DNA from: Ignavibacteria bacterium
GTDB lineage: Bacteria; Bacteroidota; Ignavibacteria; Tepidaquicellales; OLB5
DNA: 34,219 nt
Reading direction: 5' to 3'
Assembly (NCBI GenBank): GCA_020852705.1
Contig: JADZAP010000039.1
Coordinates: forward strand, 1 to 34,219
The translations under genes were made by a program, and so were the position numbers. Below, one piece after another: positions 1-34,219 of this stretch. Each line of letters begins with the position of its first letter. The first letter of the stretch is position 1. Below the pieces are notes generated by a model that worked only from the letters and a program-made list of their open reading frames with translations, was not told where the DNA came from and did no database searches.

Positions 1-312
1 GGCAATGCTAAACATGAAGCTGAAGAATTATTTAAAAATTTTCAGGGAATTAAAGATGATGCAAAATATCCCGAACTGGAAACATATAATAAAGATTGGC
101 AAAAAGTTTCGCCGGTTTTAAGGGGATTTCTTGCAGAATTAAAAGATGAAAAACTTAATACTGTTTTTCATGATCCCAAATATCCCGAAATGGATATGCC
201 TTTTTTTGAAATGATAGCTTATTCTATGCACAGAGAGTCTTACCTGATTGGGCAGATTGGACTTTGGAGAAGATTATTAGGCTATCCTGCTATGAAATAC
301 CCGGGAATGTAA
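1..312 (+). CDS. DinB-like protein, 3' part (5' end outside window)
   Basis: An open frame runs from the first base to a TAA at 310-312 and gives the last 103 residues of a protein whose start lies outside the window. The C-terminal segment HRESYLIGQIGLWRRLLG matches the typical last helix of DinB/YfiT-like four-helix-bundle proteins, where a conserved His with helix partners binds a metal. Family members include putative thiol-dependent metalloenzymes; the substrate here cannot be told. The next gene starts 32 nt downstream on the same strand, so the two may be co-transcribed. The family call rests on this C-terminal motif alone. Confidence 0.7.
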   Translation, partial: GNAKHEAEELFKNFQGIKDDAKYPELETYNKDWQKVSPVLRGFLAELKDEKLNTVFHDPKYPEMDMPFFEMIAYSMHRESYLIGQIGLWRRLLGYPAMKYPGM

Positions 313-344
313 AACAAAATAATAAAATACGAAAGGTTACAAAA

Positions 345-785
345 ATGGAAAAACTGAAATTTAATATTCATATAAATGCTCCGCGTGAAAAAGTATGGAA
401 ATGTATGCTTGAGGATAAAACCTACAGAATATGGACAGAAGCTTTTCACCCGGGGAGCTATGCCGTTACCGATTGGCAAAAGGGGAGTAAAGCAAAATTT
501 CTGGGTCCAGAAGGGAGCGGAATGGTTAGCCGTATTGCTGAAAATATTCCAAACGAATTTTTATCAATTGAACATTTGGGAATGATTGTTAATGGTGTTG
601 AAGATACCAATAGTGATGAAGTTAAAGCATGGGCAGGAGCTCATGAAAATTATACTTTTAACAATTCCAATGGCGGTACTGAATTAATCATTGAAATGGA
701 CTCTGATGAAAAATATTCTGATATGTTTAATGGTATGTGGCCAAAAGCTTTAGAAAAATTAAAAGAACTTTCAGAATCAAATTAA
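345..785 (+). CDS. SRPBCC / AHSA1-like domain protein
   Basis: This 146-residue protein begins MEKLKFNIHINAPREKVW and has the pattern of the START-like SRPBCC fold: a first strand, the 'APREKVWKCML' helix, then WTEAFHPGS and a long C-terminal helix (WPKALEKLKELSES). Such proteins bind hydrophobic ligands or, in the AHSA1 branch, resemble Hsp90 activators. No ligand can be inferred. I chose the ATG at 345 because a GAAAGG ribosome-binding site lies at 331-336 and the family alignment begins there. An in-frame ATG at 264 would overlap the upstream gene and add 27 unrelated residues. It sits between the DinB-like and DUF1801 genes, a combination common in small stress or accessory clusters. Confidence 0.8.
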   Translation: MEKLKFNIHINAPREKVWKCMLEDKTYRIWTEAFHPGSYAVTDWQKGSKAKFLGPEGSGMVSRIAENIPNEFLSIEHLGMIVNGVEDTNSDEVKAWAGAHENYTFNNSNGGTELIIEMDSDEKYSDMFNGMWPKALEKLKELSESN

Positions 786-804
786 TCCCTCCTCAATTAT
801 TTAG

Positions 805-1164
805 ATGAACAAAAAATTCAATTCTGTAAATGATTATATGAGTTCTATGAAGCCTGAAGTGCGTAAAACGCTTCAGGCAGTTAGAAAAAGTATTTTATAC
901 TCTGCCAAAGGTTTTACGGAATCAATTAGTTATGGAATACCCGCTTTTAATCTGAAGGGTAAAGCTGTTGTTTATTTTGCAGGTTTTAAAAATCATTGCA
1001 GCTTATATCCAATAACAGGTAATCTTAAACATAAAATTTTAAATAAACCCGGAAAATATAATGTTAAAGCATCAACCCTGCAATATGAAATTGGCAAACC
1101 ACTGCCTTTATATTTAATTAAAATGATTGTGAAAGAAAGAATAAAAAATATTCAAATTAAATAA
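805..1164 (+). CDS. DUF1801 domain protein (YdhG-like)
   Basis: A 119-residue protein with the DUF1801 pattern: an N-terminal 'VNDYMSSMKPEVRKTLQAVR' helix, then ESISYGIPAFNLKGKAVVYFAG, then KNHCSLYP. The family has a fold related to frataxin-like iron chaperones (B. subtilis YdhG/Fra belongs to it), but the biochemical role of most members is unknown. Its length is typical of single-domain members. It starts 19 nt after the SRPBCC gene and probably forms a short operon with it. No secretion signal is seen, so it should be cytoplasmic. Confidence 0.82.
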   Translation: MNKKFNSVNDYMSSMKPEVRKTLQAVRKSILYSAKGFTESISYGIPAFNLKGKAVVYFAGFKNHCSLYPITGNLKHKILNKPGKYNVKASTLQYEIGKPLPLYLIKMIVKERIKNIQIK

Positions 1165-1238
1165 TTAATATATTTTCAGTCTGTTTGGTAATTATTTATT
1201 CAACTGATATACTAAATTTTATTGTTTAATTTGTATTT

Positions 1239-1515
1239 ATGATTAAAGATAAAAAGTTATGGGAAGAATTTGAAAAGAAATGGTATTCTCAAAGGTTTCT
1301 TGTAAAAAGAATATGAAAAGTTTTAACGAAATGACTATAAATGAATTTTTAGAAATTTGGAACGAAAATATGAATTACCGGGAGTGCCTTAAAATTTTTG
1401 ATCAGAACTATAAGAAAGCAATAATTGAAAAAAAGAATTTATTGAACATCCTTTAGAACATCTAATATCTAATCTATTACTCGCTCAAAGAATGCATAAG
1501 AATTTGAAATTGTAA
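1239..1515 (+). pseudogene. Decayed small gene, fragments in three frames
   Basis: Three overlapping open stretches in three different frames read as one broken charged protein. Positions 1239-1316 give a 25-residue piece starting MIKDKKLWEEFEKKW. Positions 1313-1456 give 47 residues including NEFLEIWNENMNYRECLKIF. From about 1435 to the TAA at 1513-1515 comes EFIEHPLEHLISNLLLAQRM. The first piece resembles the start of small uncharacterised proteins beginning (M)IKDKKLWEEFEK. Two frameshifts would be needed to join the pieces. This is inference; chance AT-rich coding is the alternative. It fills the otherwise empty stretch 1165-1536. Confidence 0.4.
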
Positions 1516-1536
1516 ATATTTATTTATTATCTTAAT

Positions 1537-2418
1537 CTATTTACCTTTTTTAAATGCATCCTTAAGTGAATTTTTAATCATCTTTCTGCCTTTATCTCCG
1601 CCAAAATTAATTGTAATTGTTCCCTGATGCGTTAATCCAAGATCCTGATGATTATAAAACCCGTAATCAATTTCAAAAATTGAATAATATAAGCCAATAC
1701 CCCCTGAAAATTTTGTCGGCTCTGTTCCAATTCCTGCCCGGATATCTATCATATCATAAAGCGAATATTCAACTCCAGCTTTAATTGATGTTGTATAGCG
1801 TGTATCCTTTTCAACATCAAGCAGAAAGTTAAGGTCATATCTCGGCTGAACACTTATCCCCGTACGGTAAACCTGAGGCAGTTTGTCATCCTGTGTTCCT
1901 ATCTTTGGTCTGTTCAGATTAAATGCCGTAAAGCCCCATCTTAAAAAATCGGTTAAATATGCAAGTCCCCCAATATCTATGCCAAAAGTAGCAGCTGAAC
2001 CGTAATTCTGTATCTTTAAATTATAGTAATTAAAATTTGCTCCGTAATATATCTTTTTTTTATAATTGTTGCTGTACGATGCAGTTACCGTAATTTCTTT
2101 ATATAATTCAAAACCATAAGTTTTTGCTGAAAGTCCAAATGCACCGTATTTGGTTGGTTCAATATAATTAATTGAGCCGTTTGCAAGCTCTTTTATACCA
2201 AATGGTGCGGGTGAGTAGAATATTGATACTTCGCGGAATGGAAGCTGTGAAAGTCCTGCGGGATTGTAATATACCGCATTTGAATTATTTGCAAGTGATG
2301 TAAATGCTCCGCCAAGTGCAATTGGTTTTGCTCCAATTTCAATCAGTTCAAACTGTGCAAAACTTAAACGGAACGATACAAATAATAAAACAATTATAGT
2401 TTTTAAACTTATTTTCAT
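1537..2418 (-). CDS. PorV/UPF0164-like outer-membrane beta-barrel protein
   Basis: A 293-residue protein with a signal peptide ending at about residue 21 (VSFRLSFAQ). The mature N-terminus carries the signature IGAKPIALGGAFTSLANNSN followed by AVYYNPAGL, typical of the PorV/PorQ/UPF0164 group of FadL-like barrels. The rest is alternating beta-strand with many aromatic and glycine residues. In type IX secretion PorV shuttles cargo at the outer membrane; many paralogues in Ignavibacteria have no assigned role, so the exact member is uncertain. The C-terminus is odd: after a barrel-like strand (GTITINFGG) comes a basic tail, DKGRKMIKNSLKDAFKKGK, instead of the usual terminal aromatic strand. It is transcribed divergently from the DUF4835 gene. 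Confidence 0.72.
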   Translation of the reverse strand: MKISLKTIIVLLFVSFRLSFAQFELIEIGAKPIALGGAFTSLANNSNAVYYNPAGLSQLPFREVSIFYSPAPFGIKELANGSINYIEPTKYGAFGLSAKTYGFELYKEITVTASYSNNYKKKIYYGANFNYYNLKIQNYGSAATFGIDIGGLAYLTDFLRWGFTAFNLNRPKIGTQDDKLPQVYRTGISVQPRYDLNFLLDVEKDTRYTTSIKAGVEYSLYDMIDIRAGIGTEPTKFSGGIGLYYSIFEIDYGFYNHQDLGLTHQGTITINFGGDKGRKMIKNSLKDAFKKGK

Positions 2419-2529
2419 TTTGGTTATATTAAAATATGCAAATAATCAAAAGTTTTCACTATTATTTTATGGTTTAAACAGAGTGAATTGATTATCACAG
2501 CCCAAATTATTAATTTGAAATGTAAAAAT

Positions 2530-3474
2530 ATGAATTATTTGTTAAAAATGCAAAAATTTTCGGTAAAATTATGTATTTTATTTGCATTGGCTTCCTTTAC
2601 ACTTATCAGTAATCAAGCCAGCTCACAAGAGCTTGATGCAATTGTGGATGTTGACCTTTCTGCAATTAATATTGATGTAAGAGACAGACTTTCTACCTTT
2701 AAAACAGAAGTGCAAAACTATCTTAACAGAACCCGGTTTACAGATGAAAATATTGCAAACGATGTTCGCGGAAAACCGTATAAAATAAAAGTAAATTTTT
2801 CATTCTACTTTAAAAATGCTACCGGAATAGATAGCTACGAAGCTCAACTGGTAGTTAGTGTTCAAAGAAATATTTACAAAACACAGAACTTTACTACAGT
2901 ATTCAGGGTAAAAGATGAGTCATGGGGATTTAATTATGTAAAAGGTCAGAACTTCTATCACGATGACCTGAAATATAATAACCTTACAAGTTTTCTGGAT
3001 TATTATGCTTACATGATAATTGGATATGATGATGATTCATGGGAGCCTGCATTGGGGACAAAAAGATTTCAGAGTGCACAGAATATTGTTAATCTGGCTA
3101 TTGCCAACAGTGATGGCAGAGGGTGGATTGATAACTCCAGCTTAAAACAGTCTAGAAGTGTCTATCCAAGTGAACTGCTGAATTCCAAATATGATAAATT
3201 CCGCAGAGCTGTGTGGATGTATCATTTTGCAGGTATTGATTCCCTGCAATATGATAAAAAAGAAGCCCTTGAAAAAATTGCTGAAGCACTTGATATTATT
3301 GGCAAGTTTAAAAAAACCGAAATAAGATCATTTACCATAAAACAATTTTTTGATGCAAAATACATGGAAATTGCTTCAGCTCTTGTGGATTATTATGATA
3401 AATCTATTTACCGCAGACTTATGGATTATGACCCAGACCATACTTCAACTTACGATGAGTATGCCAAGAAATAA
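2530..3474 (+). CDS. DUF4835 family protein (PorD-like, type IX secretion associated)
   Basis: About 314 residues from ATG 2530, with a hydrophobic signal peptide (LCILFALASFTLISNQASSQ) and a mature start of ELDAIVDVD. The DUF4835 pattern is visible: 'VRDRLSTFKTEVQNYLNRTRFT', a strand-rich centre, 'SFLDYYAYMIIGYDDDSW' and 'YPSELLNSKYDKFRRAVWMYHFAGIDSL'. In Porphyromonas a member of this family is linked to the type IX secretion system as PorD; I recall that association rather than deriving it here. The frame extends to a TTG at 2488, but ATG 2530 (or ATG 2548) leaves a cleaner signal peptide. No strong ribosome-binding site separates the choices. It is followed after 47 nt by another envelope gene. 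Confidence 0.75.
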   Translation: MNYLLKMQKFSVKLCILFALASFTLISNQASSQELDAIVDVDLSAINIDVRDRLSTFKTEVQNYLNRTRFTDENIANDVRGKPYKIKVNFSFYFKNATGIDSYEAQLVVSVQRNIYKTQNFTTVFRVKDESWGFNYVKGQNFYHDDLKYNNLTSFLDYYAYMIIGYDDDSWEPALGTKRFQSAQNIVNLAIANSDGRGWIDNSSLKQSRSVYPSELLNSKYDKFRRAVWMYHFAGIDSLQYDKKEALEKIAEALDIIGKFKKTEIRSFTIKQFFDAKYMEIASALVDYYDKSIYRRLMDYDPDHTSTYDEYAKK

Positions 3475-3521
3475 TTTAAAACGTATATTGTGAAGTTAAA
3501 TAAAATATCTAAAATAAAACC

Positions 3522-4220
3522 ATGAATAAAACTTATTTTTACAGAACTTTTTTTATTATTTTTCTAAGTATCTCTTTTATTTCTGTTTCTTTTGCCGGTG
3601 ATCCTTACAACAGGGTTAACAGTAAAGAAATTAAACTGCTTGATAAAGAAGCAGGTAAACTGGTTAAAAAACGTAATTCACTCTTTAGTCTTGATGCTGA
3701 TATTAAGTTTGGAGTCGGAATTTCCAACACACATTTTGAACTTAATAAACCCGATACAACAGGTCAATTAACAACAACATCTTCAAAAGTTGGTCCTACA
3801 ATTGCCGCAACACTTTCACTTAATTTCTTTGGGTTTGGTTTTACAACCGGATTTGCCTACGGTAATAAAGGTTTTGAAAGTTCTAACGGCAATAAAAATA
3901 ATTTGAATTATTTCAATATTCCGCTTTTGATTTATTTTGATTTTAACGTTGGTGAAAAAGTTAGAGTTGAAGGGAATTTAGGACCCTACTTTGGTCTGCT
4001 TACCTCACAGGATCAAAATACTCTGTACAAAGCTAAAAATTTTGATTTCGGCGTAACAGGCGAGCTTCAGTTTGCTTATATGTTTAATAATTACATGGGA
4101 GTACTTCTTGGCGGTAATTATGAATACGGCGGATTGAATAATCTAAGCAATAATGAGCTTGTAAAACGTATGAATACTTCTACTATTAATATTTATACGG
4201 GATTGAAATTTGAACTGTAA
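3522..4220 (+). CDS. Outer-membrane beta-barrel protein (PorT-like fold)
   Basis: 232 residues with a signal peptide (FIIFLSISFISVSFAG). The mature part is a short polar stretch (KEIKLLDKEAGKLVKKRN) and then alternating strands: GFGFTTGFAYGNKGFES, NYFNIPLLIYFDFNVGEKV, VEGNLGPYFGLLTS, FGVTGELQFAYMF and INIYTGLKFEL. The 'YFNIPLLIYF' and 'G.GPYFG.L' segments and the terminal aromatic strand are typical of the eight-stranded outer-membrane barrel family that includes PorT. The role cannot be determined. It lies between the DUF4835 gene and a lipoprotein gene, and the promoter of the latter overlaps its 3' end. Confidence 0.72.
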   Translation: MNKTYFYRTFFIIFLSISFISVSFAGDPYNRVNSKEIKLLDKEAGKLVKKRNSLFSLDADIKFGVGISNTHFELNKPDTTGQLTTTSSKVGPTIAATLSLNFFGFGFTTGFAYGNKGFESSNGNKNNLNYFNIPLLIYFDFNVGEKVRVEGNLGPYFGLLTSQDQNTLYKAKNFDFGVTGELQFAYMFNNYMGVLLGGNYEYGGLNNLSNNELVKRMNTSTINIYTGLKFEL

Positions 4221-4233
4221 ATACTTATTTTTG
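4203..4233 (+). promoter_or_regulatory. Bacteroidota-type promoter for the lipoprotein gene
   Basis: TTG at 4203-4205 is separated by 20 nt from TATTTTTG at 4226-4233, which matches the TTG...TAnnTTTG consensus of the Bacteroidota housekeeping sigma factor. The expected start point at about 4240 would leave a leader of about 36 nt before the ATG at 4276. The upstream box overlaps the end of the preceding barrel gene. Predicted from sequence only. Confidence 0.45.
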
Positions 4234-4264
4234 CCGTTAATAGGTATAAAATTTTTTATAATTT

Positions 4265-4270
4265 AAGGAG
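4265..4270 (+). promoter_or_regulatory. Shine-Dalgarno site for the 222-residue lipoprotein
   Basis: AAGGAG lies five bases before the ATG at 4276. Few genes in this window have such a clear ribosome-binding site, so it fixes this start. Confidence 0.6.
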
Positions 4271-4275
4271 AAAAT

Positions 4276-4944
4276 ATGAAATTAATTTTCAGTTTTAAAT
4301 ATATTTTTGCATTTTTAATTACTGTTACTATTGGTTTTTCATTGCTTAGCGGCTGTGATGATTCTGGTGTTGAGCAAAATCCAACTGTCGATTCAGGTGT
4401 TGTACATTTTGATAGTATTGGCGTTGTTGATGGAATTGGAAATGTTATGAATAGCATTAATCTTTATAATGGTACAACAGTTGAAAGAGATAGTGTATCT
4501 AAAGATGCTAATTTAACTGATTCTGCCGGCACTTTAATGAATTATATGCTTCGTTCCGGTGATTTAACTGATCAGAATGTAGTTCCCGGTTTTCAGACCA
4601 GATTCAACAGGATATACGCCGCATTGACGCAGGCACAGTTTGATACTATAACTAAAATTCCTGTTGGCAGAGATACCGTTCTTCCTGATATTGATTTTAC
4701 CGCAGATGATACTTATGGCAGTGGAGCTTGGGGTTATTTTAATCTACCAATGTCAACTTCAGACTCAAAACCGGTATTTTCGTTTTGGCTTAAAGGAAAA
4801 TCTGCTAACTTTATCGGCAGAAATGTATATGGAATTATTTACCCAAGAGAAGCTTCCTTAGATGGTAACGGAAATTTCAGGATGTCATTTGAAGTTAAAA
4901 TAAATGTAATGGGTTATAACCATTTTTACCACGCTGCTCATTAA
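4276..4944 (+). CDS. Putative lipoprotein of unknown function
   Basis: 222 residues with a lipoprotein signal: a hydrophobic segment from residue 9 and the lipobox LLSGC (Cys27), followed by an acidic DDSG, which suggests an outer-membrane lipoprotein. The mature part is rich in Asp, Thr and Ser, with segments such as DSVSKDANLTDSAGTLMNYM and VNVM-type strands near the end. I do not recognise a catalytic domain; it reads like a beta-rich surface protein. The start is fixed by AAGGAG at 4265-4270. It has its own predicted promoter and is followed by a strong terminator, so it may be a single-gene unit. Function unknown. Confidence 0.75.
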   Translation: MKLIFSFKYIFAFLITVTIGFSLLSGCDDSGVEQNPTVDSGVVHFDSIGVVDGIGNVMNSINLYNGTTVERDSVSKDANLTDSAGTLMNYMLRSGDLTDQNVVPGFQTRFNRIYAALTQAQFDTITKIPVGRDTVLPDIDFTADDTYGSGAWGYFNLPMSTSDSKPVFSFWLKGKSANFIGRNVYGIIYPREASLDGNGNFRMSFEVKINVMGYNHFYHAAH

Positions 4945-4968
4945 TTTAACTGATTAAAATTAATTCTT

Positions 4969-4994
4969 AAGGCGGGTTACTAACCCGCCTTTTT
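4969..4994 (+). terminator. Rho-independent terminator
   Basis: GGCGGGTT (4971-4978), loop ACT, AACCCGCC (4982-4989), followed by TTTTT. Flanking AA/TT pairs lengthen the stem. It ends the plus-strand lipoprotein unit. The A-run needed for the opposite direction is short, so it is probably mainly plus-strand. Confidence 0.9.
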
Positions 4995-5036
4995 AGTTGT
5001 TTAAAACTATATACTAATTTATCCTTTTTGTATAAA

Positions 5037-5813
5037 TCACAATTTGTATAATTTCCTTGCATTTTCAGTTGTAACTCTTATTAATTCATCAACCTCTATT
5101 CCTTTAAGCTCTGCAATTTTTTCTGCGGTATATTTTAAATATGATGGTTCGTTCTGCTTTCCGCGGTAGGGAACGGGGGGCAAGTAAGGAGTATCTGTTT
5201 CTAGCAGTAAATGTTCAGCTCCTGTATTTCTAACAATATCGTATGCTGTATATGTCCCTTCATTTGGCTTATATGTTATGTTGCCTGTAAACGAAATATA
5301 AAATCCCATATCAATACATTCCTTTGCTTCTTTTAATCCGGCACTGAATGAATGAAACTGTCCCTTTAATTTGCCTACATCATATTCAGATTTAACTATT
5401 CTCATCAAATCTTCAGTTGATCTTCTGTTATGCAGAATTACCGGCAAACCTGTACGCTTTGCAATTTGAAGTTGCTCAGTCAGAACAGATATTTCAAGTT
5501 CTTTATCATAAGGCTCCCAATAATAATCCAGCCCGATTTCACCAATTGCAGCAACCTTGTTTTCTTTTGCAAGCTCCTCTATTTTTGGCAATTGGGCTTC
5601 GTCAAAATCCTTTAGCTCAGTTGGGTGTATTCCAACAGCTGCAAAAAGCATTTTATGCTTTTGAACAAGCTCAACAATTTCAATGGAAGTTTGGTAAGAT
5701 GTTGCCGGTACAATTATAGCATCAATACCTGCATCAATTGCTCTTGATAGAATTTCATCAATATTTTTTAATATATCCGGATAATTTAAATGCGCATGTG
5801 TATCTATGAACAT
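5037..5813 (-). CDS. tatD: TatD family metal-dependent hydrolase / DNase
   Basis: 258 residues of a TIM-barrel amidohydrolase. The metal ligands of the TatD family are in place: His6-x-His8 in DTHAHLN, Glu92 in GEIGLDYY, His128 in PVILHNR, His154 in GQFHSFSAG and Asp207 in LETDTPYLPP. The length is that of the family. TatD proteins act as cytoplasmic 3'-5' exonucleases or deoxyribonucleases, with proposed roles in DNA repair and RNA quality control; the natural substrate varies. It has no secretion signal. It is convergent with the lipoprotein gene at 4276, and the 66-bp repeats lie upstream of it. Confidence 0.93.
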   Translation of the reverse strand: MFIDTHAHLNYPDILKNIDEILSRAIDAGIDAIIVPATSYQTSIEIVELVQKHKMLFAAVGIHPTELKDFDEAQLPKIEELAKENKVAAIGEIGLDYYWEPYDKELEISVLTEQLQIAKRTGLPVILHNRRSTEDLMRIVKSEYDVGKLKGQFHSFSAGLKEAKECIDMGFYISFTGNITYKPNEGTYTAYDIVRNTGAEHLLLETDTPYLPPVPYRGKQNEPSYLKYTAEKIAELKGIEVDELIRVTTENARKLYKL

Positions 5814-5891
5814 ATTGTTATTTTTATTTTATATTCATCACTTCTTTTAAAAAACGGATTGTCAAAAGTACCCCTTACCGGAGTGACTAGT

Positions 5892-6089
5892 CTTGTAAAG
5901 GAGAAGTTATAAACTCTTTATCCTCCTCTCCTCTTTGTAGAGGGGTTATGTGCCTGCCTTGTAAAGGAGAAGTTATAAACTCTTTATCCCCCTCTCCTCT
6001 TAGGAGAGGGGTTAGGTGCCTGCCTTGTAAAGGAGAGGAAATAAACTCTTTATCCCCCTCTCCTCTTAGGAGAGAGGTTAGGGGAGAGG
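5892..6089. repeat. Three tandem 66-bp intergenic repeats with a GC-rich palindrome
   Basis: Units begin with CTTGTAAAGGAGA at 5892, 5958 and 6024, an exact 66-nt period. Each holds a palindrome. The middle unit is perfect: CCCCTCTCCT (5989-5998), loop CTT, AGGAGAGGGG (6002-6011). The first and third units carry small changes. Degenerate pieces with CTTGTAAAG or CTTTGTAAAGG continue to about 6161. The array sits between the starts of tatD and the ends of the nuclease gene. A further copy of the palindrome and of CTTGTAAAG is at 33998-34060. The spacing is too uniform and the units too similar for a CRISPR array. It looks like a dispersed REP-like element. Confidence 0.85.
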
Positions 6090-6170
6090 TAATATACTTT
6101 TTAATCCCAAAGGTCCTTCATTGTAAAACCCTGCCTTGTAAAGTCCTGCTTTGTAAAGGAGATATATAAT

Positions 6171-7154
6171 TTATTCCTCCCAAATCTGGGTTTTATCTTC
6201 TATGATTATTTGCATTCTGCCTTTATATTCTGTAAGTTTACCCTTAACATACAAATAGTATCCTTTGGGATTTTCAAGGTTTAACTTTTTCATCAGGTTA
6301 AAGTACTGTTTAAAAAATACCAGATCTAATGTATCATCATCATTAATTTCAAGTTTGGCAATATGGGGATTGTTATCCGTTACAACTCTTGAAATATTTC
6401 CGAACACTATAACAGTATCTTCTAAATGCTTTTCTAATTTATTAAAATCACTTTGGTCAAGCATACTGTAATAACCGGGTTTGCCTGCATACTTATCTTC
6501 AAATCGTTTTATCTGATCAGCTCGCTTATCCCACCATTCAATTCGCTCGGGATAGTCTGGATAGCATAATTCCTTGCCGCTCCATATCCCAAGTTTATTA
6601 TCCTGAGCATATTTTTGTGCTGCTTTAAATTCCTTATCAAATCTGGCTGAATAACCGTATTTACTAAAGTAAGGTGAGTATCCCTGCTTTACACACTCAA
6701 TATTATAATTAAACTCAGTACCATCATCTTTAATTGCAATAATATACACAAGGTAACGGTTATACATATCAATTACTCTTTTATAATCATCTACCTCAAG
6801 TCTAACTTTTGTTACATCCTTAAACAACTTTTTTGTCCATTGCCAGGTATCGTAACCAAAAGGAGAATCAACCTTAGCAGGTTTGCCTGATGAATCCTTT
6901 TGGCTTGAATAAAAATCAAGCCAATTGCCTGCCAAATCATTTGATTTCATCTCAGCATCTGCATCTTTAAATGTTTCCTCTGTATCAATACCCAATAAAC
7001 GTGTTGACCTGTCTAATCCTTCAAACCTGAAAGTATCACCGTCAAGTATTTTTTGAACGCGGAATTCACCAACAATAAATTCCTGCTGGCAGTAAGCCTG
7101 CTGAAAAATAAACAGCAAAAATATAAGAAATCTTAATTTTATTAAATATTTCAT
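6171..7154 (-). CDS. Secreted SNase-like nuclease with C-terminal OB domain
   Basis: 327 residues from ATG 7154 (an in-frame TTG at 7163 would add three). After a signal peptide ending near QQAYCQ comes a staphylococcal-nuclease-like domain with all key residues: Asp40 in DGDT, Arg52, Asp57, Thr58 and Glu60 in RLLGIDTEE, and Arg133 in DMYNRYLVYI. These match D21, R35, D40, T41, E43 and R87 of the Staphylococcus enzyme. Family members cut DNA and RNA with calcium. A second module, about residues 247-327 (VIVFGNISRVV ... VKGKLTEYKGRMQIIIED), has the strand pattern of a nucleic-acid-binding OB fold. The protein is probably periplasmic or secreted. It lies just downstream of the 66-bp repeats on the minus strand, which would fall in its 3' untranslated region. 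Confidence 0.88.
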   Translation of the reverse strand: MKYLIKLRFLIFLLFIFQQAYCQQEFIVGEFRVQKILDGDTFRFEGLDRSTRLLGIDTEETFKDADAEMKSNDLAGNWLDFYSSQKDSSGKPAKVDSPFGYDTWQWTKKLFKDVTKVRLEVDDYKRVIDMYNRYLVYIIAIKDDGTEFNYNIECVKQGYSPYFSKYGYSARFDKEFKAAQKYAQDNKLGIWSGKELCYPDYPERIEWWDKRADQIKRFEDKYAGKPGYYSMLDQSDFNKLEKHLEDTVIVFGNISRVVTDNNPHIAKLEINDDDTLDLVFFKQYFNLMKKLNLENPKGYYLYVKGKLTEYKGRMQIIIEDKTQIWEE

Positions 7155-7276
7155 ATAGTACAAATTAACGTTTTTAATTATTAATTATAAAGGAAATTAA
7201 ATTTCAGTGAAAAATTATGATGCTAAATAGCTGCTATTATTTTAAATATGTGCATTCAATAGAAACGGTATTATAT

Positions 7277-7306
7277 AAAAAAAAAGAGCCGGGTTATTAA
7301 ACCGGC
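7277..7306 (-). terminator. Terminator downstream of rpsR
   Basis: Read on the minus strand, GCCGG and CCGGC arms (with T-A pairs inside) at 7288-7306 are followed by a run of eight or nine T. It lies about 60 nt past the rpsR stop codon. Confidence 0.75.
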
Positions 7307-7364
7307 GTCTTTATGCTTATCGGAACCTGTATTTTTATATTCCTGATACAAGCAAATAATAATT

Positions 7365-7655
7365 CTACGGTCTAAACTCTTCACTTACAAACGGCATTAA
7401 TGCAAGCTGTCGCGCCCTTTTTATTGCTTCTGTAAGCTGCCTCTGCATCTTTGAGCTGATACCTGTTATTCTTGAAGGTAGTATTTTGCCCTGTTCATTT
7501 ACAAATCTTGCAAGAAGACGTGTATCTTTGTAATCAATATATTTGATGCCTCTTGTTTTAAGCGGATCAACTTTTTTTCTCCGCTGCTGCTGCTGCTTCT
7601 GATTCATCTGCATCTGCTTGTAATGGCTTTGTTCTTCTTTTTTGTTCTTTCTCAT
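7365..7655 (-). CDS. rpsR: 30S ribosomal protein S18
   Basis: 96 residues. The C-terminal two thirds is S18: [30 protein letters not shown] and [19 protein letters not shown], which is the core that binds 16S rRNA next to S6. The GIKYIDYKD form is usual in Bacteroidota. It has no cysteine at all, so it is a zinc-free S18. The N-terminus (about 30 residues) is lengthened and very rich in Gln, Lys and Met ([15 protein letters not shown]). rpsF, ssb and rplI, the usual neighbours, are absent from this window, so the gene is separated from the S6-S18-L9 cluster. A terminator follows on the same strand. Confidence 0.95.
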
Positions 7656-7723
7656 TCTAAAATAGATTTAATATTATTTTTATTTAATTTTCTTATTTCT
7701 AGTTTCACGTTTAACTTTTCACA

Positions 7724-9526
7724 TCATTTACTCATATTCATTAAATACTTAATTGCTCCTTCAATATCAAGTTTGCCATAACCCCATTCAGCATTTGGTA
7801 CGGCACCGGTGAATTTATCTGTTTTAGCTGAATTAAGCAATATCATTCTTATTTTTTCATGTGTTAATGAGGGGTCATATTGCAGCAATAATGCTGCTGC
7901 ACCAACTACATGCGGTGCTGCGGAACTTGTTCCGCTGAATATTTGATATGAGTTATTCTTTTCTGTGCTGAATGTTGAGTGTCCGGGACCTGTTAAATCA
8001 ACACCAAGTTTACCGTCAATATTATATCCTTTGCTCGAGTAACTTGCAAGTCCTCCAAGTACATCCATCCAGCCCATATTAAATACATACGCGCCAATTG
8101 CCATACAGCTATCAGCAGTTGAAGGAAAGCAAACATTTGACTCATCAGTAATAGCTTTACTGTTTATCCATCTTGCACTGCCGCTCCATGATTGTGTAAC
8201 ATCAACTACGTAACCCCGAATTTCCTGATCTTTATTGCTTGTAACCGTAATTTTAAATTTGCCGCGTACTATATCAGAATCCTGTGTTGAAATACCAAAC
8301 TTCATCATTCGGGTACCTTTTGGTGATACTTCTTTGCTGTAAAATACTTTATACTGCCCGACTTTTAAAATATCGCTTCCTTCTGCAAGCTCACCGGTTG
8401 ATTCGCCATCAGGTGTTTCTACTTCAAATTTAACATTGCTTGCTTCCTCTCGCCAGAGGAATGAAAAAAATACTCCGTCATTTTTCTTAATATCTTCATC
8501 CGGCTTTCCTGAGCAGCTTGCTGTATATGTAACACTGTTTCCTGATTTAAGCTTATCAATAATTACCATATTCCCCCCTGACATATTTCCCGCTCCTCCA
8601 ATTATAGTAACACCGTCTCGTGCCATTTGATCAACCATTTCTTCTTCTGGTGATGAACCGTCCATAAATTCCCACATCCATTCGCCATCCTCAAATAAAA
8701 GTATGTTTACCTTTTCATCTCTTAAAAATCCAATTAAGTCAGTAAAGTTGCGAACAAAGCGGGGAGTGTAGTCGTAATGAATACTTGAAATTATCATTTC
8801 TGCATCGGGTGCAATGCCGTGAATTTTCTGCACTCCGTAATGACCGCCTATAATTAGTCCCGCAACACCTGTTCCGTGACCGTTTTTATCTTCTTCTGTC
8901 ATAATCAGATCAATACCGCGTCTGCGTATAACATTATCCCTTTGTCTTACAGCACGAATCTTTGAAGTTTTTAGTGCAACAAGCTTTTCACCCGATTCAA
9001 TTATGCCGTTTTTATTTCCATCAATTGAAATAAAATACTGCTCGCCGTAAGTTGGATCATTTTCTGTAAAACCCGAAGCAGGTCCAAAATCTCTTTTCTT
9101 ATTGCCGTTAGCATCAATGTATAAGAAATCAAAATCCGGATTGTATTTATTTGGATTCTGCCCCATTGTTGTAAGCATTCCCCATGTGTTATCATGTATT
9201 TCCTGATAACGTATTATTTCATCACTATCAATTTTACCATTGCCGTTTTTATCAATTCCATCAGTGCCAATTGTAAGCTTGCCGTCATTATCAGCATCAA
9301 TAAAAGAAAACTCACCGCCATCTGCAAAAAAGAACATCGGGTGGAATATATCCACTCCTGAATCAACATCACCAATTACAACGCCTTTGCCTGTTAGCGG
9401 TGCACCGCTTTTATCGGTGAATTGTTCCTTCAATACAGTTGATGCCTCATACTTTTGGGCAAAAACTTGCGAAGCAGCCGTTAAAATTGCTAAAATTATT
9501 ATAAAACCTGATTTTTTGATTTGCAT
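7724..9526 (-). CDS. Secreted subtilisin-like serine protease (S8) with Ca-binding loop insert
   Basis: 600 residues with a signal peptide ending near VFAQ. The catalytic triad of peptidase family S8 is complete: Asp55 (DVDSGVD), His217 (NGHGTGVAG) and Ser534 (SGTSSAAPHVVGAAALL), with the oxyanion Asn314 in GGAGN. Between Asp and His lies an insert of about 120 residues with four EF-hand/dockerin-like Asp loops at residues 77-85, 92-103, 138-146 and 169-180 (for example DKNGNGKIDSDE). A beta-rich insert of about 100 residues (345-445) follows the oxyanion region. There is no C-terminal sorting domain. It is expected outside the inner membrane as a calcium-stabilised protease. It ends 68 nt before rpsR on the same strand. 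Confidence 0.92.
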   Translation of the reverse strand: MQIKKSGFIIILAILTAASQVFAQKYEASTVLKEQFTDKSGAPLTGKGVVIGDVDSGVDIFHPMFFFADGGEFSFIDADNDGKLTIGTDGIDKNGNGKIDSDEIIRYQEIHDNTWGMLTTMGQNPNKYNPDFDFLYIDANGNKKRDFGPASGFTENDPTYGEQYFISIDGNKNGIIESGEKLVALKTSKIRAVRQRDNVIRRRGIDLIMTEEDKNGHGTGVAGLIIGGHYGVQKIHGIAPDAEMIISSIHYDYTPRFVRNFTDLIGFLRDEKVNILLFEDGEWMWEFMDGSSPEEEMVDQMARDGVTIIGGAGNMSGGNMVIIDKLKSGNSVTYTASCSGKPDEDIKKNDGVFFSFLWREEASNVKFEVETPDGESTGELAEGSDILKVGQYKVFYSKEVSPKGTRMMKFGISTQDSDIVRGKFKITVTSNKDQEIRGYVVDVTQSWSGSARWINSKAITDESNVCFPSTADSCMAIGAYVFNMGWMDVLGGLASYSSKGYNIDGKLGVDLTGPGHSTFSTEKNNSYQIFSGTSSAAPHVVGAAALLLQYDPSLTHEKIRMILLNSAKTDKFTGAVPNAEWGYGKLDIEGAIKYLMNMSK

Positions 9527-9962
9527 ACGAACTGTAAATATAGCATTAAATTAATGAATTTTCAATGAAAAAGTGCAACATCAACTAAGGCTTGAGTTTT
9601 GAACATAAGTTTTCCTTCTGTTAAAAATACACAGATTTTTACCATTTTGTTCCAGAATTGTGTGTTCACGTCTTTCAGGAAATTTCATCTTGCCTGTCTG
9701 GTCCTTAGACCTGAGAGTTTAGTATGTACTAATTTATACGTTAATAAGAGATAATTCTTGTAATTCAAGCTACCCCAATTTTTGTAAATAAAAATTACTT
9801 AATATTCATAAACAAATCTTGTTTATCTTTGCGTCTCGAACTTTTTGTTTTATAAAAGTTTTGCGTCCTTTCTAACCGAAGTTATTTGCATTTGTGCTGG
9901 GTTAGTATTTTACACCTTTCCTTTACAATAAAAAAGGGGATATAGTTTCAATTTCATTATGA
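9527..9962. other. Non-coding stretch with one dispersed-repeat copy
   Basis: No credible gene, tRNA or strong terminator is seen. It is the 5' side of the subtilase gene (minus) and of the regulator gene (plus). The only structured element is the 48-nt repeat copy at 9826-9873, described separately. Confidence 0.6.
9826..9873. repeat. Dispersed intergenic repeat, copy A (48 nt)
   Basis: It matches 34084-34131 at 37 of 48 positions in an ungapped hand alignment, with most differences being C/T changes. The core holds an inverted repeat AACTTTT ... AAAAGTT around TGTTTTAT. Both copies are in intergenic DNA. The function is unknown. Confidence 0.6.
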
Positions 9963-9993
9963 TTGCATTAGTTGTTTTAATTTCCTATATTTG
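9963..9993 (+). promoter_or_regulatory. Bacteroidota-type promoter of the regulator/nucleotidyltransferase pair
   Basis: TTG at 9963-9965, 20 nt, then TATATTTG at 9986-9993, fitting TTG-N20-TAnnTTTG. The expected start of transcription is at about 10000, inside the palindrome at 9998-10017. The leader to ATG 10044 would be about 44 nt. Confidence 0.5.
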
Positions 9994-9997
9994 TGGA

Positions 9998-10017
9998 TTG
10001 CGATTTGCAAATCGCAA
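9998..10017. promoter_or_regulatory. Perfect 20-bp palindrome, candidate operator
   Basis: TTGCGATTTGCAAATCGCAA is its own reverse complement. It begins four bases after the -7 box and so covers the predicted transcription start. It ends 26 nt before the regulator's ATG, and a further half-site (TTGCAAAT) follows directly. A bound repressor here would block initiation. The downstream gene encodes a winged-helix protein, so autorepression is a natural guess. TTGCAAAT-like low-complexity repeats are also known in related genomes, which is the main alternative. Confidence 0.5.
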
Positions 10018-10043
10018 ATTGCAAATTTTTAAATTTTATTGCT

Positions 10044-10607
10044 ATGCGTAATTTTTCAAACAATTTAAAACCACAGGATATTGCCATCTTGTGTCAAATA
10101 ATTTCATTAGGCTCAATTTATTCAAAAGACTGGGATAATCTTTTATTATCAAGAAAATTACAAATAAGCCAATCAGAAGTTTCGCAATCAATTAGAAGAA
10201 GTATTTTTATTGGATTTATGGATACCGGAAAAAATATATATTTTGAATCATTTCTTGAATTTCTTGTATATGGCTTAAAATATGTGTTTCCCGTTAAGCC
10301 CGGTGCTTTTTCAAGAGGTGTACCAACTGCACACTCTGCCAGCCCGCTTAATATGATAATAAATACTTCTGATGATATATATGTTTGGTCCTACTCACTT
10401 GGTAAAGTATACGGACAATCAATAGAACCGTTATACCATACAATACCTAAAGTTATTTCAGAACAACAATCAGGTAATACTTTTGAAGATAAAAAGTTTT
10501 ATGAATTGCTCGCATTAATAGATGCACTTAGGGTTGGCAAAGCCAGAGAAAAGAATATTGCTAAGGGTGAATTGAAAAAAAGGATCATTAAAAATAATTG
10601 GAATTAA
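10044..10607 (+). CDS. Winged-helix (MarR-like) regulator paired with a nucleotidyltransferase
   Basis: 187 residues from ATG 10044 (the frame stays open back to a TTG at 9993, inside the promoter/palindrome region, so I rejected that start). The N-terminal 70 residues form a helix-turn-helix: LKPQDIAILCQIISLG, a second helix, then LQISQSEVSQSIRRS as the recognition helix. The rest has conserved segments seen in a widespread family of such proteins: LEFLVYGLKYVFPVKPG, RGVPTAHSA, EPLYHTIP and FYELLALIDALRVGKARE. No function is proven for this family as far as I know. It ends three bases before the nucleotidyltransferase gene, so the two are surely co-transcribed. The layout is that of a DNA-binding partner plus an enzyme, as in toxin-antitoxin modules. 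Confidence 0.8.
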   Translation: MRNFSNNLKPQDIAILCQIISLGSIYSKDWDNLLLSRKLQISQSEVSQSIRRSIFIGFMDTGKNIYFESFLEFLVYGLKYVFPVKPGAFSRGVPTAHSASPLNMIINTSDDIYVWSYSLGKVYGQSIEPLYHTIPKVISEQQSGNTFEDKKFYELLALIDALRVGKAREKNIAKGELKKRIIKNNWN

Positions 10608-10610
10608 AAA

Positions 10611-11288
10611 ATGGTTGGGAAAAGCTCAAATATCCAAATGATTGAAATTATACATAAAGCCTTAGGTAATTTAAATGATTCCGTAGTTTTTGTCGGGGGT
10701 AGCGTAATGGAATTATATCTCACCGATAGTGCAGTTAGTACACCAAGGGTAACAAATGATGTAGATATAATTGCTGAATTATACACTAGAGCAAAGTATG
10801 ATCTTTTTGAAGAAGGTTTGAGAAGTAAGGGATTTAAAAATGATATTGATGGTCCTGCTTGCAGGTTTATTTTTGATAATGTAAAAGTTGATTTGATTTC
10901 AACACAAGATTCTGCAACCGGTATTACAAATAAATGGTATCAATCAGGCTTTAAAAATAAAGTTTTAATAAAAGCAGGTAATTTTAAAATAAATATATTA
11001 CCTGTGGAATTTTATATTGCATCTAAATTAGAAGCATTTAAAGCAAGAGGTGCATCTGATGCACGTGCAAGTAATGACCTTGAAGATATCATATATATAC
11101 TGGATGGAAATGAAAACATTAAAGACTCTTTCTTATCAGCTGATGCTGAATTATTGAAATATCTAAAATCAGAATTTGGTGTGCTTTTAAAGTATGAAAA
11201 TATCAGAGAAATTATAAATGGTCATCTTGGATTTAATTCATTTCCGGAAAGAATAGAAAGAATATTAGAAATAATGGATTTATCATAA
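10611..11288 (+). CDS. AbiEii-like nucleotidyltransferase-fold protein
   Basis: 225 residues with the DNA polymerase beta-type nucleotidyltransferase signature: VVFVGGSVMELYL (GGS at 29-31), TNDVDIIAEL (Asp50 and Asp52) and a third acidic residue in VKVDLIS (Asp94). These are the ligands for two metal ions and a nucleotide. After the catalytic part comes LPVEFYIASKLEAFKARG and a helical tail, as in the AbiEii/AbiGii toxin group, whose members transfer nucleotides to tRNA or other targets. All catalytic residues are present, so it should be active. The target is unknown. It follows the winged-helix gene by three bases and has no terminator of its own. The sequence after it (11300-11350) is low-complexity. 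Confidence 0.82.
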   Translation: MVGKSSNIQMIEIIHKALGNLNDSVVFVGGSVMELYLTDSAVSTPRVTNDVDIIAELYTRAKYDLFEEGLRSKGFKNDIDGPACRFIFDNVKVDLISTQDSATGITNKWYQSGFKNKVLIKAGNFKINILPVEFYIASKLEAFKARGASDARASNDLEDIIYILDGNENIKDSFLSADAELLKYLKSEFGVLLKYENIREIINGHLGFNSFPERIERILEIMDLS

Positions 11289-11355
11289 ATATTATTTTAT
11301 TCCCCCTATCTCTGCAATTACTCATTACGCATTACGCATTGTTAATCCCTAATTG

Positions 11356-12255
11356 CTAACTTCCCCAATCCCTGTTATATCTGAAGTCAACATTTACAGT
11401 ACGGTTAGAGACTTTTGCTATAATTGGCAGTACTCTTTTGAACTGATTGGCTTTGATTTTATTGCGAATTGTTTTAATAAATGCTGATTTAAATCCAATA
11501 TCAATTAATTCCTCATCGCTGTATCTTTGATCAATCATATAGTACAGCAGTTCATCTGCTTCGCGGTAGGTAAAGCCAAGTTCACCTTCGTCAGTTTGTC
11601 CCGTCCAAAGGTCTGCCGAGGGTTTCTTCTTTATTATCTGTTTCGGGCAACCTAGCAGTTTGGCAAGCTGCCATATCTGTGTTTTATAAAGGTCTCCCAG
11701 GGGATTAATTGCGCTTGCGCTATCGCCGTAAAGTGTAGTGTATCCTAAAAGTATTTCTGTCTTATTGCCTGTTCCCAATACTAAAGCTTTTTTAACATTT
11801 GACTGGTCATACAAACAAATCATTCTCATTCTCGCCATTATATTGCCAAAACGAACTTTAGCTGATTTATCATTCACTAGCATTTTGGCATTTAATCCAA
11901 TTCCTTCAGCAAGTGTATCAACTGCTCCGGTTAAATTAATTATTGTACTCTTAATTTTAGTATCCTTAACAACAGCAAGTGCATCGCTTATGCTTGATGA
12001 GCTTGAAGTTTTATAAGGCATCATAACACCCAATACGTTTTTGGAACCTAATGCCTCCGCTGCAAGATATGCTGCAACTGTTGAATCAATTCCGCCGCTT
12101 AAACCAAGTACTGCTTTTTTAATTCCAAAGCGGGTTGTTTCCTGATAAATAAAGTTAACCAGGACTTTAATCAAGTCCCGGTTAACAGGTATTTCAAATG
12201 GATTAAATCTTTTCGAAGAGTTGTTTAATGAGGCATTTCTTGCGGGCTTTTTCAA
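11356..12255 (-). CDS. nadE: NAD synthetase, ammonia-dependent type
   Basis: 299 residues. The ATP-pyrophosphatase P-loop LGLSGGIDSTVAAYLA (SGGIDS at 53-58) and the NadE segments LVLGTGNKTEILLGYTTLYGD, AINPLGDLYKTQIWQLA, KPSADLWTGQTDEGELGF and the closing VNVDFRYNRDWG are present. The enzyme makes NAD from deamido-NAD, ATP and ammonia in the last step of NAD synthesis. There is no N-terminal glutaminase domain, so ammonia, or glutamine hydrolysed elsewhere, is the nitrogen donor. The only start in frame before the conserved region is the TTG at 12253-12255. The first 20 residues are low in similarity to the family. It is convergent with the nucleotidyltransferase gene. Confidence 0.93.
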   Translation of the reverse strand: MKKPARNASLNNSSKRFNPFEIPVNRDLIKVLVNFIYQETTRFGIKKAVLGLSGGIDSTVAAYLAAEALGSKNVLGVMMPYKTSSSSSISDALAVVKDTKIKSTIINLTGAVDTLAEGIGLNAKMLVNDKSAKVRFGNIMARMRMICLYDQSNVKKALVLGTGNKTEILLGYTTLYGDSASAINPLGDLYKTQIWQLAKLLGCPKQIIKKKPSADLWTGQTDEGELGFTYREADELLYYMIDQRYSDEELIDIGFKSAFIKTIRNKIKANQFKRVLPIIAKVSNRTVNVDFRYNRDWGS

Positions 12256-12394
12256 TTACATTTTCCCTTGCAGCATTTTTTGTTCAATTTTAGCTGCTTT
12301 TGCCTTATTATCTTTTATGTGGTTTATTTTAACTGTAAAACTAAAAAATTGAAACAGTAAAATTTGATGCTTTTTACAGATAGAGAACCTTAAT

Positions 12395-12646
12395 TTACTT
12401 CTTTGATACCTGGTAAACTATCTTTCTGATTGTATCAAACTGCAAATACGGGAACATTTCCTGTATCTTATCAATTGCTTCGCCTGCGCTCATTTCTCTT
12501 CTCATATCCTTGTACATCTGGCGAATCTTATAGTCTCGGATAGCTTTTTCATCTAATAATTTGTATTTTTTTAAATTATTATATGTTTCATCGTCTATCA
12601 GTTCACTTAACGGATTATCGCTCTTTGACTTAACTGTCGGCTTCAT
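12395..12646 (-). CDS. Small protein with possible helix-turn-helix, unknown function
   Basis: 83 residues, charged and helical. The second half (DYKIRQMYKDMRREMSAGEA, then IDKIQEMFPYLQFDTIRKIVYQ) has the spacing of a resolvase- or Mor-like helix-turn-helix, with 'DTIRKIVY' as recognition helix. This is a pattern impression, not a firm assignment. The gene looks real: GGGAGG lies six bases before the ATG (complement of 12653-12658), and a good promoter lies upstream at 12748-12779. It precedes nadE on the same strand by 139 nt. It could be a small regulator; other small basic or acidic proteins cannot be excluded. Confidence 0.65.
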   Translation of the reverse strand: MKPTVKSKSDNPLSELIDDETYNNLKKYKLLDEKAIRDYKIRQMYKDMRREMSAGEAIDKIQEMFPYLQFDTIRKIVYQVSKK

Positions 12647-12747
12647 TTACGCCCTCCCGTCCATTAGGACTATTAATTTATATTAAATTTACCAATTTTA
12701 TAATAATCTGTAACCTTTAAAAATACATAGGTCGTCTATTATTGTTA

Positions 12748-12779
12748 CAAATATAATTAAAATGCAAGTTAAAAATCAA
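12748..12779 (-). promoter_or_regulatory. Bacteroidota-type promoter, minus strand
   Basis: On the minus strand TTG (complement of 12777-12779), 21 nt, then TATATTTG (complement of 12748-12755). The start would be at about 12741, giving a leader of about 95 nt to the ATG at 12646. It could drive the 83-residue gene and, by read-through, nadE. Confidence 0.5.
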
Positions 12780-12982
12780 GTAATCCAATAATTTAGCTCC
12801 TTTAATTTATACTTAACTTTAATTAAATATAGAGTTACAGTTCTAAATTTTCTTTGATTTGGTAACGTTTTATATTTAATATTCGTTTCATTTTTATATT
12901 GCAGACTTGAAATAACTCTTAATTTTGGGTATTTTATTAAAAATTATTGTGCTAAATAAACTGATTTTGTGAGAATTTCAAT

Positions 12983-13135
12983 ATGGATAGCTTTTTAAAA
13001 GTATCATATTACACCGCATTTACGGTATTTGTTTTAAGTTGTATTCTGCTCATATTTTCTCTTTCAGTCTTAATTATTGCGTTTTTTTATTGGTCTTTGA
13101 TACTGATTTTTACTTATTTATTGAATTTAATCTGA
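12983..13135 (+). CDS. Possible 50-residue membrane peptide
   Basis: An ATG at 12983 opens a 50-codon frame ending TGA at 13133-13135. After MDSFLKVSYYT it is almost wholly hydrophobic and could form one long or two short membrane segments. A TAATTTTG box at 12920-12927 with TTG at 12899-12901 (spacing 18) could give a transcript starting near 12934. It ends nine bases before the lipoprotein gene at 13145. T-rich DNA yields hydrophobic frames by chance, so this may not be a gene. The remainder of 12662-12982 holds the two promoters and nothing else I can name. Confidence 0.3.
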   Translation: MDSFLKVSYYTAFTVFVLSCILLIFSLSVLIIAFFYWSLILIFTYLLNLI

Positions 13136-13144
13136 AAATTTCTT

Positions 13145-14557
13145 ATGTATTCTAATATTTTCCTAAAATATAGCATTATTTCTATTTTTTTACTTGTTTT
13201 AACTCTGTTTAATTCTTGTAAAGATAATACCAATACTATAATTCCTCCTGTTGGTGGTGCAGATACACTTTCATTTTTTACAGCAACCTATTCTTCGGGT
13301 GTTTCTATACCGTTAATAGGTGGTGCAGAAACTTCAGAAGGCGGTTATATTATATGCGGTTATAATGATGCCGGTGCCTTTGGCAGTAAGGATATATATG
13401 CTGCAAAAATTTCCAAAAACGGAAATGTTGAATGGGCTAATCTCTACGGAGGCAGCGGTATTGACTCACCTGCTGAAATTATTAAAACAAGCGATGGTAA
13501 TTTTATGATAACCGGTACCACAAATTCCTTCAGCGGAACTAATGACCCTTTCCTTTTGAAGATAAGCGGTGCCGGCGGAGTTCTTTGGAGCAAATATTAC
13601 CGCTGGCAAAATGAAGATTATTCTGAAGGTGTAGTTCAATCAACTGATGGCGGATTTGTGATAACAGGTTACTCAAATACATTTTCAATTGGTGCTTTAG
13701 ATATATATACTCTTAAAACTGATGCTGATGGAAACTTCCTGTGGGCTAACTGCTACGGTGGTGCAAATGATGATTATGGTTATGCAATTTGCAATACAGG
13801 AGATGGTAATTTTATGGTAGCCGGAAACACATTTTCCTTCGGTTCCCAGGGCGATGCATACATTATGAAACTTAACTCAAACGGAGCTCTTACCTGGAGC
13901 AAGAACTATGGCGGAGCTTCAAACGATGTATTAAAGGATATTGTTAAAGTTCCAAACGGTTATTTAGTTTGCGGAACAAGTCAGTCATTCGGTTTATCTG
14001 CTGAAACGGCATATTCGTTTAATATTGATAATCAGGATGGTTTTGTTTACTGGTCAAAAGTTTTCCCCGGTAACAACGGAATGCCTTCTGCATTTTATAA
14101 ATGTATGCCAACAACTGATGGAGGTTATGTATTTGCCGGCAATATTCAGGTTGATCCGCAAACTATGCAGGAAATGGCTTTGGTTAAGCTTTACGGTGAT
14201 GGTGTTTTAAACTATACTCATTTATTTGGTGGTACGCTTAATGATATGTTTACATCTGTAATTCAGCGTTCAAACGGTAAATTTTTACTGGCAGGTAATA
14301 CAAACTCACTTGGCTCAGGAAACAATGATGTAATCATGATGAATCTTGATATATCCGGTAAAGGATGTATAAATGAAAATCCTATAATTCCATTATCAGT
14401 AATTTCCGTAACAGATGTAAATATAGCAGCATCGCAAACACTTCCGGTAACATTTATAGATGTACAAAATGCGGTTTTTAACAGCGGGGGAACAGGACTT
14501 ACAGCAAATATTTTATGTATAGATAGCACTCAATCTAAATTGCAAGCGGGTAAATAA
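13145..14557 (+). CDS. Lipoprotein with beta-propeller-type repeats
   Basis: 470 residues. A lipobox (LTLFNSC, Cys25) ends the signal. From about residue 50 to 410 the protein consists of some seven repeats of about 50 residues with a shared plan: GGYI.CGY (or NFMITG), then DIYA.KIS.NG...WA...GG...D. Examples are SKDIYAAKISKNGNVEWAN and NDPFLLKISGAGGVLWSK. This resembles the Gly-rich repeats of 'delta-60'/SBBP-like propellers found in Bacteroidota and Ignavibacteria surface proteins. The minus-strand protein at 27797-29458 uses a related repeat. It is likely an anchored outer-membrane or surface protein with binding rather than enzymatic function. No ligand can be named. Confidence 0.8.
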   Translation: MYSNIFLKYSIISIFLLVLTLFNSCKDNTNTIIPPVGGADTLSFFTATYSSGVSIPLIGGAETSEGGYIICGYNDAGAFGSKDIYAAKISKNGNVEWANLYGGSGIDSPAEIIKTSDGNFMITGTTNSFSGTNDPFLLKISGAGGVLWSKYYRWQNEDYSEGVVQSTDGGFVITGYSNTFSIGALDIYTLKTDADGNFLWANCYGGANDDYGYAICNTGDGNFMVAGNTFSFGSQGDAYIMKLNSNGALTWSKNYGGASNDVLKDIVKVPNGYLVCGTSQSFGLSAETAYSFNIDNQDGFVYWSKVFPGNNGMPSAFYKCMPTTDGGYVFAGNIQVDPQTMQEMALVKLYGDGVLNYTHLFGGTLNDMFTSVIQRSNGKFLLAGNTNSLGSGNNDVIMMNLDISGKGCINENPIIPLSVISVTDVNIAASQTLPVTFIDVQNAVFNSGGTGLTANILCIDSTQSKLQAGK

Positions 14558-14602
14558 AAAATAAAAGCTGATTCTTTTCTGCATAGAAAAGAGAGGGTTA
14601 AA

Positions 14603-15331
14603 ATGAAAGTTCCAACATTCCAAAAATTCGGAATTACCAAGGCAAGAATTTCAACGGTTGAAAACCGTGATAAAAAAATTTCTGATATTCTTACTCATCA
14701 TTTAACTATTGGAATAGGACTTGCATTTGGATTGGTGTTGTATATAATCTATTTCGCAAAAGTACAGCCGGAATCTTTTATTCAGATTGTTGTGCAGATA
14801 TTTCTTTTTGGAAGTATTGGTATTATTTGCGTAGGAATACCTGCATTGCTTTTTAAATTGGCTGAAATGTTTTACTTTAAACATATTAAAACACGAACTT
14901 CTGATTATTATGCAATTGAAAGTTATACAGCAGATAGAGAAAATTATGACTTCTGGAAACTGCGTATGGATTTCAGTTTCTGGAATAAACTGGATGGGCT
15001 AAGCTTTGAAAAGGAAGTAATGAATTTATACCTGCACCTTGGTTATACTGAAAATGCTGAATTAAATAATTCAGATATTGAAAATGAAAGAGTTCTTTGC
15101 TATTCAGAAAAACTTTATTATTTTACTTTCTATACTAAAATTACTGAATTTAAAGAATCAATTGAAATTGATAATTTATTAGAAAGAATGCAAAATGCCG
15201 GATGTAATGAACTGAATATATATTCGCAAAAAGGATTTTCAAAAAAAATAAATGAATATTCTAAAGATAATCCTGTTAATTTATTTGATATAAACGGAAT
15301 TATAAAAGTTGCCAGAACCATTAAAAATTAA
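14603..15331 (+). CDS. Two-helix membrane protein with degenerate Mrr-like endonuclease domain
   Basis: 242 residues. Two membrane segments lie at about 36-52 and 61-82. The cytoplasmic C-terminal part (127-242) has the outline of an Mrr-type restriction endonuclease fold: LDGLSFEKEVMNLYLHLGYTE, then two strands, a helix, NELNIYSQKGFSKKINEYS and VNLFDINGIIKVART. In active Mrr domains the core is GxD followed by QxK. Here the GxD motif is not seen and the second site reads Tyr177-Thr-Lys179. It is therefore probably not a working nuclease. GAGAGG at 14591-14596 serves as ribosome-binding site, and an 8-bp hairpin at 14573-14592 partly covers it. The 3' end overlaps pyk by 23 nt. Confidence 0.7.
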   Translation: MKVPTFQKFGITKARISTVENRDKKISDILTHHLTIGIGLAFGLVLYIIYFAKVQPESFIQIVVQIFLFGSIGIICVGIPALLFKLAEMFYFKHIKTRTSDYYAIESYTADRENYDFWKLRMDFSFWNKLDGLSFEKEVMNLYLHLGYTENAELNNSDIENERVLCYSEKLYYFTFYTKITEFKESIEIDNLLERMQNAGCNELNIYSQKGFSKKINEYSKDNPVNLFDINGIIKVARTIKN

Positions 15332-16769
15332 TACAGTAAAAACAGCTAAAAGCAATAAGAATACAAAGATCCTTGCGACACTTGGTCCCGCTGCCGATAC
15401 TAAAGAAAAAATTATAGAGCTAATTAACGCAGGAATTGACGGCGTTAGACTTAATTTTTCTCACGGCAGCCATGATTATTATGATCAGGTGTTTAAAAAT
15501 ATTAATGATGCATGTGTAGCCACAAGTGAGCCAATTTCAATTTTAATTGACCTGCAAGGTCCTAAAATTCGTGTAGGTGAGCTTCTTATGCCTGAGTATG
15601 AGCTTAATGAACATGACCATATTGAAATTACTATGCATGAAATTGTTGGCACAAATGAAAGATTTTCATGTTCATATAAAGGTTTATCCCGTGATGCAAA
15701 AGTAGGGGATAGCATATTTATTGATGATGGACTTATTAAACTGCTTGTTGTTGCTGTTGAAAATGATTCCATTTTCTGCACAGTGCTTGAAGGCGGAACC
15801 CTGAAACCCAGAAAAGGTATTAATCTTCCGGGAATGGAGCTTAGTCTGCCTTCACTTTCTGAAAAAGATTTTAATGATATTGATTTTGCACTTAACCACA
15901 GAGTTGATTTTATTGCATTATCGTTTGTACGTAAATCAAGCGATATTACTCAGCTTAGGGTTTATCTTAATGAACGCGGTTATGATAAGAATATTATTGC
16001 TAAGATTGAAAAACCTGAGGCAGTTACAAATTTTGATGATATATTAAAAGAATCTGACGGTATAATGATTGCAAGAGGTGACCTTGGTGTAGAACTTCCG
16101 CCTCAATCCGTTCCGGTGATTCAAAAAAGTATAATCCGAAAATGCAACAGGCACGGCAAGCCGGTAATTACAGCAACACAAATGCTGGAATCTATGATAC
16201 ATAACGCAGTTCCAACACGGGCAGAAACAAGTGATGTAGCAAATGCTGTTTGGGATGGGAGCGATGTTGTTATGCTGAGCGGTGAAACATCTGTTGGTGA
16301 GTATGCTGTTGAAACTGTTGAAATGATGCAGAAAATACTTATTGAAACCGAAGCTAATATGAATCTTGTAAAAATTGAAAGAAAAGAAATGCCCCTTACA
16401 CTTGAAGAAACGGTTTTTGATTCCGTTGGGAAAGCTTTGGCGGATATGGCTGTTCAGCTTAACGCAAGTGCTGTTGTTTCTTTTACACGAAGAGGAAGGA
16501 TGGCTAAAGCAATGAGCAAGTTTCGTCCTTCAACTAAAATAATTGCCATGAGCGATAGCTTTGAAGTAATGAATGTTTTGAGATTAATTTGGGGAATTAT
16601 CCCGATCTATTTTGAAGACCTTCCTGATGAAAAATCAGCAATAAAGGATGCCAGAAAAATACTTCTTGATAAAAATATAGTTAATCCCGGTGATACTATA
16701 ATATTTACATCTGGTGCACCTGTTGATGAAAAAGGTAAAGATATCTGGATTAGATTTGCAAAAGCTTAA
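15309..16769 (+). CDS. pyk: Pyruvate kinase
   Basis: 486 residues, the normal length. All hallmark segments are there: KILATLGPA, VRLNFSHGSH, LIDLQGPKIRVG, FIALSFVRKSSDI, AKIEKPEAV (with the catalytic Lys), IMIARGDLGVELP, PVITATQMLESMI and TRAETSDVANAVWDGSDVVM followed by LSGETSVGEY. A regular C-terminal allosteric domain follows, without the PEP-utilising extension found in some Gram-positive enzymes. It catalyses PEP + ADP to pyruvate + ATP, the last glycolytic step. The only plausible start is the TTG at 15309, inside the end of the upstream membrane-protein gene. That overlap implies translational coupling. Confidence 0.96.
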   Translation: MPEPLKINTVKTAKSNKNTKILATLGPAADTKEKIIELINAGIDGVRLNFSHGSHDYYDQVFKNINDACVATSEPISILIDLQGPKIRVGELLMPEYELNEHDHIEITMHEIVGTNERFSCSYKGLSRDAKVGDSIFIDDGLIKLLVVAVENDSIFCTVLEGGTLKPRKGINLPGMELSLPSLSEKDFNDIDFALNHRVDFIALSFVRKSSDITQLRVYLNERGYDKNIIAKIEKPEAVTNFDDILKESDGIMIARGDLGVELPPQSVPVIQKSIIRKCNRHGKPVITATQMLESMIHNAVPTRAETSDVANAVWDGSDVVMLSGETSVGEYAVETVEMMQKILIETEANMNLVKIERKEMPLTLEETVFDSVGKALADMAVQLNASAVVSFTRRGRMAKAMSKFRPSTKIIAMSDSFEVMNVLRLIWGIIPIYFEDLPDEKSAIKDARKILLDKNIVNPGDTIIFTSGAPVDEKGKDIWIRFAKA

Positions 16770-16838
16770 ATTAATTCAAATTTAATATCATACTGTTTTA
16801 GGGTTTAATTATTCATCTGGTATTAATAAATTTGCCCT

Positions 16839-18575
16839 GTGAGGCAGATAACATTAATATCCATCGTTTTATTTTGTTCAGGTTTTATCCTGGCTGATTC
16901 ATCTATAGATAACAACACAGTTTCCTTTACTCAGTTTATTAACGAAATGGCAAAGTGTACAAAGTACACAACCTTTGAAAATGTTAAGATTCGGTATAAA
17001 CTGCCTGATGATAAAGAAGGGATGGATAAGCGATTTAACGGAGGAGAAGGTGAACTTTTCATTAATCAGAATATCAGGCTTGTTAACTGTGATTTTGATG
17101 TTGACTATTGGCTTGTGCTTCGCAATGTAACATTTAATGATTATTTTGCTTTTACAAATTGCTCTCCGTTAAAAATTATATTTAAAGAATGTACTTTTAA
17201 AAAAACACTGCGTGTTTTTAACAGCAATGTTGAATTTATTGATATTGACAGCTGTAAACTTGAGCATGGTTTCAAGTTCTTTAGAAATGATGTGAAAGAC
17301 AGATTAAAGATAAGCAATTCTTATTTTTCTCTTAATCAAAACCTCTTTGGTGATACCGATGCCCTTGATATGGAACCCCGCCTTTTCAGGTTTGCAAATA
17401 AACAGAATGCTTTTGATCTTAATATTTCTGACTGCATTTTTGATCTCCCTGATAATTTAAAAAACAACCCGCAGTTTTTTGTTATTCTTACTCAATCTGA
17501 TTTTAAAAATTTAACACTTTCAGCAAATGTATTTAATTGTACTGTTGATCTTTCTGAATCAACAGTTGAAAATGCTTTTGTTACTAACCAGTGTAAATAT
17601 AACGGAAGCATAGTTTTAGATGCGTTCAATATTAATCCAATTAACACTCGTGTTCAATGGTCAACTGTTGCATTTGAAAAAATATCAATATTTGATAATA
17701 AACTTAAAAAAACATTTAACGGTAAAAATATTGATAGCATTGCCGATAATGTTCTTTTTGCAAACCTTATAAGCTGTTATGCAAATTTTTACAATGCTTT
17801 TAAATCACAGGGCAATCGGATTTCTGCAAACGCCTGTTATGTGGAATGGAAAGATATAGAAACTGCTTTTCTTAAAGATGAGTATTCAAGCGGAAGAGAT
17901 AAAAGTGTATTCTTTAATTACCTTATGAATGTTTTTCTTAAAACATTTTGTGATTACGGTACTAACCCGCTTAAAGCAATACAAATTGCTTTCTATGTTC
18001 TCCTGTTCTTTGCCGGAATTTATTTCTTCTTTCCGTATTCAATATTATCTTTCCACAAGCGTTCTATGTTTGATCAGTTAAAAATATACGGAAGATATCT
18101 TTCTTCACCAAAAAGTCTGCTGGAAATTGAAGATTCAATTATTGCTAAAGAAAATAAAACTCCCACATTTTCTGATTATATGAAGTTTGTTACTGATTCA
18201 AAAGGAAAAGTACCATGGTATTTCAATATTTTTGGCAAACCATTATATTTTCTTGAACTCATAAGAAACAAACCTGCTAAGTTATTTTATAAGTTAATAG
18301 ATATATTTCCTGATGAATGGGAAGCTATGAACCGCACCAAACGCATTATTGCAACTATAATGTATGGAGTTATATTTATCCTGACCGTTTTATGGTTCTT
18401 GCTTATTCATATTCTGGATTCCGTTGCATTAAGTCTAAATGTTTTTTCAACCCTTGGTTTTGGGCAAATCCCCATAAAAGGTATTCCCAGATATTTAACT
18501 ATTCTAGAAGGGTTCATTGGCTGGTTTTTACTTAGTATATTCAGTGTATCACTTATTAGTCAGGTAATACAATAA
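16839..18575 (+). CDS. Exported beta-helix-like domain fused to a two-helix ion-channel pore
   Basis: 578 residues from a GTG start. A signal peptide (1-19) is followed by a periplasmic domain of about 350 residues made of irregular short strands with repeated N-C-x-F-like steps (LVNCDFDVDYWLVLRNVTFN, FKECTF, ISDCIFDL), like a degenerate pentapeptide/right-handed helix. Then come a membrane helix at 380-402, a cytoplasmic segment, and a C-terminal unit TM(504-526)-pore-TM(554-577). The pore loop VFSTLGFGQIP sits where K+ channels have T-V-G-Y-G-D, and it is followed by LTILEGFIGWFLLSIF, as in the Ion_trans_2 family. Pentapeptide proteins fused to such pores are known; the filter variant GFGQ is unusual. 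Transport function and ion are not proven. It follows pyk by 69 nt. Confidence 0.75.
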   Translation: MRQITLISIVLFCSGFILADSSIDNNTVSFTQFINEMAKCTKYTTFENVKIRYKLPDDKEGMDKRFNGGEGELFINQNIRLVNCDFDVDYWLVLRNVTFNDYFAFTNCSPLKIIFKECTFKKTLRVFNSNVEFIDIDSCKLEHGFKFFRNDVKDRLKISNSYFSLNQNLFGDTDALDMEPRLFRFANKQNAFDLNISDCIFDLPDNLKNNPQFFVILTQSDFKNLTLSANVFNCTVDLSESTVENAFVTNQCKYNGSIVLDAFNINPINTRVQWSTVAFEKISIFDNKLKKTFNGKNIDSIADNVLFANLISCYANFYNAFKSQGNRISANACYVEWKDIETAFLKDEYSSGRDKSVFFNYLMNVFLKTFCDYGTNPLKAIQIAFYVLLFFAGIYFFFPYSILSFHKRSMFDQLKIYGRYLSSPKSLLEIEDSIIAKENKTPTFSDYMKFVTDSKGKVPWYFNIFGKPLYFLELIRNKPAKLFYKLIDIFPDEWEAMNRTKRIIATIMYGVIFILTVLWFLLIHILDSVALSLNVFSTLGFGQIPIKGIPRYLTILEGFIGWFLLSIFSVSLISQVIQ

Positions 18576-18803
18576 ATAATTTTTAATTAATATTTTGAAT
18601 TGAGTAATTAGTAATGTGCAAGGCATTAAATTTATTAAAATGTAAATTGGCTTTAGCATAGAAATATGAAAAATGTTAAACATTTCACTTGAAAAAGCCG
18701 AAATTTAATCATACATTTATTTAAACAAATTCCATTGAAATTAAGTTGATATATGAATAATTTTACCGATTAAAGTATTAAAAACAATTAAATTCAGGTA
18801 AAA

Positions 18804-20651
18804 TTGGCAAAAACAGCAGGTTCAGTTATATTAATCATATTACTTTCAACCTTAAGCTTTGCTCAGCAATACGTTACAGTATCTGCATCTCCGCAAAAAA
18901 AGGATTTCTTCCCAAGTGAAAATATCCGTATAAATGTTAAAGCTGATATCCAAAGCGGATATCATATTAATGCAAATCAGGTTAGCGATCCAGATCTTAT
19001 TCCCACTACAATAGATATTGATGCAGGCAGTCTTAAAGTAGGCAAGATTTCATGGCCCGGCTCGCATAAATTCAAATTCAGTTTTTCTGAAACAGAACTT
19101 GATGTTTATGAGGGATCAATAAATATTGGAGTAAACCTTAAAGCCCCTAAAGATATAAAACCCGGAAAGTATGATATAACAGGAAATCTCAATTATCAGG
19201 CTTGCAATGATAGAGCCTGCTTCTCTCCTAAAGATGCTCCTTTTAATGTTACAGTAGTTATTAAAGAAGATACTGCAAAAGCTGATACTACTAAAACAGA
19301 AATCCCAAAAGATACCACAAAAAAAACCGATACTGTTGATAACTCTCAGAAAAAAGATACAACAACTAAAACTCAGCTTACTGAAAATAAAAGGGATTCT
19401 TCCCAAACAATTACTTCAGTTGAAAATAAAAATCAGATTTCCCAGTATATTGAAAAAAACGGAATGTTTGTTGCTTTGCTTATAATTTTTGTGCTCGGAA
19501 TTGGTTTAAATCTTACACCATGCGTTTATCCCTTAATTCCCATTACTATTAGTTATTTTGGTGCACAGGTTTCAAACAGCAAGGGCGGAAAAATTTTAAT
19601 GGCATTGTTCTATGTGCTTGGTATGTCTGTAACTTATTCTGTACTTGGAGTTGTTGCCGCACTCACTGGCGGTGTTTTTGGAAGTCTTCTGCAGTCACCA
19701 ATTGTTGTTGGAATACTTGTTTTAATATTTATAGCATTGGCACTTAGTATGTTTGGCGTTTATGAAATTAAAATACCGCAGTCACTTGCAAATTTCAGCG
19801 GTAAAAACAGGCAGGGATACTTTGGCACTTTTTTAATGGGACTTACCGTTGGTTTTATTGCTGCTCCCTGTATTGGTCCATTAGTGTTAAGTCTGCTTGT
19901 TTATGTTGGGCAAATCGGAAGCCCGTTCCTTGGTTTTATTATGTTCTTTGTGCTTTCACTTGGATTGGGACTGCCTTATATCTTTCTTGCATTATTTTCT
20001 AGCTCAATTACCAAACTTCCCCGCTCTGGTGAATGGATGGAAGGTGTTAAGATAATTTTCGGGTTAATGATGCTTGGACTTGCATTATATACTGCTCAAC
20101 CGCTAATGTCGCCAAAACTTTATGAAATTATTTTTCCGCTCTTCCTTATCTTAGCCGGTATTTATTTAATTTTAATTGACCGTAAAGCTATCACATCAAC
20201 AACATACACACGAATAAAATACATAATTGCAATTGCAGCAATTATTTGGGGTGCTATGAACCTACATTTTGGCGAAGAGCAGGTTTCCGGCTCAGGTAAA
20301 TATGAGTGGCAAATGCTTCTTACTCAGGCACAAATTGATCTATCTGTTGGCAAATCAACTGATAAACCCACTATTATTGATTTTTACGCTGATTGGTGTG
20401 CCCAATGCAAAGAACTTGATAAATATACGTACATTAATCCCAAGGTAATTGAACTTTCAAAAAAATTCAATAATATCAAGGTTGATCTTACCAAAGGTGA
20501 TAAAGATATTGAAGGTAAATTCAAAATTCAGGGGCTCCCTGTTGTTGCATTTTTGGATAAAAACGGGAAAGAAATGGAAGATTTAAGAATTACGGGATTT
20601 TTAAAGCCCGATGAGTTTGTTAAAGTAATGGATAAAGCATTAAATCGTTAA
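18804..20651 (+). CDS. dsbD: Thiol:disulfide interchange protein DsbD
   Basis: 615 residues from a TTG start, with AGG eight bases upstream. The three-part DsbD plan is visible. A signal peptide precedes an N-terminal Ig-like alpha domain with Cys134 and Cys139 (YQACNDRACFSP). A linker rich in Lys, Thr and Asp (about 155-210) follows. The eight-helix central domain has Cys240 (LTPCVYPLIPIT) and Cys356 (AAPCIGPL). The C-terminal thioredoxin domain has the WCAQC motif (Cys532 and Cys535). The protein passes electrons from cytoplasmic thioredoxin through the membrane to periplasmic oxidoreductases. All six catalytic cysteines are present. It heads a tight four-gene operon. Confidence 0.95.
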   Translation: MAKTAGSVILIILLSTLSFAQQYVTVSASPQKKDFFPSENIRINVKADIQSGYHINANQVSDPDLIPTTIDIDAGSLKVGKISWPGSHKFKFSFSETELDVYEGSINIGVNLKAPKDIKPGKYDITGNLNYQACNDRACFSPKDAPFNVTVVIKEDTAKADTTKTEIPKDTTKKTDTVDNSQKKDTTTKTQLTENKRDSSQTITSVENKNQISQYIEKNGMFVALLIIFVLGIGLNLTPCVYPLIPITISYFGAQVSNSKGGKILMALFYVLGMSVTYSVLGVVAALTGGVFGSLLQSPIVVGILVLIFIALALSMFGVYEIKIPQSLANFSGKNRQGYFGTFLMGLTVGFIAAPCIGPLVLSLLVYVGQIGSPFLGFIMFFVLSLGLGLPYIFLALFSSSITKLPRSGEWMEGVKIIFGLMMLGLALYTAQPLMSPKLYEIIFPLFLILAGIYLILIDRKAITSTTYTRIKYIIAIAAIIWGAMNLHFGEEQVSGSGKYEWQMLLTQAQIDLSVGKSTDKPTIIDFYADWCAQCKELDKYTYINPKVIELSKKFNNIKVDLTKGDKDIEGKFKIQGLPVVAFLDKNGKEMEDLRITGFLKPDEFVKVMDKALNR

Positions 20652-20676
20652 TCTTAAAAAAGAAAAATTATATTAT

Positions 20677-21483
20677 ATGAAATATTTTAAATTTATCATT
20701 CTCCTTTTACTTCCGTATATTGCATTTTCACAAAATGATTTTAAACCTGTATTAAAACTTAACTCGGGCAATAATACTGTTGATATTTTAAATATCCAGA
20801 ATACAATACCTGTTAAAAGCAATAATTACATCGGATTGTTGGATTCTTTAAAAGATACAAAACCTTCATCAAATGTTAAGCATTCAAAAAAATCACCCGG
20901 TTTAGCTTTTATATACGGATTGTTTGTGCCCGGTATGGGTCATTTATACGCTAACAGATTCAATAGCGGTAAATATTTCCTAATTTCAGAAGCTGCACTG
21001 TGGCTTTCTTATGCTGCATTTACAATTTACGGAAACTGGCTGCTTAATGATGCATATAGTTATGCCGAAACTCATGCAGGTATTACTAACTCCGGAAAAG
21101 ATAAAGATGATAAATTTTATGTTGATATTGGCAACTACAATAATATTGATGAATATAACAATGAAATGTTAAGATTTGGCGAGTATGATAAACTGTACCT
21201 TCCTGAAAATGGTTATTATTTTTGGTGGAACTCACCCGAAGAACGCAGGCAGTATAGGGGAGATAAACTTGCTGGTGACCGTACTTTAAATGACAGATTG
21301 TTTGTTATAGGTGCAGTACTCATAAACCACGTTGTTAGCGCTATTAGCGCTGTTATAGCTGCTAACAGCTATAACAATGAAATTTCAAGTAAGTCATCCG
21401 GAGGTTTTAGAATAAATGCCGGTGTTATTAAAAATTATAACAGAATTGACGGTATTAAGCTGAATATAGCAAAGAATTTTTAA
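20677..21483 (+). CDS. DUF5683-like membrane-associated protein, paralogue 1
   Basis: 268 residues. After a signal peptide (FIILLLLPYIAFSQ) comes a polar stretch and then the family core KKSPGLAFIYGLFVPGMGHLYANR, a Gly/Pro-rich hairpin with two membrane-like segments (LISEAALWLSYAAFTIYGNW and LFVIGAVLINHVVSAISAVIAA). This matches proteins of the DUF5683/'TM2-like' group common in Bacteroidota. The role is unknown. The same core and the NH-x2-SA closing segment recur in the 322-residue protein at 22297, so the two are paralogues placed on each side of truA. It begins 25 nt after dsbD. Confidence 0.7.
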   Translation: MKYFKFIILLLLPYIAFSQNDFKPVLKLNSGNNTVDILNIQNTIPVKSNNYIGLLDSLKDTKPSSNVKHSKKSPGLAFIYGLFVPGMGHLYANRFNSGKYFLISEAALWLSYAAFTIYGNWLLNDAYSYAETHAGITNSGKDKDDKFYVDIGNYNNIDEYNNEMLRFGEYDKLYLPENGYYFWWNSPEERRQYRGDKLAGDRTLNDRLFVIGAVLINHVVSAISAVIAANSYNNEISSKSSGGFRINAGVIKNYNRIDGIKLNIAKNF

Positions 21484-21485
21484 CT

Positions 21486-22292
21486 TTGATTTATACAAAA
21501 TCAATTAATCCTGATTCTTTAAGCCCTAAAAGTTTAAGACCTGATGAACTGATTAATTTAAAATTAATAATTGAGTATGATGGTGCTGCTTATTTTGGCT
21601 GGCAGCGACAAAAAGATAAACCAAGTATTCAGCAAAAAATTGAAAAAGCTTTATCCGTTCTTTTTAAAGATGAAACAATAACAATTATTGGTGCAGGCAG
21701 AACTGATGCAGGAGTTCATGCTTTTAAACAATGTGCAAATTTTAAGTGCTCTAAATTAAAATATTTATCAAATGGAAATTTTAAACTGAAACATTCCTTA
21801 AATGCACTACTGCCCGATGATATTGTTATTAAAAAAATATCAAAAGTGCCGGTTGATTTTCATGCAAGATATTCAGCAAAAAAAAGAGAGTATGTTTATC
21901 TCTTTAGTAATAAAATAATTGCTTTGAATCGTGAAAAGATCTTTTATATCCGGCAAAAACCTGATCTTTTACTTGCAAAAAAATTTTGCAGCAAAATTAT
22001 AGGATATCATTCATTCAGGTCATTATGTAAAAATAAGCAAGATAAACACGGTTTTATGTGCAGTGTTTTTTCAGCAGGTATTGTTAAAAAAAAGAACGGA
22101 ATATTTGAATTTAAAATTACTGCAAACAGGTTTTTGCACTCAATGGTTCGAGGTGTTGTAGGGGCTATGCTTAAAGTTTCAACAGGCGGGTTATCAATTG
22201 AAGAATTTAATAAAAAATTTATAAAAGGAGATGAGATAAAAATTCAGTATGTACCTTCTAAAGCTTTATTTTTATCTAATGTAATCTATTAA
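21486..22292 (+). CDS. truA: tRNA pseudouridine(38-40) synthase TruA
   Basis: 268 residues. TruA motifs are LKLIIEYDGAAYFGWQRQ, the catalytic AGRTDAGVHAF (Asp74), NALLPDDIVI, DFHARYSAKKREYVY and NRFLHSMVRGVVGAMLKV. The enzyme isomerises uridines 38-40 in the anticodon stem of many tRNAs. The first possible start is a TTG at 21486, two bases after the previous stop codon. That leaves about 25 residues before the usual family start, so a later non-AUG start is possible. It is translationally coupled within the dsbD operon. Confidence 0.94.
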   Translation: MIYTKSINPDSLSPKSLRPDELINLKLIIEYDGAAYFGWQRQKDKPSIQQKIEKALSVLFKDETITIIGAGRTDAGVHAFKQCANFKCSKLKYLSNGNFKLKHSLNALLPDDIVIKKISKVPVDFHARYSAKKREYVYLFSNKIIALNREKIFYIRQKPDLLLAKKFCSKIIGYHSFRSLCKNKQDKHGFMCSVFSAGIVKKKNGIFEFKITANRFLHSMVRGVVGAMLKVSTGGLSIEEFNKKFIKGDEIKIQYVPSKALFLSNVIY

Positions 22293-22296
22293 ACAT

Positions 22297-23265
22297 ATGT
22301 CAATAAAAATTTTTGCAATCCTCACACTTTCTCTGTTAACTGCAGGTATTTTTTCACAATCAGTTTTTAATGAAAACAAATTGCCTTCAGAAGACCTTAA
22401 ACTAAAAGAACATACTCTAAATACTTTTTCGGTTGAAAATAATAAATTTTCAACAAATAAGTTTTTAACGTATCCTTTTCAGCAGAAACTTGATTTAATT
22501 AACTCAATTTCAAGCAGTGAAAATAAATTCCGGGTGGCTGAAGATAACCTTGCACCAAAGAAGAAAAAATCTGTCGGACTTGGAATATTGCTTTCTGCAT
22601 TGCTCCCGGGGGCAGGCGAGTTCTATGGCGAAAACTATTTAAAAGCAGCAATCTTTGTTGGTATTGAAGCATTAGCGTGGGGCACTTACATTTACTTTAA
22701 TAATAAAGGTAACAATCAGGAAGAAAGTTATCAGCAATATGCCGATAAATACTGGGATGTAAGAACTTATGCTGCTTGGCTTAAGAATGAAGGATTCCCT
22801 GAATCAAGCGGTATTAACCCAAGTGAAACTGATTTGAATATACTGCGTGAACAGATTATGGTCTGTGAACGTGCCAATTTTTCACATACCATGCCTGAAT
22901 ACAAATCTCAGCAGTATTACGAACTTATTGGCAAATATCAGAATTTTCAGGCAGGGTGGACTAATCTTGAGCACATTCCAACACGTGACCCCGGTCCGTA
23001 TAATTACCAGACATATAGAGATCCAATATTTTTAAATTATGCTGATGAAAGACAAAAAGCTAATGACTTTTTTGATTATGCAAAAATTGGACCCATAACT
23101 GCTATTGTTAACCATATTTTAAGTGCTGCCGATGCAGCTTGGGTTATTTCGACCTATAACAGTAATATTAAAATAGAAACAGGTTTCAGAATGCAAAACA
23201 GGATTTCACCTTATACTTTTGAAGTAAAACAGATCCCCACACTCATTATTGCTGTGAATTTTTAA
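22297..23265 (+). CDS. DUF5683-like membrane-associated protein, paralogue 2
   Basis: 322 residues with a signal peptide (ILTLSLLTAGIFSQ). The core KKKSVGLGILLSALLPGAGEFYGE, followed by a membrane-like helix (AIFVGIEALAWGTYIYF), matches the product of the gene at 20677. So does the near-C-terminal segment ITAIVNHILSAADAAWVIST, and both end in I-x-V/A-x-NF. The extra length is a charged insert (EESYQQYADKYWDVRTYAAW and on) of unknown function. It lies four bases after truA and is the last gene of the operon, before the terminator at 23287. Confidence 0.7.
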   Translation: MSIKIFAILTLSLLTAGIFSQSVFNENKLPSEDLKLKEHTLNTFSVENNKFSTNKFLTYPFQQKLDLINSISSSENKFRVAEDNLAPKKKKSVGLGILLSALLPGAGEFYGENYLKAAIFVGIEALAWGTYIYFNNKGNNQEESYQQYADKYWDVRTYAAWLKNEGFPESSGINPSETDLNILREQIMVCERANFSHTMPEYKSQQYYELIGKYQNFQAGWTNLEHIPTRDPGPYNYQTYRDPIFLNYADERQKANDFFDYAKIGPITAIVNHILSAADAAWVISTYNSNIKIETGFRMQNRISPYTFEVKQIPTLIIAVNF

Positions 23266-23286
23266 TCTGTTTCATTTATCAAATTA

Positions 23287-23317
23287 AAAGGAAAGGTTTT
23301 GCACCTTTCCTTTTTTT
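23287..23317 (+). terminator. Strong terminator between convergent operons
   Basis: AAAGGAAAGGT (23287-23297), loop TTTGC, ACCTTTCCTTT (23303-23313), then TTTT. It ends the dsbD-truA operon. On the minus strand the hairpin is followed by TTTTAATTT, so it can also stop transcripts from ispE. Confidence 0.9.
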
Positions 23318-23368
23318 GTTATAAACAGTTACTCTCCAATACTCCCGTTTTGATAAACTTGTTTTAAA

Positions 23369-24244
23369 TCAAATTATAAATACCTTATATTTAGCTCTTT
23401 TAAAATATGCAGAAGCATTTTTAATCATATCTTTTTTAAACACACCATATACAGTTGAACCGCTGCCACTCATTAAAGCAAATTCTGCCCCTAAGCAAAA
23501 CATTTCAAATTTAAGTTTTTCAATTAAAGGGTATTTTTTAAAAATTACTCTTTCAAAATCGTTTATCATTAAGTTTGTATTTTGCGGATTGTAAAATTTT
23601 ATTCCCTTAAGTAAAGGTTTCTTTTGAGTTTTTAGATTAAGTAATTTAAATGCATAGGATGTTGAGATATGAATCCCAGGATTTACTATAAGTATTTTTT
23701 TATTGATCTTAAATCTTGGCAGGGGAGTGAGTTTTTCTCCTCTGCCTCTTCCGTAAGCAGCTTTGTTCAGCAGGAAAACCGGAACATCACTTCCCAATGA
23801 AAGTGCAATTTTTTTTAGCTTTTCAGTAATATTGTTTAAACCAATTTGACTTTTAAAATGCTTTGCAAGTATTTTTAAAACTGCAGCAGCATTACTGCTG
23901 CCGCCTGCAAGACCCGCACCCATTGGAATATTTTTATTAATTTTAATTATAATTTCAATTGAGTTATTTATGTCAAATTCTTTTAAAAATCTCAATACTG
24001 CTTTATAGCATATATTATTTTTACCATAAATATTTTTATTTTTGCCTGCAATAATTTTTATGATTGATTTCTTAAATTCGGGATTCTCTTTAATAGTAAA
24101 CTCAATTTTATCGTATATTTTAACAGGGTAAAATATTGTTTCTATGTTATGGTAGCCGTCTTTTCTTTTTGAAAGAACGCGTAAACCTAAATTAATCTTA
24201 GCAGGTGAGTTAAATGTGTATTCCTTAATTTTTTTCTTCAGCAT
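23369..24244 (-). CDS. ispE: 4-diphosphocytidyl-2-C-methyl-D-erythritol kinase
   Basis: 291 residues of a GHMP kinase. It starts with PAKINLGLRVLSKRKDGYHN (catalytic Lys16), has the ATP loop IPMGAGLAGGSSNAAAVLK, then LSLGSDVPVFL (Asp153) and MSGSGSTVYGVF near the end. It phosphorylates CDP-methylerythritol in the non-mevalonate isoprenoid route. All signature residues are present. The protein is very lysine-rich (many KK and KN runs), in line with its AT-rich coding. It is convergent with the dsbD operon and divergent from the endonuclease gene at 24383. Confidence 0.95.
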   Translation of the reverse strand: MLKKKIKEYTFNSPAKINLGLRVLSKRKDGYHNIETIFYPVKIYDKIEFTIKENPEFKKSIIKIIAGKNKNIYGKNNICYKAVLRFLKEFDINNSIEIIIKINKNIPMGAGLAGGSSNAAAVLKILAKHFKSQIGLNNITEKLKKIALSLGSDVPVFLLNKAAYGRGRGEKLTPLPRFKINKKILIVNPGIHISTSYAFKLLNLKTQKKPLLKGIKFYNPQNTNLMINDFERVIFKKYPLIEKLKFEMFCLGAEFALMSGSGSTVYGVFKKDMIKNASAYFKRAKYKVFII

Positions 24245-24382
24245 TTCAAAATATTTATGTAAAAATTGTAAATTATTGTACTCAATTCAATATAAATCAA
24301 AATGCAGATAAAAATATTAAAGAATTATATCTCTAAATTATCAAATTGAATATTGCCCAATTTTAAGGTATTTTAGCACCCT

Positions 24383-26026
24383 ATGAAAAATTATTTACTG
24401 CTTTTTATCTTTTCCTTCACTACTGCATTTTCGCAGATTGTACCTTTTACTGTAAATTTAGATACCTCTGTTACAAAGAATATAGATAGTGCCTTGATTT
24501 ATGTAAAAAATCCCTCTAATAAAGTAATTAATGTTACATATATAAGAACAACATCTCCGTATTTTTTTACTCGTGTAAATACATTGAATATTGCACCTAA
24601 CGATAGCTCTGCTTTATGGATTCTGTATTCATCTGAACAGAATGTAACAAATCGCGGGTTCATACTGCTTGATTCAAGAGTGCCAAATGGAGGTTTGCAT
24701 TATTCATTATTATATGGACTTATAGCAACTTCAAAATATCAAGAAGTGATTTACTCGCCAACTCAAAACCTTTGGGATGAACAGCTGAAAGCAGCTTTAA
24801 AAACTATTATGTCTAATGGATATATATCCCTTGGTTATAATTCCGCCAGAGATAAAATGTTTGAAACTGTGGATGATTACGGCGGCGATACAATTGAGTG
24901 TATTTATTCCGGTAGGAGAATTTATGCAACAAACCGAACTCAAGCACAGAACCAGAATTTTGATACTGAGCATACCTGGCCTCAAAGCTTTTTTAATCAG
25001 AATGAACCGATGAGAAGCGACCTCCACCATTTGTTCCCAACATATTCACCTGCAAACAATGCAAGATCAAACTATCCATTTGGATATGTTGTTTCAGGTA
25101 TTACATACCAGGAAGGAGGTTCAAAATTGGGTAGAGATATTAATAATAATATTGTTTTTGAACCACGTGACATACAGAAAGGTAATACTGCAAGAGCAGT
25201 ATTTTACTTTGCCATAAGATATCAAAATTATGAATCATATCTCAACCTAACACAGGAAAATGCTTTACGGCAGTTCAATTCTGGTGATAGTGTTGACGCA
25301 AGAGAGAGATTAAGAAATGATAGGATTAAACAGTTTCAGAATAACAGGAATGCTTTTGTAGATCATCCCGAACTTGTGAACAGAATTGCTGCGTTTTACA
25401 CTGCATTAAACCGCTTACCCAAAGCTGAAATAAATGCTGCTCCGTTTAATGTTAATTTTGATACTCTTTCTAATTCAGGCGATACAGTAAGCTATTTTGT
25501 CTCACTCTGTAATTTTGGCAACACTAATCTTGTAATCAATTCAGTTACTTCCAATAATCCGGTTTTCACAGTTGAAAGTTTTCCTAATACCATTATCCCA
25601 AACCAGTTTGGGTATATTAAAGTAAAATTTACTCCTAATGCAAACAATACCGCATATAACGGAGAGCTGAATGTAATTAACAGCGATAGTACAATAAAAA
25701 TAGCTTTAAATGGTTTATGCGGTGTTGTAAACGGTATTACACCTGTTTCCGAAGAAATACCAACTTCATTTAAACTGAAACAGAATTACCCTAATCCGTT
25801 TAATCCATCTACAAATATTGAATTTGCCATTCCCCAAAGTTCATTTATAAAGCTATCAGTTTATGATGTTGTTGGAAGGGAAGTATCAGTATTGGTTAAC
25901 GAAAATTTAAAACCCGGTATTTACAAAACAGACTGGAATGCTGAAAATTATCCAAGCGGCATTTATTTTTATAGACTCTTTACTAATGATTTTAGCCAAA
26001 CAAAACGAATGATACTTTTAAAATAA
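24383..26026 (+). CDS. Secreted endonuclease I family protein with type IX sorting domain
   Basis: 547 residues. A signal peptide ends near AFSQ. Residues 20-115 form an Ig-like domain of the HYDIN/ASH kind. Residues about 125-345 are an endonuclease I (EndA/BsuBI-type, not restriction) domain with FDTEHTWPQSFF (Glu196, His197) and MRSDLHHLFPTYSPANNAR (Asp213, His215, His216), the metal and catalytic residues of the His-Me-like family. A second Ig-like domain (350-435) follows. The last 90 residues hold LKQNYPNPFNPSTNIEFA and GIYFYRL ... KRMILLK, the Por secretion C-terminal sorting domain. It should be exported across the outer membrane and digest extracellular DNA or RNA, perhaps for nutrition. 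The small lipoprotein gene follows by ten bases. Confidence 0.92.
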   Translation: MKNYLLLFIFSFTTAFSQIVPFTVNLDTSVTKNIDSALIYVKNPSNKVINVTYIRTTSPYFFTRVNTLNIAPNDSSALWILYSSEQNVTNRGFILLDSRVPNGGLHYSLLYGLIATSKYQEVIYSPTQNLWDEQLKAALKTIMSNGYISLGYNSARDKMFETVDDYGGDTIECIYSGRRIYATNRTQAQNQNFDTEHTWPQSFFNQNEPMRSDLHHLFPTYSPANNARSNYPFGYVVSGITYQEGGSKLGRDINNNIVFEPRDIQKGNTARAVFYFAIRYQNYESYLNLTQENALRQFNSGDSVDARERLRNDRIKQFQNNRNAFVDHPELVNRIAAFYTALNRLPKAEINAAPFNVNFDTLSNSGDTVSYFVSLCNFGNTNLVINSVTSNNPVFTVESFPNTIIPNQFGYIKVKFTPNANNTAYNGELNVINSDSTIKIALNGLCGVVNGITPVSEEIPTSFKLKQNYPNPFNPSTNIEFAIPQSSFIKLSVYDVVGREVSVLVNENLKPGIYKTDWNAENYPSGIYFYRLFTNDFSQTKRMILLK

Positions 26027-26036
26027 CTTCTATTGT

Positions 26037-26321
26037 ATGAAATCATTTTTGATTATTCCTGTTTTTATTGCAGTGTTTTACCTCGGCTGCAGTAAAGATG
26101 AACCGCCTGCACCGGGAGATAGTGATATAGTATATGTTTGTTTAAGCAATTCCGCTAAAACATACCATACTCATCGGGATTGCTCTTCGTTAAAACAATG
26201 CAATGATAAAATACTTGAAGTTACAAGAGGTAAAGCCAGGGAAAATGAACGGATAATTTGTATGGTTTGCAAGAAGAAAGATGATGAAAACTTAAAAATG
26301 AATAAAGATTCAACTAAATAA
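26037..26321 (+). CDS. Small lipoprotein with Cys/His motif
   Basis: 94 residues. The lipobox YLGC places the lipidated Cys at about residue 18, followed by SKDEPPAPG. The 50-residue domain that follows has VYVC, then KTYHTHRDCSSLKQC and ICMVCKK: five cysteines and two histidines in a spacing like the short Ada-type zinc-binding domains found in many small secreted proteins (YH-x4-C-x2-L ... C-x2-C). Zinc binding is inferred. It lies ten bases after the secreted endonuclease gene and probably shares its transcript; the nuclease-domain family is often fused to the same module in other bacteria, so a joint role is possible. Confidence 0.72.
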   Translation: MKSFLIIPVFIAVFYLGCSKDEPPAPGDSDIVYVCLSNSAKTYHTHRDCSSLKQCNDKILEVTRGKARENERIICMVCKKKDDENLKMNKDSTK

Positions 26322-26365
26322 TATTTATCCTTTACATTATTTCATACTTCATATTTATGTAAAAA

Positions 26366-26390
26366 GAGAAAGCCGGCGTTAACCGGCTTT
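26366..26390 (-). terminator. Terminator of the TPR/propeller operon
   Basis: AAAGCCGG (26369-26376), loop CGTTAA, CCGGCTTT (26383-26390). On the minus strand it is followed by CTCTTTTT, so it ends the operon whose last stop is at 26413. It may also stop plus-strand transcripts weakly. Confidence 0.8.
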
Positions 26391-26412
26391 CAGGGGGATT
26401 GGTCTGAACCGA

Positions 26413-27762
26413 TCATGCGAAACTTACTGCTAATTCTTTTTTATCGGAATAATAGCGAGTGGTTTCTTCTTTGTCGGAATTGTTCTTAATAAATCCTAAC
26501 ATTATTTGCTGAAGCTTATTTGTTTCTGCAAGTGTGTTAAGCTTATTAAGATACTTGTAATGCTGTTCCATACAGCGCTGTGCATTTTTTAAATTACCAG
26601 ATATACTGTAGCTTTCACTGTAAATCTTGCTGATCTTGCTTAGGTCTTTATATGATTTATGTGACTTTGCAATTCTTTCAGCATTGTTTAAGTAGTTTGA
26701 AGCTTTATCTGTATCTTTGAATTTTAAATACAGTTTTGCAAGACCTGTGTTTATTCTTAATATATTTATTTCATCATTTGCTTTTTCAGAAACTTCAAGA
26801 CTATCTAAGAAATATTTCTTGCTTGAATTAAAGTCATTAAGTTCAAAATACAGCTCGCCTAACTCGCATAATGTATGGTCAACTGAGCTCTTATCTCCTA
26901 TTTCTTTGTAGTATTTCAATGCTCTGTTGTAATACTTTATAGCTTCCGGAAAGCATCTCATTTTAAAATATGCTTTACCTAGATTTGCAAAAACCTGTGT
27001 TTCTGCCTGACGGTTACCGTATTTTTTCATAATTATCATTGCTTCTGATAAATATGTTATCGCATTGGCAAAATCATGCATGTAAATAAAGGTTCTGCCT
27101 AAATTTGCTAATGTAAAACTTTCATCAATCAGGTTCTTTTGTTTTTGTGTAAGCTTTAATGCTTCTGTAAAATACATCAATGCCTGATGATAATTTTCAG
27201 TTTCAAGATAAACTATGCCAATATTGTTAAATAGTGCATAATGAACAGATATTTCACTGCTTTTATATATGCTTAAGCTTTCAAGATAATTGTTTAATGC
27301 TGCCTTAAGATCTCCGCTCTGCTGATAAGATAGACCTCTGTTGGTCAATACAGCAGCTTCAAAATTAAGATCGCCTATTGATTGCAGCACGTAAATACAC
27401 TCATCGTAATACTCTAATGCTTTGTTGAAATTGCTTAAGCTGTAGTATGTATTACCCATTGTGTTTAATGCTCTTGATTCGCCTTTTTTATCTTTAAGCT
27501 TTTTAAAGAGTTTTAATGCTTCCTGAAAATACTCTATAGCAGCTTCAAAGTTTGAAGATAGCCTGCAGGATATACCTGCATTCAGGAAAGCTTTTGCCAG
27601 ACCTGCTGTATAGCCGTTAAGCTGTGCAATACTAATTGCCTCACGGCTTAATGAAAGCGAAAGGTTATTGTTTTCCTTTCTTGCTCCCTCAGCCTGCTTA
27701 TTCAGCAGATCAACCTCTTCAAAGCTGTTTTTTGTTATATTATTTATTATTGTAGGTTTCAT
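26413..27762 (-). CDS. Cytoplasmic tetratricopeptide repeat protein
   Basis: 449 residues without signal peptide or membrane segment. About nine TPR units of 40 residues follow each other from residue 35 to about 400: for example AFLNAGISCRLSSNFEAAIE, ALNTMGNTYYSLSNFNKALEYYDECI and VFANLGKAYFKMRCFPEAIKYYNRAL. The 40-residue spacing with alternating G-x-x-Y/F and A-x-x-Y-x-x-A patterns is that of the LGN/Rap-like class used for protein-protein binding, and of the sensor part of some histidine kinases and cyclases. No output domain is attached here. It follows the secreted propeller gene by 34 nt on the same strand and probably shares its promoter. Its partner is unknown. Confidence 0.85.
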   Translation of the reverse strand: MKPTIINNITKNSFEEVDLLNKQAEGARKENNNLSLSLSREAISIAQLNGYTAGLAKAFLNAGISCRLSSNFEAAIEYFQEALKLFKKLKDKKGESRALNTMGNTYYSLSNFNKALEYYDECIYVLQSIGDLNFEAAVLTNRGLSYQQSGDLKAALNNYLESLSIYKSSEISVHYALFNNIGIVYLETENYHQALMYFTEALKLTQKQKNLIDESFTLANLGRTFIYMHDFANAITYLSEAMIIMKKYGNRQAETQVFANLGKAYFKMRCFPEAIKYYNRALKYYKEIGDKSSVDHTLCELGELYFELNDFNSSKKYFLDSLEVSEKANDEINILRINTGLAKLYLKFKDTDKASNYLNNAERIAKSHKSYKDLSKISKIYSESYSISGNLKNAQRCMEQHYKYLNKLNTLAETNKLQQIMLGFIKNNSDKEETTRYYSDKKELAVSFA

Positions 27763-27796
27763 TTTTTTTAATTTAAAAAAATTCTTTGAATGAGGT

Positions 27797-29458
27797 TTAT
27801 TTAATTAAAGTCATTTTTTTAATATCTCGGTGTGAACCTGATGTAAGTTCATAAAAATAGACACCTGAAGAAAGCGAGGAATTTGTATATGTGAAACTGT
27901 ATGAACCTGCTGTTAAATAATCGTTCACTATAACGCTCAGCTCTTTGCCAAGAATGTCATAAACTGCAAGTTTTATTTGGCTGTTCTGAGAAAGTTCAAA
28001 TTTTATTACCGTACTTGGGTTAAACGGATTTGGATAATTTTGATGAAGTGTAAAATATTCCGGAGTAGTATTTTCGTTAGTCCCGAAATTCTTTACATCA
28101 TTGCTTGGTACTATTTCAATTGTAGAAATATATGAGCTATATGAATTATCAAATACCAATTGGCTTGCACCGGTTACAAGTATTTTGGATGTATTGGTTA
28201 TAGCAAGATCTGTAGCCATATCATCTGAGTTTCCTGTATATGAATAACGGTTAACCTGTGTCTGATAACCGTATGGAGCATAATATCTTACTGTTGCATA
28301 ATCGTAGTTGCCTTCTGTTCCCCAGCTTTTACCGGTAACAATTATGAATTTATAACCCCAAATTGTCATTATACCTATAGAGGTTGGTATATCTGTACCA
28401 TGTCCTGTACCGTCATAACTTCTTATCCAGTTCTCAACCCCTGAATTCAGATAATTTATTGTTACATAATTAATATTGTTATATGCATCAGTTGCCTCTC
28501 CGGTAACATAGATGCATCCGTCAGTATCAACAACAATACCCCATGCTTTATCGCCTTGGTTTCCGCCGCCATCGTATGTTTTGCTCCAAATTACATTTCC
28601 TGCATTATCTAATTTAGCTGTATAATAATCAGTCCCCCTGTTTTGCATTGTTGCATAACCTGAAATATAAATATTATCTGTTTCATCTATTACTATTCCC
28701 CAAGCTTTATCTTCCTGAGAAACTCCGCCATCAATTACCCTTAACCATTGTTTTTCACCATTTGAGTTATACTTTAATACAGCAATATCTGCATTGTTTG
28801 CAGATGTGGTAACATAACCTGTAACATATACATCACCGTTTGCATTTACTTTTAAAGCAGAACCTTCGGAATCAAAAGCAAAATTTCCGTCTTCAACTCT
28901 TGACCATATCGTATTTCCGTATCTATCATATTTTGCTGTAATAATATCTTTTTTACCATCTTGACCTGTAGCATAACCGGTAATATAAATATTACTGTTA
29001 TTATCAACAGTAATTGCAACACCTTTGTCATTAAGTGCTGCGTCAATTTCATGGTACGCCATTGCCCATTGCTCTACTCCATCTGATGAATATTTCACAA
29101 TAACAACATCGTATGCTTTGCCGGTATATTGTGCTGTTCCAACAACATAAACGCATCCGTCAGAATCAACACAAATTCCCATACCTTCATCATTTTGATT
29201 ATCATTGCCGTTAAAAGTACGCACCCAAACAGTATCACCTTCAGGCGTATATTTAATAACAACAATGTCGTTTAATGTTGCAGGGTCATAAATATACCCC
29301 GTAACATAACTGAATCCATTGGCATCGGTGGTTACAGAGTTTCCTTTTGCGTTTGCAAAGTTAACATCGCCGGGAATATTTCCGTAATTTGAGATCCATT
29401 GTGAATAGCTCAAACTGCAGAAAAGTAACAAAATTGCAGTAAAAATTAACTTTTTCAT
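27797..29458 (-). CDS. Secreted SBBP-type beta-propeller protein with type IX sorting domain
   Basis: 553 residues with a signal peptide (ILLLFCSLSYSQ). About seven repeats of 52 residues share G.(I/V)..D..G.(I/V)Y(V/I)TG.A, then D...(V/I)KY...G...W......G. Examples are GICVDSDGCVYVVGTAQYTG and KAWGIVVDTDGCIYVTGEAT. This is the SBBP/YncE-like propeller pattern. The final 85 residues contain LHQNYPNPFNPSTVIKFE and SGVYFYEL ... KKMTLIK, the Por sorting domain. The protein should be exported by type IX secretion and fixed at the cell surface or released. It shares the repeat type with the lipoprotein at 13145. Its ligand is unknown. Confidence 0.88.
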   Translation of the reverse strand: MKKLIFTAILLLFCSLSYSQWISNYGNIPGDVNFANAKGNSVTTDANGFSYVTGYIYDPATLNDIVVIKYTPEGDTVWVRTFNGNDNQNDEGMGICVDSDGCVYVVGTAQYTGKAYDVVIVKYSSDGVEQWAMAYHEIDAALNDKGVAITVDNNSNIYITGYATGQDGKKDIITAKYDRYGNTIWSRVEDGNFAFDSEGSALKVNANGDVYVTGYVTTSANNADIAVLKYNSNGEKQWLRVIDGGVSQEDKAWGIVIDETDNIYISGYATMQNRGTDYYTAKLDNAGNVIWSKTYDGGGNQGDKAWGIVVDTDGCIYVTGEATDAYNNINYVTINYLNSGVENWIRSYDGTGHGTDIPTSIGIMTIWGYKFIIVTGKSWGTEGNYDYATVRYYAPYGYQTQVNRYSYTGNSDDMATDLAITNTSKILVTGASQLVFDNSYSSYISTIEIVPSNDVKNFGTNENTTPEYFTLHQNYPNPFNPSTVIKFELSQNSQIKLAVYDILGKELSVIVNDYLTAGSYSFTYTNSSLSSGVYFYELTSGSHRDIKKMTLIK

Positions 29459-29515
29459 TTTAGTTAGTTTGATTTATAATTATTTGTTTCTGATTTTTTG
29501 ATTAAATTTCTATGA

Positions 29516-29543
29516 CAAAGTTATCTGTTTAACATTTAAGCAA
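29516..29543 (-). promoter_or_regulatory. Bacteroidota-type promoter, minus strand
   Basis: On the minus strand TAACTTTG (complement of 29516-29523) fits TAnnTTTG, and TTG (complement of 29541-29543) lies 17 nt upstream, shorter than the other predicted promoters here. The start at about 29509 gives a leader of about 50 nt to the propeller gene. Confidence 0.4.
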
Positions 29544-30018
29544 TATTCACGTCTATCGTTATTGGTATGCTTTTACTCCCTTTACGGTAGAAAAATTGCT
29601 TATTGCATCAAAATTTTAAGTCTTTTAAAAATATAACACATACAATTATTCTCTCTTCAAACACGATTTCAAGTGTAGTATTTCCCGTTAGAATATAATA
29701 GAATCACGGTATTTACAGAACAATACTCATAGTTAATTGGTTTATTTATCCTGCAAAATTTAAAATTTTTAAACAATTGTAATTTTTATTGCAAAAATAG
29801 AAAAATTCAATTTTCAGTAGTTCACAATATATTTCTTTTAATAATCAAAATTAAAATTTATTGATTTTTGCATTATTCATTCCTATTTAAGGATTAATTT
29901 GATAAGTATGATAATTAACCTGCTTCCAAAATAACTTCACAAAAAATAATTTGTCTTACTTGCAATGTATGTTTAACAAAAAAATACCCCAATCATGAAT
30001 TTTATCCTATTTTTTAAT
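29544..30018. other. AT-rich non-coding stretch
   Basis: I see no gene, terminator or clear repeat here. It separates the minus-strand propeller operon from the plus-strand paralogue pair, and is long for this window. Confidence 0.6.
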
Positions 30019-30036
30019 ATCCGTAGTATTACGGAT
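30019..30036. promoter_or_regulatory. Perfect inverted repeat before the paralogue pair, candidate operator
   Basis: ATCCGTA (30019-30025), GTAT, TACGGAT (30030-30036). The right arm ends 21 nt before the TATATTTG box at 30058, just where the -33 TTG of other promoters would lie, and no TTG is found there. A regulator bound here could replace a missing -33 contact or block it. No known family is assigned. Confidence 0.5.
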
Positions 30037-30057
30037 TTACATTTTATTTTTTTGCAA

Positions 30058-30065
30058 TATATTTG
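30058..30065 (+). promoter_or_regulatory. Promoter -7 box of the paralogue pair
   Basis: TATATTTG fits TAnnTTTG. The start would be at about 30072, only about 12 nt before ATG 30084. There is no TTG at the usual -33 distance. Confidence 0.4.
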
Positions 30066-30083
30066 TAAAAAATCTTATATATT

Positions 30084-30461
30084 ATGAATACTATACTTGA
30101 AAAAGTTTTAAAAGAAAGTTCTTGTACTTATGATAAGTACCTTCTTAAGATTCCTTATATCAAAACCAAATATGATATAACCGAACATATTTTTATTACT
30201 CCTGTAGTTACTGTTTCGGGGAATAATATTCTTATTATTTCGCGTAATTCAAGTGATAATTGGTTTAGCAGTACCAGTGATCTTGGCGATCTGTTATACT
30301 TCCTTGAAAAAAATTATAATTACAGGACGGATAATAATTGCTTTATATTTCATTTCCTGATAGAAAAAATAAATTTTGAAATGTTTTACATGATGTGCAG
30401 CAGCACATGCAAAATTAAAGAACGTTTAAGTTTAACTGATCTTAAAAAGGTTTTAGGGTAA
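30084..30461 (+). CDS. Unknown 125-residue protein, paralogue A
   Basis: I do not recognise this family. It has no signal peptide or membrane segment and a mixed strand/helix pattern. It aligns without gaps over all 125 residues with the next protein, also 125 long. Shared positions include Ile38-Thr39, Ser45-Gly46, Leu50-Ile-Ile-Ser53, Trp60, Tyr78, Asn84, His90, Glu94, Glu99 and Phe101-Tyr102. The middle (HIFITPVVTVSGNNILIISRN, read in pieces) looks like a beta-hairpin. Cysteines (14, 86, 105, 109) are not conserved between the copies. The inverted repeat and -7 box upstream suggest a regulated unit. Function unknown. Confidence 0.7.
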   Translation: MNTILEKVLKESSCTYDKYLLKIPYIKTKYDITEHIFITPVVTVSGNNILIISRNSSDNWFSSTSDLGDLLYFLEKNYNYRTDNNCFIFHFLIEKINFEMFYMMCSSTCKIKERLSLTDLKKVLG

Positions 30462-30528
30462 ATACTTTTTGGGTTATAAAATCTTATACTTATAGTAGAA
30501 ATATCAAAAATAATTAAATCTTTAAAAT

Positions 30529-30906
30529 ATGGATCACTCATTTTTAAAAGAAATTCTTGATTGCAAAAAATGCTCTGTTATTAATTATATGGCACACCAG
30601 AGATATTTAAATGAAGTTAAAACATTTGATGATTATTACATAACACAGGTAAAATCATGCTCAGGTATTGATCTTCTTATTATTTCACACAAAGTTAAGG
30701 GAAGCTGGTATGAAGCAATTTTGCACATTGATTCCGCTGCACGGATTATTAAACAGCAGTATGACTCACCTAATGTGAACCATAAGCTTATTCTTCACGT
30801 ATTTTTTGAAATTGTTGAACTGGAAAAATTTTATTTAATTGATACTAATGAAAAATATGTTTTTAATGCCGTAAAAGTATGTGAATTTGAAAAAATGCTT
30901 GATTAA
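30529..30906 (+). CDS. Unknown 125-residue protein, paralogue B
   Basis: It begins MDHSFLKEILDCKKCS and lies 67 nt after paralogue A on the same strand. No TAnnTTTG box is found in the gap, so the pair is probably co-transcribed. The gapless full-length match to paralogue A (identical length, about 20 identical residues that I can count) shows an old tandem duplication. Conserved W60, H90, E94 and the EKFY/EMFY end of the core may mark a binding surface. Cysteines differ from those of A (12, 15, 44, 118). No signal peptide or known domain is seen. Confidence 0.7.
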   Translation: MDHSFLKEILDCKKCSVINYMAHQRYLNEVKTFDDYYITQVKSCSGIDLLIISHKVKGSWYEAILHIDSAARIIKQQYDSPNVNHKLILHVFFEIVELEKFYLIDTNEKYVFNAVKVCEFEKMLD

Positions 30907-30917
30907 TTATTTTTCTA

Positions 30918-30950
30918 TTTGACATTGATGTTTCTTTTATATTATCTTTG
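30918..30950 (+). promoter_or_regulatory. Promoter of the SAM-riboswitch methionine operon
   Basis: TTTG at 30918-30921, 21 nt, TATCTTTG at 30943-30950: a near-ideal Bacteroidota promoter. Transcription would begin at about 30957, some 45 nt before the riboswitch. Confidence 0.65.
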
Positions 30951-31000
30951 TAACATAAAGTTATTTACGTTCTTTTAAAACCAATGCCGTTGTAAACGGC

Positions 31001-31125
31001 GTTTATCAAGAAAGACTTAGGGATAAGGCCCTATCATAGTCTTAGCAACCCGCATTGAGCTATAAACCGGCAAAAAATGCGAAGGTGCTAACTCCTTCTT
31101 CAACTAAAATTGAAGGCAGATAAAC
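31001..31125 (+). ncRNA. SAM-I (S-box) riboswitch
   Basis: The P1 stem is GTTTATC (31001-31007) with GATAAAC (31119-31125). Inside are the S-box landmarks: ATCAAGAAAGACTTAGGGA, GGCCCTAT with the pairing loop, AGTCTTAGCAACC, then TGCGAAGGTGCTAACTCC and a GAAGGCAGATAAAC close. This is the class that binds S-adenosylmethionine and shuts off methionine genes. The operon behind it (metB-type gene and homoserine dehydrogenase) fits. An intrinsic terminator lies 26 nt past P1. Confidence 0.93.
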
Positions 31126-31151
31126 AGGTATTAAGGTTTTCTTCAATAACG

Positions 31152-31181
31152 CCTCTAAAGCCTGCTTTATGAGGTTTTTTT
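31152..31181 (+). terminator. Riboswitch-controlled terminator
   Basis: CCTC-T-AAAG (31152-31160) pairs with CTTT-A-GAGG (31165-31174, one bulged base) and is followed by seven T. AAACAGG (31122-31128), which includes the 3' side of P1, can instead pair with CCTGCTTT (31161-31168). That gives a candidate antiterminator in the SAM-free state. The stretch 31182-31380 before metB is an AT-rich leader without a credible gene. Confidence 0.8.
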
Positions 31182-31380
31182 ATTTTATACCGGTTTATTT
31201 CCTTAACTTTTTTTCCTCCTCTGTTAATATTCTGTTTATCTGCAAGTCTTTCCTATTAAAAATTAACTCTGCTTTATTTTTATTCAATTCTGTATTTAAT
31301 AAATTACTGCAAAGAGGTATTTATATCAATTTTCAATTAAATAATATTAAATTTAAATTATTCCATTAATTAATCCAAAT

Positions 31381-31386
31381 AAGGAG
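31381..31386 (+). promoter_or_regulatory. Shine-Dalgarno site of the metB-type gene
   Basis: AAGGAG seven bases before ATG 31394; it fixes this start. Confidence 0.6.
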
Positions 31387-31393
31387 AAAACAA

Positions 31394-32590
31394 ATGCATT
31401 TTGAAACTCAAATAATCCACGCAATTCCAGTTGATAAGCTCACCGGAGCTGTATCAACTCCTATATATCAAACTTCTACTTTCCAGCAGCAGGCACCCGG
31501 AGTGCATAACGGATTTGACTACAGCCGTACCAATAATCCAACCCGCAAAGTACTCGAAGATCTTATTGCTGAGCTTGAAGGAGGTACTCACGGTTTTGCA
31601 TTTGCAAGCGGACTTGCAGCTATTGATGCGGTAATTAAACTCTTATGCTCAGGCGATGAGGTTCTTGCAGTTGATAATATTTATGGAGGTACTTTCCGGA
31701 TCTTTACTCAAATTTACAGTAAGTTTGGAATAAATATCAAATTTACTGATACATCAGAAATCATCAATGTAGTTGATAACCTCTCTCCGCAGGTTAAATT
31801 TGTTTGGCTGGAAACACCAACAAATCCAACTTTAAAGATAAGCGATATTACAGAAATTGCAAAAGCAGCACATTCAAACGGTTCATTGCTTATTGTGGAT
31901 AATACTTTTGCATCACCTGCTTTGCAGAATCCGCTAAATCTTGGTGCTGATATTGTTATACACAGTGCAACAAAATATCTGGCAGGTCATAGCGATGTTA
32001 TTGCAGGTTTAATTGCTGTTAAAAATCATGCACTTGCCGAAAAATTTAAGTTCATACAAAATTCAAGCGGGGGAGTACTTTCTCCGTTTGATTCATGGCT
32101 TACTATAAGGGGAATTGAAACCCTTGCGCTTCGCGCTGCAAAACATTCTGAAAATGCCATTAAGATTGCCCAATATCTGCAAACAGTAGAGCACGTTCAA
32201 AATGTTTTTTATCCGGGATTGAAATCTCACAAAAATCATGATGTGGCTTCTAAACAGCAAATTGGAGGTTATGGCGGAGTAGTATCATTTACATTAAAGC
32301 ATGATTCTATAGAAGCCGCATCCAAATTTACTCAGTTAACCGGATTATTTAAGCTTGCAGAGTCTCTTGGAGGAGTTAAATCACTGATATGCCACCCGGC
32401 ACAAATGACGCATAAATCTATTCCCGCTCAATCTCGTATTGAAGCCGGAATCAGCGACTCATTAATCAGATTAAGCTGCGGAATTGAAAATGCTGAAGAC
32501 CTGATAAATGATCTTAAAATTGCATTTGGCAGACTTGATTTTATTCTTGCAAATGAATTTTCTGCAGATAGTAAAGTGAGTGTGAAATGA
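31394..32590 (+). CDS. metB: Cystathionine gamma-synthase-type PLP enzyme (methionine synthesis)
   Basis: 398 residues of the Cys/Met metabolism PLP family. It has YSRTNNPTRKVLE, FAFASGLAAIDAV, VDNIYGGTFRIF, WLETPTNPTLKI, IVDNTFASPALQNPL, the PLP lysine Lys194 in HSATKYLAGHSDV, and SLGGVKSLICHPAQMTHKSIP. The family includes cystathionine gamma-synthase, gamma-lyase and O-acylhomoserine sulfhydrylases, which sequence alone separates poorly. The SAM-I riboswitch and the coupled homoserine dehydrogenase show a biosynthetic role, so gamma-synthase or sulfhydrylase is far more likely than lyase. The stop overlaps the next start in ATGA (32587-32590). Confidence 0.88.
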   Translation: MHFETQIIHAIPVDKLTGAVSTPIYQTSTFQQQAPGVHNGFDYSRTNNPTRKVLEDLIAELEGGTHGFAFASGLAAIDAVIKLLCSGDEVLAVDNIYGGTFRIFTQIYSKFGINIKFTDTSEIINVVDNLSPQVKFVWLETPTNPTLKISDITEIAKAAHSNGSLLIVDNTFASPALQNPLNLGADIVIHSATKYLAGHSDVIAGLIAVKNHALAEKFKFIQNSSGGVLSPFDSWLTIRGIETLALRAAKHSENAIKIAQYLQTVEHVQNVFYPGLKSHKNHDVASKQQIGGYGGVVSFTLKHDSIEAASKFTQLTGLFKLAESLGGVKSLICHPAQMTHKSIPAQSRIEAGISDSLIRLSCGIENAEDLINDLKIAFGRLDFILANEFSADSKVSVK

Positions 32591-33966
32591 ATAACTTAAA
32601 CCTCACCGGAATTTCTGCTTTTAATTGGGAAAAAGATAAAACCCCAAGGAATAAATATTCTGCACCATATCAAGTCTCACAAGATAGGAATGTGAACTCC
32701 GGAAATTTAAATTTAGATTCCCAAACCGGAATTTGTGAAATGGATAATGAGTTAAATGAAAATATCCCGCTCAATATCGGACTTTTTGGTTTTGGATGTG
32801 TTGGCAAAGGTTTATATGATGTGCTTAATCATTCACAGGGACTTAATGCTATGATCTCAAAAATTTGCGTAAAAGATAGATCAAAAAAAAGACCAATCTC
32901 AATAGATAATTTCACGTTTGAAAAATATGATGTTCTTGCAAATAATGAGCACGATGTAATTGTTGAGCTTATTGATGACAGTGATGCTGCCCTTGAGATA
33001 ATCACTGATTCATTAAGCAAAGGCCGCAATGTAGTTACAGCAGGCAAAAAGGTTGTTGCAGAAAACTTTCATTTGTTCTATCAGCTGCAGCAGCAAACCG
33101 GAGCTTCTTTGCTGTATGAAGCTGCCTGTGCAGGAAGCATTCCGATTATAAGAACACTTGAAGAGTATTATGATAACGAGCTTTTAAGCTCGGTTAAGGG
33201 AATCCTTAATGGCTCTAGTAACTATATATTAACCAAGATGGAGCTTGATAAGTTATCATACATTGAAGCTTTAAAGCAGGCACAGAATGCCGGCTTTGCC
33301 GAAAGCGATCCTTTGCTTGATGTTAACGGTGAAGATGCCAAATATAAACTGTGCCTTATCGCTGCTCATGCTTTCGGTATAATTTTACAGCCCGAAAATA
33401 TTTTTAATTACGGCATTCAGAATATTACTGAGTTTGACATAAATTATGCAGCACAAAACAATCTCAGAATTAAGCTGATTGCGGAGATAAGGAAATCCTC
33501 AAATGGTTATCGTGCTTATGTTTTACCGCGTTTTGTTCCGCTTAACAAACCGCTTGCCAATATAAATTATGAGTTCAACGGAATTGAAGTAGAGGGAATT
33601 TACAGTGATAAGCAGTTATTTACCGGCAAAGGAGCAGGTTCTCATCCGACCGGTTCTGCAGTGCTTTCTGATATTTCAGCAATTACGTATAACTACAGAT
33701 ATGGCTATAAGAAACTGAAAAAAAATAAAAACCTTAACCGCCTTTTGAATTCAGTTTTTGTAATTAATTCTAATCTAGAATCAAATTTCAATCTGCGTCT
33801 GTTTATCCGCTATAATAAATCCGGCGAACTTGATCAGCTGAATATCCTTAATATAGAAGAAGATTTTCGCTCCGCTAGGGGAAATTATATAATTGCTGAT
33901 GTTGGATTTGAATCCTTGATAAAACTAAATGATGCAGGAAATAAATTGTTTGCAGGCGAGATTTAA
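32587..33966 (+). CDS. hom: Homoserine dehydrogenase
   Basis: 459 residues. The NAD(P)-binding loop is GLFGFGCVGKGLYDVL (about 66-80), followed by VVTAGKKVVAEN, the GILNGSSNYILTKM segment, FAESDPLLDVNGEDAKYKL (with the catalytic Asp250 and Lys254) and GAGSHPTGSAVLSDI. It reduces aspartate semialdehyde to homoserine, the branch point to threonine and methionine. There is no aspartokinase domain. Residues 1-61 precede the Rossmann fold and have no family counterpart; an in-frame ATG at 32740 (Met52) would remove most of them. No ACT domain is apparent; the C-terminal 90 residues are divergent. Control by the SAM riboswitch means homoserine supply here is tied to methionine need. Confidence 0.93.
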   Translation: MNNLNLTGISAFNWEKDKTPRNKYSAPYQVSQDRNVNSGNLNLDSQTGICEMDNELNENIPLNIGLFGFGCVGKGLYDVLNHSQGLNAMISKICVKDRSKKRPISIDNFTFEKYDVLANNEHDVIVELIDDSDAALEIITDSLSKGRNVVTAGKKVVAENFHLFYQLQQQTGASLLYEAACAGSIPIIRTLEEYYDNELLSSVKGILNGSSNYILTKMELDKLSYIEALKQAQNAGFAESDPLLDVNGEDAKYKLCLIAAHAFGIILQPENIFNYGIQNITEFDINYAAQNNLRIKLIAEIRKSSNGYRAYVLPRFVPLNKPLANINYEFNGIEVEGIYSDKQLFTGKGAGSHPTGSAVLSDISAITYNYRYGYKKLKKNKNLNRLLNSVFVINSNLESNFNLRLFIRYNKSGELDQLNILNIEEDFRSARGNYIIADVGFESLIKLNDAGNKLFAGEI

Positions 33967-33997
33967 AAGAAGAGGGTTCACTTGAAATATCTTTCCC

Positions 33998-34060
33998 CCC
34001 TCTCCTTATAGGAGAGGGTGTTAGGGCTGAGGTCATATACAAAAGACTGACTTGTAAAGT
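33998..34060. repeat. Isolated copy of the palindromic intergenic repeat
   Basis: CCCTCTCC (33998-34005), TTATA, GGAGAGGG (34011-34018), then TTAGGGCTGAGGTCATATAC and, after a short gap, CTTGTAAAG at 34051. This matches the core and the flanking parts of the 66-bp units at 5892-6089 (GTTAGGGGAGAGGT and AATATAC there). It sits 31 nt past the homoserine dehydrogenase stop; the 8-bp GC-rich hairpin lacks a T-run, so it is not a typical terminator. Confidence 0.75.
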
Positions 34061-34083
34061 TTGGTACGCACACAATAACTCTT

Positions 34084-34131
34084 TCTTTGTGCCCTTAACT
34101 TTTTGTCTTACAAAAGTTTCGTGTCTATTCT
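34084..34131. repeat. Dispersed intergenic repeat, copy B (48 nt)
   Basis: Second copy of the element at 9826-9873, with the AACTTTT ... AAAAGTT inverted core kept. From 34185 to the window end the sequence becomes low-complexity (AATTCGAGTAATTAGTGTAA and on), a form common in intergenic DNA of this phylum. No gene is seen after 33966. Confidence 0.55.
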
Positions 34132-34219
34132 TCTATACCTTTTCGACTTTGCTTGTGAATCCTTTTGATTTATAAAATCAATTATATTTAATTCGAGTAA
34201 TTAGTGTAATTCGTGGTTA

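Follow-up and report, generated by a model that had tools for sequence, protein, structure and literature searches.

A probable potassium-channel-type pore joined to an exported beta-helix domain in Ignavibacteria, with a possible change of membrane side of its sensor module

Introduction

Bacterial potassium-type channels are mostly known with cytosolic regulators. A gene in a 34,219-nucleotide stretch of DNA from an Ignavibacteria bacterium (this whole stretch is referred to below as the window) raises the question of whether a pore of this kind may also be governed from the periplasm. The original prediction, made from the nucleotide sequence, was of a channel-like protein with a large sensor-like domain outside the inner membrane, and with a potassium filter that ends in Gln where Asp is usual.

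The channel gene and its relatives

The gene occupies positions 16839..18575 of the forward strand, on which all features described here lie, and encodes a protein of 578 amino acids (P0001) from a GTG start to a TAA stop. The start position is kept across the genus, and the relatives mostly use TTG or GTG at the equivalent site. The predicted reading frame with its STLGFGQIP motif (residues 537-545) is real: the frame is open, and 11 relatives are 72-83% identical to it over nearly the full length. From its amino terminus, P0001 consists of a signal-like start, a beta-helix, juxtamembrane helices, a first transmembrane segment (TM1), a basic linker of approximately 100 amino acids, a second transmembrane segment (TM2), a pore loop and a third transmembrane segment (TM3). 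The chain stops directly after TM3 and has no C-terminal domain in the cytosol.

Selection on these parts was estimated as pN/pS from 11 pairs of the window gene with a relative, at a synonymous-site difference of 0.72-0.81 (about 0.78 in the pore). The ratio is 0.009 in TM1 and 0.027 in the pore, and such strong constraint at high synonymous divergence indicates that the channel gene is kept by selection. Values of 0.201, 0.150 and 0.125 were obtained for the beta-helix, the juxtamembrane region and the linker, respectively, and the highest, 0.258, for TM2, which is the least constrained segment.

Among 99 genomes searched, the source genome included, 14 gave a match at E up to 0.001 and 13 of these hold the channel gene, namely 12 of the 13 genomes of its own genus and one from another genus of the family. 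The one genome of the genus without the gene is 64% complete, and the fourteenth matching genome gave a weak match to the beta-helix part. Its own class gave matches at E up to 1e-10 in 15 of 197 genomes. A second class, that of genome G197, gave them at E up to 0.001 in 41 of 395; this figure mixes the family, the sister family described below and weak matches. The named relatives are Ignavibacteria/Chlorobi OLB5-type metagenome-assembled genomes, together with one Cytophagales assembly at 39% identity. In total, 35 distinct family members were collected from Bacteroidota-type genomes; these are open reading frames of 480-720 amino acids that contain the filter pattern and score 150 bits or more against the profile, duplicates being removed. 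Left out of this count were weak or partial matches (e.g. L035-L038, L085 and L086) as well as copies that seem to be broken or truncated (L072, L074-L077). The copies in L074-L077, from Bacteroidia genomes, have internal stops or short frames. Several paralogues are present in some Bacteroidia lineages; genome G633 has three members, and two members stand in tandem on the minus strand of L068:1-3318, the genomes concerned being G523 and G633.

A pyruvate kinase gene lies upstream of the channel gene in all nine Ignavibacteria loci examined, and a DsbD-like gene lies downstream in three of the nine, those in which the locus showed one. The channel gene looks like a vertically kept chromosomal gene. 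Carriage on plasmids was rejected: no plasmid match was found for P0001 or L066. The sister-family query L109 matched 70 plasmid records, in none of which a single place covered 80% of its length, and the 25 matches listed fell within query residues 56-385, short of TM1 and the pore. About 70 bases separate pyruvate kinase from the channel gene in the window, and 1.6-2.8 kb separate them in other species of the genus (L016:3353-5001, L019:2930-5001 and L022:2241-5001). In the window, the gene directly downstream (18804-20651) encodes a DsbD-like thiol:disulfide interchange protein; the exported domain of its neighbour P0001 has several cysteines, which may link the two. Farther along, 24383-26026 encodes a protein with an Endonuclease I domain, a type IX secretion sorting tail (Por_Secre_tail) and a DUF1573 match, which is probably a secreted nuclease. 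A SAM riboswitch (RF00162, 70.5 bits) at 31000-31126 is an ordinary methionine-pathway leader, followed by genes for a Cys/Met-metabolism PLP enzyme (31394-32590) and a homoserine dehydrogenase (32587-33966).

The pore and its selectivity filter

The T-x-G-[YF]-G filter of P0001 sits between two transmembrane segments. The first, TM2 (residues 501-524; 18339..18410), is a weakly constrained extra helix at the place of a channel outer helix. It is followed by the pore helix and selectivity filter (residues 525-549; 18411..18485), with TLGFGQ at residues 538-543 (18450-18467), and by the inner helix TM3 (residues 550-578; 18486..18572). In the proposed comparison with Ion_trans_2 (PF07885), the isolated 95-residue C-terminal fragment scores 25.2 bits, over the Pfam gathering cut-off of 22.5, and full-length P0001 scores 15.2 bits, under it. 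Ion_trans_2 matches the pore fragments of all 25 family rows at E up to 1 (best 1.1e-10), and in these rows the filter Thr, both filter Gly residues and two inner-helix glycines are invariant. Searched against the PDB, a profile of the pore fragments found 37 sequences at E up to 10 (best E 0.021; best score 18.5 bits), all with potassium-channel names except 6ufe, which is named "Transporter" and is matched in the same segment; full-length family profiles found nothing relevant there. Together, the over-threshold score of the isolated fragment and the invariant Thr and Gly residues support the prediction of a pore of the K+-channel type.

Structure prediction is less informative for this part of the protein. 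In the full-length AlphaFold2 model the membrane part has pLDDT mostly under 50, and a model of the pore fragment, likewise of low confidence, reached a mean of 66.8. A Foldseek search with the fragment model gave no match. Additionally, searches of the source genome with Ion_trans_2, Ion_trans and TrkH at E up to 0.001 returned nothing, but one of them also misses the channel gene itself, so that further channels may be present in the genome; such channels escape full-length Pfam scoring.

Free variation of the filter among close homologues, which would have spoken against the prediction, was not found: TLGFGQ is invariant in all 12 Ignavibacteria rows of the alignment, the thirteenth row, the Cytophagales protein, reading TLGFGE. 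The special weight originally placed on the terminal Gln does not survive comparison across the wider family. Among the 35 distinct members, in which the filter core is present by construction because its pattern was a selection criterion, the last filter residue is Gln in 13, Glu in 11, Asp in six, Asn in two, and Ala, Arg and Ser in one each. Gln also occurs outside the Ignavibacteria rows, in member L069, while L071 has Arg at this position and in L111 a Ser replaces the filter Thr. A provisional rule that Asp never occurs in the filter held for the first 13 diverse members and was dropped when Asp-bearing members were then found. Judged from these alignments, Gln at the filter end is a lineage trait, locally conserved at a position that tolerates several residues. 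This Asp is replaced in other K+ channels too, and Gln alone is therefore no sign of a lost or new function, although it might alter selectivity.

The beta-helix domain and its predicted export

Residues 1-20 (16839..16898) of P0001 form a signal-peptide-like N-terminus, and such a segment is present in 25 of 25 family rows, a call made from hydropathy and N-terminal Lys/Arg only. The N-terminal hydrophobic peak is 2.2-3.4 in each of these 25 rows, as opposed to 0.16-1.28 in each of 12 sister proteins, both sets having been picked for diversity for the hydropathy and charge counts. A wider automatic count gave 1.95-3.46 in 35 members and 0.51-1.68 in 24 sister proteins.

The right-handed beta-helix that follows (about residues 27-300; 16917..17738) is predicted to be periplasmic. 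In the AlphaFold2 model, pLDDT over ten-residue blocks of residues 21-240 is mostly 80-93, with two blocks near 72 and one at 54. By VIA-align, the nearest solved shapes are right-handed beta-helices, namely the Sf6 tailspike (Z 15.0, the highest obtained) and alginate lyases, and pentapeptide-repeat proteins also match the model at Z of about 13. Likeness of fold says nothing on the ligand. P0001 has no Pfam pentapeptide match at E up to 1; Pentapeptide_4 matches five of 13 family members at E up to 0.5. The domain leads into a juxtamembrane helical region (residues 304-379; 17748..17975), which was delimited by DSSP of the AlphaFold2 model and contains the motifs CYVEWKDIET and DYGTNPLK, conserved in the family alignment. 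Next come TM1 (residues 380-402; 17976..18044), predicted to run from periplasm to cytosol, and a basic, mostly helical linker (residues 403-500; 18045..18338), predicted to be cytosolic.

A sister family without a signal peptide

The family profile further detected proteins of approximately 550-565 residues with pentapeptide-like repeats and the filter T-[IV]-G-[YF]-G-[DE]. This sister family, of which 24 distinct members were found (e.g. genes in L096-L110), has no curated family name that could be found, its matches being Ion_trans_2 and, in part, Pentapeptide_3. Ion_trans_2 matches all 12 aligned members, in the first of them from TM1 to the end, and the sister profile found 174 PDB sequences, of which the 60 shown are potassium channels or a NaK-type entry named "Transporter". 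The beta-helix or pentapeptide N-terminus, the juxtamembrane motif, TM1, the pore and the abrupt C-terminal end are homologous in both families. Unlike P0001, with its N-terminal hydrophobic segment and two transmembrane segments ahead of the filter, the sister proteins have no signal peptide and one such segment, and their filters end in Asp or Glu only (20 and four of 24), whereas those of the window gene's family also end in Gln, Asn, Ala, Arg or Ser.

Relative to the sister family, the linker and the extra helix TM2 are inserted in the family of the window gene. The distance from TM1 to the filter is 30-35 residues in the former and 52-158 (median 135) in the latter. By automatic hydropathy, two TM-like segments precede the filter in 34 of 35 family members and one in L111, and the sister counts are one in 21 of 24, two in two and none in one; the exceptions are probably threshold effects. 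Members L034, L073 and L111 have a much shortened linker between TM1 and TM2, with 52 residues from TM1 to the filter in L034 and L073, and are perhaps a minimal form of the three-helix architecture.

As judged by profile comparison (probability 99.2, E 6.5e-20, 262 columns), the two families are homologous through the juxtamembrane region, TM1 and the pore. The alignment pairs juxtamembrane region with juxtamembrane region, DYGTNP-TM1 with YATNP-TM1 and pore with pore, and leaves a gap over most of the linker and TM2. The combined juxtamembrane and TM1 segments score 60.1, compared with at most 18.3 in 50 column shuffles and 13.8 on reversal, and TM1 with its flank scores 42.2, compared with at most 14.1 in 50 shuffles. 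In these segment comparisons, which used only rows covering at least half of a segment, TM1 matches the sister TM1 only, TM3 matches the sister TM2 only, and TM2, with 23 of 25 rows kept, matches neither sister helix. Internal duplication was rejected as the source of TM2, there being no similarity between TM1 and TM2.

Sidedness of the sensor module

Over the 25 residues after TM1, the mean net charge is +1.68 in the family and -1.92 in the sister family. The individual values are positive in 18, zero in three and negative in four of the 25 family rows; of the 12 sister rows none is positive and 11 are negative. Before TM1 the families do not differ. Since the bias after TM1 is reversed, the positive-inside rule predicts that TM1 runs from outside to inside in the family of the window gene and in the opposite direction in its sister. 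These directions, together with the numbers of transmembrane segments, would bring the pore loop in from the periplasm in both families, the usual orientation of K+ channels. The sister beta-helix is predicted to be cytosolic because these proteins lack a signal peptide. For the family of P0001, the signal-like segment and the positive charge after TM1 in most rows agree with the predicted placement of a large sensor-like domain outside the inner membrane. It is further supported by the two transmembrane segments that separate this domain from a pore loop in the normal orientation.

From this comparison it appears somewhat more probable than otherwise that beta-helix, juxtamembrane helices and TM1 moved together, as one sensor module, to the other side of the membrane within one lineage while the orientation of the pore was kept. 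TM1 would then have turned over, with a signal peptide and one helix gained, or lost if the change went in the opposite direction. With the signal peptide and the inserted helix, a sensor-TM1 module on the outside could be combined with a pore in the normal orientation. In the sister channels TM1 is the outer helix; here it is the most constrained segment and would be the gating helix, and TM2 would be the new and freer outer helix.

The question of a change of side is separate from that of a conducting channel, and its main alternative is two separate fusions. In that account, which is possible though doubtful, the protein is likewise a conducting channel and no helix turned over; a portable unit of beta-helix, juxtamembrane region and transmembrane segment was joined twice, once to a two-helix pore as its outer helix, and once, in exported form, to a pore that had an outer helix of its own. 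A weak alignment of the family TM2 with the outer helix of NaK-type channels fits this history, as does the match of the TM1 membrane core to the sister TM1, which without its flank reaches only 78.7% probability, and a Bacteroidota beta-helix protein (L085) has a similar segment before its transmembrane helix without any channel filter. It is opposed by the pores themselves: they resemble each other (32-38 bits for sister pores with the family pore profile) more closely than they do any solved channel (18.5 bits at best), and they stop at the same inner-helix position in both families.

A possible mechanism of gating

The probable explanation of P0001, whichever history led to it, is a conducting pore of the K+-channel type gated from the periplasm by the exported beta-helix sensor. 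Four subunits would form one pore in the inner membrane, and their four periplasmic beta-helices may read a periplasmic signal such as a glycan, peptidoglycan, ionic strength or a protein. From there the signal would be relayed by the juxtamembrane helices and TM1, which is nearly invariant, and would open or close the pore to K+ or to a mixture of monovalent cations. The extreme constraint on TM1 and the comparative freedom of TM2 to vary suggest that sensor and gate are coupled by TM1 and not by the new outer helix. Speaking against this explanation are the low-confidence models of the pore, the full-length Pfam score under the cut-off, the seven rows with negative or zero charge after TM1, and the weak constraint on TM2 as the supposed outer helix.

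It is unlikely, by comparison with gating of a conducting pore, that P0001 is an exported beta-helix receptor with a channel-derived but non-conducting membrane part, whose helices assemble the sensor and which signals through the cytosolic linker to a partner. The wide variation at the filter end, with Arg in L071, and the loss of the filter Thr in L111 would suit such a receptor, as would the conserved linker (pN/pS 0.125) in a protein that has no cytosolic gating domain. Against it, no part other than TM1 is as conserved as the filter core and inner helix, and six of 35 members keep the canonical Asp and a further 11 an acidic Glu.

An inverted topology, with the beta-helix outside or inside and the pore loop entering from the cytosol, is improbable. 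Its precedent is GluR0, a bacterial K+-type channel with an outside sensor and an inverted pore (PMC13099474). GluR0 has no extra transmembrane segment, however; the second one here would turn the pore back to its normal orientation, and most rows have a basic linker following TM1. An anti-phage effector of the Hailong HalA kind, which PMC13275509 describes as an ion channel and which has a pentapeptide-like segment, is very improbable, as the weak HalA matches in two of 13 family members reach 17.8 and 11 bits against a cut-off of 250 in the pentapeptide segment only, P0001 has neither such a match nor one in PADLOC, and pyruvate kinase is the constant upstream neighbour in the Ignavibacteria loci examined.

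Comparison with known systems

Searches of Pfam, NCBIfam and PADLOC gave no family that covers P0001 beyond the pore (Ion_trans_2) and scattered pentapeptide matches, and none of the open-access papers listed by the literature searches concerns a K+-type channel whose outside domain is a beta-helix or pentapeptide fold. In fold, residues of about 20-330 resemble right-handed beta-helix and pentapeptide-repeat proteins such as tailspikes, alginate lyases and Qnr/AlbG, which, unlike P0001, are soluble or virion proteins, at a sequence identity of 6-15%. The likeness to HalA (NF051894) consists of a pentapeptide-like segment joined to a channel in some family members. In the HalA scan the best of ten members scored the 17.8 bits given above, below the curated cut-off, no member matches in the membrane part, the gene context is different, and none of 12 sister members matches at E up to 1. 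As all matches are confined to the pentapeptide segment, membership of this group was rejected.

The pore is closest in kind to the two-helix pores of NaK, KcsA and KirBac (Ion_trans_2), with which it shares the pore helix, the T-x-G-[FY]-G filter and the inner-helix glycine. It differs from them in its extra transmembrane segment and exported N-terminal domain, and the similarity is weak, as seen from its best PDB match. Like GluR0 of cyanobacteria, P0001 combines a K+-type pore with an outside sensor and a signal peptide. PhoA fusions place GluR0 in an orientation opposite to that of KcsA (PMC13099474), whereas the pore of P0001 is predicted to be normally oriented and its sensor is a beta-helix; no Pfam match of the periplasmic-binding-protein type was found in P0001 or among the families matched by 13 members.

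If the pore is indeed read from the periplasm through the beta-helix, the family, which is spread over several Bacteroidota-type lineages, would be a novel form of envelope control over ion flow. Should the sensor and TM1 lie on opposite sides of the membrane in the two families, they would further provide a natural and testable case of a module that switched topology while its pore did not. Such a channel would have reached an outside sensor by a different route from GluR0, which inverted its pore.
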